Origin: Aestuariibius sp. HNIBRBA575
GTDB lineage: Bacteria; Pseudomonadota; Alphaproteobacteria; Rhodobacterales; Rhodobacteraceae
Length of the DNA stretch: 64,000 nt
NCBI RefSeq assembly: GCF_040932005.1
Contig: NZ_CP162414.1
Location: 1,329,501 to 1,393,500 of the forward strand
Direction of reading: 5' to 3'
Position 1 is the stretch's first letter, and the number at the start of each line of letters is the position of its first letter. Shown in pieces: positions 1 through 64,000 of this stretch. The translations under genes were made by a program, and so were the position numbers. Below the pieces are notes generated by a model that saw only the letters and a program-made list of their open reading frames with translations, searched no databases and was not told the origin of the DNA.

Positions 1-465
1 GGTTTGGAATTGTCTGAACCCGCGGACCGGTCCGCAGCATTGGCTGCGATTGACGCGGATGGGGCGACTGCGGCCATTCCGGCGATGTTGCATGCCACCC
101 AAGCGGTGGATGCCGATGATGTGGCGGGCGCTATTGCGTCGTTGGAATCGGTTGCGGCCAATGGGGATGTCGACGAAGTGTACCGCGACATTGCAGGGTT
201 TAAACTGCTGATGTTGCAAGGCGCAGATATGTCGCCCGCCGATCGCAAAGCCGCGTTTGAAATCTATGCCGTTCCCGGCACGCCATTGCGCCTGCTGGCG
301 ATGGAGCAAATGGTTCTGGCGGATGTGGATGCCGGTGAAACCGAAGCCGCATTGGCCGGCCTGACCGCAATCCTAGAGGATGCCGGTTTGGGGCTTGGCT
401 TGAAAAGACGCTCTGAGAATTTGGTGACGGCTCTTGGTGGCACCGTTCCAGACGCGCTGAATTAA
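1..465 (+). CDS. TPR-like (YfgM-type) protein, 3' end only
   Basis: This is the C-terminal 154 residues of a protein whose reading frame is open from the first base, so the start lies upstream of the window. The visible part is alanine-rich and helical, with repeated Ala/Leu/Asp helix pairs typical of tetratricopeptide folds. Its place just before bamB and der matches the YfgM-like TPR protein found there in many proteobacteria. YfgM is known as an inner-membrane protein with a periplasmic TPR domain that associates with the Sec translocon. The N-terminal membrane anchor that would confirm this is not in view, so the family call rests on repeat character and synteny. The bamB start codon follows 33 nt after the stop, which suggests cotranscription. 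Confidence 0.6.
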   Translation, partial: GLELSEPADRSAALAAIDADGATAAIPAMLHATQAVDADDVAGAIASLESVAANGDVDEVYRDIAGFKLLMLQGADMSPADRKAAFEIYAVPGTPLRLLAMEQMVLADVDAGETEAALAGLTAILEDAGLGLGLKRRSENLVTALGGTVPDALN

Positions 466-498
466 TTAGACCGACACAGTAGAACAGGGGCCTTGGCC

Positions 499-1821
499 AT
501 GCATTTGAAAACCATATTGATGACCAGCGCTGCGTTGGCATTATTGGCGTCATGCGGGCCGGGCCGGGATGTGATCCTAGAAGGCGAACGTCTGGACATC
601 CGCGCCGATCTGTCAGCCGAGGCAGAAGACCTAGCAGTTTTTGTCAATGAAACAAGGGCCTTGGCATTGCCAACCGCCCAGAGCAATGCCAACTGGACCC
701 ACCGCAATGGGGGACCGACCCACCAAATCACCCATCCCGCATTGGGGGCCAACCTATCATTGGCATTCACGGTGAATATCGGCGAAGGCGACAGCCGTCG
801 TGCCCGGATCACCGCAGATCCTGTGATCGCTGATGGTCGGATTTTCACATTGGATGCAGGGTCTTTGGTGTCGGCTGTTTCGACCGCTGGTGCGGTTTTG
901 TGGACCAAAGATATAACACCCGGCAATGATCGGTCGCGAGATGCGTCCGGGGGCGGCGTGGCCGTGTCTGATGGCGTTGTCTTTGTGACCACTGGATTTG
1001 GGGAATTGACCGCGCTGGACGCTGAAACAGGGGCCGAATTGTGGACCCAGGATCTGGATGCGCCGGGCGGATCGGCCCCAACTGTGGTCGGGGATCTGGT
1101 CTATGTTGTGTCACGCGACAATCGGGCTTGGGCCATCGATACCACCTCTGGCCGGATCAGTTGGACATTAAACGGCACGCCATCCCCCAATGGTGTTTCG
1201 GGTGGCGCAGGCGTGGCTGTGTCGGGGGAAACCGCGATTTTCCCGTTTTCTTCGGGCGAAGTTGTGGGCGCCTTTCCACTGGGTGGATTGCGCCGCTGGG
1301 CAAGTGTGATCGCAGGGGAACGTCAGGGACGTGCCGCCGCGACCGTATCTGATGTGACCGGTGATCCGGTCGTCGACAATGGCGTTGTGTATGTCGGCAA
1401 CATTTCTGGCCGGTTGGTTGCCATGAATGTGGCTGATGGGGACCGGATTTGGACCGCCGTCGAAGGGGCCGCCAGCCCGGTTTGGCCAGCGGGTGATTCC
1501 GTGTTTCTGGTCAACGACTTAAACGAATTGGTGCGCCTTGATGCGTCGGATGGATCGCCGATCTGGCGCGTTCAGTTGCCGGTCTTCGAAGAAAACCGTG
1601 CCCGGCGTCAAAAAACCAATCACGCCCATTACGGCCCGGTTTTGGCAGGTGGGCGGCTGTTGGTCGCGTCTTCGGACGGGGTTCTGCGCCAGTTCGATCC
1701 CACCTCTGGCGCTCAGATCGGCAGCGTCGATATTCCCGGCGGGGCCACCACAAATCCTGCCGTGGCAGGGGACAGTCTTTATGTTGTCAATCGGCGCGGA
1801 CAACTTTTGTCTTTCAGATAA
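499..1821 (+). CDS. bamB: Outer membrane protein assembly factor BamB (PQQ-repeat lipoprotein)
   Basis: BamB is the beta-propeller lipoprotein of the BAM complex, which inserts beta-barrel proteins into the outer membrane. The N-terminus has a lipoprotein signal ending in a lipobox-like LLASC, with the acylated Cys at about residue 20. The rest is a series of about 40-residue beta-propeller blades with PQQ-type motifs such as TALDAETGAELW, AIDTTSGRISW and VAMNVADGDRIW. ATG 499 is preferred to an in-frame TTG at 493 because the purine-rich AGGGG at about 486-490 sits 8 nt from the ATG but only 2 nt from the TTG. The gene lies between a TPR protein and der, the common proteobacterial order. Length, about 440 aa, is normal for alphaproteobacterial BamB. 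Confidence 0.88.
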   Translation: MHLKTILMTSAALALLASCGPGRDVILEGERLDIRADLSAEAEDLAVFVNETRALALPTAQSNANWTHRNGGPTHQITHPALGANLSLAFTVNIGEGDSRRARITADPVIADGRIFTLDAGSLVSAVSTAGAVLWTKDITPGNDRSRDASGGGVAVSDGVVFVTTGFGELTALDAETGAELWTQDLDAPGGSAPTVVGDLVYVVSRDNRAWAIDTTSGRISWTLNGTPSPNGVSGGAGVAVSGETAIFPFSSGEVVGAFPLGGLRRWASVIAGERQGRAAATVSDVTGDPVVDNGVVYVGNISGRLVAMNVADGDRIWTAVEGAASPVWPAGDSVFLVNDLNELVRLDASDGSPIWRVQLPVFEENRARRQKTNHAHYGPVLAGGRLLVASSDGVLRQFDPTSGAQIGSVDIPGGATTNPAVAGDSLYVVNRRGQLLSFR

Positions 1822-1922
1822 GACAAAAGACGTGTATCGCACCGCCTTCGGAGCATTTGGTTCCGCATAATTTGGCTCTTGGGATCTGTTTCTCACTCAG
1901 AGCCGTGATCGGAGTCTGAGGC

Positions 1923-3389
1923 ATGAGCTTTTCGCTGGCCATTGTAGGGCGGCCCAATGTGGGCAAGTCCACGCTGTTTAACCGCCTTGTTGGCAAAAAA
2001 CTGGCGCTGGTGGATGACCAGCCCGGTGTGACGCGCGATCTGCGCGAAGGGGCGGCGCGTCTGGGCGATCTGCGATTCACCGTGATTGACACGGCCGGTC
2101 TGGAAGAAGCCACCGACGAAAGCCTGCAGGGCCGGATGCGCAAACTGACCGAACGCGCCGTGCAAATGGCCGATATCTGTCTGTTTATGATCGACGCCCG
2201 TGTGGGCGTGACCCCGACCGACGAAGTGTTCGCCGATATCCTGCGCAAGAAAAACGCCAATGTCATTCTGGCCGCCAACAAAGGCGAAGGCCGCGCCGCG
2301 GATGGGGGCGTGCTTGAGGCATATGCATTGGGGCTTGGAGAACCGCTGCGCCTGTCGGCGGAACATGGCGAAGGCATGGATGATCTGCGCGAAATGCTGC
2401 GCCCCCTTGCCGAAGAATTCGCCGAACGGGACGCTGCCGCCGCACCGGAAACGGATGTGGATGTGTCCGATGACGACGCAGAGGACGGCCCGCGTGTTCC
2501 AACCCAGGCCAAGCCATTGCAGGTGGCCGTTGTTGGGAGACCAAATGCGGGTAAATCCACGCTGATCAACAAAATTCTCGGCGAAGAGCGTCTGCTGACC
2601 GGACCAGAAGCCGGGATCACCCGCGATTCCATTTCGTTGCAGATCGACTGGAACGACACCCCGATGCGGGTGTTTGATACCGCCGGGATGCGTAAACGCG
2701 CTAAGGTTCAGAATAAACTGGAAAAACTGTCCGTTTCTGATGGTGTGCGCGCGGTTAAATTTGCCGAAGTCGTGGTGATACTACTGGATGCCGAGATTCC
2801 ATTTGAACAACAGGATCTGCGCATCGCCGATTTGGCCGAACGCGAAGGCCGCGCTGTTGTCGTTGCGGTGAACAAATGGGACATCGAAACTGACAAACAG
2901 GAAAAACTGAAATCCCTGCGCGAAAGCTTTGAACGGTTGTTGCCGCAATTGCGCGGTGCGCCTTTGGTGACGGTGTCGGCCAAAACCGGCCGTGGGCTGG
3001 ACCGGCTGCATGACGCGATCATGCGCGCGCACGAAGTTTGGAACCGTCGGGTATCAACCGCACGTCTGAACCAATGGTTGGCCGCGATGATCACCGCGCA
3101 TCCGCCCCCCGCGCCGGGTGGCCGTCGCATCCGGCTGCGCTATATGACCCAAGTGAAAACCCGGCCACCGGCCTTTGTGGTGATGTGTTCGCTGCCTGAG
3201 AAGCTGCCCGAAAGCTATTCACGTTATCTGATCAACGGATTGCGCGAAGATTTCGATATGCCGGGCACGCCGATCCGGCTGACCATGCGGTCCCAAGCAG
3301 ATCAGAACCCCTATAAAAACAAAAAGAAATCAACACCTTCGCGTTTGCGAAAACATCTGGGCAAAGGCCCCGCTGACGGCAAGGGTTAG
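1923..3389 (+). CDS. der: Ribosome biogenesis GTPase Der (EngA)
   Basis: Der is an essential tandem GTPase acting in maturation of the 50S ribosomal subunit. Two G domains are visible. The first has P-loop GRPNVGKST at residues 9-17, switch PGVTRD and DTAGLEE. The second has P-loop GRPNAGKST near residue 205, [15 protein letters not shown] and base-specificity motif NKWD. An acidic linker near residues 170-190 separates them, and a KH-like C-terminal domain ends in a basic tail containing KNKKKS. Length of 488 aa is standard. The start is supported by GGAGTCTGAGGC upstream. A strong terminator follows at 3398-3432. The 101-nt gap after bamB leaves room for a separate promoter. Confidence 0.97.
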
Positions 3390-3397
3390 ACAATTCT

Positions 3398-3432
3398 CAA
3401 AGGGTCGCATCACGCGGCCCTTTGACTTTTTT
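3398..3432 (+). terminator. Rho-independent terminator after der
   Basis: An 11-bp stem (3398-3408 with 3414-3424, one G-T wobble) has a 5-nt loop and is followed by a run of six T within ACTTTTTTC. It begins 9 nt after the der stop codon. Confidence 0.85.
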
Positions 3433-3510
3433 CGGGCAATTTGTCTGTTGCAGGGGCAAGGTCAGGAAACACTGACTTGATCCAATGTGTAGAAACGTCA
3501 CTGTGTCGCC

Positions 3511-4662
3511 ATGAAAAGAATTGCGATATTTTGTGACGGGACGTGGAACCGGGCCTATGCGCCGTTTCCCACCAATGTTGTGCAGTTGGCGCAGTCGGTC
3601 AAACTGACCGCTGACGATGGCATGAGCCAACACGTGTTTTATCAAATGGGCGTGGGCACGGGGCGCGGGTCCAATGCGGTGGCGCGCAAATTGGATAAAT
3701 GGGTTGGCGGCGTGATGGGCTGGGGGCTGATCGAAAACGTCGAAGACGCCTATCGCACTTTGGTGTTTTGTTACGAACCCGGAGATGAGATTTATATTTT
3801 CGGATTTTCGCGCGGGGCGTTTACGGCGCGATCTCTTGCGGGGTTGATCCGATCCTGTGGTATCCCGCCGCGCGAACATGTCCACCGCATTCCCGAAGCG
3901 ATCAACCGCTATCGGTCCCGCGACAAAGACACCCATCCCCGCCATTCCGACAGCTACGCCTGGCGGGCGGATTTTGCCCCCTTTACCGCGACATCGCAGG
4001 ATGAATTTGACTGGCGGCTCAAAAATCGTCCGCATATGTGCACCGTGTTAAACATCGCCTATTTGGGGGTTTGGGACACGGTTGGCGCGCTGGGTGTGCC
4101 GGGATTTCTGCATTCCGCGCCTTTGTTGAACAAAGGTCATCAGTTTCATGATGCGGCGCTGTCTGGTTCGGTGAAAACCGCCCGTCACGCGGTGGCGATT
4201 GACGAACATCGCCCCACTTTTCCGCCTGCGTTGTGGAAAAATATCGAATACCGAAATGAAACCAGCCTAGGGCCGGGTTGGCACGATGCCCCGCGCGAAA
4301 CGTGGCCCTATCGACAGGAATGGTTTCCCGGCGATCATGGTTCCGTGGGCGGGGGCGGCGACATTGCCGGATTGTCGTCCTATACGTTGGAATGGATCGC
4401 CGAAGGCGCGGCCAAGGCGGGGCTCAGCCTGCGGCAGGACAAGTTGGCGCGGTTTTATGTGGATCAGAAAATCGACGCAGCCCTGATCAACAAAAAGAAA
4501 TCCGGTGGATTGGCGGCCAAAATCCTGCGTGCCAAAAAGGCATTTCGGCTGGGCCCTGATGATGTGGAAATGGTATCAGACGTGGCTAAAATGCGGGTGT
4601 CAAAGGTTGCGAATTACCGCCCCAGCGTGTTGGGTAAGGTGCTGGAAAAGATCAAAAAATAG
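3511..4662 (+). CDS. DUF2235 (Tle1-like) alpha/beta-hydrolase
   Basis: The protein belongs to the DUF2235 family, an alpha/beta-hydrolase-like fold that includes the Tle1 phospholipase effectors of type VI secretion. It opens with the family hallmark IAIFCDGTWN (residues 4-13) and carries a GxSxG nucleophile elbow, GFSRG, at residues 98-102 with predicted catalytic Ser100. No signal peptide or transmembrane segment is evident, so a cytoplasmic protein is expected. At 383 aa it is a compact form, and no VgrG, PAAR or immunity gene lies beside it, so a secreted-effector role is not supported here. The substrate is unknown. There is no strong ribosome binding site before ATG 3511. The last codons overlap the serS terminator on the opposite strand. 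Confidence 0.8.
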   Translation: MKRIAIFCDGTWNRAYAPFPTNVVQLAQSVKLTADDGMSQHVFYQMGVGTGRGSNAVARKLDKWVGGVMGWGLIENVEDAYRTLVFCYEPGDEIYIFGFSRGAFTARSLAGLIRSCGIPPREHVHRIPEAINRYRSRDKDTHPRHSDSYAWRADFAPFTATSQDEFDWRLKNRPHMCTVLNIAYLGVWDTVGALGVPGFLHSAPLLNKGHQFHDAALSGSVKTARHAVAIDEHRPTFPPALWKNIEYRNETSLGPGWHDAPRETWPYRQEWFPGDHGSVGGGGDIAGLSSYTLEWIAEGAAKAGLSLRQDKLARFYVDQKIDAALINKKKSGGLAAKILRAKKAFRLGPDDVEMVSDVAKMRVSKVANYRPSVLGKVLEKIKK

Positions 4663-4683
4663 CGGCGAGGGACCCCGCCGCTA
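4654..4683 (-). terminator. Terminator of serS, overlapping the DUF2235 stop codon
   Basis: A perfect 8-bp stem (4660-4667 with 4676-4683) is followed on the minus strand by six T (4659-4654). Part of the stem is the TAG stop codon of the convergent DUF2235 gene, and the T-run template is its last codons (AAAAAA), so one stretch serves both genes. Confidence 0.75.
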
Positions 4684-4693
4684 TTGTGGCGAT

Positions 4694-5986
4694 TTAGGCC
4701 AATTTGCCGTCTGGGGTGATCTTGGTTTTGCCACCCAGATAACCATGCAACGCGGCAGGTAAGTCAACGGATCCATCCGCTTGTTGGCCGTTTTCCAACA
4801 CGGCGATTAAGCAGCGCCCAACAGCCAGCCCTGACCCGTTCAACGTGTGCAGGAATTGTGGCTTGCCGCCATCCTCAGGCTTAAAGCGGGCATTCATCCG
4901 GCGGGCTTGGTAATCGCCACAGGTCGAAATCGAACTGATTTCACGATAGGCGTTTTGACCGGGCAGCCAGACTTCGATGTCGTGGGTGCGACGCGCACCG
5001 GCGCCCATATCGCCCGTGCACAACACCACTGTGCGATAGGGCAGGTCCAGCTTTTCCAGAATACCTTCGGCGCATTTGGTCATGCGCAGATGTTCCGCGT
5101 CGGATTGATCCGGATGTGTGACCGACACCATTTCAACCTTTTCAAATTGGTGCTGACGCAACATGCCTGATGTGTCGCGCCCGGCACTGCCTGCTTCGGA
5201 ACGGAAACAGTTTGTGTGGGCCACATAGCGGCGAGGCAGGTAATCATGATTAACGGTCAAGCCGTTGACAATATTGGTCAATGTGACCTCAGCCGTTGGG
5301 ATCAGCCACCAGCCATTTGTGGTTTTATAGCTGTCTTCGCCAAATTTTGGCAGCTGGCCGGTGCCATACATCATGTCTTCGCGCACCAAAACGGGGGTGA
5401 TGGTTTCGGTCAGGCCGTTTTCGTCCACATGTGTGTCCAGCATCATCTGGGCCAGCGCGCGGTGCAGACGGGCGATGGACCCGGACAACAGCACAAAGCG
5501 GCTGCCGGACAATTTGGCGGCGGTTTCGAAATCCATGCCCCCCTGAACGGCGGGGATGTCGTAATGTTCAACCGGATCGAAATCCAAGTTGCGCGGGCTT
5601 CCCCAACGGGCGATTTCCACATTGTCGGCTTCGTCTGCGCCATCCGGGATATCATCATAGGGCAGGTTGGGTAGGCCCATCAGCAGATCATTCAGCGCCA
5701 CGTCTTCGGCTTTGGCTTCGTCGTTCAGGCGGGCAATGTCGGCCTTTTTCTCGGCGACCAGCGCACGCAGACGTTCAAATTCGGCCTCATCGCCACGGCC
5801 CTTGGCGGCACCCACTTCTTTGGACGCTTTGTTGGCGTCGGCCTTGGCGGTTTCGGCGGCCTGAATTTTGGCTCGCCGGGATTCATCCAGCTTCAAAACC
5901 TCAGATGACGGATTTTCAAGCCCACGACGCGACAGCGCCGCATCAAAAGCGGCCGGATTTTCACGAATGGATTTGATGTCATGCAT
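4694..5986 (-). CDS. serS: Serine--tRNA ligase
   Basis: SerS charges tRNA-Ser in the cytoplasm. The N-terminal long coiled-coil arm spans about residues 30-110 (Ala/Lys/Glu-rich). The class II catalytic core follows, with motif 2 around [17 protein letters not shown] and motif 3 around [14 protein letters not shown] near the C-terminus. Length of 430 aa is normal. The start at 5986 ([10 protein letters not shown]) is chosen over a 15-residue longer frame because AGAGGA lies about 8 nt upstream and because family members begin this way. The gene is monocistronic, divergent from yajC, and ends in its own terminator. Confidence 0.96.
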
Positions 5987-6225
5987 CGGTTTGTCCTCTG
6001 GGTTGTTTGCGCGTTTGATATGCCCCAACACGGCATAGGGGGAAAGGGAAAAGTCCCGCCCTGATACCCCTAGAAAGTGTCAGAAGTCTTGTGATCCATT
6101 GTTTCAGTGCAAATTGCCCCCACATGAAGGCAGGTATTGCACCGACTCACGTTGCACTTCTGGGTTTCGCGAATTAACGTGCCCCGACTTTTGCGGGGGG
6201 ACCCGCCTGATAAATGAGGATATCC

Positions 6226-6507
6226 ATGGAAGCCTTTGGCCAATTCGTCCCACTGATACTGATCTTTGCAATCATGTATTTCTTGCTGATCCGTCCGCAG
6301 CAAAAAAAGGTCAAAGAGCATCAGGCCATGGTGGCCGCTCTGCGTCGTGGCGATCAGATCGTAACCCAAGGCGGCGTGCTGGGCAAAGTTATCAAAGTCA
6401 AAGAAGATAACGAAGTTGAAGTGGAAATCGCAGCCGGTGTGAATGTGCGCATCGTGCGGTCAACCATCGTTCAGGTTCTGAATAAGACCGAACCAGCAGC
6501 CAGCTAA
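6226..6507 (+). CDS. yajC: Preprotein translocase subunit YajC
   Basis: YajC is the small inner-membrane partner of SecDF in the Sec holotranslocon. One transmembrane helix (about residues 3-22) is followed by RPQQKK and the family signature GDQIVTQGGVLGKV. The protein is 93 aa. ATG 6226 is chosen over 6214 because GAGGA at 6216-6220 is 5 nt upstream of it and would lie inside the coding region for the earlier ATG. secDF follows 90 nt downstream, with a terminator hairpin between, which may set a lower secDF dose. Confidence 0.94.
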   Translation: MEAFGQFVPLILIFAIMYFLLIRPQQKKVKEHQAMVAALRRGDQIVTQGGVLGKVIKVKEDNEVEVEIAAGVNVRIVRSTIVQVLNKTEPAAS

Positions 6508-6514
6508 GTTGACG

Positions 6515-6546
6515 CGCCCGGCCATTTTCGCCGGGCGTATTTTTTC
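6515..6546 (+). terminator. Terminator or attenuator between yajC and secDF
   Basis: An 8-bp GC-only stem (6515-6522 with 6530-6537) has loop CATTTTC and is followed by TATTTTTTC. It starts 8 nt after the yajC stop. Because secDF follows on the same strand, read-through probably feeds secDF, or secDF has its own start site. Confidence 0.75.
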
Positions 6547-6597
6547 GGGTGGGACCAACGTTGTCCTGCCCTTTTTGTCTTTCAGGGATAGCAAGAC

Positions 6598-9234
6598 ATG
6601 TTACAAATCGACCTTTGGAAACGCATTGCCATTTGGCTAACGGTGATTGTGGGCTTGGCCTTTGCCGCGCCAAACGGGTTTTACACCACCGTAGAACAAT
6701 CCAACGATGCCGAAGCGTCGATCGAAGCCGGGATCACATCCCCCGAGTTGGAAGCACAGGCTGCCCAGTGGCCGTCGTTTTTGCCAGATAATCTGGTGAA
6801 TTTGGGGCTGGATCTGCGCGGCGGGGCGCAATTGCTGGCCGAAGTTCAGGTCGAAGATGTCTATGCCCAACGCATGGAAGCGATGTGGCCCGAAGTGCGT
6901 GATGTGCTGGCGGCTGAACGTGACACCGTCGGTTTTGTCACCCGCGAAGACAGCGCACCAGATGTGTTGCTGGTCAAATTTTCCAATATTGACGGTGCGA
7001 CCCGCGCACTGGAACTGGTCCGCGGATTGGCGCAACCGGTTGTATCCCTGACCGGGGCGGGATCGTCTGACATTGATGTGTCGATCAACGGCGATGAAAT
7101 CAGCGTAACCCTGTCCGATGTTGAACGCGCCGCCACCGACAACCGCACTGTGTTGCAAGCGTTGGAAATCATCCGCCGTCGGATCGACGAAGTCGGCACG
7201 CGTGAGCCAAATATTCAACGCCAAGGCGCAGATCGAATTTTGATCCAGGTGCCCGGTGTTGGTTCGGCAGAAGAAATCAAAGAAATCATTGGCACCACGG
7301 CGCAATTGACGTTCCAACCTGTGGTGGGTCGCACGGGCAACCCCGATGATGCGCCCGGATCGGGCAATGAAATTCTGCCCAGCCAGAACGAAGAGGGTGT
7401 GTTCTATATCCTTGAAAAGAACCCCGTTGTAACCGGAGAAGAGCTGGTTGATGCGCAGCCTGCATTTGACCAAAATGGCCGTCCTGCGGTGAATTTCCGG
7501 TTTAATCCAACGGGTGCACGTAAATTTGGCGACTACACCGCCGAAAATATCGGGTCACCCTTTGCGATTGTGTTGGATGGCGAAGTCATCAGCGCCCCGC
7601 GCATCAATGACCATATTCCCGGCGGATCCGGCATTATCACCGGTGATTTCAACGTCGAAGAAAGCACCAATCTGGCGATCCTGCTGCGGGCAGGGGCCCT
7701 GCCTGCAGAGCTGACCTTTCTCGAAGAGCGCACCATTGGGCCAGAGCTGGGCCAAGACAGCATCGATGCAGGCACGCTGGCCTGTTTGGTGGCGTTTGGC
7801 GCTGTGCTGGTGTTCATGTTCCTCAGCTACGGTCTGTTTGGGGTTTTCGCCAATATCGCGTTGATCATCAACGTTGGCCTGATCTTTGGCCTGTTGTCCA
7901 TGGTTGGCGCGACGCTGACCTTGCCGGGCATTGCCGGGATCGTGTTGACCATCGGCATGGCGGTGGATGCCAATGTGCTGGTGTTTGAACGGATCCGCGA
8001 GGAAATCAAAAATTCAAAAGGCGCGGCACGGGCGATTGATCTTGGCTATGAAAAGGCCCTGTCGGCCATCGTTGACGCCAATATCACCACATTCATCACC
8101 GCCGCGATCCTGTTCATCATGGGGTCCGGCGCGGTCAAAGGGTTCGCCATCACGCTGGCCTTTGGGATCATCACATCGGTGTTCACCGCGATCTATGTCA
8201 CACGTCTGTTGGTGGTGATGTATTTCGAACGCCGTCGTCCAAAAACCGTCCTGCAGGGCCGCGCTTTGCATTTGGTTCCCAAAGATACGAAATGGGATTT
8301 CTTCAGCCGTTGGAAAATCACCATCGGGGCGTCTTTGCTGTTTATTGTTGTGTCTATCGCTTCTTTCGGCACCCAAGGTCTGAATGTCGGGATCGATTTC
8401 AAAGGCGGGACAACCATCCGGTCGGAATCCACGAAACCAATTGATGTTGCACAATACCGCGCTGCGTTGGATGCGTTGGAACTGGGGGATGTGACCATCA
8501 CCGAGGTGTTCGACGTTACCTTTGGCCCGGACAAAAACGTCGCCTCGATTTCCATTCAGGCGCAGGCAGGTGATGAATCGGTTGAAAACGATATGATCAC
8601 TGCGGTCGAAACCGCCCTGAGCGCTGTGGATGAAGGGCTGAAATTGCCGTTCTCATCCGTCGAAAGCGTCGGCCCTACCGTGTCTGGCGAATTGATTGTC
8701 ACCGCGATCAAGGCCGTGGCTTTGGCTGTGGCGGCGGTGCTGGTCTATATCTGGCTGCGGTTCGAATGGCAGTTCGCCTTGGGTGCTGTTGCGGCCTTGG
8801 TGCACGATGTTGTGTTGACCATCGGGGTGTTCAGCCTACTGCGCATTCCGTTTGATCAGGCCATTATCGCGGCGTTGCTGACGATCGTCGGCTATTCGCT
8901 GAACGATACGGTGGTGGTGTTTGACCGGGTGCGTGAAAACCTGCGCAAGTATAAAAAGATGGACCTGTCGGCCGTTTTGAACCTGTCGATAAACGAAACA
9001 TTGGCCCGGACGGTCATGACATCGGTCACCACATTGCTGGCGCTGATTGCGCTCTATGTGTTGGGTGGTGATGTGATCCGCGGCTTTGTGTTTGCCATGA
9101 TCTGGGGCGTGATTGTCGGGACCTATTCGTCGGTCTTTGTGGCCTCGACGATTTTGCTGCGTCTTGGTGTCAAACGTGATTGGTCAAAACAAGCGCCAAC
9201 CGCAGGCAATCAATTCAGCAATATCGACGCCTAA
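6598..9234 (+). CDS. secDF: Protein translocase SecDF (fused SecD-SecF)
   Basis: SecD and SecF use the proton gradient to help pull preproteins across the inner membrane. Here both are one 878-aa chain. The SecD half (about 1-545) has an N-terminal helix, the motif LGLDLRGGAQLL near residue 65, the large periplasmic region, and a five-helix bundle with DANVLVFERIREE. After RRRPKTVLQ the SecF half starts with a helix near residue 580, then GIDFKGGTTIRSES, and a second bundle with YSLNDTVVVFDRVREN. Many relatives, such as Rhodobacter, encode secD and secF separately, while fused forms occur in Bacillus and some roseobacters. No frameshift is needed to read through the junction. A terminator follows at 9263-9302. 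Confidence 0.95.
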   Translation: MLQIDLWKRIAIWLTVIVGLAFAAPNGFYTTVEQSNDAEASIEAGITSPELEAQAAQWPSFLPDNLVNLGLDLRGGAQLLAEVQVEDVYAQRMEAMWPEVRDVLAAERDTVGFVTREDSAPDVLLVKFSNIDGATRALELVRGLAQPVVSLTGAGSSDIDVSINGDEISVTLSDVERAATDNRTVLQALEIIRRRIDEVGTREPNIQRQGADRILIQVPGVGSAEEIKEIIGTTAQLTFQPVVGRTGNPDDAPGSGNEILPSQNEEGVFYILEKNPVVTGEELVDAQPAFDQNGRPAVNFRFNPTGARKFGDYTAENIGSPFAIVLDGEVISAPRINDHIPGGSGIITGDFNVEESTNLAILLRAGALPAELTFLEERTIGPELGQDSIDAGTLACLVAFGAVLVFMFLSYGLFGVFANIALIINVGLIFGLLSMVGATLTLPGIAGIVLTIGMAVDANVLVFERIREEIKNSKGAARAIDLGYEKALSAIVDANITTFITAAILFIMGSGAVKGFAITLAFGIITSVFTAIYVTRLLVVMYFERRRPKTVLQGRALHLVPKDTKWDFFSRWKITIGASLLFIVVSIASFGTQGLNVGIDFKGGTTIRSESTKPIDVAQYRAALDALELGDVTITEVFDVTFGPDKNVASISIQAQAGDESVENDMITAVETALSAVDEGLKLPFSSVESVGPTVSGELIVTAIKAVALAVAAVLVYIWLRFEWQFALGAVAALVHDVVLTIGVFSLLRIPFDQAIIAALLTIVGYSLNDTVVVFDRVRENLRKYKKMDLSAVLNLSINETLARTVMTSVTTLLALIALYVLGGDVIRGFVFAMIWGVIVGTYSSVFVASTILLRLGVKRDWSKQAPTAGNQFSNIDA

Positions 9235-9262
9235 CCGATTGCGTCAAAACCGAAACTGGACC

Positions 9263-9302
9263 GACCCCGCTCTGCCATCTGGCACTGGCGGGGTCTTTGT
9301 TT
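9263..9302 (+). terminator. Terminator after secDF
   Basis: An 8-bp stem (9263-9270 with 9288-9295) contains an inner hairpin (TGCCA/TGGCA) and is followed by TTTGTTTG. It lies 28 nt after the secDF stop. Confidence 0.7.
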
Positions 9303-9320
9303 GTGGGGCAGGGTACGTGC

Positions 9321-10064
9321 ATGACGATCCTTTCTTTTCCGATATATGATCTGATGATCCTGTCCGGTGCCGCCTTTCTGGCGGGGATGATCCGTGGATT
9401 TGTCGGGTTTGGCACGGCGATGATATACCTGCCGATCGCGGCATTGTTCCTTTCCCCGATCCAAGCATTGATGACATTGGTGGTCATTGACCTGTTTGGC
9501 CCGCTGCCCCTGCTGCCCAAGGTCGCCAAAGACGTCCATCGCAAGGATCTGACCCGGCTATTGATCGGAACGGTGATCGCATTGCCGATTGGGATCGCCA
9601 CATTGCTGGTATTGTCGCCGGATATGTTCCGGTTCATCGTGTCCGTTGTGGCATTGGTGATGCTGGCCGGGTTGATCGGAGGCTGGCGCTATCATGGCAC
9701 ATTGCCCGGCCCGGCAGTGGTTGGGACAGGCATGGCGGCCGGGTTCTTAGGCGGTGTGGCCGGCATTCCGGGGCCGCCGGTGATCTTTGTCTACATGGCT
9801 TCGCCCCATCCCCCCAACGTGATCCGCGCCAACACCACATTTTACTTATACGGGTATGATATTTTGTTGCTGATCATGCTGTTGATCCAGACAACGATAT
9901 CTTGGACGCATATGGTTTTGGGGTTGATCCTGTCGGTGCCCTATCTGCTTGGCAACCTCAGCGGAGCTGCGCTATTTAGGCCCGACAAAGAACGCGTTTT
10001 TCGCTATACGGCCTATACGCTGATCGCGGGGTCTGCGGTGATTGGATTGCCCTTTTGGGGCTAA
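9321..10064 (+). CDS. Sulfite exporter TauE/SafE (TSUP) family permease
   Basis: This is an inner-membrane permease of the TSUP family, whose members export or import organosulfur and small anionic compounds. About eight hydrophobic helices are visible. The family-type glycine motif GMIRGFVGFGTAMIYLP near residue 24 is repeated in the second half as AAGFLGGVAGIPGPP, consistent with a duplicated fold. The start at 9321 is chosen over an upstream in-frame ATG because the longer N-terminus overlaps secDF and is hydrophilic, and GGGCAGGG lies about 7 nt upstream. The substrate cannot be read from the sequence. The Mth938-like gene follows 9 nt after the stop, so they are probably cotranscribed. 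Confidence 0.85.
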   Translation: MTILSFPIYDLMILSGAAFLAGMIRGFVGFGTAMIYLPIAALFLSPIQALMTLVVIDLFGPLPLLPKVAKDVHRKDLTRLLIGTVIALPIGIATLLVLSPDMFRFIVSVVALVMLAGLIGGWRYHGTLPGPAVVGTGMAAGFLGGVAGIPGPPVIFVYMASPHPPNVIRANTTFYLYGYDILLLIMLLIQTTISWTHMVLGLILSVPYLLGNLSGAALFRPDKERVFRYTAYTLIAGSAVIGLPFWG

Positions 10065-10073
10065 GGGGGAACA

Positions 10074-10427
10074 ATGCGCCTGAACGAAATCAGCTATAAT
10101 GGCAATCTGCCAATTGATGGCTACGGCCCCGGGTTTTTCCGGGTCGGTGGCGACGTGTTTAACGGTCCACATGCCGTCCTGCCCAGCGGCGTTGTCGCGT
10201 GGGGGGGATATGATGACACAGCCACATTGATCGCCGCGCTGGATGATCTGGATGTGCTGTTTATCGGAATGGGCGCAGAAATGGCGCATCTGCCCAATGG
10301 GTTTAAAACCACCCTAGAAGAGGCGGGATTAAACGTCGAAGGCATGGCATCGCCCACGGCGGCACGCACCTATAATGTGCTATTATCCGAAGGACGTCGG
10401 GTTGGGGTCGCGTTGCTGCCGCTTTGA
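10074..10427 (+). CDS. Mth938-like domain protein (DUF498/NDUFAF3-like)
   Basis: This 117-aa protein matches the Mth938-like fold family. Family features in view are YGPGFFRVGG near residue 18, the central GVVAWGG, LFIGMGAEM, and the C-terminal ARTYNVLLSEGRRVGVALLPL region. The mitochondrial relative NDUFAF3 helps assemble respiratory complex I; a bacterial role has not been settled. It commonly sits between secDF and ccmA in Rhodobacteraceae, as here. GGGGG lies 5 nt before the ATG. No signal peptide or membrane segment is evident. Confidence 0.8.
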   Translation: MRLNEISYNGNLPIDGYGPGFFRVGGDVFNGPHAVLPSGVVAWGGYDDTATLIAALDDLDVLFIGMGAEMAHLPNGFKTTLEEAGLNVEGMASPTAARTYNVLLSEGRRVGVALLPL

Positions 10428-10530
10428 TGGGCACAAAAGGACCTGCCAAAAGCGCGTGAACCCTACATTTGATCGCTGCCTTTGATCCATGTCACTTTCC
10501 TCAGATACGTGAATAGGTTAGGCGTCGTTT

Positions 10531-11148
10531 ATGATGTTGAATGTCCAAAATCTGACCTGTGCACGCGGCGGCGTCCCTGTCTTGGCTGATGTGTCGTTTG
10601 CGCTGGATGCGGGTCAGGCCCTGATCCTGCGCGGAGCCAACGGAATTGGCAAAACCACGTTGCTGCGCACCTTGGCGGGGCTGCAACCTGCGATTTCTGG
10701 CCAGATCGATATGGATGACACAGAATCCGCCTATGCCAGCCACGCCGACGGGATCAAATCGGCGCTTAGCGTGACAGAAAACCTGACATTCTGGGCGGAT
10801 ATTTATGGCCAGCCTTTACCTGACCATGTGTTTGAAACCTTTGATCTGACAGATTTGCGTGACCGACCTGCGGCGACTTTGTCTGCCGGGCAAAAACGTC
10901 GACTGGGTCTGGCCCGGCTGGGCGTTATTGGCCGTAAAATCCTGTTTTTGGACGAACCAACCGTGTCGCTGGACCGGTTTTCGGTGAATCTATTTGCTGA
11001 TTTCCTGCGGGACAGACATCTGGGGCAGGGCGGTATCGCGGTGATTGCGACACATATTGATCTGGGCTTGGACGCGCCTGAACTAGAGCTTGGTCCCTTT
11101 AAGGCCGATCCAGAAACAGGCGGTGGCAGCGACGAGGTTTTCCTGTGA
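10531..11148 (+). CDS. ccmA: Heme exporter ATP-binding protein CcmA
   Basis: CcmA is the ATPase of the CcmABCD complex that releases holo-CcmE during cytochrome c maturation. ABC motifs are clear: Walker A GANGIGKTT at residues 35-43, signature LSAGQKRR near 117, and Walker B ILFLDEPT followed by a D-loop. Length of 205 aa is typical. Two adjacent ATG codons (10531 and 10534) could both start it. The stop overlaps the ccmB start by 4 nt (ATGA-type GTGA), pointing to translational coupling. Confidence 0.95.
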   Translation: MMLNVQNLTCARGGVPVLADVSFALDAGQALILRGANGIGKTTLLRTLAGLQPAISGQIDMDDTESAYASHADGIKSALSVTENLTFWADIYGQPLPDHVFETFDLTDLRDRPAATLSAGQKRRLGLARLGVIGRKILFLDEPTVSLDRFSVNLFADFLRDRHLGQGGIAVIATHIDLGLDAPELELGPFKADPETGGGSDEVFL

Positions 11149-11801
11149 TTGCGCTTTTGGTGCGGGATCTGCGGCTGGCCGTGCGAGCCGGGGGCGGATT
11201 TGGGCTGGGACTGGCGTTTTTTCTGATCGTGGTGGTTCTGGTCCCGTTTGGTGTGGGACCCGAGGCCGCGATCCTCACCCGTATTGCGCCCGGAATCCTT
11301 TGGGTAGCAGCGCTTCTGGCGGCGCTCTTGTCATTGGACCGGATATTTGCGCTGGACTATGAAGACGGCGCATTGCCGCTGCTTGCCACGTCGCCCCTCC
11401 CACTTGAGGCGGTCGCGTTGATCAAGGCATTGGCCCATTGGATCACCACCGGATTCCCCCTGACCTTGGCCGCGCCTGCATTGGGCTTTTTGTTAAATCT
11501 GGACCCAAACGCCTATGTCTACCTGTTGCTTTCATTGTTGCTGGGCACACCGACCCTGTCGATGATCGGCACATTTGGGGCGGCGTTAACGGTTGGGCTA
11601 CGTCGGGGGGGGCTGTTATTGTCGCTCTTGGTGCTGCCGCTTTATATACCCACCCTGATTTTTGGCGCTGAATCCGTGCGCCGCGGCGCCGAAGGGTTGG
11701 ACGCCAATACACCACTTTTGATGATCGCGGGCATCACTGCCGGAACCATCGCGCTGCTGCCTTTTGCCTCAGCGGCGGCGCTGCGGATCAATCTAAGGTG
11801 A
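11145..11801 (+). CDS. ccmB: Heme exporter membrane protein CcmB
   Basis: CcmB is the membrane subunit paired with CcmA. The 218-aa sequence has about six hydrophobic helices, and family features include RDLRLAVRAGG at the N-terminus and FALDYEDGALPLL after helix 2. It starts with GTG overlapping the ccmA stop. The gene order ccmA-B-C-D-G is the standard alphaproteobacterial cluster; ccmE, F and H are not in this window and are normally elsewhere in this family. Confidence 0.94.
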   Translation: MIALLVRDLRLAVRAGGGFGLGLAFFLIVVVLVPFGVGPEAAILTRIAPGILWVAALLAALLSLDRIFALDYEDGALPLLATSPLPLEAVALIKALAHWITTGFPLTLAAPALGFLLNLDPNAYVYLLLSLLLGTPTLSMIGTFGAALTVGLRRGGLLLSLLVLPLYIPTLIFGAESVRRGAEGLDANTPLLMIAGITAGTIALLPFASAAALRINLR

Positions 11802-11842
11802 TGACCCTTGAGCACATCCATTTAGAAGGCTAAGCAGATCAT

Positions 11843-12571
11843 ATGTCGATTTGGGAATATGCAAATCCAAAGAAGTTTATCGCCACAACCACGCCGTTGA
11901 TCCCGTGGCTGTTTGGCGCAGCCTTTGCGTGTTTGGCCGTGTCCCTGATCTGGGGGTTCTTTTTCACACCAGACGATTACCGACAGGGATCAACCGTCAA
12001 AATAATCTATCTGCATGTCCCGTCGGCCATGATGGCCATTAACGTTTGGGCGATGATGCTGGTCACGTCGCTGATTTGGCTGGTCCGGCGTCACCATGTC
12101 AGCGCCCTGGCTGCCAAAGCGGCGGCACCGATTGGGATCGTCATGACGCTTATTGCGTTGGTCACCGGCGCGATCTGGGGGCAACCCATGTGGGGGACAT
12201 GGTGGGCCTGGGATCCGCGCCTGACGTCGTTTCTGATCCTATTTCTGTTTTATCTTGGGTACTTAGCGCTTTGGGCGGCGATTGATGACCCGGACACAGC
12301 CGCGGATCTGACCTCTGTTTTATGCATCGTCGGATCGGTTTTTGCGATGCTGTCCCGGTACGCGGTCAATTTCTGGAACCAAGGTCTGCACCAAGGCGCA
12401 TCCTTATCGCTGGATGCCGAAGAAAATGTTGCAGACGTGTTTTATCACCCGCTTTTGCTGTCCATTGCAGGGTTTGTCCTGTTGTTTGTCGGGCTGGTTT
12501 TTTTACGGACCCAAACAGAAATTCGCATCCGTCGTGCGCGCGCATTGATTGCGCGCACCGGTCGAAACTAA
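11843..12571 (+). CDS. ccmC: Heme-handling protein CcmC
   Basis: CcmC loads heme onto the chaperone CcmE in the periplasm. Six transmembrane helices are visible, with the tryptophan-rich WWD motif in WGQPMWGTWWAWDPRLTS (about residues 112-130) that contacts heme, and histidines flanking it (LHVPSAMM before, and a later loop containing NFWNQGLHQGAS). Length is 242 aa. It lies 41 nt after ccmB and 9 nt before ccmD. Confidence 0.96.
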   Translation: MSIWEYANPKKFIATTTPLIPWLFGAAFACLAVSLIWGFFFTPDDYRQGSTVKIIYLHVPSAMMAINVWAMMLVTSLIWLVRRHHVSALAAKAAAPIGIVMTLIALVTGAIWGQPMWGTWWAWDPRLTSFLILFLFYLGYLALWAAIDDPDTAADLTSVLCIVGSVFAMLSRYAVNFWNQGLHQGASLSLDAEENVADVFYHPLLLSIAGFVLLFVGLVFLRTQTEIRIRRARALIARTGRN

Positions 12572-12580
12572 GGAAAGTTC

Positions 12581-12733
12581 ATGCCTGATCTAGGAAAATA
12601 CGCCGCCGAAGTTTTATCGGCATATGGGCTGTCCGCAGCTCTTTTGGTGGGGTTGGTGGTGATGTCTGTTCGTGCCTCTCGTAAGGCCAGAGCCGCATTG
12701 CGCGCCATCGAAGGAGACCGCGCAGATGGCTAA
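12581..12733 (+). CDS. ccmD: Heme exporter protein CcmD (50 aa)
   Basis: A 50-residue ORF, MPDLGKYAAEVLSAYGLSAA at the start, has one transmembrane helix (about 13-30) followed by an Arg/Lys-rich cytoplasmic tail. This is the CcmD pattern: a small single-pass protein that helps release holo-CcmE from CcmABC. AAGGAAAG lies just upstream. Its stop codon overlaps the start of ccmG by 8 nt, so the two are coupled. Confidence 0.9.
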   Translation: MPDLGKYAAEVLSAYGLSAALLVGLVVMSVRASRKARAALRAIEGDRADG

Positions 12734-13265
12734 ATTTTCCCCATTGATGTTACTGCCGCCCGCCATTTTTGCCGGTATGGCTGGACTGTTCGCGGCTGGC
12801 ATGCTGCGTGAAAATCCGGGTGATTTGCCATCCACATTTATCGGCCAACCCGCCCCGGCGATTGAACCGGTTGCGCTGGCGGACATACCGACATTTGACT
12901 CGGCCACATTGGCGGATGGCAACGTCAAAATCGTTAACTTTTTCGCCAGCTGGTGCCCGCCCTGTCGCGCCGAACATCCTTTGTTGATGGATCTGGCCGC
13001 TGAGGGCATTCCGATTTATGGGGTGAATAACAAAGACGCCACTGCTGATGCGCTGGAATTCCTTGCCGAAGGGGGCAATCCCTATACTGGGGTGACCGTC
13101 GACAGCAATGGACGTCAAAGCATTGATTGGGGTGTGGTCGCATTACCGGAAACGTTTGTGATTGCGGGCGATGGAACCGTGATCCTGAAATTCCCCGGCC
13201 CCATCAACGGCGCGGTTGATCGCAAAATTCGACCCGCATTGGCCGAAGCTGCCGCACATCAATAA
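12726..13265 (+). CDS. ccmG: Thiol:disulfide interchange protein CcmG/DsbE
   Basis: CcmG is a membrane-anchored periplasmic thioredoxin that reduces apocytochrome c or its partner before heme attachment. It has an N-terminal anchor helix (about residues 7-26) and a thioredoxin domain with active site WCPPC (Cys77 and Cys80), the GVNNKD region and the cis-Pro in ALPETFVI. The start is set at 12726, overlapping ccmD, because GAAGGAGA lies upstream and the longer frame would be read through ccmD. Length 179 aa is normal. Confidence 0.94.
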   Translation: MAKFSPLMLLPPAIFAGMAGLFAAGMLRENPGDLPSTFIGQPAPAIEPVALADIPTFDSATLADGNVKIVNFFASWCPPCRAEHPLLMDLAAEGIPIYGVNNKDATADALEFLAEGGNPYTGVTVDSNGRQSIDWGVVALPETFVIAGDGTVILKFPGPINGAVDRKIRPALAEAAAHQ

Positions 13266-13369
13266 ACCAAACTCAGGCTAATTTAGCTGCGTAACCTTGG
13301 CTGTTGCCGAGGCGCATGCGCGCGTGTGGTTTTTCGTGCGAGTTGCACGTCCAACAATGGTTTTCATAC

Positions 13370-13395
13370 AAAAGGCGCGCCCCGAAGGGCGCGCC
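13370..13395 (-). terminator. Terminator of acnA
   Basis: A 9-bp GC-only stem (13374-13382 with 13387-13395) closes a CGAA tetraloop. On the minus strand it is followed by TTTTGT, 25 nt after the acnA stop codon. Confidence 0.8.
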
Positions 13396-13419
13396 AATGC
13401 ATCATTTCATATCGTGAAT

Positions 13420-16104
13420 TTAGGACGCAGCCAGATTACGCAGAACGTAATGCAGCACGCCGCCATGTTCGATATATTCGATTTCAATCGCTGTATCGAT
13501 CCGACATTTCAGCGCAATTTCCAACACTTCGCCGTCAGGGCGGGTGATGGTGCATGGCACGTCTTGCAGAGGTTGGATTGTGTCCAGACCGCTGATCGAG
13601 ACCGTTTCATCACCGGTCAGACCCAGTGATTTGCGGCTGTCGCCCCCGGTGAATTCGAACGGGATCACCCCCATGCCAACCAGGTTGGATCGGTGGATAC
13701 GTTCAAAGCTTTCTGCGATCACAGCTTTGACACCTAACAGGGCTGTGCCTTTGGCAGCCCAGTCACGGGATGACCCCGCACCGTATTGCTCACCACCAAA
13801 GATCACCAGCGGCGTGCCGGCTTCTTGGTAGGCCATGGATGCGTCATAGATCGATGTCTGCGCGCCATCCGGGCCTTTGGTGTAGCCGCCTTCGACCCCA
13901 TCCAACATTTCGTTTTTAATGCGAATGTTGGCGAATGTGCCGCGCATCATCACTTGGTGGTTGCCGCGACGGGACCCATAAGAGTTGAATTCGCGGGCTG
14001 GAACCTGACGTTCGGTCAGATACTGACCGGCGGGTGTGGTGTCTTTGAACGAACCAGCAGGGGAAATGTGGTCAGTGGTGATCATGTCGCCCAAAACGGC
14101 CAGAACTTTGGCGTCTTCGACATTGGTGATCACACCCGGTTCCTTGGACATGCCTTGGAAATAGGGGGGGTTCTGAACATATGTCGACGCAGTTGGCCAA
14201 TCATATGTTTCGTCACCGGTCACTTCGACGGCCTGCCATTTTTCGTCGCCTTTGAACACGTCCGCATATTTTTCGAGGAACGCTTCGCGGGTCACAGTTT
14301 CCTGCACCAGATCCGCCACTTCTTTGGTGGTTGGCCAGATGTCTTTCAGGTAGACGTCGTTGCCGTCTTTGTCTTGTCCGATCACGTCCGTTGCCAGATT
14401 GATGTCCAATGTCCCGGCCAATGCATAAGCCACAACCAATGGCGGCGAGGCCAGATAGTTGGCGCGCACATCAGGGGAAATCCGACCTTCAAAGTTGCGG
14501 TTACCTGACAGAACAGATGTCGCAACCAGATCGCCTTCGGCGATGGCCTTGGACAGTTCTTTTTGGATCGGACCAGAGTTGCCGATACAGGTCGTGCAGC
14601 CATAACCCACAAGGTTAAAGCCAATCGAATCCAGATCTTTTTGCAGATCTGCGGCTTCTAGATAGGCGGAAACAACCTGCGACCCGGGGGCCAGTGATGT
14701 TTTCACCCAAGGTTTGCGGTTCAGACCCAAAGCGGCAGCTTTGCGTGCCACCAGACCCGCGCCGATCATGACATATGGGTTGGACGTGTTGGTACAGGAT
14801 GTGATCGACGCAATCACAACCTTGCCGCTTTCCATCGTGTAATCTTCGCCTGCGACGGCCACTTCTTTGCCCATAGGGCGCTTAAACGTCTCTTCCATTT
14901 CTTTGCGGAATGCGTTCTGGCCTTCGGTCAGTGCGACATAATCCTGTGGGCGTTTTGGCCCGGAAATCGCAGGGACGATGCTGCCCATATCCAGATGCAG
15001 GGTGTCTGTGTAGATGGGGGCATAATCCGCATCACGCCAGAAACCGTTGGCTTTGGCATAGGCTTCGACCAAGGCGACGCGATCCGTGTCGCGGCCCGTA
15101 TTGGTCAGGTACCGGATGGTTTCGTCATCAATTGGGAAGAAACCACAGGTCGCGCCATATTCAGGGGCCATGTTGGCGATGGTTGCCCGATCCGCCAGCG
15201 GCAAGCTGTCCAAGCCAGCGCCGTAGAACTCGACGAATTTACCAACAACGCCTTTGGCGCGCAGCATTTCCACAACTTTCAGAACCAGATCGGTCCCGGT
15301 TGTGCCTTCCATCATCGCGCCTGTCAGCTCAAAGCCGATGACTTCGGGGATCAACATGGAAATCGGCTGACCCAGCATCGCGGCTTCGGCTTCGATGCCA
15401 CCAACGCCCCAGCCCAGAACGGCCGCTGCGTTGACCATGGTTGTGTGGCTGTCTGTCCCAACCAGCGTATCAGGATAAGCCACCTGTTCGCCGTTTTGGT
15501 CTGCATCTGTCCAAACGGTCTGGGACAGATACTCCAGGTTCACCTGGTGACAAATCCCGGTTCCCGGAGGCACAACACGGAAATTGTTAAACGCTTTTTG
15601 ACCCCATTTCAGGAATGTGTAGCGTTCCATATTACGTTCATATTCGCGGTCCACGTTCATTTGGAACGCGCGTGGATTGCCGAATTCATCAATCATAACC
15701 GAGTGGTCGATGACCAGATCAACCGGGTTCAGCGGGTTAATCATCTGGGCGTCGCCGCCCAATGCTACGATCCCGTCACGCATCGCAGCCAGATCAACAA
15801 CCGCAGGCACACCGGTGAAATCCTGCATCAGCACGCGGGCCGGACGATAGGCGATCTCTCGTGGGTTTTTCCCCCCGTTTGTGCCCCATTCGGCAAATGC
15901 TTTGATGTCGTCGACAGAAACTGTTTTGTCGTCTTCAAAACGCAGCATGTTTTCCAAAACCACTTTTAGTGCGGCGGGAAGCTTGGAAAAATCACCCAAA
16001 CCGGCCTCTTGTGCGGCAGGGATCGAATAATAAGCGATCTTTTGATCGCCAACGGTCAGGGTTTTGCGGGTTTTGGCTGTGTCGTGGCCTACGGTAACGG
16101 TCAT
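13420..16104 (-). CDS. acnA: Aconitate hydratase AcnA
   Basis: AcnA interconverts citrate and isocitrate in the TCA cycle using a 4Fe-4S cluster. The 894-aa length and domain order fit the AcnA/IRP1 family. Cluster ligands are in SITSCTNTSNP and in YGCTTCIGNSGP. Other signatures are VGTDSHTTMVNAAAVLGWGVGG near residue 210 and the C-terminal swivel-domain GAGSSRDWAAKG. The start at 16104 (MTVTVGHD) has AGGGAG about 8 nt upstream; a longer frame adds 35 unlike residues. It converges on ccmG and diverges from the DUF1223 gene. Confidence 0.97.
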   Translation of the reverse strand: MTVTVGHDTAKTRKTLTVGDQKIAYYSIPAAQEAGLGDFSKLPAALKVVLENMLRFEDDKTVSVDDIKAFAEWGTNGGKNPREIAYRPARVLMQDFTGVPAVVDLAAMRDGIVALGGDAQMINPLNPVDLVIDHSVMIDEFGNPRAFQMNVDREYERNMERYTFLKWGQKAFNNFRVVPPGTGICHQVNLEYLSQTVWTDADQNGEQVAYPDTLVGTDSHTTMVNAAAVLGWGVGGIEAEAAMLGQPISMLIPEVIGFELTGAMMEGTTGTDLVLKVVEMLRAKGVVGKFVEFYGAGLDSLPLADRATIANMAPEYGATCGFFPIDDETIRYLTNTGRDTDRVALVEAYAKANGFWRDADYAPIYTDTLHLDMGSIVPAISGPKRPQDYVALTEGQNAFRKEMEETFKRPMGKEVAVAGEDYTMESGKVVIASITSCTNTSNPYVMIGAGLVARKAAALGLNRKPWVKTSLAPGSQVVSAYLEAADLQKDLDSIGFNLVGYGCTTCIGNSGPIQKELSKAIAEGDLVATSVLSGNRNFEGRISPDVRANYLASPPLVVAYALAGTLDINLATDVIGQDKDGNDVYLKDIWPTTKEVADLVQETVTREAFLEKYADVFKGDEKWQAVEVTGDETYDWPTASTYVQNPPYFQGMSKEPGVITNVEDAKVLAVLGDMITTDHISPAGSFKDTTPAGQYLTERQVPAREFNSYGSRRGNHQVMMRGTFANIRIKNEMLDGVEGGYTKGPDGAQTSIYDASMAYQEAGTPLVIFGGEQYGAGSSRDWAAKGTALLGVKAVIAESFERIHRSNLVGMGVIPFEFTGGDSRKSLGLTGDETVSISGLDTIQPLQDVPCTITRPDGEVLEIALKCRIDTAIEIEYIEHGGVLHYVLRNLAAS

Positions 16105-16376
16105 TAGGCACTCCCTTTGCTGATGAATAAGGTGTTCGCGCTGCTTTTGCCTGATGCAAAGGTATCGATCAAGAGGGCTTTGTGTTTTTTTGTATACCAT
16201 TGCACACAAAAGCCGGATTTCGCGTCATTTGGCCGCTCTTTTTGAGCAATTTGATCTAAATCTTTTGGCCCGAATTGCCAATTGTCACACAAAATCGCGA
16301 TTCCTTGATTGGCGTTTGAAGACGGGATCGGCTACCCAAAACCGGGGGCCCGATAATGGGCAGAAACGGGATACGT

Positions 16377-17096
16377 ATGAAACATATTTTGCAGGCAATG
16401 ATTGCGACGACATGTCTTGGATTTGGTGTGGGAATCGGCCCTCAGAGTTCGGCAATGGCAGAAACCCATCCGGTTGTGGTCGAATTATATACATCGCAAG
16501 GGTGTTCATCCTGTCCGCCAGCGGATGCGATGCTGCATGATTTGGCGGCGCGCGATGATGTTATCGCCTTGGCGTTGCATGTCGATTATTGGGATTACAT
16601 CGGTTGGGCTGACATTTTTGCCTCTCCGTTGAACACACAACGTCAATATGCCTATGCACATGCCGCCGAGCAAAGCGTTGTTTACACACCACAAATGGTG
16701 GTTGCAGGCAAAGAGCTGATCGTCGGAACCAAGCCGATGGAAATCGCGCAACAGATCATGAACCATGCGTCACAGGATTACGGCGTCTCTCTGACGTTGA
16801 CGCGCACAAACAATCGGGTTCAGATCACCGCGGCCTCTGAGGAAACGCTGCCCAACGGCGCGGTAGTGCAGATCGTTCGGTTTATTCCCCAGCAAACCGT
16901 TGAAATTCAACGGGGCGAAAATGCCGGGGAAACCCTGTCTTATGCGAATATTGTCACGTCCTGGACTGCTGTCGGTGAATGGGGCGGGGCCGCAGATTGG
17001 CAGCGCCGCGTGCGTGTGGACGGGGATCAAGGGGTTGCCGTGATTGTCCAAGAACCCGGCCCGGGACGCATTTTAGCGGCGCAAATCTTGCGGTGA
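16377..17096 (+). CDS. DUF1223 family periplasmic thioredoxin-like protein
   Basis: A DUF1223 protein of 239 aa with a thioredoxin-like fold. A Sec signal peptide (cleavage after about residue 28, in SAMA-E) sends it to the periplasm. The family motif VVELYTSQGCSSCPPAD places a CxxC pair just after the first strand, and LHVDYWDYIGW follows. The function of DUF1223 is not established; a role in thiol or heme chemistry is only suggested by the fold. It lies beside acnA, an arrangement I recall from other Rhodobacteraceae. ATG 16377 is preferred over 16356 because it begins the signal peptide. Confidence 0.82.
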   Translation: MKHILQAMIATTCLGFGVGIGPQSSAMAETHPVVVELYTSQGCSSCPPADAMLHDLAARDDVIALALHVDYWDYIGWADIFASPLNTQRQYAYAHAAEQSVVYTPQMVVAGKELIVGTKPMEIAQQIMNHASQDYGVSLTLTRTNNRVQITAASEETLPNGAVVQIVRFIPQQTVEIQRGENAGETLSYANIVTSWTAVGEWGGAADWQRRVRVDGDQGVAVIVQEPGPGRILAAQILR

Positions 17097-17108
17097 TCCC
17101 GATTTAAA

Positions 17109-18047
17109 TCAGTGTGGTTTCTTTTCTTTCCAACGGCGATGAAACCACATCCACTGACCCGGATCATTGCGGATATGTTGTTCAAGCCTGTGGCTCATAT
17201 CTTGGGTCATTGTTTGCGCATCAGAGTGATCGATCGGCGCCTCTATCACAATTTGAAACCCGGTTTCTGTGCGAATCCCAAAATAGGGCACAACAATTGC
17301 GTTGAATTTCAACGCGAGCTCGGCCGCAGAAAGCGCGGTTTTGCTGGGCCGCCCCATAAAGTCGACCCATTTCCCGCGCCAGTCAAACAAATCAAACAGC
17401 AAAACCGCCATGCCGCCGGATTTGATGTGACGTGCAAACCCCATCGTTCCCCGACGTCCCTGTTCAAATATTGGGCCGCTCACGCTTTCCATCGTGCGAA
17501 CATAATGCTGATTAAACAGTACATTGGCCATCGGTCGGTATAATCCGCCAACTTTGTACCCCAAATGGTGCAACGCATGGCGCGGGGCTTCGTAGTTCCC
17601 GTAATGCCCGGTGACAAAAATCACGCCTTGCCCTTGTTCTTTGGCGGTTTTGATCGCGTCAAGCCCGGGGCCAGTGACCTGCATCTGCGCCATTTGCGCC
17701 GCCAGATCGGTGGTTGAATAATTTTCAATCAAGGTGCGTCCCGCATTGTCCATCGCCGCTTTGGCAATCCGTCGCTGTTCTGCGGGCGACATGTCTGGAA
17801 AAATGTAGGACAGGTTGGACAAGGCGCGTTTTTGATAGCCAGCGATTGGCCCAAGGATCAAACGGATAAACCCACCCACAAAACCCGGGCGAAACCGATA
17901 AGGAAGCGCAAGCGCAAGCCCCAACACCGAACGGGCCATGCGATCGGTCAACCAATCGGAAAACCCAACTGACGCTGCCTGCTCTGAGGACAATGAGGGA
18001 TCAGCCGGTTTTGATTTTTTGGGGGGGTGGGTCACGATTTGGGCCAT
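17109..18047 (-). CDS. LpxL/HtrB-type lipid A biosynthesis acyltransferase
   Basis: A 312-aa member of the lysophospholipid/lauroyl acyltransferase family, which adds secondary acyl chains to lipid A at the inner membrane. A hydrophobic segment lies near residues 38-65. The catalytic HX4-5E element is seen as HYGNYEA near residue 147, and C-terminal motifs include ELALKFNAIVVPYF and WFHRRWK. The last is the usual C-terminal signature. Whether it acts as LpxL or LpxM cannot be told. The start is uncertain because the nearest purine tract (AGGA) directly abuts the ATG. An 18-bp palindrome lies 33 bp upstream. Confidence 0.85.
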   Translation of the reverse strand: MAQIVTHPPKKSKPADPSLSSEQAASVGFSDWLTDRMARSVLGLALALPYRFRPGFVGGFIRLILGPIAGYQKRALSNLSYIFPDMSPAEQRRIAKAAMDNAGRTLIENYSTTDLAAQMAQMQVTGPGLDAIKTAKEQGQGVIFVTGHYGNYEAPRHALHHLGYKVGGLYRPMANVLFNQHYVRTMESVSGPIFEQGRRGTMGFARHIKSGGMAVLLFDLFDWRGKWVDFMGRPSKTALSAAELALKFNAIVVPYFGIRTETGFQIVIEAPIDHSDAQTMTQDMSHRLEQHIRNDPGQWMWFHRRWKEKKPH

Positions 18048-18079
18048 TCCTGTCAGGGCGCGATCCGTGCCGGGTGATG

Positions 18080-18097
18080 CGTTTCAGCCCTGAAACG
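18080..18097. promoter_or_regulatory. 18-bp palindrome upstream of the acyltransferase gene
   Basis: CGTTTCAG-CC-CTGAAACG has perfect 8-bp arms around a 2-nt centre. It lies 33 bp before the acyltransferase ATG, a usual operator position. The loop is too short for a stable hairpin, so DNA binding by a dimer is more likely than RNA folding. No regulator can be assigned. Confidence 0.4.
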
Positions 18098-18219
18098 ATC
18101 CCGCGCCGTGATCCGCGTTATTGACAGAAATAGTGTGATGATGTGCCGGGTACAAGCTCAGGTCAGAGAGAGTTGCCCATCAAACGCTGGAAAAACACAT
18201 CATCCTCTTGGCTGAGGGA

Positions 18220-19272
18220 TCATTCCTCATCTTCTTCGTCAGGGTCGATCAGCGTAATTTCACCGCGTTCCGCACAATCCCGCAATGCTGAAATCAATGC
18301 GTTTTGCGCCGCTTCGCCAACAGAGGCCTTGATTTTGGTCTGTTCTGCCATTTCTTCTTCGAGTTGGCTGGCCATCCGTTTTGAGATGTTTTCCAACATG
18401 AAAGTCACGGAATCTGCGCTGGCTTCGCCCACGGCATTGCCATAAGCGAGCGCAATGACAAATTCGTCATTTTCAACCAAGCGGATCACCTTGGCCACAT
18501 CGGTGGGCTGCAATCGCAGCGCAATGTCAGGGAAGGTAAAGATGTTTTTGCGCACTTCCTGAGCAAAGTTTGGATCCTCTTCGCTCAACCCTTCGAGTAC
18601 GTCTTCGCGGGTTTCTGATTTGGTAGAATTCAAAATGGCCCCTACGCGGGCGCCGGCCGGGGCAGGGAAGGCCGTCACTTTGTCAGAAACATAAGTTTCG
18701 GCCAAGGCTCCGCCAATGCGCTGCACAGCCGTTGGGGCAATATCCCCGGTTTGCGAAACGCCATAGGCGATCCTGCGGGCCTTATCGCCGGGCAGGCGGC
18801 CCAACAATTCCGCGGCTTTGCCAACAGGGAGTTTTGACAGAACCACAGCGCAGACTTCGGTGCATTCTGCCTCCATAATTTGCATCAATTCGTCGGCTTC
18901 CATTTCAATCAGGCGTGGCCATGGGTCACCTGTCGCTGCGGATCCGGTTTCTTCGCGAAAACGCGCCATGGCGGTGGGGCTGATTTGGCCGTCCAACGCT
19001 GAAACCGCCGCAGCGGGGCCGCCGGGCAGGGCCAGGCCCACTTCGCTGAGTTCCTGAACAAACTCTTCGGCGACGGCGGCAATGGTTGCCTTGTCCACCA
19101 TGCGCAAAGCGGCCACTTCGTGGGTGAGGCGCAATTGATGTTCTTCGGGGAGGGAATCTAGCGCTAATTTCTGGCCATCCGCCAGCATCATCTGAACAAT
19201 CAATGCAGCCTTGCGGCTACGGGTCATGGGTTCGTTAGAAGGAAGAGCGAGATTGCCAGCCATATTCATCAT
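18220..19272 (-). CDS. fliG: FliG-like flagellar motor switch protein, isolated
   Basis: The roughly 350-aa sequence resembles FliG, the rotor protein linking the MS ring to the stator. Matching features are the N-terminal SRKAALIVQMMLADG, the middle-domain segment VVLSKLPVGKAAELLGRLPGDKARRIAYG, and the C-terminal IFTFPDIALRL and ISKRMASQLEEEM. The torque helix normally reads like DDR followed by a conserved polar pattern; here it reads RLQPTDVAKVIRLV, so residues known to matter in E. coli are not conserved. The tail is very acidic (DPDEEDEE). No other flagellar gene is in the window. The start is uncertain among three close ATG codons (19272, 19269, 19263). It lies 119 bp from the quorum-sensing genes. 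Confidence 0.72.
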   Translation of the reverse strand: MMNMAGNLALPSNEPMTRSRKAALIVQMMLADGQKLALDSLPEEHQLRLTHEVAALRMVDKATIAAVAEEFVQELSEVGLALPGGPAAAVSALDGQISPTAMARFREETGSAATGDPWPRLIEMEADELMQIMEAECTEVCAVVLSKLPVGKAAELLGRLPGDKARRIAYGVSQTGDIAPTAVQRIGGALAETYVSDKVTAFPAPAGARVGAILNSTKSETREDVLEGLSEEDPNFAQEVRKNIFTFPDIALRLQPTDVAKVIRLVENDEFVIALAYGNAVGEASADSVTFMLENISKRMASQLEEEMAEQTKIKASVGEAAQNALISALRDCAERGEITLIDPDEEDEE

Positions 19273-19391
19273 GCGCCTGTTCGTTGAGTCGCTTCTTTTT
19301 CGCGCAAGCTGGTGAATAAAGAGTTGAAGCCGCCCTAAAAAGAGCGGCTCCAACCATAGGTAGAATTTTATTTATCGCGCCTGTCTGCGCC

Positions 19392-19892
19392 TTAATTGGG
19401 GCGCCGTTCAGGATGCGTGAATTTGACGGACATGTTTTTCAACGCCGATCTGGCATCAGGCGTAAGCTTGCCTTCGTGGCTGGTGATCCTGTGCAAATGC
19501 GCCACATCTTTGGCCAATGCATCGATTTCGGCATCCGTATATTCGCGATCCGCGCGTGCAAAACCGGCAAAACTGCGTGATCCTGCCTCTTCGATTGCAT
19601 ATGCGGAACCATGGACAATTCCAAATTCTCGTGCCTTTTCAAGCACTCCGAACTCATCTTCGGCTTCAAAATCTGCCCAGCGAGCTTTGCCTAAATTGGA
19701 AAAGCCCCAGCGAACAACCGGGTCTTGCATCACCAAACCGTGTTCTGAATAATAATCCATCCAGTCCTTTCTATAGGTCTGAAACAGGAAATCGGGGGTC
19801 GTAAATGTCACATGAAACGCGATGGCAAACCCCGATGGGCTCGCATCCTCGATACGCTTCAGGACTGGCATGATGTCGGATTCTATAGACAT
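19392..19892 (-). CDS. Autoinducer-binding domain protein lacking the LuxR HTH
   Basis: This 166-aa protein is a stand-alone autoinducer-binding domain. Residues that contact the acyl-homoserine lactone in LuxR proteins are present: W44, Y48 (W-x3-Y), D57 in a DP motif, and W72. It shares RSFAGFARADREYTDAEIDAL with the divergent full LuxR gene, so the two look like paralogues. After KLTPDARSAL, which resembles the first HTH helix, the frame ends in MSVKFTHPERRPN; the DNA-binding domain is absent and the 119-nt gap to fliG is too short to hold one. AAAGGA lies 7 nt before the ATG. By analogy with the truncated TraR-like protein TrlR of Agrobacterium it may bind signal or form inactive heterodimers; this is inference. 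Confidence 0.8.
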   Translation of the reverse strand: MSIESDIMPVLKRIEDASPSGFAIAFHVTFTTPDFLFQTYRKDWMDYYSEHGLVMQDPVVRWGFSNLGKARWADFEAEDEFGVLEKAREFGIVHGSAYAIEEAGSRSFAGFARADREYTDAEIDALAKDVAHLHRITSHEGKLTPDARSALKNMSVKFTHPERRPN

Positions 19893-19920
19893 GTGCAGGT
19901 CCTTTAACTCGCTTTCTAGT

Positions 19921-19939
19921 TGCCTGTCGCGATATGATC
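19921..19939 (+). repeat. 19-bp direct repeat, copy 1 (divergent luxR region)
   Basis: TGCCTGTCGCGA-TATGATC. It matches copy 2 at 20000-20018 in 17 of 19 positions, in the same orientation, 79 bp apart. It lies 29 bp upstream of the HTH-less gene. The core TGTCGCGA is near-palindromic. The pair may be a LuxR-type operator. Confidence 0.6.
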
Positions 19940-19999
19940 AAAGTAATGTATCAGTGACAACATAATCAAAGGTTAGCTATTTGATGAACAAATGGTTAA

Positions 20000-20018
20000 T
20001 GCCTGTCGCGACAAGATC
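20000..20018 (+). repeat. 19-bp direct repeat, copy 2, overlapping the luxR leader
   Basis: TGCCTGTCGCGA-CAAGATC. It contains the perfect 10-bp palindrome TGTCGCGACA. It abuts the ribosome binding site (GAGGG at 20019-20023) of the LuxR gene, so a protein bound here could block transcription of luxR. Confidence 0.6.
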
Positions 20019-20030
20019 GAGGGTTTGTGT

Positions 20031-20639
20031 ATGAGCAAAGAGCTAGAGGAAGGTGATCTGCTGCAGATTTCACCATCTGGCTATCATATCGCTCTGCGGG
20101 TTGGCTTCGCGTTTCCGCTGGCGGAAATCAATGCCTTTCCGGCCGGTTGGATCGATCACTACACGCAACAAAGGTTCATGTTGTTCGACCCGATCATACG
20201 GTGGGTCTATTCAAATACCGGCGCAATCCGTTGGAGCGAATGCCCCCTAGAAGACCCCCGTAAGGTTCTGGGGCAGGCGGCCACATTTGGGCTGCGCTTT
20301 GGGGTTGCGATTTCCTGTTTTGATGGCAATGCCGAAGGACAACGTAGTTTTGGGTCCTTTGCGCGGTCTGATCGTGAATTCACTGATCCCGAAATCAAAG
20401 CTCTGACGGCCTATGTTTCCTATCGCCATATGGAAATGGCCCCCCCGACCAATTTGACCCGCGCCGAACTGGAAGCGTTGGGTATGGTCAAACAGGGAAT
20501 GCGTCTAAAACAGATCGCGTTTGAGATTGGGGTGACCGAAGGCGCGGTCAAACAGCGCCTGAAAAATGCAAAGCTGAAATTGCATGCTCAGACCTCTGCT
20601 CAGGCGGCGACGCGGGCCCATGAATTCGGCCTGATTTGA
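20031..20639 (+). CDS. luxR: LuxR-family quorum-sensing transcriptional regulator
   Basis: A 202-aa LuxR-type regulator. The N-terminal autoinducer domain has W40, Y44, D53 (DP) and W68 in the positions that bind acyl-homoserine lactone in TraR/LuxR. The C-terminal GerE-type HTH begins near residue 140 (LTRAELEAL) and has the recognition-helix region IAFEIGVTEGAVKQRLKNAKLKL. ATG 20031 is chosen over 19992 because GAGGG lies 7 nt upstream and the longer frame would include the direct repeat. It diverges from the HTH-less paralogue and is followed 276 bp later by the luxI-type synthase, its likely partner. Confidence 0.9.
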   Translation: MSKELEEGDLLQISPSGYHIALRVGFAFPLAEINAFPAGWIDHYTQQRFMLFDPIIRWVYSNTGAIRWSECPLEDPRKVLGQAATFGLRFGVAISCFDGNAEGQRSFGSFARSDREFTDPEIKALTAYVSYRHMEMAPPTNLTRAELEALGMVKQGMRLKQIAFEIGVTEGAVKQRLKNAKLKLHAQTSAQAATRAHEFGLI

Positions 20640-20686
20640 GCCGTATTGTCGCTATTTAAGCCGCGAATCACTTTGGTTATTCGGCA

Positions 20687-20701
20687 TTAATTGTTTGTTA
20701 A
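20687..20701. promoter_or_regulatory. CtrA-like site TTAA-N7-TTAA upstream of luxI
   Basis: TTAA at 20687-20690 and TTAA at 20698-20701 are separated by exactly 7 nt, the alphaproteobacterial CtrA full-site pattern. It lies 215 bp upstream of the luxI ATG and 48 bp after the luxR stop. The region is AT-rich, so chance is possible. Confidence 0.4.
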
Positions 20702-20812
20702 TCTGTTTTCCGCAAATACTAAGAGTACCTGTATTTGTGTACGGCCATTTTGGCGGAAAATGCACACACGTCTAAGTTGATATAGCGCAAGCAATTGCAT
20801 GTCGTTTTTGTG

Positions 20813-20854
20813 ATAATTTGCAAAATTATGGAAACAATCGGCAAAGATTGTTTC
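20813..20854. promoter_or_regulatory. Two adjacent inverted repeats upstream of luxI
   Basis: The first is ATAATTT-N3-AAATTAT (20813-20829). The second, 1 bp later, is GAAACAATC-N6-GATTGTTTC (20831-20854) with perfect 9-bp arms. The second ends 62 bp before the luxI ATG, where a regulator near the -35 region would bind. They may be LuxR operators or part of a leader hairpin. Confidence 0.5.
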
Positions 20855-20915
20855 TAGACCGTTAACAACCATTGCGTGGGCTGGCTTAATGGACTCTCCA
20901 ATAAGGAGAGTACCC

Positions 20916-21572
20916 ATGGAATTCATCACACTGAAACTGTCTGATCTTCACAAATATGGTTCTGCCTATTTCGATTACCTGGCTCTGCGGAAACGGTTCT
21001 TTGTTGATACGTTAAATTGGACGATCCCGCATGACGATGCCGTCGAGATGGATCAATATGATAACCCTCAGGCGCGGTATTCGATTGTTTTGCAGGATGG
21101 CAAGGTGATCGCGGGCGCGCGCGCCATGCCCACCACATCGCGCTGGGGCGACAGCACCTATATGTTACGCGATGCCTATACCGGGAAAATTGCCGGCATC
21201 CCGTCGGATCTGATCGACCATGAAATCGTGACGCCGGATATGTGGGAATGCACCCGCTTGGTGATTTCGCCAGATGTGAAAACAATGTCTGAGCGGACCG
21301 AATGCCTGAAACTGATCTGCGAAGGGTTGGTGGAAATGGCGCTGGCAGAAGGTGCGACAGAATTGATGTCGCTGTCCAACCTGTGGTTGCTGCGGTCGCT
21401 GAAATCGATCGGCTACAAAGCTGAACTGATGTGCAAGCCTTATACAAATTCTGAGGATGGGCATCGCTATGCGGTGATGAAGATGCACGCGGATCGGATT
21501 ATGCCGACTGTGACGCCTCATGTGCCGACCCATATGCCTACGCAGCCCGTTCCGGTACATGCCAAGGCCTAA
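20916..21572 (+). CDS. luxI: Acyl-homoserine-lactone synthase (LuxI family)
   Basis: The enzyme makes acyl-homoserine lactone from S-adenosylmethionine and an acyl donor. Conserved LuxI-family residues are all present: R25, F29, W35, D46, D49, R69, and E111/R114 in WECTRLVIS. The region between R69 and E111 is longer than in LuxI itself and fits the roseobacter branch. The C-terminus ends in a Pro/His/Met-rich tail (VTPHVPTHMPTQPVPVHAKA) outside the catalytic fold. AAGGAGAG sits 5 nt before ATG 20916, a strong ribosome binding site. The 218-aa length is normal. The acyl chain made cannot be predicted. Confidence 0.92.
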   Translation: MEFITLKLSDLHKYGSAYFDYLALRKRFFVDTLNWTIPHDDAVEMDQYDNPQARYSIVLQDGKVIAGARAMPTTSRWGDSTYMLRDAYTGKIAGIPSDLIDHEIVTPDMWECTRLVISPDVKTMSERTECLKLICEGLVEMALAEGATELMSLSNLWLLRSLKSIGYKAELMCKPYTNSEDGHRYAVMKMHADRIMPTVTPHVPTHMPTQPVPVHAKA

Positions 21573-21594
21573 ACTTGGATTGAACCCAAGTTTT
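21571..21594 (+). terminator. Terminator of luxI
   Basis: An 8-bp stem AAACTTGG (21571-21578) with CCAAGTTT (21586-21593) starts inside the stop codon and ends in TTTT. The T-run is short, so termination may be partial. A second hairpin follows at 21604-21627. Confidence 0.6.
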
Positions 21595-21603
21595 AACGCA
21601 ATA

Positions 21604-21627
21604 GCCCGGCGCAGGGATGCGCCGGGC
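21604..21627. other. GC-rich hairpin between convergent luxI and purB
   Basis: A perfect 10-bp stem (21604-21613 with 21618-21627) has loop GGGA. Neither strand has a T-run after it, so it is not a canonical intrinsic terminator, but it could protect mRNA 3' ends or aid termination for both genes. Confidence 0.6.
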
Positions 21628-21653
21628 CAAAAAATTGTCACAACAATCTGGGT

Positions 21654-22961
21654 TTAGCTTTCGCCAAACACCCGTTTGAAAATCGTATCAACATGTTTGG
21701 TGTGATAGCCGAGGTCAAATTTCTCTTCGATCTCATCCACACCCAAAGCTTTGACAACCGCTTCGTCGGCCAGCAATTCACCTTTGAAATCACAGCCTGT
21801 TTCCCAAACTTTCAATGCGTTGCGCTGCACCATACGATAGGCGTCTTCGCGGTTCACGCCCGCTTGGGTCAGGGCCAGCAACACACGTTGTGACATCACC
21901 AATCCGGGGAATTTGTTCATGTTGGCCAGCATGTTTTCAGGATAAACCAGCAATTTGTCGATCACCGATGTCAAACGCGCCAGTGCAAAATCCAGCGTGA
22001 TTGTCGTGTCTGGGCCGATGTTACGTTCGACCGAGGAATGCGAAATATCGCGTTCGTGCCACAGGGCGACGTTTTCCATCGCGGGCACCACCGCCATACG
22101 CACCAAGCGCGCCAGACCGGTCAGGTTTTCGGTCAGCACTGGGTTTTTCTTGTGGGGCATCGCGGATGACCCTTTCTGACCCATTGAGAAAAATTCAGCC
22201 GCTTCCAACACTTCTGTGCGCTGCATGTGGCGAATTTCGGTGGCGATGTTTTCAACCGACGAACCTACCACGCCCAAAGCGGCAAAAAACGCCGCATGAC
22301 GATCCCGTGGAATTACTTGGGTGGAAATCGGTTCGGGGCTCAGGCCCAGTTTGGCGCAAACATGTTCCTCAACCGCGGGGTCGATATTGGCAAATGTGCC
22401 AACCGCCCCGGAAATGGCACCGGTCGCGATTTCTGCGCGGGCCGTTTCCAGACGGGCAAGGTTGCGATCCATTTCCGCGTAAAAACGCGCAAATGTCAGA
22501 CCCATTGTTGTGGGCTCCGCGTGGATGCCGTGGCTGCGCCCGATGCGAATGGTGTTTTTATGTTCCAAAGCGCGGCGTTTTAGGGCGGCAAGCAATCCGT
22601 CCATGTCTTTGATCAGGATATCCGCGGCTTTAACCAGCTGGACATTGAAACAGGTGTCCAACACATCCGACGATGTCATCCCCTGATGCACAAAGCGCGC
22701 CTCTTCGCTGCCGACATGTTCGGCCAGATGGGTCAGGAACGCGATGACATCGTGTTTGGTTTCGGCTTCGATTTCATCGATGCGCGCCACGTCGAATTCC
22801 ACATCTTTGGCTTTCCAGACCGCATCGGCGTTTTCACGGGGGATCACACCCAGATCGGCCATCGCATCACAGGCATGTGCTTCGATTTCGTACCAGATCT
22901 TGAACTTGGATTCTGGTGACCAGATGGCAACCATATCGGGACGGGAATAACGTGGGATCAT
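21654..22961 (-). CDS. purB: Adenylosuccinate lyase
   Basis: PurB catalyses two fumarate-releasing steps in purine synthesis (SAICAR to AICAR, and adenylosuccinate to AMP). The fumarase/aspartase superfamily signature SSAMPHKKNP is present near residue 265, along with THLAEHVG, the MTSSDVLDT loop and GRSHGIHAEPTTMG. Length 435 aa is standard. AAGG lies upstream of the ATG. It converges on luxI, and its upstream side is a 666-nt region without genes. Confidence 0.97.
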   Translation of the reverse strand: MIPRYSRPDMVAIWSPESKFKIWYEIEAHACDAMADLGVIPRENADAVWKAKDVEFDVARIDEIEAETKHDVIAFLTHLAEHVGSEEARFVHQGMTSSDVLDTCFNVQLVKAADILIKDMDGLLAALKRRALEHKNTIRIGRSHGIHAEPTTMGLTFARFYAEMDRNLARLETARAEIATGAISGAVGTFANIDPAVEEHVCAKLGLSPEPISTQVIPRDRHAAFFAALGVVGSSVENIATEIRHMQRTEVLEAAEFFSMGQKGSSAMPHKKNPVLTENLTGLARLVRMAVVPAMENVALWHERDISHSSVERNIGPDTTITLDFALARLTSVIDKLLVYPENMLANMNKFPGLVMSQRVLLALTQAGVNREDAYRMVQRNALKVWETGCDFKGELLADEAVVKALGVDEIEEKFDLGYHTKHVDTIFKRVFGES

Positions 22962-23627
22962 GGGCAGAACCTTTTTATGGGGGCAGCAGATTTAACAGCG
23001 TCATAAAAGGCAGGGGCCAAGGTCTCAAGGGCTAGAGGGGGGACAACGGTGAAAAATACCAGATTGTTGTGATCCGTAGGATTGGTGGATCGTGCAGCTG
23101 CAATACACAGGATAGGTGGGTCCCCCTTCCGGTGATCTTGGGTTTGGCAACTCAGGGTTTGCAATTATTAGGTGAATTTCATTTTTGTGAAAATGATCGA
23201 TAGGTTGTAACGCGTTGTTATAATTCATGTGTTTCGTACTTTGCGATGGGAATAGGTCACATTTCACTTGTCTCCATTGTGCTGGTTGTCATGTTACATT
23301 CACCAAGAGGTCGGTTGTTTTTGAAATTCTGAGTCTCATTAATTCGTGATTTGCACGGGAACTATTTGACCTTTATTAAATGAATTTCACCATCCACATT
23401 AAACTTTGGGTGCGGATATAAATAATTATTTTAACCGATGCGATCAAAAATTAAAGTCGAACACATGGCTCAAACGCCATATTTTTAAGGGAAAAGGGCG
23501 ATACCTTGCCATGTGACTTTGACAAATATTGGTGACTTTTGATATGGTTACTTTGGAAGTCGAAAAAATTACTTTGTATTAACTTTAGGTTGAATTAGGC
23601 TGCGCGAATTAATTAGGGAGTCTTTTC
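22962..23627. other. 666-nt AT-rich intergenic region between purB and the GAF gene
   Basis: No convincing gene is present; short ORFs here lack ribosome binding sites and family features. The right half is clearly more AT-rich than the surroundings. It holds a possible promoter TTGCAC-N17-TATTAA (23351-23379), about 85 nt later a small 5-bp hairpin followed by TTTTT (23465-23486), and a run of TGACTTT/TTACTTT motifs between 23514 and about 23577. A small RNA is possible but weakly supported. Confidence 0.4.
23519..23548 (+). promoter_or_regulatory. Sigma70-like promoter of the GAF gene
   Basis: TTGACA (23519-23524), 18-nt spacer, TATGGT (23543-23548). The expected transcript would start near 23555, about 73 nt before the GTG start codon. 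Confidence 0.45.
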
Positions 23628-24068
23628 GTGCTGAGTATTGACACGAATAAATTGGCGAATATTGCTGAACGAGTCAAAACCGAGTTATTGTCGGATATCG
23701 CGATGATATCTTACTTGGATGACTCTCTGCACCACATTTGTTCCTCTGCCGGGTTAGACTTGCCGCTTGAATCCGGAAACACTCTGACGTTTGATTACTC
23801 AATTTGCCGGCATGTTCAGATGATGAATTTCCCATTGGTGGTCGAAGATGCGCTAACGCATCCCTTGTTGGTGGATAATAAATCCATCAATGAATTGGGG
23901 GTGTTAGCCTATATTGGCGTCCCGATCCGGGATGCGGCCGGACGGGCTGTGGGATGTGTTTCTGCCGTGCAAAAACGATCCCGACGCTGGTGTGATGCGG
24001 ATCTAGAGCTGCTTACCCAAGCTGCAAAAGAGATTGAAAAACTGATACCAGCCCCTGCAATGGGCTGA
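23628..24068 (+). CDS. Single-domain GAF protein
   Basis: A 146-aa protein made almost entirely of one GAF domain, a small-molecule or signal-binding fold. Recognisable GAF features are FDYSICRHVQMMNFPLVVEDA and AYIGVPIRDAAGRAVGCVSAV. There is no output domain, membrane segment or signal peptide. It starts with GTG, supported by AGGGAG about 7 nt upstream. GAF domains of this layout occur in many signalling proteins, so a stand-alone sensor or adaptor is likely; ligand and partner are unknown. Confidence 0.8.
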   Translation: MLSIDTNKLANIAERVKTELLSDIAMISYLDDSLHHICSSAGLDLPLESGNTLTFDYSICRHVQMMNFPLVVEDALTHPLLVDNKSINELGVLAYIGVPIRDAAGRAVGCVSAVQKRSRRWCDADLELLTQAAKEIEKLIPAPAMG

Positions 24069-24097
24069 CCTTTATTTATTGATTGAGCGGATAATAA

Positions 24098-25315
24098 TCA
24101 GATTTCGGCCAGTTGGGTTTTCACAATATTTGAGCGTTCCAATGTCCTATGAACCGGGCATTTATCTGCGATTTCCAGCAATTTAGCGCGCTGTTCATCC
24201 GTTAGATCACCCGATAAATGAATGACCCTGTGAAATTGATCAACTTTGGCGTCTGAACCCGGCTGCGCGTCTTGGGCGTGCACCTTGTTATGGCTGACAT
24301 CTACGCTGATCCCACGCAATGGCCAGCCTTTGCGGCGGGCATACATGCGGATGGTCATCGACGTACATGCGCCAAGCCCGGCCGAGACAAAACCATAGGG
24401 CGACATGCCACGGTTTGTGCCGCCATAGGCCAACGGCTCATCCGCCAAGGCGTGATGACCGGGGCCGGATTGAATATCTTGTAGAAAACCGTCTGAATCG
24501 GCTTCGGTGACACGCAACACGCCTTCGGGCACGCCCGGTGGGGGGGCCGGGGGCGTTAGATCCAGATATCGCCTGCTCCAGGCGGCAATCACATCTGCGG
24601 CGTATTCTGCATCCTCTAACCGAGTGATCAAATGGTCGGCATCATCAAGCGTGACAAAGCTTTTGGGATGTTTGGCGGCCGCAAAAATGTCGCTGGCGTT
24701 TTCAATGCCAACAATAGTGTCGTGGGGGCCATGCAGCACCATCAGCGCGGCTTTTAGATTGGCGATGGCTGGGCGCAAATCCTCTGTAATGACATCCTGA
24801 ACAAAGTCCTGATTGATCCGAAAGGGCCGCCCGCCTAAATTCACTTCGGATACGCCATTTTCCGCAATTTTGGGCAGTTCACTGGCGAAATTATGGGTGA
24901 CATGGGCGGGATCAAACGGCGCACCCAGCGTCGCGACGGCCTTGATTTGGGGCATTTGCGCGGCTGCCTTTAGGACCGCAGCCCCACCAAGCGAATGTCC
25001 GATCAGCATGGTCGGTGCCATGCCACGGCTGGTCAAAGCGTTACATGCGGCGGTTAAATCCGCAACATTTGAGTTGAAATGCGTGTTTTCAAACTCACCC
25101 TCGGAATGGCCCAAGCCTGTGAAATCAAACCGTAAAACAGCGATGCCCATCGCCGCCAGTCGTGCCGAAATCCGCCGGGCTGCGGGGATGTCTTTGCCGC
25201 AGGTGAAACAATGTGCAAACAAGGCTGTCGCCAAATGAGGCCCGTCCGGCATGTCCAAACGCGCGGCCAATTTGTGTCCGGAATGGCCTAAAAATGTAAA
25301 CCGTTCGGTTGGCAT
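24098..25315 (-). CDS. Bifunctional alpha/beta-hydrolase / OsmC family protein
   Basis: A 405-aa fusion. Residues about 1-250 are an alpha/beta-hydrolase with nucleophile motif GHSLGG and the HCFTCGKD element. Residues about 265-405 are an OsmC/Ohr-type domain with GACTSMTIRMYARRKGWPL (one redox Cys) and DKCPVHRTLE (the second). OsmC domains reduce organic hydroperoxides or related electrophiles. The same fusion is known in many bacteria. ATG 25315 has AAAGGAG 6 nt upstream; the longer frame adds 32 unlike residues. It diverges from the DUF3445 gene. Confidence 0.87.
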   Translation of the reverse strand: MPTERFTFLGHSGHKLAARLDMPDGPHLATALFAHCFTCGKDIPAARRISARLAAMGIAVLRFDFTGLGHSEGEFENTHFNSNVADLTAACNALTSRGMAPTMLIGHSLGGAAVLKAAAQMPQIKAVATLGAPFDPAHVTHNFASELPKIAENGVSEVNLGGRPFRINQDFVQDVITEDLRPAIANLKAALMVLHGPHDTIVGIENASDIFAAAKHPKSFVTLDDADHLITRLEDAEYAADVIAAWSRRYLDLTPPAPPPGVPEGVLRVTEADSDGFLQDIQSGPGHHALADEPLAYGGTNRGMSPYGFVSAGLGACTSMTIRMYARRKGWPLRGISVDVSHNKVHAQDAQPGSDAKVDQFHRVIHLSGDLTDEQRAKLLEIADKCPVHRTLERSNIVKTQLAEI

Positions 25316-25521
25316 GTTGATCTCCTTTGGGGCGTGGTGTCGGCGCTGAGTGTGAACCAACAGGATGGGGCGCGACACGGTGCGGCGCAAGGGACTGAAA
25401 CACGAAGGCACGCAGCCGTGAGCAAAACCCAGAAAGTGTGAACAAACCGCAAATCTGAAAACACGCGCGGTTGCGGGCTTGTCGCGCCGTCGAATTTACC
25501 GTTTTGTGGCGAGATCTATGA

Positions 25522-26259
25522 ATGCGGTGCCTGATGCCATCCCCGATTTTACAATCCATCCTGCCATTATCCCGCCGAGAGGCAGCCCTGAACCCGATCC
25601 CGCAAATGCGCCCCGTCACGGGCGCGTGGCTGCGACGCGATGATGCGTTTGACGCGCAGCTGGCGTTGAAATCGCAGTTGATCGCCCAACACAAAGAGGA
25701 TGTGTTGCACAGCTTGCCCGGGTCCGAAGACGCCCAAATTGAGCTGTTGGAAATCATTTTGGCGCAGTTGGATTCTGCATATCAGATCGGCGCAGATCGC
25801 GTGCGCCGTCCTGATGGGGCATGGGTGGCGTTGGATTGGACCGAGCCGTTACGCACCGCGTCGCAATTGATCCAAGAGGATCTGTGCTTGTTGCAAAAAC
25901 GGGGCGGTGAACATGTGTTAACCGCGGCGTTGCTGTGTTTCCCAGCGAGCTGGACCTTGGCGCAAAAAATCGGTCGCCCGCTGAGCGTGATCCACGTCCC
26001 AGTGCCGGAATATAACGCAGAAATTGCAACCCGCGTGCAGCGTTTGTTTGATGGCATTCAACCGGGCCGCCCTATTTGGCGGGCCAATCTGCTGCGATAT
26101 GATGATCCGTCATTATATCAGCCCCGACGCGAGGATGACCCACGCGAAACAGGCAGCCCTGATGCAAAGTATTGGCGCAGCGAACGTCAAACCGTCCTGC
26201 GATTGCCAAAGTCGCAGGCCGTGTTATTTGCCATTCACACCCTTGTCGTCGAAGCATGA
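25522..26259 (+). CDS. DUF3445 family protein (heme-dependent N-demethylase-like)
   Basis: This 245-aa protein matches DUF3445, whose characterised members are heme-dependent oxidative N-demethylases or part of dimethylamine monooxygenase. Visible family features are RPDGAWVALDW, the region EDLCLLQKRGGEHVLTAA, FPASWTLAQKIGRPLSVIHVPVPEY and WRSERQTVLRLPKS. No signal peptide is present. The partner subunits of an amine monooxygenase are not adjacent, so the substrate is open. Starts at 25522 or 25534 (ATG CCA) are both possible. Confidence 0.75.
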   Translation: MRCLMPSPILQSILPLSRREAALNPIPQMRPVTGAWLRRDDAFDAQLALKSQLIAQHKEDVLHSLPGSEDAQIELLEIILAQLDSAYQIGADRVRRPDGAWVALDWTEPLRTASQLIQEDLCLLQKRGGEHVLTAALLCFPASWTLAQKIGRPLSVIHVPVPEYNAEIATRVQRLFDGIQPGRPIWRANLLRYDDPSLYQPRREDDPRETGSPDAKYWRSERQTVLRLPKSQAVLFAIHTLVVEA

Positions 26260-26266
26260 TGGCGAA

Positions 26267-26290
26267 CCTTTAGGGTGTTGACCCTAAAGG
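26267..26290. other. Perfect hairpin between convergent genes
   Basis: CCTTTAGGGT (26267-26276) pairs with ACCCTAAAGG (26281-26290) around loop GTTG. It contains the stop codon of the minus-strand gene. No proper T-run follows on either strand, so terminator function is uncertain. Confidence 0.5.
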
Positions 26291-27237
26291 AAAATATTCA
26301 TCAAGGTCGGGACGACGCCCGATTGACCAACACCAATTGCTGATCCGGTGATTGCCACAGCGCGCGCCGCATAAGGCAGATGATCCCGTTCCAAAGTCAT
26401 ATATGACATTGCGGCCATTCCCACGGGCAATGACATCGCCAGTGTTGTCGCGTCTCTGGAAAATTGGGTGACGCGATGTGGGATCGAACTGGCCTGTGGT
26501 CCACCGGTGATGGGACAGGTCGGCACATTTGGGGGCGGGGTTAACATGGACTGCACCCGTGCCAGATGCTGGGATTGCGCCTTGCGGGCCTCGTGCAAAT
26601 TTGCCTCTGATTGAGGCGGTGGGCAGGTTTGGCTCACCGGCTCGGCCACGGGGTCATTCGACCGGGTGGCGTCTTTGCGGCGCAATTCTTCATCCAACCG
26701 CTCTTCTAATGCGGGCAGTAGCGTTTCGGGCGGGGTGCGATGATCTGGGATTTCAGCGGGAACATCAGCCCCCATGGCCAGACTGGGCCAAATCTGTTCC
26801 AAAATCAGATCATACAGATCCGCATCAAAGGCGTCTTGGACCTCAACCCAAAAGAAATGATCGCCCGGATGCACGTCTTCGATGCAATCCAACAGACCCT
26901 CACATAGGGATTGGCGCGCCTTGATTGGCAGGCCGTCATTCCAAGGGGCAGGGTGGGACCCCACCGATAAAACCAGCGAACTGGCAAAGAGTTGGGGGTC
27001 ATCGTGATCTGAATGCGACGGGGTTCCGCCGGTTTTCAGGTCGCAATGGGCCAGACATATCCGTGTATCTTCGAGTTCGAAGGTCACGAAATCGGAATAG
27101 TCAGATCGCACGGCGCATGCCCCAAGGGGACCGCCGTCCAAAGATGTTTTCAGGGCGCCCACTATGGATCGGAAATCCACCTGCTGTGGGTCTTTGTAAC
27201 ACAAAACAGCAATCGTACTGGCAGGGGTGTTGCTCAT
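26284..27237 (-). CDS. Hypothetical protein, 317 aa
   Basis: I do not recognise a family with confidence. The N-terminal 170 residues look like a compact alpha/beta domain (STIAVLCYKD at the start, later DHFFWVEVQDAFDADLYDLI). A Pro/Gln/Arg-rich, probably disordered middle follows (about 170-255). The C-terminus is more hydrophobic (TLAMSLPVGMAAMSYMTLE, then AAVAITGSAIGVG), perhaps one or two membrane-associated helices. GGAGG lies 6 nt before ATG 27237. The upstream region has TTAAC-rich sites including a full CtrA-like element, so cell-cycle or motility-linked expression is possible. Confidence 0.6.
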   Translation of the reverse strand: MSNTPASTIAVLCYKDPQQVDFRSIVGALKTSLDGGPLGACAVRSDYSDFVTFELEDTRICLAHCDLKTGGTPSHSDHDDPQLFASSLVLSVGSHPAPWNDGLPIKARQSLCEGLLDCIEDVHPGDHFFWVEVQDAFDADLYDLILEQIWPSLAMGADVPAEIPDHRTPPETLLPALEERLDEELRRKDATRSNDPVAEPVSQTCPPPQSEANLHEARKAQSQHLARVQSMLTPPPNVPTCPITGGPQASSIPHRVTQFSRDATTLAMSLPVGMAAMSYMTLERDHLPYAARAVAITGSAIGVGQSGVVPTLMNIFL

Positions 27238-27311
27238 CACAGCCTCCAAGATTGTTAACCATGATTTTGCCGGGCAATTGGGGCAGAATTTGGAAACAAT
27301 CGGGGCCGTTG

Positions 27312-27326
27312 TTAACTATTTATTAA
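27312..27326. promoter_or_regulatory. CtrA-like site TTAA-N7-TTAA upstream of the 317-aa gene
   Basis: TTAA 27312-27315 and TTAA 27323-27326 are separated by 7 nt. A third TTAA follows 6 nt later (27333-27336), and GTTAACCAT-type half sites occur near 27256 and 27323. The full site is about 75-90 bp upstream of the hypothetical gene start. Confidence 0.45.
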
Positions 27327-27483
27327 CCATAATTAACGTGCTGAAATGGCGTTATTTCCCAATAAAATTGGGTTTATTGACGGGGCTGACCTGTGCAAAT
27401 ATGGCGGTTGACCTAAGGTAAAGCGGCAAGTGCCTGCACATTTGTTAACAATGACCTACGCCCCCAAAGCACGTCTTATTCGG

Positions 27484-27993
27484 TCAGAAATTAACCAAAT
27501 GCGTCGGCATGATCGTCAAAGTCAGCGTTTGACTGCTGGTCGAACCTGCGGCTTGCCCCGTTAAACCGATTGCAATTTGGCGATCTGCATTGCGAAAGAG
27601 CTGTGCATGCCCATTTGACCCGGCATAAGAATAGCCACGCGCGTGCAACGCTTCGATCAAATAATCAGGCGCAGCATTGGCAAAGGCGATCTGTGTGGCT
27701 GTGATAATGCATTTGTTCGTTTCTGTACGAACTTGGATCGAGGACGTCAGGCTGCGGCTGCGTTTGAAGCCAAAAGAAGTGGGTTCCAGCCCCGCGGCCA
27801 AGAAAGGTGTCGCATCATCGCCACCCTGCAAATAGGTGATGCAGGCGTTAAGAGGCGGGGTCATTTCAGTGATCAAAAACTGCGTTTGGCTGGCAATCGC
27901 GTTGGCTTGGGCCTCTTGTACAGATTGGGGATTACATCCCAACAACACACCAGCAGACAAAAGAATGGCAAAACCGGATGTCTTGAAACGCAT
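27484..27993 (-). CDS. Predicted lipoprotein of unknown function
   Basis: A 169-aa protein with a lipoprotein signal: hydrophobic h-region then VLLGC, giving an acylated Cys at residue 20. The mature part has three further Cys or polar clusters (NACITYLQGG, TNKCIITATQ) and a beta-rich C-terminus. No known family was recognised. AAAGG lies 8 nt before the ATG. It sits between glnA and the 317-aa gene and is probably monocistronic. Confidence 0.65.
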   Translation of the reverse strand: MRFKTSGFAILLSAGVLLGCNPQSVQEAQANAIASQTQFLITEMTPPLNACITYLQGGDDATPFLAAGLEPTSFGFKRSRSLTSSIQVRTETNKCIITATQIAFANAAPDYLIEALHARGYSYAGSNGHAQLFRNADRQIAIGLTGQAAGSTSSQTLTLTIMPTHLVNF

Positions 27994-28052
27994 ATCGCAC
28001 CTTTAAATATCAATCACTTGTTGGGAATTGATACCAAGTGTTCTGACATAAG

Positions 28053-28080
28053 AAAAGGCAGCCCAGAAACCCGGACTGCC
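28053..28080 (-). terminator. Terminator of glnB-glnA
   Basis: An 8-bp stem with one mismatch (28057-28064 with 28073-28080) is followed on the minus strand by TTTTC, 25 nt after the glnA stop. Confidence 0.7.
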
Positions 28081-28105
28081 CAATTTTTGTCGCAACTGCG
28101 CTGAA

Positions 28106-29512
28106 TTAGCAGCTGTAGTACATTTTGAATTCAACAGGGTGTGGTGTGTGCTCATAGGCATACACTTCGTCCCATTTCAGTTCCAAATAGCCGTCGATCT
28201 GGGATTTGGTGAACACGTCACCGGCCAGCAAGAAGTCGTGATCGGATTCCAGCGCTTCCAGAGATTCACGCAAAGACGCGCAAACGGTTGGAATTTCAGC
28301 CAGCTCTTCTGGGGGCAGATCGTACAGATCTTTGTCAGAGGAGGGGCCGGGATCGATTTTGTTTTTGATACCGTCAAGACCAGCCATCAACAGGGCCGCA
28401 AAGCACAGGTATGGGTTGGCTGCTGGATCAGGGAAACGGGCTTCGACGCGTTTTGCCTTGGGGGATTCTGCCCATGGAATACGAACGCAACCGGACCGGT
28501 TGGATGCGGAATAGGCGCGCAGAACGGGGGCTTCAAAACCGGGGATCAAACGTTTGTAGCTGTTTGTCGATGGGTTTGTGAACGCGTTCAGTGTTTTTGC
28601 GTGCTTCAGGATGCCGCCGATGAAGTACAGAGCTTCTTGGGACAGATCCGCATATTTGTCGCCTGCAAACAGGGGCTTGCCCTCTTTCCAGATGGACATG
28701 TTCACGTGCATGCCTGTGCCGTTATCACCGGAAATCGGCTTGGGCATAAAGGTGGCGGATTTGCCGTAAGCTTGGGCAACGTTGTGCACAACGTATTTGT
28801 ATTTCTGCAGCTCATCCGCTTGGTGCGTCAATGTGCCGAAAATCAGGCCCAGCTCGTGCTGACAGGACGCCACTTCGTGGTGGTGTTTGTCAACTTTCAT
28901 GCCCATGCGTTTCATGGTCGACAGCATTTCAGAACGGATGTCCTGAGCGTCGTCGATTGGGTTCACAGGGAAATAGCCGCCCTTGATGCCGGGACGGTGG
29001 CCTGTATTGCCCATTTCGTATTCGGTGTCAGAATTCCAGGACGCGTCCAGCGCGTCAACTTGGTAGGACACTTTGTTCATTTCAACGCTATAGCGCACGT
29101 CGTCGAACAGGAAAAACTCAGCTTCTGGGCCCATATAGGCGGTGTCACCGATGCCGGATGCGATCAGATACGCTTCGGCTTTTTCGGCGGTGCCGCGTGG
29201 GTCACGCTCATAGGCTTCGCCGGTGTCTGGTTCGACGATGGAACAGTGAATACAGATGGTTTTTTCTGCATAAAACGGGTCCAGATAGGCCGATTTGACA
29301 TCTGGCATCAATTTCATGTCGGATTGATCAATGGATTTCCAGCCCGCGATGGAAGAGCCATCAAACATAAAGCCATCATCCAGGAAATCTTCGTCAACTT
29401 CGTCAGCGATGACGGTGACGTGCTGAAGTTTGCCGCGGGGGTCGGTAAAACGGATATCGACATATTCGATACCTTCGTCTTTGATCTTCTTGACTAGATC
29501 AGCATTGCTCAT
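28106..29512 (-). CDS. glnA: Type I glutamine synthetase
   Basis: GlnA makes glutamine from glutamate, ammonia and ATP. The 468-aa sequence has the N-terminal signature FDGSSIAGW, the metal-binding stretch around PEAEFFLFDD, the ATP-binding region with MHVNMSIWKEGKPLF, and the adenylylation loop DKDLYDLPPEE whose Tyr (near residue 397) is the usual GlnE target. ATG 29512 is chosen over 29518 because GAGGA lies 7 nt from it and only 1 nt from the earlier ATG. It follows glnB by 51 nt, the typical nitrogen-assimilation pair. Confidence 0.97.
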   Translation of the reverse strand: MSNADLVKKIKDEGIEYVDIRFTDPRGKLQHVTVIADEVDEDFLDDGFMFDGSSIAGWKSIDQSDMKLMPDVKSAYLDPFYAEKTICIHCSIVEPDTGEAYERDPRGTAEKAEAYLIASGIGDTAYMGPEAEFFLFDDVRYSVEMNKVSYQVDALDASWNSDTEYEMGNTGHRPGIKGGYFPVNPIDDAQDIRSEMLSTMKRMGMKVDKHHHEVASCQHELGLIFGTLTHQADELQKYKYVVHNVAQAYGKSATFMPKPISGDNGTGMHVNMSIWKEGKPLFAGDKYADLSQEALYFIGGILKHAKTLNAFTNPSTNSYKRLIPGFEAPVLRAYSASNRSGCVRIPWAESPKAKRVEARFPDPAANPYLCFAALLMAGLDGIKNKIDPGPSSDKDLYDLPPEELAEIPTVCASLRESLEALESDHDFLLAGDVFTKSQIDGYLELKWDEVYAYEHTPHPVEFKMYYSC

Positions 29513-29563
29513 CTGCATATCCTCATTTGTCAGATTGAATAGGTTGGTCAGGCAAATCAGCGC

Positions 29564-29923
<360 letters not shown>

Positions 29924-30033
29924 CTACGTTATCTGGCAAAGACCACTTCCCGTTGGGGGTCACAATTGCCTAAGGTCAGACAGGCCCCGCGGCATTTTTG
30001 TATTTAGGTGTTGTGCTTAATTTTTGTGCAGTT

Positions 30034-30050
30034 TGCACGCGAAGTGTGCA
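30034..30050 (-). promoter_or_regulatory. NtrC-like inverted repeat upstream of glnB
   Basis: TGCAC-N7-GTGCA (30034-30038 and 30046-30050) fits the NtrC operator pattern. An overlapping GTGCA-GTT-TGCAC lies just before it. No sigma54 -24/-12 promoter could be found nearby; in Rhodobacter capsulatus NtrC is known to work with sigma70. Confidence 0.4.
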
Positions 30051-30076
30051 GTTTTGAATCTCTGAAAGTGCGATTG

Positions 30077-31663
30077 ATGACCGATTTCCTTTCCCAAGTC
30101 TTAACATCTGCGCAAATGCGTAGGATCGAGGCAGATGCCATCAAAAGTGGCGCTGTCACCGGGGCCGAATTGATGGAACGCGCCGGGCAGGGGGTGGTTG
30201 ATGCCATTTCTGCGCACTGGCCAGACCTTTTAAACGCCAAAGGGCGCGCCGTTGTTTTATGTGGCCCGGGCAATAATGGCGGCGACGGGTTTGTGATCGC
30301 GCGGTTGCTGCATGGGCTGGGTTGGCGGGTGGATGTCTATCTGTTTGGGGATCCCGAAAATCTGCCGTCGGATGCGCGATTGAATTATGATGCGTGGTGC
30401 GCAATCGGCGATGTTGCCCCACTGACAGACGGCACATTCGATGGGTATGCAGACCGAAATCCGCACCCAGCGCTGGCAATCGATGCGTTGTTTGGCACCG
30501 GGCTGTCGCGGCCTTTTGTTGAATTGGGGCGGGTGCAGAAAACGCTAAACACTTGGCGTGCTGGATGCGCAACCGATGCCATGCCCGTCGTCGTGTCGGT
30601 GGATATTCCAAGCGGTCTGTGTGCGGATTCTGGGCGGTATCTTGGGGATGATCTGAGCCATCCGTTGGACAGGCGTATCGCTGCGCATTTAACGGTGACC
30701 TTTCATACGGCAAAGCGGGGGCATTATTTGTCCGATGGGGCGCTGGGATGTGGCCAATTGCATGTCGTTGATATCGGCCTGACCAAACAACCGGACCCGG
30801 ACATCGTTCATTTGGCATGCCCAAATCGCCAAGCGTTGATGAAACGCGCTGAATGTCACAAGTTTTCCCACGGGCATGCCGTTGTGATCGCGGGTCCAGC
30901 AGGGCAGGGCGGCGCTGCGCGATTGGCGTCGCGGGGCGCATTGCGGATCGGGGCTGGGCTGGTCACGTTGGGATGTGATGCGGGCGCCATGGCAGAAAAC
31001 GCCGCGCGGTTGGACGCGATCATGACGCGGGAAATCGCAGATGCCAAAGCGTTGGCAACCTTGTTACAGGACACACGGATAAACGCGGTGAGTTTGGGGC
31101 CGGGGCTGGGATTAACCGCAGATCGGAAGGATCTGATTGCGACGGCGTTGCGCAGTGGGCGCGCGCTTGTGCTGGATGCAGATGCGCTGACGTTGGTGGC
31201 TCAAAACGCCGACCTGTTTGATCTGTTACACGATAAGTGCGTGTTAACACCCCATGCGGGCGAATTTGCGCGACTGTTTCCTGATATTGCGGACCAATTG
31301 AACCAATCTGCCATTTCAGGCCCGGCCTTTTCCAAGGTCGACGCCACCCGTGCCGCCGCGAAACGCGCGGGCTGTGTGGTGTTGTTCAAAGGCGCGGACA
31401 CGGTGATCGTCGACCCAGAGGGGCGCTGCGTGATCAACGCCGCGACCTACAAACGCGCCGCGCCTTGGTTAGCGACGGCCGGATCTGGGGATGTGTTGGC
31501 GGGGTTTATCACCGGATTAATGGCGCGGGGGTTTTCCCCCAGCAAGGCTGCAGAAACCGGGGCGTGGCTGCATGTGGAATGCGCCCGCCAATTTGGTCCG
31601 GGGCTGATCGCCGAAGATTTGCCAGACATGTTACCGCAGGTTTTTCGGCACCTGGAACGTTAG
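30077..31663 (+). CDS. nnr: Bifunctional NAD(P)HX epimerase / ADP-dependent dehydratase
   Basis: This 528-aa enzyme repairs hydrated NAD(P)H. The N-terminal YjeF epimerase domain (about 1-215) carries GPGNNGGDGFVIAR and a later VDIPSGL. The C-terminal ADP-dependent dehydratase domain has AGPAGQGGAARLASRGALRIGAGL and the catalytic-site region ATAGSGDVLAGFITGL. The start at 30077 (MTDFLSQVL) is chosen because the longer frame overlaps the putative NtrC site and does not look like family sequence. There is no strong ribosome binding site. It diverges from glnB. Confidence 0.93.
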   Translation: MTDFLSQVLTSAQMRRIEADAIKSGAVTGAELMERAGQGVVDAISAHWPDLLNAKGRAVVLCGPGNNGGDGFVIARLLHGLGWRVDVYLFGDPENLPSDARLNYDAWCAIGDVAPLTDGTFDGYADRNPHPALAIDALFGTGLSRPFVELGRVQKTLNTWRAGCATDAMPVVVSVDIPSGLCADSGRYLGDDLSHPLDRRIAAHLTVTFHTAKRGHYLSDGALGCGQLHVVDIGLTKQPDPDIVHLACPNRQALMKRAECHKFSHGHAVVIAGPAGQGGAARLASRGALRIGAGLVTLGCDAGAMAENAARLDAIMTREIADAKALATLLQDTRINAVSLGPGLGLTADRKDLIATALRSGRALVLDADALTLVAQNADLFDLLHDKCVLTPHAGEFARLFPDIADQLNQSAISGPAFSKVDATRAAAKRAGCVVLFKGADTVIVDPEGRCVINAATYKRAAPWLATAGSGDVLAGFITGLMARGFSPSKAAETGAWLHVECARQFGPGLIAEDLPDMLPQVFRHLER

Positions 31664-31675
31664 GACTGGCGACGA

Positions 31676-32152
31676 CTAAAGCGTCGCAACCTCAAGCCCA
31701 TCTGCGTAGATGATATGGGGCATGTCGAGTTTCAGTTCGTAACACTTCATTGTCTGCGCATCGCCCGTGCGGATAAATTCACCATCCACCAGCCGATGTG
31801 CCGGAACGGTGGCCTGATCCGCGCCAAAGATCGCTTTGGCCCGCCAATCGCGAATGTGAATGCGTGTATCCGGGGCTACGGCCATATCTTTGTCCGGGCG
31901 GGTATTGCCCAGCGAACCGGCCATGATCAAAATCGGGGTGATTTTAACATCTTGGGATTTGATCGCTTCGAGTTGTACCATGCCCGCGTCACGGGTGATA
32001 ATCTTATCCCCGACGACGAGGTTTTCCACCCAGACTTCGCCGCGCATTGTCATGACCGATGTGCCAGCCATCAATCCGCGAACATCCTGACCAACCGTGA
32101 CCAGTGTAACATTTTCCACGCCTGCAGCGTGTCCTAATCTCATATTGCCCAT
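31676..32152 (-). CDS. Short Hint (hedgehog/intein-like) domain protein
   Basis: The 158-aa protein carries a Hint_2-type domain, common in Rhodobacteraceae. The opening strand motif is AGTSVMTMRGEVWVENLVVGDKI followed by TRDAGMVQLEAI; later come PDTRIHIRDWRAK and VPAHRLVDG. The residue before GTSV is Ala, not the Cys/Ser that starts autoprocessing, and there is no C-terminal His-Asn, so self-cleavage is unlikely. ATG 32152 is preferred to a TTG at 32206 that lacks a ribosome binding site. A near-CtrA site, TTAC-N7-TTAA, lies at 32241-32255. Confidence 0.75.
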   Translation of the reverse strand: MGNMRLGHAAGVENVTLVTVGQDVRGLMAGTSVMTMRGEVWVENLVVGDKIITRDAGMVQLEAIKSQDVKITPILIMAGSLGNTRPDKDMAVAPDTRIHIRDWRAKAIFGADQATVPAHRLVDGEFIRTGDAQTMKCYELKLDMPHIIYADGLEVATL

Positions 32153-32313
32153 AGCGTTTGCCGCCCTTTGGTTAACTGCCTCAGTTTTCTTTAACGATAA
32201 TGGCAAGAAAGCGACTTCGTCATGCCGTTTTCTAGAAATCTTACTAAATCGTTAACAAAGTGAGTCATTTTCGCCTCGCATCTGGTTTCAACCTTTGCTA
32301 ATCAACCGGCAAT

Positions 32314-32398
32314 GCGGGTGTGGCGGAATTGGTAGACGCACCAGATTTAGGTTCTGGCGCCGCGAGGCGTGGGGGTTCGAGTCCCTTCACCCGCACCA
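32314..32398 (+). tRNA. tRNA-Leu (anticodon UAG)
   Basis: The acceptor stem GCGGGTG pairs with CACCCGC, the D arm contains GGTAGACGCA, and the anticodon stem CCAGA/TCTGG encloses loop TTTAGGT with anticodon TAG. A long variable arm (GGCGCCGCGAGGCGT) marks a class II tRNA, and the T arm has GGTTCGAGTCC. The terminal CCA is encoded. No integrase or 3'-end duplicate was seen nearby. Confidence 0.97.
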
Positions 32399-32491
32399 CA
32401 AATCAGAAAAATCACCTGTAATTCGCAATTTTTTACTGCAAGTCGCGTTGATGGTTTTGCACGGTCGCTGACACAAGGTCCGATTCTTTTT

Positions 32492-34933
32492 TCAACCTAT
32501 GTAAGGGCCAACCCGTTTTGATCTGACCATGTCCTGATGGAAATCAAAGCGAATTCCTTCGAGGATCAGCTCTCGGAACGCATTAGCAGGGAGGGGCCGC
32601 GAAAAGAAATATCCCTGAAGCACGTCACAGCCCAGACCATTTAGAATGTTGACGGCATTTTGCGTTTCCACCCCTTCTGCGATCACTTCTAGGCCCAAGC
32701 GATCACAGAGATTGATGATGGTGGACACAATGGATTGCGCTTCGGGGTCTTCGATTTCAAACACAAAGGATTGGTCGATTTTTAACCGGTTAAGCGGCAA
32801 AGCACGGACATAGCTCAGAGATGAATATCCGGTTCCAAAGTCATCCAGAGAAATCACAATCCCTGCTTCGGACAGTTCTTCGAGCAAGAAACGGGTCGCA
32901 GGGACATCATCAATCAACACGCCTTCGGTGATCTCAATTTCAAGACGAGACGGTGGGAATCCGGTTTCAGTTAGGATGCGTTTGATTTTATCCGCAACAT
33001 TGCCGCGCCGAACCTCAATCGGGGATAGGTTCATGGCCAGCATAAGCGGAGTGCCATCAGGGCGTGGCGGCCATCGCAGCGCATCAAGGCAGGCGCGGCG
33101 CAGCAATTGTTCGCCAAGATCGTGGATCAGACCGGTTTCTTCTGCGATTGCGATAAACAGGTCGGGGGCTACAAAACCAAGGTCATCATCGTTCCACCTA
33201 GCCAGCGCTTCTGCGCCGATGATCTGACTGGATTTTGTGCAAAACTGGGGTTGATAGTAAGGTTCAATACACCCGGTCTGGACGGCTTTGCGTAGTTTTT
33301 CGGTTACGTTGATCCGGTTCTGCACACCATCCATCATCGCCGGAATAAAGGTCACACATTTGTTGCGTCCGCCACGTTTGGCTGCATAAAGCGCAAGGTC
33401 AGCGTGATTAAGCAGCGTCGCGCCCTGGTTTGTATCCTGTGGAAATTTCGCGATACCAACCGATCCGGTCAGGCTGATTTCAAGATGATTGACCAAAAAC
33501 GGTTCTGACAAGCAATCCAGCAATTGGGTCCCCATTTGATGATGGGCAAAGTGCATTTCCGAAGGGTGAAGTTTGCAAAACACAAGGAACTCATCCCCAC
33601 CCAACCGCGCAACCACAGCCTGATCTTCAACCACACCGAGCAACCGATTGGTGACGATTTGCAACAGCTTATCACCCGCCGTGTGCCCATAGCCGTCGTT
33701 AACATTTTTAAACCCATCTAAATCAATTAGAAATATCAAGGCCCTGTCATGAGCAGGATCAAGTTCAGACAGGACGGTTTGAACAAAATTTCTGTTATAG
33801 GCCCCGGTCAGCGGGTCATGTTTGGCTAGAAATTCGACGTGTTTTTTCGCTTCGACCGTTGCGGTTGCATCTGCAAAAAAGCCCCGAAAGCCGGAAAAGT
33901 TGCCATTTTGATATTGCGGGCGACCCTTCATCACGATCCACCGAATTGTGCCGTCCGCAGACATCCGCAAAGGCAATGTCACATTGTGCAAATCAACCTT
34001 TTCATCAAATGCCGTGCCCAGTTTGATCACTTCTGGCTGGCCATCCGGTTCTACCGAGTTTTTCAGCGCCTCCAAAAGTCCGGTTCGGGCCATTTTCGTT
34101 TCATCAAGGTTCAACAGATCAAGGATTTTTCGTGGGCAATTCACGATGTTTCCCGCAACATCGGTTTCCCAAATCCACGCGGTCCCTTGCTCTTCGTAAT
34201 CCTTGAGCATCAGGTCAACGACTTCGGTTTTATGCATCAAATCTTCTTGGACCTGAAAGGCACGCATTTGCGCCTTTGCCCGCTCTAAAACGGTGTTAAA
34301 AATGCCAGCCGAGGCGACCAAGGCCAAGGAACCTAACAGAAAGTCAATTGAGGTTTGATTGAGAATGCCAAAGGTGAATGGGACCAAGCTGAGCGTGACA
34401 GCATGGATGGCCAAATACCAAAGCGCTGCCTTGGGCGCGTGAGAAAACCCAACTGTTCCCAGCGCAAGACTACCGATCATGACACATGTCAGAACCGTTT
34501 TGGCATCCCCCGCGACAAAAGGGTAAAACAACACCATACCAAAGCACCAGAGCGATGCATTTAGCTTTGTTTCTTTGACGAATTGGCACATATCGGCGCT
34601 GCGTCCATCCGTGCGATAACTGATCCGCCATGTGAAAAACAGCCACCAGGAAAAGGCCAGCATCAGCGACGTCCAAACAATGACAACCCCGTTAAGGCCC
34701 AAGCCCCAGGCCTGAAATGCCAGCACCGGTGCAAAGCATGTGTTGCCAACCACAAAGACCCGCATCTGTTCGATGGCACCGCGAATTTGTGATTTTCGCA
34801 AGCGATTGCCAGCATCCAAGGGCAATGATTCAAGCGCGATTTCATCAAACCCAAGCGCTTGTGACAACTTTGATCGAACTGCATTCACGAACGTTGCCAA
34901 ATATTCCGTCCCGTATGTCGGCTCGCACCTCAA
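32492..34933 (-). CDS. Membrane PAS-GGDEF-EAL c-di-GMP enzyme
   Basis: An approximately 810-aa signalling protein. About six hydrophobic helices (about 55-215) form a membrane sensor, followed by a coiled segment, a PAS-like domain (about 245-365), a diguanylate cyclase domain with intact RLGGDEF near 444, and a phosphodiesterase domain with intact EAL near 574, plus DDFGTGYSSL and KIDQSFV. Both output domains keep catalytic motifs. The start is uncertain: the 5'-most frame opens with TTG at 34933 without a clear ribosome binding site, and the first in-frame GTG/TTG after it are alternatives. It diverges from the next c-di-GMP gene across 278 AT-rich bases. Confidence 0.92.
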   Translation of the reverse strand: MRCEPTYGTEYLATFVNAVRSKLSQALGFDEIALESLPLDAGNRLRKSQIRGAIEQMRVFVVGNTCFAPVLAFQAWGLGLNGVVIVWTSLMLAFSWWLFFTWRISYRTDGRSADMCQFVKETKLNASLWCFGMVLFYPFVAGDAKTVLTCVMIGSLALGTVGFSHAPKAALWYLAIHAVTLSLVPFTFGILNQTSIDFLLGSLALVASAGIFNTVLERAKAQMRAFQVQEDLMHKTEVVDLMLKDYEEQGTAWIWETDVAGNIVNCPRKILDLLNLDETKMARTGLLEALKNSVEPDGQPEVIKLGTAFDEKVDLHNVTLPLRMSADGTIRWIVMKGRPQYQNGNFSGFRGFFADATATVEAKKHVEFLAKHDPLTGAYNRNFVQTVLSELDPAHDRALIFLIDLDGFKNVNDGYGHTAGDKLLQIVTNRLLGVVEDQAVVARLGGDEFLVFCKLHPSEMHFAHHQMGTQLLDCLSEPFLVNHLEISLTGSVGIAKFPQDTNQGATLLNHADLALYAAKRGGRNKCVTFIPAMMDGVQNRINVTEKLRKAVQTGCIEPYYQPQFCTKSSQIIGAEALARWNDDDLGFVAPDLFIAIAEETGLIHDLGEQLLRRACLDALRWPPRPDGTPLMLAMNLSPIEVRRGNVADKIKRILTETGFPPSRLEIEITEGVLIDDVPATRFLLEELSEAGIVISLDDFGTGYSSLSYVRALPLNRLKIDQSFVFEIEDPEAQSIVSTIINLCDRLGLEVIAEGVETQNAVNILNGLGCDVLQGYFFSRPLPANAFRELILEGIRFDFHQDMVRSKRVGPYIG

Positions 34934-35211
34934 ATGGTGGCGTCTTTGTAATTCATAGGTGAGAATTCAATTAAATTCAGTAAACGCCGACATTTGCGGT
35001 GGATTAAATGAGGCAGGTCAAAAATTGGAATTTTCATTAAAACTGTGGTAATTTGAGATGGGGGCGGCTTGGTGCAGTTTGGTTGCATCTTTGGATCCTT
35101 AACATCCGACCCCAAAGCGCCAAATTTGTCATGATTGTTAAAATAACCAAATCGAAAGAGAGTCTGGTATAAGACGTCCAATGTTGGTTTGTAGCTCGGA
35201 TAGGAGGGGAA

Positions 35212-37665
35212 ATGACGTCAAACGATCATCGCTATGATCAGTTTTCGCAAGAACTGACCTCGCATGAGCGCAACGTTGTTGCACTGCTTGATGTGCCTGC
35301 AATGATTTTGGATAGGGCAGGGCGTATTGCCGAAATAAATGTTCTGATGTGTCAGATGTTCAGCGGCGAAAAATCTGAGATGCTGGGGCGATCCGTTTTT
35401 GATTTTCTTAAGCCACCTTTTCGGGAACAATGTGCCGATTTCATTCTAAATTATAGCCCGGGTCATGATGCTGACATACCGTTTTCGGGGGGCAGTTTCA
35501 CCGGTGGGTCTGATGCAGGTTTAACGGTAAAACCCATGCCGGTGGCAGCAGGTGTGACGGCCTTTTTGTGTCAGTCTCAGGCCAGTTTTGACAAAGACGA
35601 CCAGAACATGAGGTTTTTTCTGGAACGTTGCGATCAGGGCGTTTGGGACTTTGATGCAATCACTGGCAAGCTACATGTATCCGACATCTGGCGACGTATG
35701 CGAGGGCTGGGCCCGGATGACCCGATCGAAGAAGAGGGGCGGGATTGGCTCGAAGATGTGCATGACGATGACCGCACAGCGTTGTCCGAAGAAATAGACA
35801 AGCAAATTCGAGGTGAAGTTCAAACCCTGAATATTCAGTATCGCCAGCGCCATAAAGCAGGCCATTGGGTTTGGATATTATGTCGTGGCAGCGTAACTGA
35901 GACAGATAACAATGGCCTGCCAACGCGGTTGGTGGGGACGGATACTGACATTTCTGAAATCAAATCGATTGAGGAAAACCTGTCGCGGCTTGCGGGGAAA
36001 TTTCAGCTGGCAATCGAAGCGTCGGGCATGGGGATCTGGGAATATAACGCCACTGAAAACAAAGTCCATTGGGACCAAACTATGATGGATTTATATGGGG
36101 TAACCGATGGTCAATCGTTGAGAAACGGGGACCTGTGGGAAACCTATCTGCACCCGGACGATTATCAAGTCACAGTCGATTATTCGGATGAGTGTCTGAG
36201 AGAGCAGAAAGATTTCAAACGCGATTTTCGGATTGTGCGACAGGATGGCGAAGTGCGTTTTATTCGCAGCATGTCCCGTCTGCATCACCCGGATGTGGGC
36301 GAAAGCCGTCTCATTGGCATCAACATGGATGTCACCGATGATTACCGGCGTTCCGAAGAATTGGAAGCTGCACGCAAGAAATTGGAACATGATTCAAAGC
36401 ATGACGCCTTAACCGGATTGGCCAATAGACGGTTTTTGGATGAACTTGCGGATGCGTATTTCAGTTCAAAACCTGACGATGCGCGATACGCTGTTTTGCT
36501 ACTGGATCTGGATCATTTCAAAGAAATTAATGATTCATTGGGGCATGGGGCCGGGGATGCTGTCTTGGTCAGTGTTGCCCGCGATCTGCGTCAGATTATA
36601 GGGGATCGCGGTCTGGTGTGTCGCGTGGGCGGGGATGAATTTTCAGTTTTTGTTGAAAATGCCTTCGATCTGCAGGAACTGATTGGATTTGCAGAAGAAA
36701 TGCTGCGAACGTTTCGCAAACCTATCAATTTTGAAGGGCATGCCTGTAGTATTGGTCTATCCGTCGGGATCGCAATATCGGATCGCACTCATGATCCGGG
36801 ATCGCGGATTTTTGCGCAGGCGGATATGGCCCTTTATGAAGCGAAAAATGCGGGCCGATCTTGTTACCAAGTTTACGACACGACCATGCAGAGTAATGCT
36901 GCGACCCGACATTTGGAACATCAGCGCCTGCTGGACGCAATTTCAGCAAAAGAAATTATTTGTTATTATCAGCCGAAATTCCATGCCCACGATCTGACAT
37001 TTGCCGGCGCCGAAGCGTTGGCGCGTTGGGATTGCCCGGATGCAGGAATTTTGACGCCTGACCGGTTTATCCCATTGTCCAATGAGGTTGGGATTACGGC
37101 CCGGATAGACGAATGTATTCTGGATCGCGTTCTGGCGGACAAACGGGGCTGGTCAAAGGCTGGGATTGATCCGCTGGAAATTTCACTAAACGTTTCACAA
37201 GAACGCCTGTCTGAAACATTTCTATCGCAGCAATTGCTGGACAATGTGGGCAGGGACAGTGGCCTGACATTTGAGCTGCTTGAATCAGCGTTTCTGGACC
37301 ACACTGATGAAGTGGCGACGCAAAATCTGGCGATAATTCGCGATTTGAACATCGGTATTGAACTGGATGATTTTGGGAGCGGGCATGCCTCGATTTTGGC
37401 GATGCAGCGGGTAAAGCCAACACGTATCAAAATTGACCGCAATCTGGTTATCCCGGTTTTAGACGACGATATTCAGATGAAAATTTTACGCCATCTGATC
37501 AGGATTGCGAAATTATCCGGCATCCAAGTGGTCGCAGAAGGGTTGGAAACCCCTGAACATATCAAAGCGATGCAAACGCTGGGATGTGATTATTTGCAGG
37601 GCTACGCATTGGCGCGCCCTATGTCGGCGGAAAAGTTCAAAGACTTTCTTATTCAGTACGCCTGA
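35212..37665 (+). CDS. Cytoplasmic triple-PAS GGDEF-EAL c-di-GMP enzyme
   Basis: An 817-aa soluble protein. Three PAS-type domains (about 20-110, 125-245, 255-380) precede GGDEF (RVGGDEF near 472) and EAL (AGAEALARW near 598), with ELDDFGSGHASI and KIDRNLV in the EAL core. The second and third PAS domains end in the PAC-type endings VGTDTDISEIK and GINMDVTDDYR. AGGAGGGG lies just before ATG 35212. There is no membrane segment, unlike its divergent neighbour. Both catalytic domains look intact; which activity dominates cannot be told. Confidence 0.94.
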   Translation: MTSNDHRYDQFSQELTSHERNVVALLDVPAMILDRAGRIAEINVLMCQMFSGEKSEMLGRSVFDFLKPPFREQCADFILNYSPGHDADIPFSGGSFTGGSDAGLTVKPMPVAAGVTAFLCQSQASFDKDDQNMRFFLERCDQGVWDFDAITGKLHVSDIWRRMRGLGPDDPIEEEGRDWLEDVHDDDRTALSEEIDKQIRGEVQTLNIQYRQRHKAGHWVWILCRGSVTETDNNGLPTRLVGTDTDISEIKSIEENLSRLAGKFQLAIEASGMGIWEYNATENKVHWDQTMMDLYGVTDGQSLRNGDLWETYLHPDDYQVTVDYSDECLREQKDFKRDFRIVRQDGEVRFIRSMSRLHHPDVGESRLIGINMDVTDDYRRSEELEAARKKLEHDSKHDALTGLANRRFLDELADAYFSSKPDDARYAVLLLDLDHFKEINDSLGHGAGDAVLVSVARDLRQIIGDRGLVCRVGGDEFSVFVENAFDLQELIGFAEEMLRTFRKPINFEGHACSIGLSVGIAISDRTHDPGSRIFAQADMALYEAKNAGRSCYQVYDTTMQSNAATRHLEHQRLLDAISAKEIICYYQPKFHAHDLTFAGAEALARWDCPDAGILTPDRFIPLSNEVGITARIDECILDRVLADKRGWSKAGIDPLEISLNVSQERLSETFLSQQLLDNVGRDSGLTFELLESAFLDHTDEVATQNLAIIRDLNIGIELDDFGSGHASILAMQRVKPTRIKIDRNLVIPVLDDDIQMKILRHLIRIAKLSGIQVVAEGLETPEHIKAMQTLGCDYLQGYALARPMSAEKFKDFLIQYA

Positions 37666-37999
37666 TAGAATTTAAGTAAATAATTGCGGTCCCATACTGG
37701 ATTAGAACAGCATAAGCCCTAGATGTGATGCGTCAGCAACAGTTTTTATGCTGTGGAATGGCGTTGTGGTTAACGTGAAGATTGGTAAAAATTAGTCTTA
37801 TATTGATATTATTGGTTAAAAATCTGGGTTTATTGAACCTGCCACCCTTTTAGTTTGAGGTTTAGTGACGCCCTGGGCAACTCGCCCTATACGTGTGTTA
37901 ATCTTTGCGTTAAGGTCTCGCTTGTCGAGGGTAGGTTTCGTTCGGTTTGCAGAATTCAGATCTAAATGTTGGCGTTGCCCAGCGGTAATGGAGCGTAGT
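37666..37999. other. 334-nt intergenic region between two c-di-GMP genes
   Basis: AT-rich, with no gene. It contains scattered TTAA half sites, among them a TTAA-N8-TTAA pair (37898-37913), one base longer than the CtrA pattern. No terminator with a T-run was found after the upstream gene, so read-through is possible. Confidence 0.5.
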
Positions 38000-40069
38000 A
38001 TGGCACTTGTTACGTTGGGTTTAGACAATAACATCGAACGCCATGGTCAAATGACCACGGAAGCCGATTTGAGGTGTTTAGAGCAAGCGCGCACACCTTT
38101 TTGGACGTTCGACATCGATCAGGCCTGTGTTTTATGGGCCAACTCAGCCGCCATAGAGCTGTGGGACGCGACGACGTTGTCTGAGTTGCAGCAGCGTGAA
38201 ATGCGCACAGGCATGTCTGGCGCTGTTCAATCCCGGCTGAAGCAGTATCAACACGAATTTGAATCCGGCCGGTGCTTTGACGAAACCTGGACGTTGTATC
38301 CAAAAGGCAAACCCACCACCACTTTATGCCGTTTCCGTGGATTACAACTCGAAGATGGCCGGGTTGCCATGTTGTGCGAGGGACAGGTGATTGACGACCA
38401 ATCGCCAGAAATTTTGCGCGGTGGGCAGGCGTTGCTTTATACTGGTGCGATGGTATCGACCTATGATCAGGCAGGGCGGACAATTTACGCCAATCCTGCT
38501 GCCCTTAGGGGATTTCGGTCGGACCGGTTGGATTTGGCCAGTCGATTTGTCGTCCCCGAAGATGTCGAAAAAATCCTGAACTTGCCCGCAAATAAGGCGG
38601 ATTTACGCATGGTGGCGCGGGTGAAATCGGCCTCTGGGATCCGCATTCACGAAGTTGAAGTGACCCGGAGCTATGACGCCCTGTCGGGTGAACCTGCCTT
38701 TTTGTTGACCGAAATTGACATCAGCGAAAAAGAGCGCGCCAAACGAACGGCGGAACGGTTGGCCAACATTGACGGGCTAACGCGGCTTTATAATCGCAAC
38801 TATCTATCTGGTTTTGCGGATGATTTTATCACCCACTCACAAGAGCGCGGTCGCAATGTCACGCTGGGTCTGTTTGATCTGGATCGGTTCAAAGTTATTA
38901 ATGACACCCATGGTCACGACATCGGGGATGCGTTGCTTAAGTCAGTCGCGGCCGATCTACGCAAAGTATTTGGCGGACGCGCGATTTTGGGGCGATTGGG
39001 CGGCGACGAATTTTGTTTTTTGATTTCTGCACATCGCAACCACAAAACAGCGAGTGTTAAGGCGCGAAAATTTCTAAGCTTGATGCGCAAGCCCAAGAAA
39101 TTGGAAGGGCGCGAAATCCGGTCTGGGGTCAGCATCGGCATGATCACGGTCGCCCCCGGCGAAAAGGCCCAGCGATTCGACAATTTGTTGCGCAACGCCG
39201 ATTTGGCCCTTTACGAAGCCAAGGCGTTGGGGGGCAATGCGATCCGGTATTTCCGCCCTGCATTGGCGCGTAAACGACACCGGTTTTTGTCAGTCGAAGC
39301 CGAGCTGGGCCATGCGCTTAAGGCAGAGGATGACCGATTTCGACTGGTTTATCAGCCCAAGGTTGATTTGCGAAATGGCCGTGTGACGGGGGCGGAATCG
39401 CTGGCACGTTTCACCTGTTCAAAAGGCGAGGGGATCAGCCCGGGTGAGTTCATCCCGATCGCCGAATCCACCGGACTAATCCACCAATTGGGCAGTCGGG
39501 TGATTGCGGAAACTGCCGAACAATTGATGGCGCTGCGGCGCGAATTCAACTGGATCGATCTGTCTGTGAATGTGTCGCCGCTTCAGTTTCAGGGATCGCG
39601 ATTGTTGTCACAATTGCGTTCACTGGCCGGGCGATCTGGCTTTGATCCGACGGGATTACAGCTGGAACTCACTGAATCTGCACTACATTTAGCCGATGCT
39701 GACCTGCATAAAAAACTGAATGAATTGGTCGATCTGGGATATCCAATTGCGATTGATGATTTTGGTGCGGCCTATTCCAACATTGCCCGGCTCAGCGCCT
39801 ATCCGGTGACTTGTCTGAAATTTGACCGCTCGTTGATTGCGGCCAAAAACAACACTGCCCTGTCCAAAGTTGTGATCAATATTGGGGCAGCTTTGAACCT
39901 GAAAGTTGTGGCTGAAGGCGTGGAAACCGTGGACCAGCGGGACTGGCTGATGCGCAATAATTGCTTTGAGCATCAAGGGTTTTTATATGCCCGCCCCAAG
40001 CCAATCGAAGAAGTGATCGATCAGATTGCGGCCCCTTGGGATATCCCCGGGTTGCGGCCATCCGTGTGA
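38000..40069 (+). CDS. PAS-GGDEF-EAL c-di-GMP enzyme with ESL variant
   Basis: A 689-aa soluble protein. Two PAS-like regions (about 20-130 and 150-270), the second ending LTEIDISEKERAKR, precede GGDEF (RLGGDEF near 334) and a phosphodiesterase domain. The usual EAL is ESL (GAESLARF near 464), which keeps the Glu and the ExLxR frame, so activity is possible. DDFGAAYSN and CLKFDRSLI follow. ATG 38000 is chosen because GGAG lies 6 nt upstream; earlier in-frame starts (37988, 37865) add basic residues unlike the family. Confidence 0.9.
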   Translation: MALVTLGLDNNIERHGQMTTEADLRCLEQARTPFWTFDIDQACVLWANSAAIELWDATTLSELQQREMRTGMSGAVQSRLKQYQHEFESGRCFDETWTLYPKGKPTTTLCRFRGLQLEDGRVAMLCEGQVIDDQSPEILRGGQALLYTGAMVSTYDQAGRTIYANPAALRGFRSDRLDLASRFVVPEDVEKILNLPANKADLRMVARVKSASGIRIHEVEVTRSYDALSGEPAFLLTEIDISEKERAKRTAERLANIDGLTRLYNRNYLSGFADDFITHSQERGRNVTLGLFDLDRFKVINDTHGHDIGDALLKSVAADLRKVFGGRAILGRLGGDEFCFLISAHRNHKTASVKARKFLSLMRKPKKLEGREIRSGVSIGMITVAPGEKAQRFDNLLRNADLALYEAKALGGNAIRYFRPALARKRHRFLSVEAELGHALKAEDDRFRLVYQPKVDLRNGRVTGAESLARFTCSKGEGISPGEFIPIAESTGLIHQLGSRVIAETAEQLMALRREFNWIDLSVNVSPLQFQGSRLLSQLRSLAGRSGFDPTGLQLELTESALHLADADLHKKLNELVDLGYPIAIDDFGAAYSNIARLSAYPVTCLKFDRSLIAAKNNTALSKVVINIGAALNLKVVAEGVETVDQRDWLMRNNCFEHQGFLYARPKPIEEVIDQIAAPWDIPGLRPSV

Positions 40070-40171
40070 TCGGTTGCAGATTGCACTTGAAGCCCCGCTT
40101 TGCCCCCCTTAGTAAGGCCCAAATTCATTAGGGTGCCAGTGGGTGCCCCGTCGATCTATGCGAGGAACTCC

Positions 40172-41503
40172 ATGAACGTTACCGAAACCCTGAACGAAGG
40201 CCTTCAGCGCGGTTACCAGATCACAGTCACGGCTGCTGAGATGGAAGAAAAGGTACAGGAAAAGCTGGCCGAAGCCCGCCCTGAGATCGAAATGAAAGGC
40301 TTCCGCAAGGGCAAGGTGCCCATGGCGTTGCTGAAAAAACAATTTGGTCCACGCCTGATGGGCGAAGCTATGCAGGAAACCATTGATGGCGCGATGAACA
40401 GCCATCTGGAAACATCCGGCGACCGTCCTGCGGTTCAGCCAGAGATGAAAATGGACAACGAAGACTGGAAAGAAGGCGACGACGTTGTTGTGAACGTCAC
40501 TTACGAACGTCTGCCCGATGTTCCAGAAGTTGATTTTGCCGGGATCAAGCTGGAGCGCATGAGCGTGAAAGCCGAAGAGTCTGCAATCGACGAAGCGCTG
40601 GCCAGCCTTGCTGAAACCGCGCAGGATTTCAAAGACCGCAAAAAAGGCACCAAAGCCAAAGACGGCGACCAGATCACATTTGACTTTGCAGGCAAGGTTG
40701 ATGGCGAATTGTTCGATGGCGGTTCCGCCGAAGATTTCGCATTGGTTCTGGGCTCTGGTCAGTTCATCCCCGGCTTCGAAGAGCAACTGGTTGGTGTGAA
40801 AGTCGACGAAGAGAAAGCCGTCGAAGTGTCTTTCCCTGATGATTACCAAGCCGAGCATCTGGCAGGCAAAGCGGCTGTGTTTGATTGCACAATCAAAGCC
40901 GTAAAAGAGCCTGTTGCCGCTGAGTTGAACGACGAGTTGGCTGTTAAGTTTGGCGCCGAAGATCTGGCCGGTCTGCGTGCCCAAATCACCGAACGTCTAG
41001 AAGCGGAATACAAAGGGGCGGCACGCGCTGTGACCAAACGGTCCTTGTTGGATGTGTTGGACGAAAAAGTGTCCTTTGATCTGCCTGCCACTTTGGTCGA
41101 CGCCGAAGCAGGCCAAATCGCACATCAGTTGTGGCACGAAGAAAACCCAGAAGTCGAAGGCCACGATCACCCAACGATCGAAGCCACTGACGAACACAAA
41201 GGTCTGGCATCACGCCGTGTGAAACTGGGGCTGCTGTTGGCTGATATCGGTCAAAAAGCCGAAGTGCAGGTTTCTGATGCGGAAATGACCCAAGCGATCA
41301 TGAACCAAGCGCGTCAGTATCCAGGCCAAGAGCGTCAGTTCTTTGAGTTTGTGCAGCAGAACGCACAGATGCGCCAGCAGCTGCAAGCGCCGATCTTTGA
41401 AGACAAAGTTGTCGATCACATCTTTGATCTGGCTGATGTGTCAGAAAAAGAAGTGTCCAAAGAAGACCTGCAAGCCGCTGTTGAAGCGCTCGAAGAAGAA
41501 TAA
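40172..41503 (+). CDS. tig: Trigger factor
   Basis: Trigger factor is the ribosome-bound chaperone and peptidyl-prolyl isomerase. The N-terminal ribosome-binding signature [18 protein letters not shown] is near residue 45, the FKBP-like domain lies around 160-240 ([20 protein letters not shown]), and the C-terminal helical arms follow with acidic [22 protein letters not shown] at the end. Length of 443 aa is normal. GAGGA precedes ATG 40172; a longer frame lacks support. A terminator follows at 41531-41554. Confidence 0.96.
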
Positions 41504-41530
41504 ACAACCTTCGAGAATCACAATTATGAG

Positions 41531-41554
41531 AGCCGCGCTTTTGCGCGGCTTTCT
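41531..41554 (+). terminator. Terminator of tig
   Basis: An 8-bp stem AGCCGCGC/GCGCGGCT (41531-41538 with 41543-41550) has a TTTT loop and is followed by TTCT. Confidence 0.75.
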
Positions 41555-41729
41555 GCATTCTGGACAACCCAAAGGTGAGTGCGGCATTTGAATCGCCCGG
41601 GGTTCGGGTGGAATTTCAAATTTTAAGGGGAAAAGTCAGGGAAACCCGACTGTTTTTGACGCGATATCCTATTTGTTTTTAATCTGAGTGCGTTACCATG
41701 AGGCATATTTTAAAAAGAATAGGTGAAGC

Positions 41730-42206
41730 ATGAAACGCTTACTCGTGGCCATCGCGATGATGGTAGGTTTTGCAAGTGCAGCGGCGGCGTGCCCAAACTG
41801 GAATTTGGCGGCAGGGGAATCTTACTCTGCTTCGGGGTCCCAGTTGCGCAGCCCAAAGTTTTTTGACGTAATCGCCGGTGGCAGCAATTACATTTGGAAC
41901 TGCCCCGGAATTAACCCCCAATCCGACCGTGGCGCGGGCTATTTCCCGTCCAACCCAGATTTCCGGTTCCAGCTCAGCAATATGGGTGGCACGCAATTGG
42001 TTGTGTCCGTGGTCAGCCGCTGTGATGCGGCGCTGCTGATCAACACAGCGTCTGCCACTTGGTATTATGACGATGATGACAATGGCAATCTGGACCCACG
42101 GATCGTTCTGACACGTCCTGCCAATGGTCAGATCGATATTTGGATCGGGACCTATGACGGCGAATATTGTGACGCGCAATTGCGCATGGAAACGTTTGCC
42201 CGCTAA
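41730..42206 (+). CDS. Predicted secreted protein, 158 aa
   Basis: A Sec signal peptide (cleavage near residue 20, ASAAAA-C) precedes a beta-rich mature domain with four Cys that could form two disulfides. Sequence such as GGTQLVVSVVSRCDAALLIN and DIWIGTYDGEYCDAQL suggests a small jelly-roll or pre-peptidase-type domain. I do not recognise a named family. A purine-rich AGGTGAAG lies before the ATG. A terminator follows at 42226-42256, so it is probably monocistronic. Confidence 0.65.
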   Translation: MKRLLVAIAMMVGFASAAAACPNWNLAAGESYSASGSQLRSPKFFDVIAGGSNYIWNCPGINPQSDRGAGYFPSNPDFRFQLSNMGGTQLVVSVVSRCDAALLINTASATWYYDDDDNGNLDPRIVLTRPANGQIDIWIGTYDGEYCDAQLRMETFAR

Positions 42207-42225
42207 ACCCGTCTGTTCAATAAAT

Positions 42226-42256
42226 AAAAAGACGTCCACAAGTGGGCGTCTTTTTT
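42226..42256 (+). terminator. Terminator after the secreted protein gene
   Basis: A 7-bp stem (42231-42237 with 42244-42250, one G-T) extends through an A-run paired with TTTTTT at 42251-42256. Confidence 0.8.
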
Positions 42257-42453
42257 GCTTTAACGACTTGTGCAAAGCGATGGAGCAGCTGCAACAAGCA
42301 GATATCCAAGGGCGGAGATCAACCGCTGTTCACTTTGTCTAACGGAACCTGCGTTGATTCCGTTCATATTCCTTGCGATTTAGCTATGGGGTTATAGACT
42401 GGGTGTTCATTTAAACCCGATCATAAAGGTTTGGGTTAAGAGGGGAATTGAAA

Positions 42454-43071
42454 ATGAACTTAAAATCCTTATTGGCCGTTTGCGCCACAATCATTTCGAC
42501 AAGCGTTGCGGTCAATTCTGCATCCGCAACAACAGTCGATATCATTGAATTCGATGGCATTTTAGGTGTTACGACTGCAGATGGATATGTCGAAGATGGG
42601 TACATCATCTCTTCGGTCGGCGGAGTTTTGGCTCCAGGTGTTGGGCACCCATATCCCATCGGTGGCTATGCGGGATCCGGATTTCTTGCTTTGGATGGCT
42701 TTGCCGGGCCCGTTTCATTTACCCTGAGCCGTTTTGATGGTGGGGCGTTTAACTTGCACAGCTTGTTTGAAACGTCGCTTGATTTTGGAGGTCTCGTAGC
42801 GAGCGTATTGGTAGACTACGGTAGTGGATCGTCTTTGTCTGTCCCGCCTACGCCCGTTGGTGACAATCCCGGCGACTTTCTAATTTTCGGACCAGAGTTT
42901 TCAAACATGATGTCCATAACTGTAAGCGTTTCAGGGCTCGGATTATTCAATTTTGACCATCTTGAAGTGAGCAATGCAGCACTGCCACCGGTGCCGGTTC
43001 CTGCGGGACTGCCTTTGATGGCAGGCGCGCTGGGTCTGTTTGCCCTTGCATGGCGTCGTAAAGCCGCCTGA
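42454..43071 (+). CDS. VPxPA-CTERM sorting-domain protein, copy 1
   Basis: A secreted 205-aa protein with an N-terminal signal peptide (cleavage near ASA-T) and a C-terminal exosortase-type sorting signal: VPVPAGLPLM, a hydrophobic helix, then RRKAA. Such tails are cut by exosortase-like membrane enzymes after export. The middle is Gly/Ser/Asp/Phe-rich with few charges. It is a tandem paralogue of the next gene: the ends are nearly the same while the centres differ. ATG 42454 has GAGGGG 8 nt upstream; TTG 42448 is too close. No exosortase gene is in this window. Confidence 0.82.
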   Translation: MNLKSLLAVCATIISTSVAVNSASATTVDIIEFDGILGVTTADGYVEDGYIISSVGGVLAPGVGHPYPIGGYAGSGFLALDGFAGPVSFTLSRFDGGAFNLHSLFETSLDFGGLVASVLVDYGSGSSLSVPPTPVGDNPGDFLIFGPEFSNMMSITVSVSGLGLFNFDHLEVSNAALPPVPVPAGLPLMAGALGLFALAWRRKAA

Positions 43072-43091
43072 TCAAGGTTTGAAATTTTTCT

Positions 43092-43120
43092 AAAGGCAGC
43101 TCAGTTTGGGCTGCCTTTTT
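43092..43120 (+). terminator. Terminator between the two CTERM genes
   Basis: A 9-bp stem AAAGGCAGC (43092-43100) with GCTGCCTTT (43110-43118) is followed by further T. The second gene probably has its own promoter. Confidence 0.8.
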
Positions 43121-43204
43121 CGTTGCAAAATCAATAGGGATCATCAATATCATGTCCAATATCCTTGGATTAACCAAGGTTGTATTTTTTGTTATGAGGA
43201 CAAC

Positions 43205-43816
43205 ATGCGTTTGAAAACTGCATTGGCCGTTTGCGCCACGATAATTTCCACCAGTTTTGCAGCCAGTTCGGCTTCTGCTACCATTCTGGACATCATTGAT
43301 TTTGATTTCGCCCCTTCAGGCATCCTGACTGCGCCCTATGTTGAAGATGGGTACCAAATCACGGCGACAGGTGCCTGGCTGAGTGGCGCGGGCCATGACG
43401 GTGGATTTCCTGTCGAAGGCGATGACGGGTCCGGTTTTCTGATGACCGATTTTTTCTCTGGTTATAGCACCATCACATTGTCGCGGGTGGATGGAGAAAT
43501 GTTTGACCTGGTTAGTCTCTTTTCCGATGTGGCAGATTTCGGTGGCTTTTTCCCATTGGTGACGATCTCCAATCACGATATGAGCATTCCTGCGCCGATT
43601 TTGTTCCCGTTGGGGCCATCGCAGTCTTTTTTGGGTGGGGAATTTACCAACCTGCTTTCGGTTTCGATTGACTTCTCCGGGGTCGGGTTCTTTGCGTTGG
43701 ATAGCATTCACGTCGCGTCCTCTGTTTTGCCGCCTGTGCCGGTTCCCGCTGGGCTGCCATTGATGGCCGGTGCATTGGGGCTGTTTGCCTTTGCACGGCG
43801 TCGCAAAGCCGCCTGA
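43205..43816 (+). CDS. VPxPA-CTERM sorting-domain protein, copy 2
   Basis: A 203-aa paralogue of the preceding gene. It has a near-identical signal peptide (AVCATIISTSFAASSASA), a similar YVEDGYQIT element, and the same C-terminal VPVPAGLPLMAGALGLFAFA followed by RRRKAA. The central region differs. ATG 43205 has GAGGA 6 nt upstream; the longer frame overlaps the previous terminator region. Exported and probably processed by an exosortase encoded elsewhere. Confidence 0.82.
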   Translation: MRLKTALAVCATIISTSFAASSASATILDIIDFDFAPSGILTAPYVEDGYQITATGAWLSGAGHDGGFPVEGDDGSGFLMTDFFSGYSTITLSRVDGEMFDLVSLFSDVADFGGFFPLVTISNHDMSIPAPILFPLGPSQSFLGGEFTNLLSVSIDFSGVGFFALDSIHVASSVLPPVPVPAGLPLMAGALGLFAFARRRKAA

Positions 43817-43870
43817 TCAGCCACACGGATCATAACGCGGGATGTCCTCATCCGGGCATCCCAAAACACG

Positions 43871-43897
43871 AAAGCCGCGCTGTCAAAGCGCGGCTTT
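43871..43897. terminator. Bidirectional terminator between CTERM copy 2 and cpdB
   Basis: A perfect 10-bp stem (43871-43880 with 43888-43897) closes loop TGTCAAA. The outer three pairs are A/T on both strands; T-rich sequence follows on both sides (GCTGTTCT plus, CGTGTTTT minus). Confidence 0.7.
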
Positions 43898-43919
43898 GCT
43901 GTTCTAAGTGTTTGTGAAA

Positions 43920-45875
43920 TCAGAGCTTGATCCGGAAGAGCGCAAATCCGGTGTCGGATGTGCCGGCCTCTTCTATGGAAACGCCGTCAACATTGCCCGC
44001 ATGAGGTGCGGCGGCAGGGCCGGTTTCAAACAGAACAGATGTGTCACCCAGCGGGGCAAAGGACCAGTTGGCATCGGCCCGCGGGCTGATCGTGCCCTGA
44101 TCAACGATATAGCGCACAATCACGTCACGGTTGGTATCGGGACCTTCGAACACGATGGTATCACTGTTGGCACCGGGGAAATTGCCACCGCCAGAAGCGC
44201 GGTAATTGTTGGTTGCCACGATGAATTCCTGTTCCATATCAATCGGTTGACCATCATATGTCAGATTGATGATCCGATGTGTGTCCGACACCACTTCGCC
44301 GTCATCATTGTAGCGGGCCGGTTGGGTCAGATCGATCTGATAACCCACGCCATCGATCACATCAAAGTTGTAGGATTTGAACTCTGGGTTCAACAGGATC
44401 GCATCCGCAGAGCCTGCTTGGATCTGATTAAACATCCCCGCGCTGCGTTCCAGCCATTCGCGTACTGTGGCACCATTGATGCGCACCGCCCGAACCGTGT
44501 TTGGATAGAGATATAGATCAGAGACGTTTTTGATCGCCACATCCCCCACAGCCACATCCGTATAATATTCCGGACCGCCGCGACCACCCGCTTTGAACGG
44601 AGCCGCCGCAGACAGGATCGGCAGACCCTCATGCGCAGTGCCCTGCATCATCTGTTCGATGTACCAAGTTTGGGCGTTGGACACGACCTGAACCGATGGG
44701 TCATCCGCCACCAGCGCAAAATAGGAATGCAACGGTGCGTCGGTTTTGCCAACAGCGCGGCGCACATAATCCAATGTCGCATCATGGTCCGCCTGAGCTG
44801 CGGCCAGCACGGCAGGGGCGTCTTCGACCAGAGCCGTGATAGAGCGATCTTCTTCGCGTTTGTAGATCGGGCGGGCCTCAGATGTGTGGGACACAATGCG
44901 CCAGCCGGACCCGTCGCGTTCCAGCATCAGATCGATCAACCCCATATGCGAGCCCCAGAACCCACCCATGGTTGCCGGTTTGCCCATCAACGTGCCGGCA
45001 TCTGCGTCGACACCTGCGAAATCAGCATAATTAGACGATGGGAACACAAGGTGGCTGTGACCGGTCAGGATCGCATCGATCCCATCCACCGCCGCCAAAG
45101 GCACCGCTGCGTTTTCCATCCCATCAGTGTGATCCGCTGCGCCAATGCCCGAATGGGACAGGGCGATGATAATATCTGCGCCTTCTTCCTTCATTTGGGG
45201 CACGTAGGCGCGGGCTGTTTCGATGATGTCGCGCGCCATGACGTTGCCTTCTAGATGGCGACGATCCCAGTTCATGATCTGAGGGGGAACAAAACCGATA
45301 AAGCCGATGCGGATCGGGTGGGCAGTGCCGGACCCGTCGGTCAATTCATGATCCATAATGACATATGGGGGCAGCAAGGTATCGTCTTCGCGTGGGGTGG
45401 CGCCCATGGTTTTGGCAACGTTGGCACAGACCACCGGGAAATTGGACCCGGCCAAGGATTTCATCAGGAAATCAAGGCCATAGTTAAATTCGTGGTTGCC
45501 CAAGGTCGATGCGTCATAGCCCAATGCGTTCATCGCGTTGATGACCGGATGGGTGTCGCCTTCTTTCATGCCACGTTCATAGGCGATGTAATCGCCCATC
45601 GGGTTGCCCTGCAAGAAATCGCCATTGTCCAGCAACAATGAATTTGTCGCCTCGGCGCGAATGTCGCCAATGATCGACGCAGTGCGGGCCAGACCAACGC
45701 GGTCAGAGGGGCGGTCAGCGTAATAATCGTATGGAAAAACATGCACATGCAAATCGGTGGTTTCCATGATCCGCAAATGTGCTTGGTTTGTGTTTGCAGC
45801 AACCGAATAGGGGTGCATTGCAATAAAGCCAGCCGTTCCAGCCAAAAAGCCGCGGCGTGAGAGAGTAAAAGCCAT
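43920..45875 (-). CDS. cpdB: 2',3'-cyclic-nucleotide 2'-phosphodiesterase / 3'-nucleotidase
   Basis: A 651-aa periplasmic metallophosphatase that salvages phosphate and nucleosides from 2',3'-cyclic nucleotides and 3'-nucleotides. The signal is of Tat type ([14 protein letters not shown]). Metal-binding motifs are [39 protein letters not shown] and [10 protein letters not shown]. The C-terminal 5'-nucleotidase domain includes [13 protein letters not shown]. Length is normal for CpdB. GGAGA precedes the ATG. Pho-type control is plausible but no pho box was identified. Confidence 0.93.
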
Positions 45876-45992
45876 GTGGATCTCCGTTAATATTCTGAGA
45901 CAGGTTGCCCGGATTATGTTTCAGGCAGACGACAAGTATTTGTTTGTTTTGAAACGCTGTCTAGGGGCAGAATGATCAGGTGACGTTGGGTT

Positions 45993-46994
45993 TCAACTTG
46001 ATCGCCGCAGAGATCGTATGGTTTTCAGGGACTTATCTAGGGTAGAGGTCGAGTAAGAAAAATAGTCCGCAAGTTGTGCAAACCGTAAACGCCAGTCCAG
46101 ACGTTTCAGGGCGCAATCGGCATTAAATTTCGCCAGATCATATGACCAGCGATCCACCGCAGTTCGAATTTTTGCCAAGGCAGCATTTCGGTCTGTCATG
46201 GGGATGTCCAATGTCGCTTCGGGCCAAATCAAGTCAGAGAAAGCCCGATCGCTATGCGGGGCTTGCCCGGCGACAATGGCACCGGCCGCCAATGCATCGG
46301 TCCAGCGCGCGGTCAGGTATTCCTGGGATCCGTGCACATAGGGGGCAGGGGACACCAAATTCGACGAGGCCAAGACAAATTTTGCCTTTTGATAATGGGA
46401 AAATAGGTTTGGAATATGGGATTGGTCGTTCGACCCAAATGGCGGCCGCCCAGAAAAGATTAACCCTTTGTCATTACACGCGACTTTGGTGTCATAGTCA
46501 TGATCAAACAGCATTGGTTGACGCCCGACACGCAGCAGATCAATGGGTTTGTCCCCATGCGAAAAACCCAGCCCCAATGCATCTGTGCCCCAAGGCAAAA
46601 CATCGACCGGTAGCCCCGTCGCCGCGGCATATGGGGCAACATCATTGGGACGCATGACAAATATCCGATCAAAGTTTTTTTGAAACCACCGTGGTTTCAA
46701 GTGGCTGGTATGAAAGGCGTCGATGATCCAAACGGCGGCTTTGTTATATCCGTCGCGCCAGTTTTTTGACAACAAAGCCGCAGGCAGATCCGCCGCTATC
46801 GTCGTCACAAATAAAAGATTTGGTTTGTGATACCGGGGCGTGCGTGTGATCAGATGGGACCGTAACCGCGCCAGTCGGGTGGCTTTGTGGTCCAGATATG
46901 TTGGGCGAACATGCAGCTCTGTTCGCATCACCCTCAGCATATGTCGGATCGGTGACCAACCCACGGTGGCTGGAATGTTATGTAAAACAATCAT
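45993..46994 (-). CDS. Glycosyltransferase family 1-like protein
   Basis: A 333-aa protein with the look of a GT-B glycosyltransferase. The C-terminal half has VSPAPYVHGSQEYLTARW followed by DALAAGAIVAGQAPHSD, similar to the nucleotide-sugar-binding region of CgeB-like or Glyco_trans_1_2 enzymes. The N-terminal half has FVTTIAADLPAALLSKNWRD and LPWGTDAL. No signal peptide. It stands alone, without other polysaccharide genes, and the acceptor is unknown. The ribosome binding site is weak. Confidence 0.72.
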   Translation of the reverse strand: MIVLHNIPATVGWSPIRHMLRVMRTELHVRPTYLDHKATRLARLRSHLITRTPRYHKPNLLFVTTIAADLPAALLSKNWRDGYNKAAVWIIDAFHTSHLKPRWFQKNFDRIFVMRPNDVAPYAAATGLPVDVLPWGTDALGLGFSHGDKPIDLLRVGRQPMLFDHDYDTKVACNDKGLIFSGRPPFGSNDQSHIPNLFSHYQKAKFVLASSNLVSPAPYVHGSQEYLTARWTDALAAGAIVAGQAPHSDRAFSDLIWPEATLDIPMTDRNAALAKIRTAVDRWSYDLAKFNADCALKRLDWRLRFAQLADYFSYSTSTLDKSLKTIRSLRRSS

Positions 46995-47124
46995 TGGCTT
47001 AGAAATACGATAGACAAATGCTCATGTCTTATTTCTGCAAATCATCAGACCCAAGCAAAGAGGGCATGGATCGATCCTGTGCTAAAAGACACGTCTGGTG
47101 CACAGGTTAGGGAGCCGTCAGGCA

Positions 47125-47156
47125 CAAAAAAGCCGCGCAGGCGGACCTACGCGGCT
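47125..47156 (-). terminator. Terminator of rpsF-rpsR-rplI
   Basis: A stem AGCCGCG/CGCGGCT (47131-47137 with 47150-47156) with further inner pairs is followed on the minus strand by TTTTTTGT (47130-47125). Confidence 0.8.
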
Positions 47157-47178
47157 AAATTTTCAAAGACAGCGAAGA

Positions 47179-47778
47179 TTATTCTTCGGTTGTTTCAGCC
47201 GGAGCTTCGTCTTCGTCGTTCTGTGCAGCACCGATATCGTCAAACAGTTCCTGAATTTCGAATTCAGCAGCTGCTTCTTCTTCGGCGGCCAGTTCTTGGA
47301 TAGATTTACCCGAAGCTTGCAGCTCGGCTTCTTCCTCAGAACGGGCAACGTTCAGTTGAATTTCGCAATCCACTTCGGGGTGCAGGCGAACGATCACGCT
47401 GTGCAGGCCCAGATCTTTGATTGGGGCTGTCAGGATGACTTGCTTGCGGTCCACTGAGAAACCTTCGGCAGTTGCGGCGTCAGCGGCGTCACGGATGGTG
47501 ACGGAACCGTACAGCGCGCCTGCGTCAGAGGCAGAGCGAATCACGATGAAAGATTGACCGTCGAGCTTTTCAGCAAGAGCAGCGGCTTCTTTCTTGGTTT
47601 CCAGGTTGCGGGCTTCCAGCTGGGCTTTTTCAGTTTCAAAGCGTGCTTTGTTATGCGCAGAGGCGCGCAATGCTTTGCCTTGAGCCAACAGGAAGTTGCG
47701 AGCATAGCCGTCTTTGACGGTTACGACTTCGCCCATTTGGCCCAATTTGGCCACGCGTTCCAGAAGAATGACGTCCAT
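47179..47778 (-). CDS. rplI: 50S ribosomal protein L9, with acidic C-terminal extension
   Basis: L9 binds 23S rRNA at the base of the L1 stalk. The N-terminal domain has the family signature [28 protein letters not shown], linked by the long helix to a C-terminal domain ending at about residue 150. It then continues for about 50 residues of Glu/Asp/Ala ([20 protein letters not shown], ending [12 protein letters not shown]), a tail seen in some alphaproteobacteria and absent from E. coli L9. AAGGAGA precedes the ATG. Third gene of the rpsF operon. Confidence 0.96.
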
Positions 47779-47789
47779 GGGTCTTCTCC

Positions 47790-48017
47790 TTATTTAACGG
47801 CGTAGGGCAGCAGGGCCAGGAACCGTGCGCGTTTGATGGCCTGAGCCAATTTACGCTGGTTTTTGGCGCCTACGGCGGTGATACGGGAAGGCACGATTTT
47901 GCCGCGCTCAGAAACGTAACGCTGCAATGTACGTGTGTCTTTGTAGTCGATCTTTGGGGCGTTTTCACCCTCAAAAGGATCGGTCTTACGACGACGGAAA
48001 AATGGTTTAGCTGCCAT
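47790..48017 (-). CDS. rpsR: 30S ribosomal protein S18
   Basis: A 75-aa S18 protein. The family signature [43 protein letters not shown] is split here as the recognisable [18 protein letters not shown] and the later [13 protein letters not shown]18 pairs with S6 on the 30S platform. AAAGGA precedes the ATG. Middle gene of the operon. Confidence 0.97.
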
Positions 48018-48042
48018 GACTTATGGTCCTTTCCTGATCTAC

Positions 48043-48399
48043 TTAGCTGCGTTCACGACGACGGCTGTCACGCTCGTCACGTTTCTGCATCTGAACTGAT
48101 GGGCCATCTTCGTGGGCATCAACTTTGATGGTCAGAATACGCATAACATCGTCATGCAGGCGCATCAGGCGTTCCATTTCCAGAACCGCGTCAGAAGGCG
48201 CGTCTGTTTTCAGGAAGGCATAATGACCTTTGCGGTTTTTGTTGATCTTGTAGGCCATCGTTTTGACGCCCCAATACTCGCTATCAACGACTTTGCCGCC
48301 GTTATCTGCAAGTACGGTACCAAAGTGTTCGACGAGGCTTTCAGCTTGCGAGTTGGACAGGTCCTGACGCGCAATGAAGACATGCTCATAAAGCGGCAT
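48043..48399 (-). CDS. rpsF: 30S ribosomal protein S6
   Basis: A 118-aa S6 protein. It opens with MPLYEHVFIARQDLS, has EYWGVKTMAYKINKNRKGHY in the centre and a C-terminal basic/acidic tail (KRDERDSRRRERS). S6 binds S18 and 16S rRNA; in many bacteria the S6:S18 pair also represses its own operon through an mRNA leader. CTGGAG precedes the ATG. A promoter and a leader hairpin are seen upstream. Confidence 0.97.
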   Translation of the reverse strand: MPLYEHVFIARQDLSNSQAESLVEHFGTVLADNGGKVVDSEYWGVKTMAYKINKNRKGHYAFLKTDAPSDAVLEMERLMRLHDDVMRILTIKVDAHEDGPSVQMQKRDERDSRRRERS

Positions 48400-48445
48400 G
48401 TGTGCTCCAGTTCTATTCTAGCGCATTTCAAAGGAGGGGGCTTAA

Positions 48446-48498
48446 CCTTCTGCACCCCATCCACGAGAGACTGCGCGGTTCAAAACGTCCGCAGAAGG
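48446..48498 (-). ncRNA. Candidate rpsF leader structure (S6:S18-type)
   Basis: On the minus strand CCTTCTGC (48498-48491) pairs perfectly with GCAGAAGG (48453-48446), enclosing 37 nt with an internal CCG. It lies at the predicted 5' end of the transcript and ends 46 nt before the rpsF start. The position fits the known S6:S18-responsive rpsF leader, but covariation is needed. Confidence 0.45.
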
Positions 48499-48505
48499 AT
48501 GGCGT

Positions 48506-48533
48506 CTTATACACGCGCGGGGCAGTGGTGCAA
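48506..48533 (-). promoter_or_regulatory. Sigma70-like promoter of rpsF
   Basis: On the minus strand TTGCAC (48533-48528), a 16-nt spacer, and TATAAG (48511-48506). The expected start near 48499 gives a leader of about 100 nt containing the hairpin above. The rest of the 309-nt gap to 48708 shows TTAA half sites (a TTAA-N6-TTAA near 48583-48597) but no gene. Confidence 0.5.
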
Positions 48534-48708
48534 GGGGGATTGAGGCGCAGCGCAGAGATTTGCCCCCTTATATATCCTAACTGTTAACGGGCATTAACCA
48601 AACATCACGGATTGGACCCGTTGCTGCCCGGATTTGGCCTTTTTTCGGGGTGAAACTTGGTTAACGGCACCCAAAGAGGCGCCAGAGCAGAGCAAATGAG
48701 GCCCCCAA

Positions 48709-48921
48709 ATGACCATGTTTATTGATCACCCGACCCGTAAAGCCGCCAAAGTCACCAGCCCTGCGCGTTTGCTCCGCAAATTTATGGTGCCGGTTCTGGC
48801 CATTGCTGCCCTTGGTGTGTTGTTGATGCCGATGGGGGCGTTTGGTGAATGGGCACTGGCGCAAAAGGTGATTACTTCTGGGATGTTAGCGGGTTTTGCG
48901 TTCATTTTTTCGCATTCATAA
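48709..48921 (+). CDS. Small membrane protein, 70 aa, hypothetical
   Basis: An ORF with one clear hydrophobic helix (VPVLAIAALGVLLMPMGAF, about 27-45) and a weaker second (about 54-67), with a basic N-terminus (positive-inside). No family is recognised. The purine tract GAGG is about 12 nt before the ATG, so translation is plausible but not proven. The reading frame and codon choice resemble real genes nearby. The next gene, yceI, has its own ribosome binding site 144 nt downstream. Confidence 0.5.
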   Translation: MTMFIDHPTRKAAKVTSPARLLRKFMVPVLAIAALGVLLMPMGAFGEWALAQKVITSGMLAGFAFIFSHS

Positions 48922-49064
48922 CTTTGTAGGTTAACGCACATCACAGGGTTGTGAGAGATTTTGACTCTTCATTTACGAACAGAATCTGTTTGATCATGTA
49001 GAATTCTCAGGTCGATTGGTACGTGCAAGTCTGACGTATCAAAACAACCCTTTGAGGATCTGAA

Positions 49065-49643
49065 ATGACCCGTACCCTGATTGCCGCTCTTATCGCCGCG
49101 ACGTCTTTGACAACCACCGCAATTGCAGCGCCTGACACATATGTGTTGGATGCCAGCCACAGCCAGATTGTGTTTAGCTATAATCACCTTGGTTATTCCA
49201 CCACTTACGGAATGTTCTCTGGTTTCGAAGGCGAAATCGCATTCGACCAAGAAGACCCCGCCGCATCCAGCGTGTCGGTTTCGATGCCTGCCCAATCCAT
49301 GTTGACCGGCTGGGAAGGCCGTTTTCAGCACTTTATGTCGGATGACTTCTTTGGTGCCGACGACGCAGAACTGATTTCGTTCACATCCACCGGGATCGAA
49401 GTGACGGGTGAAAACACCGCGCTGATCACCGGCGATCTGACCATCAATGAGGTCACCAAATCCGTTGTTCTGGATGCGGTTTTGAACCAGACGGGCACAC
49501 ATCCAATGGCGCAAAAAGACTGGGCTGGTTTTAACGCGACCACAACATTGATCCGGTCTGACTTTAACTTGGGTCAGTTCGCCCCCCATGTCAGCGACGA
49601 AGTCGAAGTGATGATTTCAATCGAAGCTTCTAAAGCTGAGTAA
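49065..49643 (+). CDS. YceI family periplasmic lipid-binding-like protein
   Basis: A 192-aa secreted YceI protein: signal peptide (cleavage near TAIAA-P), then the lipocalin-like barrel with YVLDASHSQIVFSYNHLGYS, the ELISFTSTGIE strand and DLTINEVTKSVVLDAVLN. YceI relatives bind polyprenyl chains in a central cavity; physiological roles remain open. GAGGA precedes the ATG. It converges on the cytochrome b561-YceI fusion, which carries a second YceI domain. Confidence 0.88.
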   Translation: MTRTLIAALIAATSLTTTAIAAPDTYVLDASHSQIVFSYNHLGYSTTYGMFSGFEGEIAFDQEDPAASSVSVSMPAQSMLTGWEGRFQHFMSDDFFGADDAELISFTSTGIEVTGENTALITGDLTINEVTKSVVLDAVLNQTGTHPMAQKDWAGFNATTTLIRSDFNLGQFAPHVSDEVEVMISIEASKAE

Positions 49644-49688
49644 TTGAAATTCTGACAGGTTTGCATCGCAGTCCTGTCCCATTATTGG

Positions 49689-49721
49689 CGCTGTCGGTTA
49701 TAACACCGGCAGCGTTTTTTT
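49689..49721 (+). terminator. Terminator of yceI
   Basis: A 10-bp stem with one G-T pair (49689-49698 with 49705-49714) and loop TATAAC is followed by TTTTTTT. Confidence 0.85.
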
Positions 49722-49781
49722 GTGGCTGTGTATGTGGGGCTTGGGATTATCGCAGCGCAGTTGGTGATAACGTGTGGCCAT

Positions 49782-49812
49782 AAAAATGGCGCCCCAAATG
49801 GGACGCCTTTTG
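49782..49812 (-). terminator. Terminator of the b561-YceI gene
   Basis: An 8-bp stem with one mismatch (49788-49795 with 49800-49807) and loop AAAT. On the minus strand it is followed by ATTTTTA; a TTTT on the plus side may make it work both ways. Confidence 0.6.
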
Positions 49813-49828
49813 TCGTGATAGATATGAC

Positions 49829-51037
49829 CTAGCGACGTGCGGTCAGCGAAATAGCGATATCCACGACATGGGCCAGATTGTCTTCGCCCGAGGCACCGAT
49901 GCCAAAATCGGTTCGATTGACCTGTGTCGCGCCGGTCATCATAGCGATGTCATCTGCGCCATCATTGGATATTTCCAACGTAAAGGGCAGGGTGATCGGG
50001 ATTGTTGTGCCTTTTAATGTGAGGGTCCCGGTCGCGACGTAATCGGTTTCAGTGGCGGTGATTTCAGCGGTGAAGGTGGCGGTTGGGAATTGTGCGGCGT
50101 CAAAATAATCTGTGCCCATGGATTGGCCCGTCACCGATCCCAATGTCAGCGATGCAATGGCGATTTCCGTTTCCACATGCCCCAGAATGCCGGTCGCATT
50201 TGGGTCAAAAGAAATGACAGAGGTCCATTCAGCAAAGGACCCGTCAACCTGTGATCCAAACTGCGTGATCGACAGCGCAATTGATCCGGTTTCAACCTGC
50301 CATTCGGATGATACGGCTTCCAACACGGGGGCTTGGGCGTGATCATGGTCATGATTGTGGTCTGGCGCGAAAAAACCCAGCCCGGCACCAAGTCCCAGCG
50401 CGGCGATCCAGATCACCAAAGCCCCTGCCAATGGGGCGAAGGATGGATGATGGGGCGCTACCTGCGGCAAATCGGGGCGGCCAAACCACATCCGCCGCAG
50501 TGTCGCGTCGCGGTCAATGACATGATGTTTTAGGGCACCTGCAAAATGCAACAGGATCGAAACAACCAAAACACGTTCAAAAATCATATGCAGGGTCGAT
50601 GCGGTTTCTGACAGGCCGACGCTTTTGGGGATAAAGGGCAGGGATTGGCCAAACGGCCACCAAATGGGGGCAAAACCTTGGGATGCGGCATGGGTGATCC
50701 AGCCAGTTAATGGCACAATGATCAGCGACCCATAAAGCAGCCAATGCACCATTTCGGCCATGAAATGTTCTGGCTTATTGTCAGGGTTGAGCGATCCGGG
50801 TTTGGGTTGAACCAGCGCCCAGAGAATGCGCAAAACCGCCAGGAAAAACAGGGTGATACCCAGGGTTTTATGCAGCGAAAACAGATATGCCTTTCGGGTG
50901 AGTTCGTTATCGGTGGCAAAGGGCGCATCATCGGCCATGATCCCCAATGGGATCAGCGTGAAAATCAATAAGACGGTGGCCCAGTGGAGTATTTTGGACA
51001 AGGTGCCGTAGCGCGCCTGAGTGTTGGTGAATGACAT
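49829..51037 (-). CDS. Cytochrome b561 domain fused to a YceI domain
   Basis: A 402-aa membrane protein. Residues about 1-185 form a four-helix cytochrome b561 domain with histidines in ILHWATVL, LHKTLGIT and a later ILLHFAGALKHHV that could bind heme b. A further helix near 200-225 leads to a His/Asp-rich linker (DHNHDHDHAQ), then a YceI domain (about 235-402) with GHVETEIAIASLTLGS and the closing VNRTDFGIG. The YceI half would be periplasmic. Electron transfer to or from a quinone-like ligand held by YceI is a reasonable inference. The ribosome binding site is weak. Confidence 0.88.
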   Translation of the reverse strand: MSFTNTQARYGTLSKILHWATVLLIFTLIPLGIMADDAPFATDNELTRKAYLFSLHKTLGITLFFLAVLRILWALVQPKPGSLNPDNKPEHFMAEMVHWLLYGSLIIVPLTGWITHAASQGFAPIWWPFGQSLPFIPKSVGLSETASTLHMIFERVLVVSILLHFAGALKHHVIDRDATLRRMWFGRPDLPQVAPHHPSFAPLAGALVIWIAALGLGAGLGFFAPDHNHDHDHAQAPVLEAVSSEWQVETGSIALSITQFGSQVDGSFAEWTSVISFDPNATGILGHVETEIAIASLTLGSVTGQSMGTDYFDAAQFPTATFTAEITATETDYVATGTLTLKGTTIPITLPFTLEISNDGADDIAMMTGATQVNRTDFGIGASGEDNLAHVVDIAISLTARR

Positions 51038-51212
51038 AAGAGCAATCCATAATTGTGTTGCGTGAGCTTAGCACAAGCCTAACAACGCACATAAATGCAC
51101 TCAATCCGAGGCAGCGCAGAGAAGCTGTGCGTTAATGCGCTTTCTTGTGATGCGCGCAGGGACAAGGTAAAGCGGTTCCCAACAGGAAAGTAACACCAAA
51201 CGGAGTTGGGAC

Positions 51213-52151
51213 ATGCGGGCATTTGTATTTCCGGGGCAGGGCGCACAGACAATTGGAATGGGCAAGGCTTTGGCCGACGCTTATCCAGAGGCGCAGGCTG
51301 TATTTGACGAAGTCGACGAAGCGTTGGGCGAAAAGCTGTCAGATCTGATCTGGAACGGGGACATTGCCGAGCTGACCCTGACGGCCAATGCGCAGCCAGC
51401 ATTGATGGCCACATCACTGGCCGCGATGAAAGCATTGGAAGCAGAAGGCGTAACCATTCAGGCGGCGTCATTTGTTGCAGGGCATTCATTGGGTGAATAT
51501 TCGGCATTGGCGGCGTCTGGCGCGTTGAGCATTGCAGATACGGCGCGTTTGTTGCGCATTCGCGGCAAAGCGATGCAAGAGGCTGTTCCGGTTGGTGTCG
51601 GTGCGATGGCGGCGTTGTTGGGGCTGGACTTTGAAACAGCCAAAGCCGTGGCCGAAGCGGCGGCCGGTGACGAGGTCTGTCAGGCGGCGAATGACAATGA
51701 TCCAAGTCAGGTTGTTGTGTCCGGTCACAAAGCTGCTGTGGAGCGGGCATTGGTGATTGCCAAAGAAAAAGGGGCCAAACGCGCGATGTTGTTGCCCGTA
51801 TCTGCGCCGTTTCATTCCACATTGATGCAGCCCGCTGCCGAAGCCATGGCCGAAGCCTTGGGCGAGGTAGAGCTGAACCGCCCGAGCGTGCCATTGGTGG
51901 CAAACGTTCTGGCCGCTTCCGTGGACAACCCGGCGACCATCCGATCGCTGTTGGTGGAACAAGTGACCGGGTCCGTGCGCTGGCGTGAAAGCGTGATGTG
52001 GCTGGGGGAACATGGCGTGACAGAAGCCTGGGAAATCGGCGCGGGCAAAGCCCTGTCTGGCATGATCAAACGCATTGACCGGTCGATCACATCGCGCGCC
52101 GTGGGCACGCCAGATGATGTGAAAGCCGCCGCCGAAGCGTTGAACGGCTAA
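51213..52151 (+). CDS. fabD: Malonyl-CoA:ACP transacylase
   Basis: FabD moves malonyl groups onto acyl carrier protein for fatty acid synthesis. The sequence has the opening FVFPGQGAQTIGMG, catalytic Ser in GHSLGEYSAL, and the later PVSAPFHSTLM with the partner His. Length of 312 aa is standard. CGGAG precedes the ATG. First gene of a fab cluster with fabG and acpP. Confidence 0.97.
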   Translation: MRAFVFPGQGAQTIGMGKALADAYPEAQAVFDEVDEALGEKLSDLIWNGDIAELTLTANAQPALMATSLAAMKALEAEGVTIQAASFVAGHSLGEYSALAASGALSIADTARLLRIRGKAMQEAVPVGVGAMAALLGLDFETAKAVAEAAAGDEVCQAANDNDPSQVVVSGHKAAVERALVIAKEKGAKRAMLLPVSAPFHSTLMQPAAEAMAEALGEVELNRPSVPLVANVLAASVDNPATIRSLLVEQVTGSVRWRESVMWLGEHGVTEAWEIGAGKALSGMIKRIDRSITSRAVGTPDDVKAAAEALNG

Positions 52152-52237
52152 GCGAAATCAAAGCGAAAGCAAAAGTTTGAAAAACCCGCCCTGATCACAC
52201 ATGTGATTTGGAATGTGGGATCAAGAAGGAATGAGAA

Positions 52238-52975
52238 ATGTTTGATTTGACTGGGAAAAATGCCCTGATCACCGGCGCATCTGGCGGTATTGGCGGGGCC
52301 ATCGCAAAGTCGCTATATGAGGCGGGCGCCACTGTGGCCCTGTCTGGCACACGGGTAGAGCCGCTAGAAGCATTGGCCGCTGAATTAGGTGAGCGCGCCC
52401 ATGTTTTGCCCTGCAACCTAAGTGACGCTGATGCCGTCACAGCCCTGCCCAAAGAGGCCGCTGCCGCCATGGGATCAGTTGATATTCTGGTGAACAATGC
52501 CGGGATCACGCGCGACAATCTGTTTATGCGCATGTCCGATGACGAATGGGCCAGCGTGCTGGAGGTCAATCTGACATCCACCATGCGTCTGTGCAAAGGT
52601 GTGATCCGTGGAATGATGAAATCCCGCTGGGGCCGGATTGTAAATATTTCGTCCATCGTTGGCGCAACGGGCAATCCCGGTCAGGCCAATTATGCCGCGT
52701 CCAAGGCGGGTATGGTCGGCATGTCCAAATCCATCGCATACGAAGTGGCCAGCCGCGGAATCACCGTGAATTGCGTCGCGCCCGGTTTCATTGCCACAGC
52801 GATGACTGACAAATTGACTGATGATCAAAAAGAAAAAATTAACGTTCAAATCCCGGCTGCGCGGATGGGGTCCCCAGAAGAGATTGCAGCCTCAGTTCTG
52901 TTCCTTTCCAGTGCAGAAGCTGGATATTTAACCGGCACAACTTTGCACGTTAACGGTGGAATGGCGATGATCTGA
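52238..52975 (+). CDS. fabG: 3-oxoacyl-ACP reductase
   Basis: FabG reduces 3-oxoacyl-ACP with NADPH. This 245-aa short-chain dehydrogenase has the cofactor motif TGASGGIGG at residues 13-20, NNAG at 86-89, and catalytic Ser139, Tyr152 and Lys156 in NYAASKAG. The C-terminal TGTTLHVNGGMAMI is the FabG ending. AGAAGGAA precedes the ATG. Gap to acpP is 177 nt, long enough for an acpP promoter. Confidence 0.97.
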   Translation: MFDLTGKNALITGASGGIGGAIAKSLYEAGATVALSGTRVEPLEALAAELGERAHVLPCNLSDADAVTALPKEAAAAMGSVDILVNNAGITRDNLFMRMSDDEWASVLEVNLTSTMRLCKGVIRGMMKSRWGRIVNISSIVGATGNPGQANYAASKAGMVGMSKSIAYEVASRGITVNCVAPGFIATAMTDKLTDDQKEKINVQIPAARMGSPEEIAASVLFLSSAEAGYLTGTTLHVNGGMAMI

Positions 52976-53152
52976 CCTTATATGGGGTGTCATAAGCGTT
53001 TGCCTTACGGGGATTCTCTGTTATAGGCCACGCAGATTTACCAAAGGGGGCCGTCGCGTTCGTTTTGGTTTTGCCCTAGATCGGGCTATGAGAGCGGCCC
53101 AATAGGGGCAGACAAGAACGGGCGGAAGCCCAGAATATTGTGAGGATACATC

Positions 53153-53386
53153 ATGAGCGACGTCGCAGACCGCGTCCGCAAGATCGTTGTGGAACATTTG
53201 GGTGTTGAAGAAGACAAAGTTGCGGAAAACGCATCTTTCATCGACGACCTTGGCGCAGACAGCCTCGACACAGTCGAGCTGGTAATGGCCTTCGAAGAGG
53301 AATTCGGTATCGAAATCCCTGACGATGCAGCTGAGACCATCCAGACATTTGGCGATGCAGTGAAATTCATCACTGAAGCTCAATAA
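53153..53386 (+). CDS. acpP: Acyl carrier protein
   Basis: A 77-aa acidic ACP. Ser37 in [18 protein letters not shown] receives the phosphopantetheine arm that carries growing fatty acyl chains. Length and composition are exact for AcpP. GAGGA precedes the ATG, and a strong terminator follows at 53414-53440, as expected for a highly expressed gene. The ACP-bound acyl chains may also be donors for the LuxI enzyme at 20916. Confidence 0.98.
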
Positions 53387-53413
53387 TCAAACAATTTGTT
53401 TGATCAGGATTTG

Positions 53414-53440
53414 AAACGGCGCTCTTTTGAGCGCCGTTTT
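53414..53440 (+). terminator. Terminator of acpP
   Basis: A perfect 11-bp stem (53414-53424 with 53429-53439) has a TTTT loop and is followed by T. Confidence 0.85.
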
Positions 53441-53489
53441 CATTTGCGAACCCCGTTTAGTTAATCATGTCCTTTAGGAAAACCACGCA

Positions 53490-54467
53490 TTACGTTTTGT
53501 CCGGCTCTATGGTTAGGTCGTCAGCCTGACCGAAGTTGATATCCACAGGTTCCAATGGGGTCGTGGATTGTTTTTGCCCTGCCTCGATGATTTTATCGAT
53601 ATCCTCCTGGTCGAGTTCTGTTTCAAAATGCAGGCCCATCTTGGTTTGTGTGCGCCAGATCACCTGTGCCTCGGTTGAAATGTCTTTGATGATTATTTTC
53701 AGATCGCGCGGCCCGTCATAGGGTTCGGAGATTTGCACCTTTGCGCCGGTCAGGCTGATATCAATCAAAGAGGCGACAAGCCAATCAGTGCCGGTTTCCA
53801 ACACACAATCCGTGGTGCAATCGAACCGCTGTGCACGCGGCCGTTTTCGGTTTTTGAATCTGTAAACTCCGACATAGATCAGAAACAGGCCAAAAGTTGC
53901 CGCCGAGACGGGTTTCCATGGCAAAACGATTGAAACAGGATTGGTTGGCATTGGGGCAGTGGCGCGTTCGGTTTCATCGCGATCCTGCGAGGATCGGGTC
54001 GGGGTGCCGGAACCGGGGCTGCGTTCCTCAGAAGGAATGTCGCGTTCATCCTGTTGGCAATCCAGATAGCCAAGGATGCGCAGCATATCCGCTGAAATGT
54101 CGCGATAGGTCGGGGATTGGATAAACGACACCGCATCGGCCAAAGAATGGGACTTTAGCGAAGCAACAAAACCGCGTTGCATGTTGTAATAGGCAATGAT
54201 TGTGGGTTCATGGCTGGTATAGGGGGTCCGGCGGATCGCCAGACGTAATTGAACGGGCGAATGAGAGTCGATAACGTTGTTTAGGCTATCAATGGCGGCC
54301 GACCCAGGATGCGCCGGCAAACCCTGAACAATTGCATCGGTCTGAAGCACAAATTGATGGAGCCAGTTTTCAAATTCGCATTGCTGCCCTTTTGCCGCGA
54401 CAGCCAAAGGGGTCAGCAATAGTCCCAGAAAACAAATTGCTCTTAATAAAACAATGCTATGGGCCAT
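53490..54467 (-). CDS. Membrane-anchored PilZ domain protein
   Basis: A 325-aa protein with a signal-type N-terminal helix, a periplasmic domain (about 25-170) containing one or two Cys pairs, a Pro/Ser/Arg-rich linker, a transmembrane helix (about 185-205), and a cytoplasmic PilZ domain (about 210-300). The PilZ c-di-GMP motifs are present: RxxxR as RKRPR and DxSxxG as DISLTG. The layout suggests an inside-out receptor in which c-di-GMP binding is passed to a periplasmic domain, or the reverse. It lies on the opposite strand between acpP and fabF. Confidence 0.82.
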   Translation of the reverse strand: MAHSIVLLRAICFLGLLLTPLAVAAKGQQCEFENWLHQFVLQTDAIVQGLPAHPGSAAIDSLNNVIDSHSPVQLRLAIRRTPYTSHEPTIIAYYNMQRGFVASLKSHSLADAVSFIQSPTYRDISADMLRILGYLDCQQDERDIPSEERSPGSGTPTRSSQDRDETERATAPMPTNPVSIVLPWKPVSAATFGLFLIYVGVYRFKNRKRPRAQRFDCTTDCVLETGTDWLVASLIDISLTGAKVQISEPYDGPRDLKIIIKDISTEAQVIWRTQTKMGLHFETELDQEDIDKIIEAGQKQSTTPLEPVDINFGQADDLTIEPDKT

Positions 54468-54652
54468 GTTACGCCAAACTATCCTGAGACCAGTGTCCTT
54501 TATTAGCCGAATGCCTCTTGCCTATGTCCAATTCGCTCATATTTGGTTAAATCATGCAAACTATCCGGGGGGACCTTACGGTGCCCTCTTGCTCCGGTTA
54601 CCCCAGAGGCGTTATCAGGGCGGAAAGACATCACAAAGAATGGGGGCATAAA

Positions 54653-55912
54653 ATGCGTCGAGTGGTTGTGACAGGGCTGGGGTTGGTAACACCTTTGGCC
54701 GACGGAGTTGAAGAAAGCTGGAAGCGGATTCTGGATGGTCAATCTGGCGCCGGAATGATCAAGCAGTTCGATACCGAACGCGTAACAACAAAATATGCCT
54801 GCGAAGTGCCGCTGGGCGATGGCAGCGATGGGACATTTAACCCAGACGCCTATATGCCCGCCAAGGATCGTCGCAAGGTCGATACATTCATTGTGTTTGG
54901 CATGGCTGCCGCGGATCAGGCGATTGCCGATTCTGGTTGGGCGCCCGAAGATACAGAAAGTCTGGAACGGACCGGTGTTTTGGCCGGATCAGGGATCGGT
55001 GGTCTGAATTCCATCGCCAACACCGCCATTCAAATGCACGAAAAAGGTCCGCGTCGTGTGTCGCCTTTCTTTGTGCCGGGGGCGTTGATTAACCTGATTT
55101 CCGGTCAGATTGCGATCAAACACGGGTTCAAAGGCCCCAATCATGCGGTTGTGACGGCCTGTTCAACTGGGGCGCATGCCATTGGTGATGCCGCACGGTT
55201 GATCAAATACGGTGATGCGGATGTGATGATTGCCGGGGGCGCAGAAGCGACCATTTGTGAAATCGGCATGGCTGGGTTTAACGCGTGTAAGGCGCTGTCG
55301 ACCAAAGGCGAAGCCGATCCAACCAAAGCCAGCCGCCCCTATGATGCGGATCGCGACGGGTTCGTGATGGGCGAAGGCGCGGGCATGGTTGTGTTGGAAG
55401 AATACGAACACGCCAAAGCGCGCGGTGCCAAGATTTACGCCGAAGTCAAAGGCTATGGCCTGTCGGGCGACGCCTACCACATCACGGCCCCCTCTGAGAC
55501 AGGCGAGGGTGGTGAACGGTCGATGCGGATGGCCCTGAAGGATGCCGGGCTGGAACCGGGTCAGATCGATTACATCAACGCCCATGGCACATCGACCATG
55601 GCCGACACAATCGAGCTGGGCGCGGTGGAACGCCTGCTAGGGGATGCGGCGGATGGAGTGACCATGTCATCCACCAAATCCATGACCGGCCACCTGTTGG
55701 GGGCCGCGGGCGCGATTGAGGCGATTTTCAGCATTCTGGCAATCCGGGATCAGGTGGCTCCGCCCACGATCAATCTGGACAATCCAGCGGTTGAAACCAA
55801 AATCGATCTGGCACCCAATGCCAAGGTTGAGCGCAAAATTGACAATGCTTTGTCCAATAGCTTTGGATTTGGCGGCACCAATGCCAGCGTGATCTTTGGA
55901 AAGGTCGATTAA
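54653..55912 (+). CDS. fabF: Beta-ketoacyl-ACP synthase II
   Basis: FabF elongates fatty acyl-ACP by condensation with malonyl-ACP. The Cys-His-His triad is Cys170 in VTACSTGAHA, His in NAHGTSTMADTIE, and His in TKSMTGHLLGAAGA. The C-terminus ends with NSFGFGGTNASVIFG. Length of 419 aa is standard. ATG 54653 (MRRVVVTGLG) is chosen over 54554, which adds 33 unlike residues. The mltG start directly abuts its stop codon (TAAATG), so the two are coupled. Confidence 0.97.
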   Translation: MRRVVVTGLGLVTPLADGVEESWKRILDGQSGAGMIKQFDTERVTTKYACEVPLGDGSDGTFNPDAYMPAKDRRKVDTFIVFGMAAADQAIADSGWAPEDTESLERTGVLAGSGIGGLNSIANTAIQMHEKGPRRVSPFFVPGALINLISGQIAIKHGFKGPNHAVVTACSTGAHAIGDAARLIKYGDADVMIAGGAEATICEIGMAGFNACKALSTKGEADPTKASRPYDADRDGFVMGEGAGMVVLEEYEHAKARGAKIYAEVKGYGLSGDAYHITAPSETGEGGERSMRMALKDAGLEPGQIDYINAHGTSTMADTIELGAVERLLGDAADGVTMSSTKSMTGHLLGAAGAIEAIFSILAIRDQVAPPTINLDNPAVETKIDLAPNAKVERKIDNALSNSFGFGGTNASVIFGKVD

Positions 55913-57067
55913 ATGTGGCGACACATTGCCAGCAACGCGATGACGTTGTTCATCGTGGTGCTGTTTCTGGCTGCCGGTTTGGTGGTCTGGGGCACGCGGG
56001 AATATGCGGCCCAAGGGCCGTTGGACACTGCGATCTGTTTGCGCGTTGAATCCGGCAGCAATATGCGCCGGGTCAGCGAAAACCTAGCGGATGAAGGTGC
56101 GATCAATTCTGCGGCGATGTTCCGGATCGGGGCAGATTATTCCGAAAAATCCAGCCAGTTGAAAGCGGGGGCCTATTTGGTGCCTGCAGGCGCGTCGATG
56201 GAATCCATCGTGGATATCGTCACACGCGGCGGTCAAAGCACCTGTGGCACAGAAATTGTGCATCGCATCGGGGTGACCCGCAGCGAAATCCAAGTGCGCG
56301 AATTGGACCCCGCCAGCAACCGGTTTGTCGAAGTGGCGGCGTTTAATCCAGCCGAAGAAGACGCACCCGAGGTGTACGCCGAATTGCGGGCTTCATCGGA
56401 TACACGGTATCGTGTGGCCGTGGCCGAAGGCGTGACCAGCTGGCAAATCGTTCAGGGGCTGAACGGGATTGATGGGCTGGATGACCCGGTGGATATGATC
56501 CCCGGCGAAGGCACATTGGCGCCGGACAGCTATGAATTCACCCCCGGAACCGACGTGGAAACCATTCTGGCGGCGATGACGGCCTCTCAGGCGCGGCGTC
56601 TGGCCGATGCATGGGCCGCACGCGCCGATGGGTTGCCCTATGCCAACCCAGAAGAGGCGCTGATCATGGCCTCCATCGTGGAAAAAGAAACCGGTTTGGC
56701 CGAAGAGCGCCGCCAAGTGGCCAGCGTTTTTGTCAATCGGATGAACCGCGGAATGCGTCTGCAAACGGATCCCACGGTGATCTATGGCATCACAAATGGC
56801 GAAGGCATTCTGGGCCGTGGGTTGCGTCAAAGCGAGCTGCGCCGGGAAACGCCGTTTAACACTTATGTGATTGACGGATTGCCACCAACCCCGATTGCCA
56901 ATCCCGGTTTTGCCGCGATGGAAGCTGCGTTAAACCCTGATACCACTGAATATATTTTCTTTGTGGCGGATGGGACAGGTGGCCATGCATTTGCGACTAA
57001 TCTGGACGATCACAATTCAAATGTCGCCAAGTGGCGCGAAATCGAAGCACAGCGAGCGAACCAGTAA
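55913..57067 (+). CDS. mltG: Endolytic transglycosylase MltG
   Basis: MltG cuts nascent peptidoglycan strands at the inner membrane and helps set glycan length. It has an N-terminal transmembrane helix (about 8-28), a LysM-like region, and the YceG catalytic domain with Glu in SIVEKETGLAEERRQVASVF and NRMNRGMRLQTDPTVIYG. Length of 384 aa is normal. It follows fabF with no gap. The GTA cluster begins just downstream. Confidence 0.95.
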   Translation: MWRHIASNAMTLFIVVLFLAAGLVVWGTREYAAQGPLDTAICLRVESGSNMRRVSENLADEGAINSAAMFRIGADYSEKSSQLKAGAYLVPAGASMESIVDIVTRGGQSTCGTEIVHRIGVTRSEIQVRELDPASNRFVEVAAFNPAEEDAPEVYAELRASSDTRYRVAVAEGVTSWQIVQGLNGIDGLDDPVDMIPGEGTLAPDSYEFTPGTDVETILAAMTASQARRLADAWAARADGLPYANPEEALIMASIVEKETGLAEERRQVASVFVNRMNRGMRLQTDPTVIYGITNGEGILGRGLRQSELRRETPFNTYVIDGLPPTPIANPGFAAMEAALNPDTTEYIFFVADGTGGHAFATNLDDHNSNVAKWREIEAQRANQ

Positions 57068-57076
57068 CATACTGTA

Positions 57077-57103
57077 AACGTTCGCATAAACGCCCCGAAC
57101 GTT
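57077..57103. promoter_or_regulatory. Inverted repeat upstream of the GTA promoter
   Basis: AACGTTCG (57077-57084) and CGAACGTT (57096-57103) are perfect inverted 8-mers with an 11-nt spacer, giving a centre-to-centre distance of 19 bp (about two helical turns). It lies 22 bp upstream of the -35 box at 57126. No T-run follows, so an operator is more likely than a terminator. Confidence 0.5.
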
Positions 57104-57125
57104 GCGTGGGGTGATGCGCCAAATC

Positions 57126-57154
57126 TTGACTTATCGCGTTTTTACACGTATAGG
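57126..57154 (+). promoter_or_regulatory. Sigma70-like promoter upstream of the GTA cluster
   Basis: TTGACT (57126-57131), a 17-nt spacer, and TATAGG (57149-57154). Spacing is ideal. The predicted start is near 57161, which places the terminator hairpin within the first 55 nt of the transcript. Confidence 0.6.
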
Positions 57155-57160
57155 TTGTGA

Positions 57161-57214
57161 CATGCTGGAAGACATGGGCAAGCGGCCCCGGAGCAATCCG
57201 GTGGCCGCTTTTTC
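57161..57214 (+). ncRNA. Candidate short RNA or attenuator leader before the GTA
   Basis: A long stem (57181-57187 with 57203-57209, extended inward by CCGGA/TCCGG around loop GCAA, one mismatch) is followed by TTTTTC. Together with the promoter above it would make an RNA of about 54 nt, or act as an attenuator controlling entry into the GTA genes. It lies 47 nt before the g1 start. No known family was recognised. Confidence 0.5.
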
Positions 57215-57260
57215 TATGGCTCTCATCCTGTGGCGGACAATCAATACAGGCAAACCAAGC

Positions 57261-57581
57261 ATGAACGACACCAACAGAGTGGTCCTCGCGCAAGTCACTG
57301 ATCTGCGTGAGGAGATTTCGGAAAGCCTAATCCTGCTGAGCAGCGTTCGACGAACGTTGCTTGACCTGCTGACCCGCGTTTCTGAAGGGGAGGCCGACGC
57401 ATTGAAAGGTCTTTCCAAGAAACACAGTGAGCTGGAAAGCGCGGTGAAAGCCGCCAAAGACACGGAAAGGCGATTCAATGAGTGGGAATGCAAGTTCAAC
57501 GGTAAGGCACGTGAGGGAGAGATCGACTTTGACGCGATCAGAGAGGATATCGGGCGCCGCATTGCTCGCCTCATTGACTGA
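57261..57581 (+). CDS. GTA small terminase-like protein (g1)
   Basis: A 106-aa protein in the g1 position of the gene transfer agent cluster. In Rhodobacter capsulatus g1 encodes the small terminase subunit that assists non-specific DNA packaging. The sequence is helical and charged: a leading coiled-coil (VTDLREEISESLILLSSVRR), then a Lys/Glu-rich stretch and REDIGRRIARLID at the end. The length fits RcGTA g1. The start at 57261 (MNDTNRV) is chosen because longer frames read through the hairpin; its ribosome binding site is weak. It overlaps the large terminase by about 20 nt. Confidence 0.75.
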   Translation: MNDTNRVVLAQVTDLREEISESLILLSSVRRTLLDLLTRVSEGEADALKGLSKKHSELESAVKAAKDTERRFNEWECKFNGKAREGEIDFDAIREDIGRRIARLID

Positions 57582-58893
57582 GGCGGACAGAACGCGATTC
57601 CTGAATGGACTAGGGGAGGCAGAGCTGCGTGCTCTGCCTTTCTTGTTTGAGTTTTGGGCGATGGAACATCAGATGCCGCCCGAAGGCGACTGGCGGTCTT
57701 GGGTGATATTAGGCGGACGGGGGGCCGGGAAAACCCGCGCTGGGTCCGAATGGGTACGATCCATGGTCGAAGGCGCGCGCCCCGAAGACAAAGGGCGCGC
57801 GTCCCGTGTGGCGCTGGTGGGTGAAACCATCGATCAGGCCCGCGAAGTGATGGTGTTTGGCGAAAGCGGCATTCTGGCCTGCTCGCCCCCCGATCGCCGT
57901 CCGCAATGGATTGCCGGGCGCAAAATGCTGCTTTGGCCCAATGGGGCCACGGCGCAGATTTTTTCGGCCTTTGACCCCGAGAGCCTGCGCGGTCCGCAAT
58001 TTGATGCGGCTTGGGTGGATGAGCTGGCCAAGTGGAAAGACGCCCAGGGCACGTGGGATATGCTGCAATTTGGGTTGCGGCTGGGGGATGCGCCACGGGT
58101 TTGCGTGACCACTACGCCGCGCAATCGCAAGGTTTTGACGGATTTGTTGGACCGCGACAGCACGGTGATGACCCATGCGCCCACAGAGGCAAACCGCGCC
58201 AATCTGGCAGCGTCGTTCCTAGAAGAAGTGCGCCTTCGCTATGCGGGGACGCGATTGGGGCGACAGGAATTGGATGGCGTGTTGTTGGCCGACGAAGAAG
58301 GCGCGCTGTGGTCGCGGGCCAATCTGGAAACCAATCGGTGCAAGGATATGCCGGATCTGGATCGCATTGTCGTGGCGGTGGATCCGCCGGTCACAGGCAA
58401 AGTGGGATCGGATGAATGCGGGATCATTGTTGCAGGTGTGACGATGCAGGGCGCGCCGCAGGATTGGCGGGCCTATGTGTTAGAGGATGCAACCGTGTCT
58501 GCATCATCGCCCACTGAATGGGCGCATGCGGCGGTGGATGCATTTCATCACTGGCAGGCCGACCGTCTGGTGGCAGAGGTCAACCAAGGCGGCGATCTGG
58601 TCGAAACGGTGATCCGTCAGATCGAACCGGGCGTGGCCTATAAGGCCGTGCGCGCCAGTCGCGGCAAAGTCGTGCGGGCAGAACCCGTGGCGGCCTTATA
58701 TGAGCAAGGCAAGGTCCATCATGTGGGGATGTTTGACGCCCTAGAAGACCAAATGTGTCAGATGACCAACAAAGGATTTACCGGATCCAAATCGCCCGAC
58801 CGCGTGGATGCGCTGGTTTGGGCACTGACCGACCTGTTGGTGGACGCTCAGCGCGCCCAACACCGCCCCCGGATGCGCGTTTTGGGCCATTAG
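57562..58893 (+). CDS. GTA large terminase (TerL, g2)
   Basis: The packaging motor and headful nuclease of the GTA. The ATPase domain has Walker A GGRGAGKT near residue 50 and Walker B-like FDAAWVDELAKW. The C-terminal nuclease domain has the acidic VVAVDPP and later SPDRVDALVWAL. About 440 aa, the family length. The start is uncertain: TTG 57562 begins the conserved part (LLASLTEADRTRFLNGL), whereas ATG 57478 would overlap g1 by over 100 nt. A Cys-free nuclease with all expected acidic positions suggests it is active. Confidence 0.93.
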   Translation: MLASLTEADRTRFLNGLGEAELRALPFLFEFWAMEHQMPPEGDWRSWVILGGRGAGKTRAGSEWVRSMVEGARPEDKGRASRVALVGETIDQAREVMVFGESGILACSPPDRRPQWIAGRKMLLWPNGATAQIFSAFDPESLRGPQFDAAWVDELAKWKDAQGTWDMLQFGLRLGDAPRVCVTTTPRNRKVLTDLLDRDSTVMTHAPTEANRANLAASFLEEVRLRYAGTRLGRQELDGVLLADEEGALWSRANLETNRCKDMPDLDRIVVAVDPPVTGKVGSDECGIIVAGVTMQGAPQDWRAYVLEDATVSASSPTEWAHAAVDAFHHWQADRLVAEVNQGGDLVETVIRQIEPGVAYKAVRASRGKVVRAEPVAALYEQGKVHHVGMFDALEDQMCQMTNKGFTGSKSPDRVDALVWALTDLLVDAQRAQHRPRMRVLGH

Positions 58894-59038
58894 CCCCGGA
58901 AACACGGTTAATGCGCCGTTAACCAGCCACCGCACGGTGGTCACGGCGCATCTTAAACAATTGCGGTCAAATTGCCCTCAAGACGCCGAACAACACGATG
59001 TTCTGATTTGGCGGCAGCACGGGACCAAGGAGATTTGG

Positions 59039-60229
59039 ATGTTCGACTTTCTAAAACGCAACGATCAACAGACGAACGGTTCGGCTCCTGAGGCGAAAGC
59101 TTCGGCGACGGGTCGGGTTGTATCTTGGCAGGGATCAGGGCGCGTCGCCTGGAGCCCGCGCGACGTTGTGTCATTGACCAAGACCGGGTTCACATCGAAC
59201 CCCGTCGGATTTCGCGCCGTCAAACTGATTGCCGAAGCCGCAGCGGCATTGCCGATTGTGTGTCAGGACGCCGAGCGTCGCTATGACGTGCACCCGGTGA
59301 TGGACCTTATTCAGCGCCCCAATGCGGGTCAGGGTCGAGCTGAATTGTTCGAAGCTCTGGTCGGTCAGATCCTGTTGACCGGCAATGGGTACCTAGAGGC
59401 GGTCGCGGGCGAAGAGGGATTGCCGTTAGAGCTGCATGTGCTGCGCTCTGATCGGATGAGCCTGGTGCCGGGCAGCAACGGCTGGCCAGCGGCCTATGAT
59501 TATACGGTTGGGTCACGCAAACACCGGTTCAAAGTGGGCGATGGCGTTTCCCCGATTTGCCATATCAAAAGCTTCCATCCGCAGGACGATCATTATGGTC
59601 TGTCCCCGATGCAGGCGGCGGCCACGGCGATTGATGTGCATAACGCCGCATCCGCCTGGTCCAAAGCGTTGCTGGACAATGCAGCACGCCCATCTGGTGC
59701 CATTGTTTACAAAGGGTTGGATGGCCAAGGCAGCCTGTCGCCGGATCAATATGATCGCCTGCTGCACGAAATGGAAAACCAGCACCAAGGTGCGCGTAAT
59801 GCCGGACGGCCGATGCTGCTAGAAGGTGGTCTGGATTGGAAACCCATGGGGTTCAGCCCGTCGGATATGGAATTCCAGAAAACCAAAGAAGCGGCTGCAC
59901 GTGAAATTGCCACGGCCTTTGGGGTTCCGCCGATGATGTTGGGCATTCCGGGCGATGCCACTTACGCAAATTACCAAGAGGCTAACCGGGCATTTTATCG
60001 TCTGACGGTGTTGCCGTTATTGTCGCGGGTCGTGTCGTCAGTTTCAGAGTGGCTGAATGATTTCAACGATGAACGGGTCACTCTTAAACCGGATTTGGAC
60101 GGTGTTACCGCGCTGTCAACGGAACGGGATGCCAAATGGAAACGCATTGGTGATGCGGATTTCCTGACGGATGCAGAAAAACGGTCCTTGCTGGGTTTGC
60201 CAGCATTGGAGGTCGGCGATGAAGGCTGA
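59039..60229 (+). CDS. GTA portal protein (HK97 family, g3)
   Basis: The dodecameric portal through which DNA enters the capsid. A 396-aa HK97-type portal with GFTSNPVGFRAVKLIAEAAA near residue 60, SPMQAAATAIDVHNAA, RPSGAIVYKG and a C-terminal helix-rich region with EQ-type YANYQEANRAFYRLTVLPLL. GGAG lies about 7 nt before ATG 59039. The stop overlaps g3.5 by 11 nt. Confidence 0.95.
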   Translation: MFDFLKRNDQQTNGSAPEAKASATGRVVSWQGSGRVAWSPRDVVSLTKTGFTSNPVGFRAVKLIAEAAAALPIVCQDAERRYDVHPVMDLIQRPNAGQGRAELFEALVGQILLTGNGYLEAVAGEEGLPLELHVLRSDRMSLVPGSNGWPAAYDYTVGSRKHRFKVGDGVSPICHIKSFHPQDDHYGLSPMQAAATAIDVHNAASAWSKALLDNAARPSGAIVYKGLDGQGSLSPDQYDRLLHEMENQHQGARNAGRPMLLEGGLDWKPMGFSPSDMEFQKTKEAAAREIATAFGVPPMMLGIPGDATYANYQEANRAFYRLTVLPLLSRVVSSVSEWLNDFNDERVTLKPDLDGVTALSTERDAKWKRIGDADFLTDAEKRSLLGLPALEVGDEG

Positions 60230-60449
60230 AATCGTCGATATGGACGGCAAACGACCACCAGATAGCGCCACCAGCGCCCGACGTGATGCCGGCCATCCCG
60301 TGAGTGATTTCTGGTTTGCGCAGGTCGATCTGCGACTGACCCGGATCGAGACCATGATGGAACGCGTCGAGCGTCAGATTTGGATGATGGTTTACGCGGC
60401 CGGTGGGGTTTTGCTGATCGAAGGCTTGCGCGCCTTGATCGCAGTATAA
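60219..60449 (+). CDS. GTA small protein (g3.5 position)
   Basis: A 76-aa protein in the position of RcGTA g3.5. It has a charged N-terminus, the segment FWFAQVDLRLTRIETMMERVE that may coil, and one C-terminal hydrophobic helix (IWMMVYAAGGVLLIEGLRAL). This resembles small membrane-associated or assembly proteins, but a function has not been assigned to this position. GGAGG precedes ATG 60219. It overlaps the portal stop. Confidence 0.8.
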   Translation: MKAEIVDMDGKRPPDSATSARRDAGHPVSDFWFAQVDLRLTRIETMMERVERQIWMMVYAAGGVLLIEGLRALIAV

Positions 60450-60462
60450 AGGGAATTGGGAC

Positions 60463-61005
60463 ATGGATTTAGAACATAAGTTCTGCCAATTGGGCAGCGA
60501 CGTGACCGTCACGGACGGGGCCTTGATCGAAGGCTATGCGTCATTATTTGGCAAAACCGACCAGGGTGGCGACGTGGTGCAAAAGGGGGCCTATGGCGCA
60601 TCCCTGAGCAAAATCAACGCCAAAGGCGGCAATATCAAAATGCTCTGGCAGCACGACCCGGCCCAACCGATTGGGATCTGGGACGAAGTGCGCGAAGATT
60701 CCAAAGGCCTGTGGGTCAAGGGACGTATTTTAACGGATGTGGAAAAGGGTCGCGAAGCGGCTGCATTGATCAATGCCGGGGCCATCGATGGTTTGTCGAT
60801 CGGATACCGCACGGTCAAGGCCACAAAGAACGACAAAGGCAACCGCCTTTTGTCTGAACTGGAGCTTTGGGAAGTGTCATTGGTGACGTTTCCGATGCTT
60901 CCTGATGCGCGTGTTGACGCCAAAGGGGTCGACCCCGAGGTGGAAACGATGCGCGACTTGGCGGCGGCATTTGAAAATGCCCGCAGCCTGCTGGCGATTA
61001 GATAG
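60463..61005 (+). CDS. GTA prohead protease (HK97 family, g4)
   Basis: A 180-aa capsid maturation protease. The family signature around IEGYASLFGKTDQGGDVVQKGAY, the catalytic His in MLWQHDPAQPIG and Ser in INAGAIDGLSIGYR are visible, followed by ELELWEVSLVTFPM. The protease cuts the scaffold part of the capsid protein. GGAATTGGGAC lies upstream of the ATG. Confidence 0.95.
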   Translation: MDLEHKFCQLGSDVTVTDGALIEGYASLFGKTDQGGDVVQKGAYGASLSKINAKGGNIKMLWQHDPAQPIGIWDEVREDSKGLWVKGRILTDVEKGREAAALINAGAIDGLSIGYRTVKATKNDKGNRLLSELELWEVSLVTFPMLPDARVDAKGVDPEVETMRDLAAAFENARSLLAIR

Positions 61006-61040
61006 AGCCGGCGTTTCTCTCATCAGAAAAGGACTGAAAG

Positions 61041-62231
61041 ATGAGTCATCCCGAGACGAAGGCTCGGGCCGGGGGAGATATGTCTCCGGCTGAGGAGTTG
61101 AAATCCGCAATGGCGGGTTTTGTGGGCGATTTCAAAGGTTTCGCCAATGACATTAATGCAAAGATTCAAAAGCAGGAAGAACGCATGAACAAGCTAGATC
61201 GCAAATCCTTGATGGCAGCCCGCCCCGCATTGGCAACGGCTGCAACCGAAGAAGCCCCACATCAGAAGGCATTCGCTGCCTATCTGCGGTCGGGCGATGA
61301 TGACGCGCTGCGTGGTCTGGATATGGAAGGCAAAGCCCTGAACACATCCGTGGCCGCTGATGGTGGTTATCTGGTGGATCCACAGACATCCGACACCATC
61401 CATGGCGTGTTGTCTTCGGCCGCATCCCTGCGGGCTGTGTCAAATGTCGTGAATGTCGAAGCAACATCGTTTGATGTGCTGGTGGATCATTCCGAAATTG
61501 GGTCTGGCTGGGCGTCTGAGACAGGGTCAACAACCGAAACATCGACCCCTCAGATCGATCGCATTACCATTCCATTGCACGAATTGTCTGCATTGCCAAA
61601 GGCGTCTCAGCGTTTGCTGGATGACAGCGCATTTGACATCGAAGGCTGGCTGGCTGAACGCATTGCGGCAAAATTTGTCCGCGCTGAAGCCGCGGCATTT
61701 GTAAGTGGCGACGGCGTGGATAAGCCCGAGGGTTTCCTGAACAACCCAATCGTTGCGAATGACAGCTGGGCTTGGGGTGATATCGGCTATGTTGCGTCTG
61801 GCGCGGATGGTGATTTTGACGTGACCAATCCTGGTGATGCGATCATCGAGCTGGTCTATGCGCTGGGTGCGGAATATCGCGCAAACGGGTCGTTTGTGAT
61901 GAATTCCAAAACCGCTGGCGTAGCACGCAAGTTGAAAGACGCGGATGGCCGTTTCTTGTGGACCGATGGGTTGGCCGCTGGTGAACCTGCGCGTTTGCTG
62001 GGCTATCCTGTGCTGATCGCCGAAGACATGCCTGACATCGCGTCAGATTCCACATCCATCGCATTTGGCGACTTTGGCGCGGGTTACACCATCGCTGAAC
62101 GCCCCGAAATGCGTGTGCTGCGCGACCCATTCTCAGCCAAGCCACATGTTCTGTTCTACGCGACAAAACGCGTGGGCGGTGCCGTGAGCGATTACGCTGC
62201 GATCAAGGTCCTGAAGTTCTCGGTTAGCTAA
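61041..62231 (+). CDS. GTA major capsid protein (HK97 fold, g5)
   Basis: A 396-aa HK97-type capsid protein. The N-terminal about 100 residues form the scaffold-like coiled region (Lys/Glu-rich) removed by the prohead protease. The conserved region starts near LNTSVAADGGYLVDPQTS, with FVSGDGVDKPEGFLNN and MNSKTAGVARKLKDADGRFLW, then GYPVLIAEDMPD near the end. Length and order match RcGTA g5. AAAGGACTGAAAG precedes the ATG. The 165-nt gap after it holds only weak inverted repeats and the leader of g6. Confidence 0.96.
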   Translation: MSHPETKARAGGDMSPAEELKSAMAGFVGDFKGFANDINAKIQKQEERMNKLDRKSLMAARPALATAATEEAPHQKAFAAYLRSGDDDALRGLDMEGKALNTSVAADGGYLVDPQTSDTIHGVLSSAASLRAVSNVVNVEATSFDVLVDHSEIGSGWASETGSTTETSTPQIDRITIPLHELSALPKASQRLLDDSAFDIEGWLAERIAAKFVRAEAAAFVSGDGVDKPEGFLNNPIVANDSWAWGDIGYVASGADGDFDVTNPGDAIIELVYALGAEYRANGSFVMNSKTAGVARKLKDADGRFLWTDGLAAGEPARLLGYPVLIAEDMPDIASDSTSIAFGDFGAGYTIAERPEMRVLRDPFSAKPHVLFYATKRVGGAVSDYAAIKVLKFSVS

Positions 62232-62396
62232 GCTGACAGAGACGGAGTTGGGGGCCAGTGCGCTGGACCCTGACGCCGACCGGGCGCGCCAACAGACAGC
62301 CCTTGCGTTGTCTAGCTGCTCCTTCCGTCCGAGCAATGCGGGGGTGCGCGTCCGGGACGGGCGGAGAAATTTTGGGCCGGAATTCGGAGTGTTTCC

Positions 62397-62996
62397 ATGA
62401 TGTTAGTCGAAGAGACCACGGTGCCGCTAAGCGCACTTCCGGTCACTCAGTTTAAAGACCATTTGCGGCTTGGGTCGGGGTTTGCCGATGATGCCATTCA
62501 AGATGGGATGCTGGAAAGTTTTTTGCGTGCGGCCATGGCGGCCATTGAGGCACGCACCGGCAAAATCCTGATTGAGCGGGAATTCAGCTGGACGCTGACC
62601 CTGTGGCGGGATTGTCAAAGCCAGGCTTTGCCTGTGGCACCTGTCAGTGCTGTGATCGAAATGGTCATGATCAACAATGCGAGGGATGAAACCGTCGCTG
62701 ATGCCGGTAGCTATCGTTTAGTGCCGGATATGCAACGCCCGCGGATCGAGGCAGTTGGCGGGGTGTTGTCACCTGTGCCATCCGGCGGATCTGTGCGCAT
62801 TGGGCTGTTGGCCGGATTTGGGCCGGATTGGGCGGATTTGCCCGCGGATCTGGGACAGGCCGTGCTGATGTTGGCCGCGCATTTCTATGAATATCGCCAC
62901 GAGGCCGCATTGGGCGGTGGCGCCATGCCTTATAGCGTCAATGCGCTGATCGAGCGGTATCGCACGGTGCGCGTCTTTGGGGGAGGCCGCCGGTGA
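62397..62996 (+). CDS. GTA head-tail connector (g6)
   Basis: A 199-aa connector in the g6 position. It begins LSALPVTQFKDHLRLGSGFADD and has AAMAAIEARTGKILIEREFSW, typical of phage gp6-like head-tail connection proteins that stack below the portal. The C-terminus contains LMLAAHFYEYRHEAA. GGCGGAG lies upstream. The start may be 62397 or 62400. Its stop overlaps the next start by 4 nt. Confidence 0.9.
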   Translation: MMLVEETTVPLSALPVTQFKDHLRLGSGFADDAIQDGMLESFLRAAMAAIEARTGKILIEREFSWTLTLWRDCQSQALPVAPVSAVIEMVMINNARDETVADAGSYRLVPDMQRPRIEAVGGVLSPVPSGGSVRIGLLAGFGPDWADLPADLGQAVLMLAAHFYEYRHEAALGGGAMPYSVNALIERYRTVRVFGGGRR

Positions 62997-63331
62997 AACA
63001 GATGCATCTGAACAGAAAGCTAGAGCTGCAAGAAGCCGTGCGTGTGCCAGATGGATCGGGTGGTTTTGTCGAAAACTGGTCGCCGTTGGGCAGTCTTTGG
63101 GCCGCGTTTGATGCAGGTGCGGGCCGCGAATTGGCCGGGGTGAAAACCCCGCTGAGCCGCGTGCCCTATGTGATCAGCGTGCGGGCCGCCCCTCACGGGG
63201 CACCAAGTCGCCCAAAGGCAGGGCAGCGATTTGTCGAAGGCGTGCGCGTGTTTCCCATTCTGGCAGTCAGCGACGGCGATCCCAACGGGCGCTATCTGAC
63301 CTGCCACGCAGAAGAGGAGATCGTCGTATGA
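62993..63331 (+). CDS. GTA head closure protein (g7)
   Basis: A 112-aa protein of the phage head-tail adaptor type. The N-terminal RKLELQEAVRVPDGSGGFVE and a C-terminal ILAVSDGDPNGRYLTCHAEEE resemble HK97 gp10-like head closure proteins that join connector and tail. ATGA-type overlaps with both neighbours show coupling. Confidence 0.88.
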   Translation: MKQMHLNRKLELQEAVRVPDGSGGFVENWSPLGSLWAAFDAGAGRELAGVKTPLSRVPYVISVRAAPHGAPSRPKAGQRFVEGVRVFPILAVSDGDPNGRYLTCHAEEEIVV

Positions 63332-63738
63332 GCTATGGTGTTTCGGCCGCATTGCAGGCGGCTGTGTATCAAGCATTGTCAACCGATGGCACCCTGACGG
63401 GGCTGGTTGGAACGGCGATTTATGACGCGCTGCCCACCGGGTCCTTGCCTTCGATTTATGTCACGCTGGGACAGGAAACGGTCAGTGACCGGTCCGACAA
63501 AGTGGGCCACGGCGCGGCGCATGAATTTGTGGTGTCGGTGGTCACGGATGTGTCCGGTTTCGCCCAGGCCAAAGAGGCTGCGGCGGCGATTTCGGACGCA
63601 TTGGTGGATGCAAACCTAACCCTGAGCCGAGGAATGCTGTGCGGATTGCAGTTTCTAAAGGCCAAGGCGGCGCGCGTGGGATCAGGCGGGACCCGCCGGA
63701 TCGATCTGACGTTTTTGGCGCGTGTCGACGATATCTGA
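63328..63738 (+). CDS. GTA tail terminator (DUF3168, g8)
   Basis: A 136-aa DUF3168 protein, the family of tail terminators that cap the tail tube at its head-proximal end. It shows GVSAALQAAVYQALSTDG at the start, AIYDALPTGSLPSIYVTLG, and VSVVTDVSGFAQAKEAAA. Order g6-g7-g8 equals that of RcGTA. Confidence 0.9.
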   Translation: MSYGVSAALQAAVYQALSTDGTLTGLVGTAIYDALPTGSLPSIYVTLGQETVSDRSDKVGHGAAHEFVVSVVTDVSGFAQAKEAAAAISDALVDANLTLSRGMLCGLQFLKAKAARVGSGGTRRIDLTFLARVDDI

Positions 63739-63798
63739 ATGCCCATCCCGGCGGGATCGGGGTGAATTTGAATTTGCAACTTATGCGGAGTGATGGCT

Positions 63799-64000
63799 AT
63801 GGCGGCCCAGAACGGAAAAGACCTTTTGGTCAAGATTGATATGAACGGTGCAGGTCTGTTTGAAACGGCTGCGGGTCTGCGGGCAACGCGGATTAGCCTG
63901 AACGCCGAAAGTGTGGATGTTACCAGCCTGGAAAGCACAGGCGGATGGCGTGAATTGCTGGGTGGCGCGGGTGTGAAAACCGCAGCGATCAGCGGATCAG
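63799..64000 (+). CDS. GTA major tail protein (g9), 5' part
   Basis: The first 67 residues of a protein that runs off the window. The start MAAQNGKDLLVKIDMNGAG and the following TRISLNAESVDVTSLESTGGW are typical of GTA/TP901-type major tail proteins that form the tail tube. ATG 63799 is chosen over 63793 because GCGGAG lies 8 nt from it and 2 nt from the earlier ATG. Confidence 0.88.
   Translation, partial: MAAQNGKDLLVKIDMNGAGLFETAAGLRATRISLNAESVDVTSLESTGGWRELLGGAGVKTAAISGS

Follow-up and report, generated by a model that had tools for sequence, protein, structure and literature searches.

The locus considered here raises the question of what a LuxR-type protein that has lost its DNA-binding domain does beside a full-length LuxR receptor encoded on the opposite strand. 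It lies in the genome of Aestuariibius sp. HNIBRBA575 (family Rhodobacteraceae), within a stretch of 64,000 nucleotides (NZ_CP162414.1, positions 1,329,501 to 1,393,500) that was analyzed as a whole and is called the window below; the short gene is referred to as S and its full-length neighbor as R. What the present analysis adds is the ancient duplication from which the two derive, purifying selection on S, the W57F substitution as an exception and a conserved block between the genes. An AHL-dependent antagonist proven in one species is now tied to a printed, unexplained locus type found in many genera.

The locus and its earlier descriptions

In the window, fliG and S occupy the minus strand, R and then luxI the plus strand, and purB closes the locus (Table 1). 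The arrangement, which an earlier note on this DNA took to be possibly undescribed, is already known. It was printed in 2013 as roseobacter topology D, with two luxR loci per luxI in each of six genomes and with fliG and adenylosuccinate lyase noted as neighbors (PMC3824088); the word "truncated" does not occur in the available parts of that paper. In 2015 the order fliG-[hp-abd]-luxR-asl was printed for LuxR solo group 4, and it was suggested, with TrlR cited, that proteins consisting of the ABD alone either sequester the ligand or bind to LuxR (PMC4338825). Both are the same locus (fliG opposite, a short luxR or abd gene, luxR, optionally luxI, and purB), and both borders of topology D flank luxRI in the window, namely fliG upstream on the opposite strand and purB downstream; the available parts of the two papers contain no test of the short gene. 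Our literature search found no paper joining topology D with the CerN/CerM pair of Cereibacter sphaeroides, and the name CerN does not occur in the available parts of a 2026 paper that covers TrlR (PMC13043044).

Table 1. Positions of the genes and candidate control elements of the S|R locus in the window
Feature	Position	Strand	Remarks
fliG	18220..19272	-	FliG_N, FliG_M and FliG_C above Pfam cut-offs
15-pair hairpin, terminator-like, between S and fliG	19322..19355	-	weak
S, HTH-less LuxR paralogue, CerN clade	19392..19892	-	166 aa; Autoind_bind alone
Conserved block, consensus ACTCGCTTTnaGGTTGC	19907..19923		14 nt upstream of the S start codon; candidate operator/promoter
Candidate R promoter TTGCCT-N18-TAATGT	19920..19949	+	conserved spacing alone
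Two 19-nt repeats TGCCTGTCGCGAYAWGATC	19921-19939, 20000-20018		within 19921..20018
R, full-length LuxR, CerM clade	20031..20639	+	202 aa; Autoind_bind + GerE
luxI, AHL synthase	20916..21572	+	Autoind_synth 52.2 bits (cut-off 24)
purB, right border of topology D	21654..22961	-	TIGR00928 500.6 bits (cut-off 326.2)

Several gene calls deserve comment. The start of fliG is uncertain (ATG at 19263-19272, or TTG at 19353), and the protein scores 112.3 bits against TIGR00207, under the NCBIfam cut-off of 226.7; it is the one match to FliG_C in the whole genome. The R start at 20031 is favored over 19992, since alignments with relatives begin at residue 14 of the longer open reading frame, and the ribosome site makes a luxI start at 20916 (218 aa) the more likely one. 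S and fliG may form an operon; the hairpin between them says little against this, terminator-like hairpins being no commoner than chance (5 found, 5.1 expected by shuffling). A perfect 9-nt inverted repeat, GAAACAATC/GATTGTTTC, lies upstream of luxI (20831-20854) and was also scored as a terminator-like hairpin.

Domain content of S and R

Pfam, BLASTP and the pocket alignment agree with the earlier description of a divergent pair of LuxR-fold proteins that share the ligand residues and an RSFxxFARxDRExTD run. The sole Pfam match of S is to Autoind_bind (44.6 bits, cut-off 23, profile positions 37-136 of 149), while R matches both Autoind_bind (56.1 bits, profile 39-132) and GerE (26.4 bits, cut-off 23.5), and the two proteins are 40% identical over 120 aa, the run included (E 9e-30). 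The six residues of the AHL pocket, W57, Y61, D70, P71, W85 and G113 in TraR numbering according to the available part of PMC11655674, are all kept in S (W44, Y48, D57, P58, W72 and G95) and all kept in R, where W40 sits at TraR position 57.

The C-terminal GerE HTH of canonical LuxR is absent from S by Pfam and by an HTH model run on the reading frames; behind the S stop codon, the three minus-strand frames score below 0 bits with this model (R scores 115), i.e., no HTH remnant was found there. The BLAST match between the C. sphaeroides protein P0125, a relative of S, and a Cereibacter R spans the first HTH helix and then ends, and because it stops there the reading that S ends at about this helix holds. 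The AlphaFold2 model of S (pLDDT 92.4, pTM 0.87) has helices at 120-137 and 145-159 and that of R, whose input alignment consisted of 31 R and 3 GtaR-type rows, has HTH helices within 144-198 (pLDDT 93.9); in these models the terminal helix of S (145-159) sits where R has HTH helix 1 (144-154). The 50 PDB matches listed by Foldseek for S are LuxR-type receptors with TM-scores of about 0.5-0.64 by query length, TraR (1l3l) among them with E 4.6e-07 and a TM-score of 0.57.

Distribution among relatives

A first survey of the own genome and 100 relatives gave matches to S at E 0.001 in 34 of 101 genomes, full-length paralogues included. A profile made from 12 aligned short proteins matched 193 of 394 genomes of the family at E 1e-10, GtaR-type receptors included, and a contig search yielded 194 stretches, of which 175 were confirmed and the best 80 kept. 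The 161 loci gathered, duplicates counted, comprise 159 with a receptor match and 112 with S. The earlier note had proposed to look for the same divergent arrangement in roseobacter genomes: it is found there as 81 distinct S|R pairs after removal of identical pairs, 57 of them from contig-search loci and some genomes giving more than one, with the reservation that S was defined here by the lack of a match to the HTH model, which makes the count of S partly circular. The genera include Loktanella, Octadecabacter, Yoonia, Marivivens, Defluviimonas, Amaricoccus, Limimaricola, Rubellimicrobium and Thalassobius. At least 47 of the 81 pairs are accompanied by luxI and at least 30 by fliG, many of the stretches being short. 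Among 385 genomes of the class, two match the S profile at E 1e-30, both from the own family; 17 of the 22 genomes listed in this survey belong to other families.

The linkage was also followed from the side of R, in the top 68 rows of a longer list of matches to an R profile (alignment A4, 31 R and 3 GtaR-type sequences). At least 58 of these rows have a divergent S among the matches listed, and two more (L168, L169) have one on closer look, while three (G393, G236, G269) coincide in place and strand with S-search matches and were classed as GtaR-type. At L163, R and S stand in tandem with a 4-nt overlap, and at L164 and L165 the order is R-luxI-S, all in one direction, so that S is not divergent in any of the three. 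At L166 and L167, R lies beside fliG and S was not found in the stretch examined; these are apparent losses of S, and R can therefore live without it. The reverse, an S-like fragment without a divergent partner, was met in the single case of L128. Two further loci (L098, L126) matched the S profile but yielded no S reading frame.

Descent of the pair

Trees were built from the ligand-binding domain alone, whose 143 columns are few for so many rows. In a quick tree of 109 rows, a single branch (SH-aLRT 96) sets all 47 S proteins apart and the 45 R proteins group together with one GtaR-type row (L034; support 99); in a careful tree of 76 rows, whose bootstrap is not fully settled, the S clade (32 rows) is supported by 100/98 and the R clade (30 rows) by 100/100. 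The S clade includes P0125 and the S of Cereibacter locus L044, and the R clade contains Cereibacter rows too. Taken together, the sequences speak for one ancient duplication and one loss of the HTH, followed by joint inheritance of S and R. The distances of S and R are correlated (Mantel r 0.61, 30 loci, 0 of 5000 permutations), which also follows from the shared species history of linked genes.

The Cereibacter members connect the pair with a studied system. The S of L044 shares 98% identity with a protein of Cereibacter johrii, and the order at this locus, S on the minus strand, then R on the plus strand, a CerR-like gene and luxI, is that of the cerN, cerM, cerR and cerI set. P0125 shares 37% identity with the window S (139 aa aligned) and 32% with the R from another Cereibacter genome, the CerN/CerM identity being printed as 31%; P0125 and the CerM, CerR and CerI candidates of L044 score 66.5, 46.2, 128.9 and 282.8 bits with Pfam, and the scores in Table 2 of the same paper are 66.1, 47.5, 128.1 and 281.5 bits (available part of PMC11655674). 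The R of L044 has F at position 57, as CerM does. Identified by elimination and score, P0125 is by all signs CerN.

A recent truncation of S is excluded by the clades, tail lengths, Pfam matches, Ka/Ks values and the lack of any doubly full-length locus. The tail behind the ligand domain measures 6-35 aa in S and 67-71 aa in R, and Pfam finds no HTH family, GerE included, in any of the 54 S proteins of alignment A3. A full-length receptor in place of S, which the earlier note had named as the case that would speak for a recent truncation, occurs at none of the 159 loci with a receptor match, i.e., none has full receptors on both strands.

Selection and residue conservation

Among 23 locus pairs selected for an S identity of 68% or more, the Ka/Ks of the S domain is finite in 19, where it is 0.05-0.36 (Ks is saturated in the other four), and that of R is 0.03-0.27; by these ratios S is under purifying selection. 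In the 81 S proteins, Y61, D70, P71 and W85 are kept in all, G113 in 80 and W57 in 79; among the 81 R proteins, Y61, D70 and P71 are kept in all, W57 in 80, G113 in 79 and W85 in 76. The one R with F at position 57 is that of Cereibacter L044. Some sites are nearly fixed in a reciprocal way: S27 is histidine in 80 of 81 S and arginine in 80 of 81 R, S36 is L or M in S and E in R, and S38 is Q in S and N in R. The tail of S is partly kept, with 64 of 81 proteins matching xS[IVL]xx[TSAV]; L043 and L045 are without it.

The region between S and R

The conserved block was found with a motif fit of 369.5, three shuffled sets giving 112.8-120.3. At 15 bits or more it is present in 33 of the 81 pairs and in 0 of 405 shuffled regions, a comparison that flatters the block since the matrix was fitted to the same regions; refitting on shuffled sets is a fairer test, and both comparisons are inflated by related loci. 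In the genome there is one exact copy and none at one mismatch. At the same threshold the block was not found at L163-L167, where S is tandem or missing, nor at L169-L171, although S is divergent there, and it is absent from all 8 GtaR-type genes and all 80 stretches behind R.

The flanks of the block are little conserved except for TAnnnT, which in 16 of the 33 pairs has a TTGnnn at a distance of exactly 18 nt before it, against a mean of 0.43 pairs at other offsets; with 16-19 nt allowed the count is 19, against a mean of 2.2 and a maximum of 8 in shuffled flanks. The block is thus probably the R promoter; in the window this candidate has 7 of 12 consensus bases, and a sigma-70 scan of 18150-21700 returned 0 sites with 3.7 expected. 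With the block beginning so near the start of S, the promoter of S would have to lie over or beyond it. The 19-nt repeat has no other copy in the genome under two mismatches, which does not suggest a regulon site. The CerM motif TNT(N5)AAGACA(N2)T gives 8 matches in the window at up to one mismatch, with 8.45 expected, and none between S and R.

Possible function of the pair

LuxR proteins pair through the ligand-binding domain, as known structures show. S retains this pairing domain together with the AHL pocket, and we consider it probable that S is an AHL-dependent antagonist of the neighboring LuxR, of common descent with CerN. AHL, probably made by the adjacent LuxI, would drive S:R pairing; the mixed pair, with one DNA-binding domain instead of two, would leave the operator or fail to hold it, and S would thereby set, or reverse, the response of R to AHL. 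That R has to be a dimer, and that the window pair acts as CerN and CerM do, is what we infer. Descent gives support to the idea of the earlier note that the HTH-less paralogue acts on its LuxR neighbor, S standing in one clade with the CerN candidate P0125.

According to the available part of the 2024 paper on CerN and CerM (PMC11655674; a correction of its figure references is PMC11788584), CerM binds DNA without AHL, GST-CerN pulled down CerM only with AHL present, and CerM was released from its site by CerN together with AHL, both in vitro and in E. coli. The signal buffering, threshold or pulse that the earlier note had in mind is a conjecture; since loss of CerN in C. sphaeroides mimics loss of the AHL synthase, the short protein there conveys AHL rather than damping it. 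CerM-DNA complexes were also weakened in vitro, though less so, by AHL alone, and S may for this reason be less needed than it seems. CerM has poor AHL affinity, and its W57F substitution was proposed by the authors as the cause of its AHL-free DNA binding. Like the window pair, CerN and CerM are an HTH-less and a full LuxR side by side, in the same two clades, with luxI nearby and, in the close Cereibacter genome of L044, divergent. The two differ in that L044 has the CerR-like gene between R and luxI, whereas the window pair, known here from sequence, has fliG and purB as neighbors, and in that the window R has W at the position of W57F. Because R keeps this residue, unlike CerM, the AHL effect on it may run in either direction, and the mode of CerM, i.e., DNA binding without AHL and poor AHL affinity, may be inapplicable to R. 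Moreover, W57F is the exception, and AHL may thus act in another direction in most pairs. Whether those R proteins that retain W57 respond to AHL in the direction of TraR or in that of CerM is a testable question.

Motility is the first output to consider, since the sole fliG found in the genome adjoins the pair and, in C. sphaeroides, flagellar genes are under the control of CerN (available part of PMC11655674). The fliG gene of Phaeobacter inhibens is located outside the flagellar cluster, and motility depends on it (available part of PMC11974857).

The alternative that survives best, and that overlaps with the antagonist reading, is that R needs AHL for DNA binding and activation and that S, by forming inactive S:R pairs with the help of AHL, raises the quorum threshold, much as the earlier note supposed. 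It has a precedent in TrlR of Agrobacterium, an HTH-less paralogue that forms inactive pairs with the full LuxR TraR (available parts of PMC3907764 and PMC13043044), and it agrees with the complete pocket of the window R and with the W57 of nearly all R proteins. We regard it as possible and do not favor it: CerM, the closest tested relative, behaves in the opposite way, and TrlR, which is opine induced and carried on the Ti plasmid, is a near copy of its target with 88% identity (available parts of PMC11655674 and PMC3907764), whereas S and R are a family-wide chromosomal pair that differs far more. It is rather unlikely that S|R is an ancestral toggle in which both proteins bind AHL and homodimers stand against heterodimers, the R promoter and a shared operator at the S start make transcription of S and R mutually exclusive, and CerM/CerN with W57F is a derived state.

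Two readings that do without antagonism are both improbable. S could bind AHL and lower its free level without touching R, as was proposed for ABD-only proteins (available part of PMC4338825) and as its intact pocket would allow, but S is linked to R, the two show reciprocal specialization of sites, and CerN binds CerM. S could equally serve mainly to stabilize R, given that CerM is notably reduced in a cerN mutant, but the phenotypes of cerN loss are those of active CerM and are cured by loss of cerM (available part of PMC11655674). That S, being without one domain, is a decaying pseudogene is refuted for practical purposes by Ka/Ks below 0.4, the single clade and the kept pocket.

Other quorum-sensing genes

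The own genome has five genes with Autoind_bind, and two besides those of the window locus adjoin Autoind_synth. One belongs to a second luxR-luxI pair, beside an apparent rplQ (L004, C1:498077-501373), where TGTCTAAAAAGACA, a sequence in agreement with the TNT(N5)AAGACA core that has been printed for GtaR/CerM, overlaps the start codon of luxR (1399); among 8 GtaR-type genes examined, TGTCTAAAAAGACA occurs exactly also at L016 and L019 and in near versions at L014 and L022. The other belongs to a third pair (L001, C1:2935698-2939120; Autoind_synth 79.6 bits), whose neighbor is a gene of the zinc-binding dehydrogenase family, perhaps the crotonyl-CoA reductase of topology B. In the window itself, 2.5 kb from luxI, the minus strand encodes a fusion of an alpha/beta hydrolase with an OsmC-like domain (24098-25411), which matches an AHL-lactonase model weakly (36.2 bits against a cut-off of 400).
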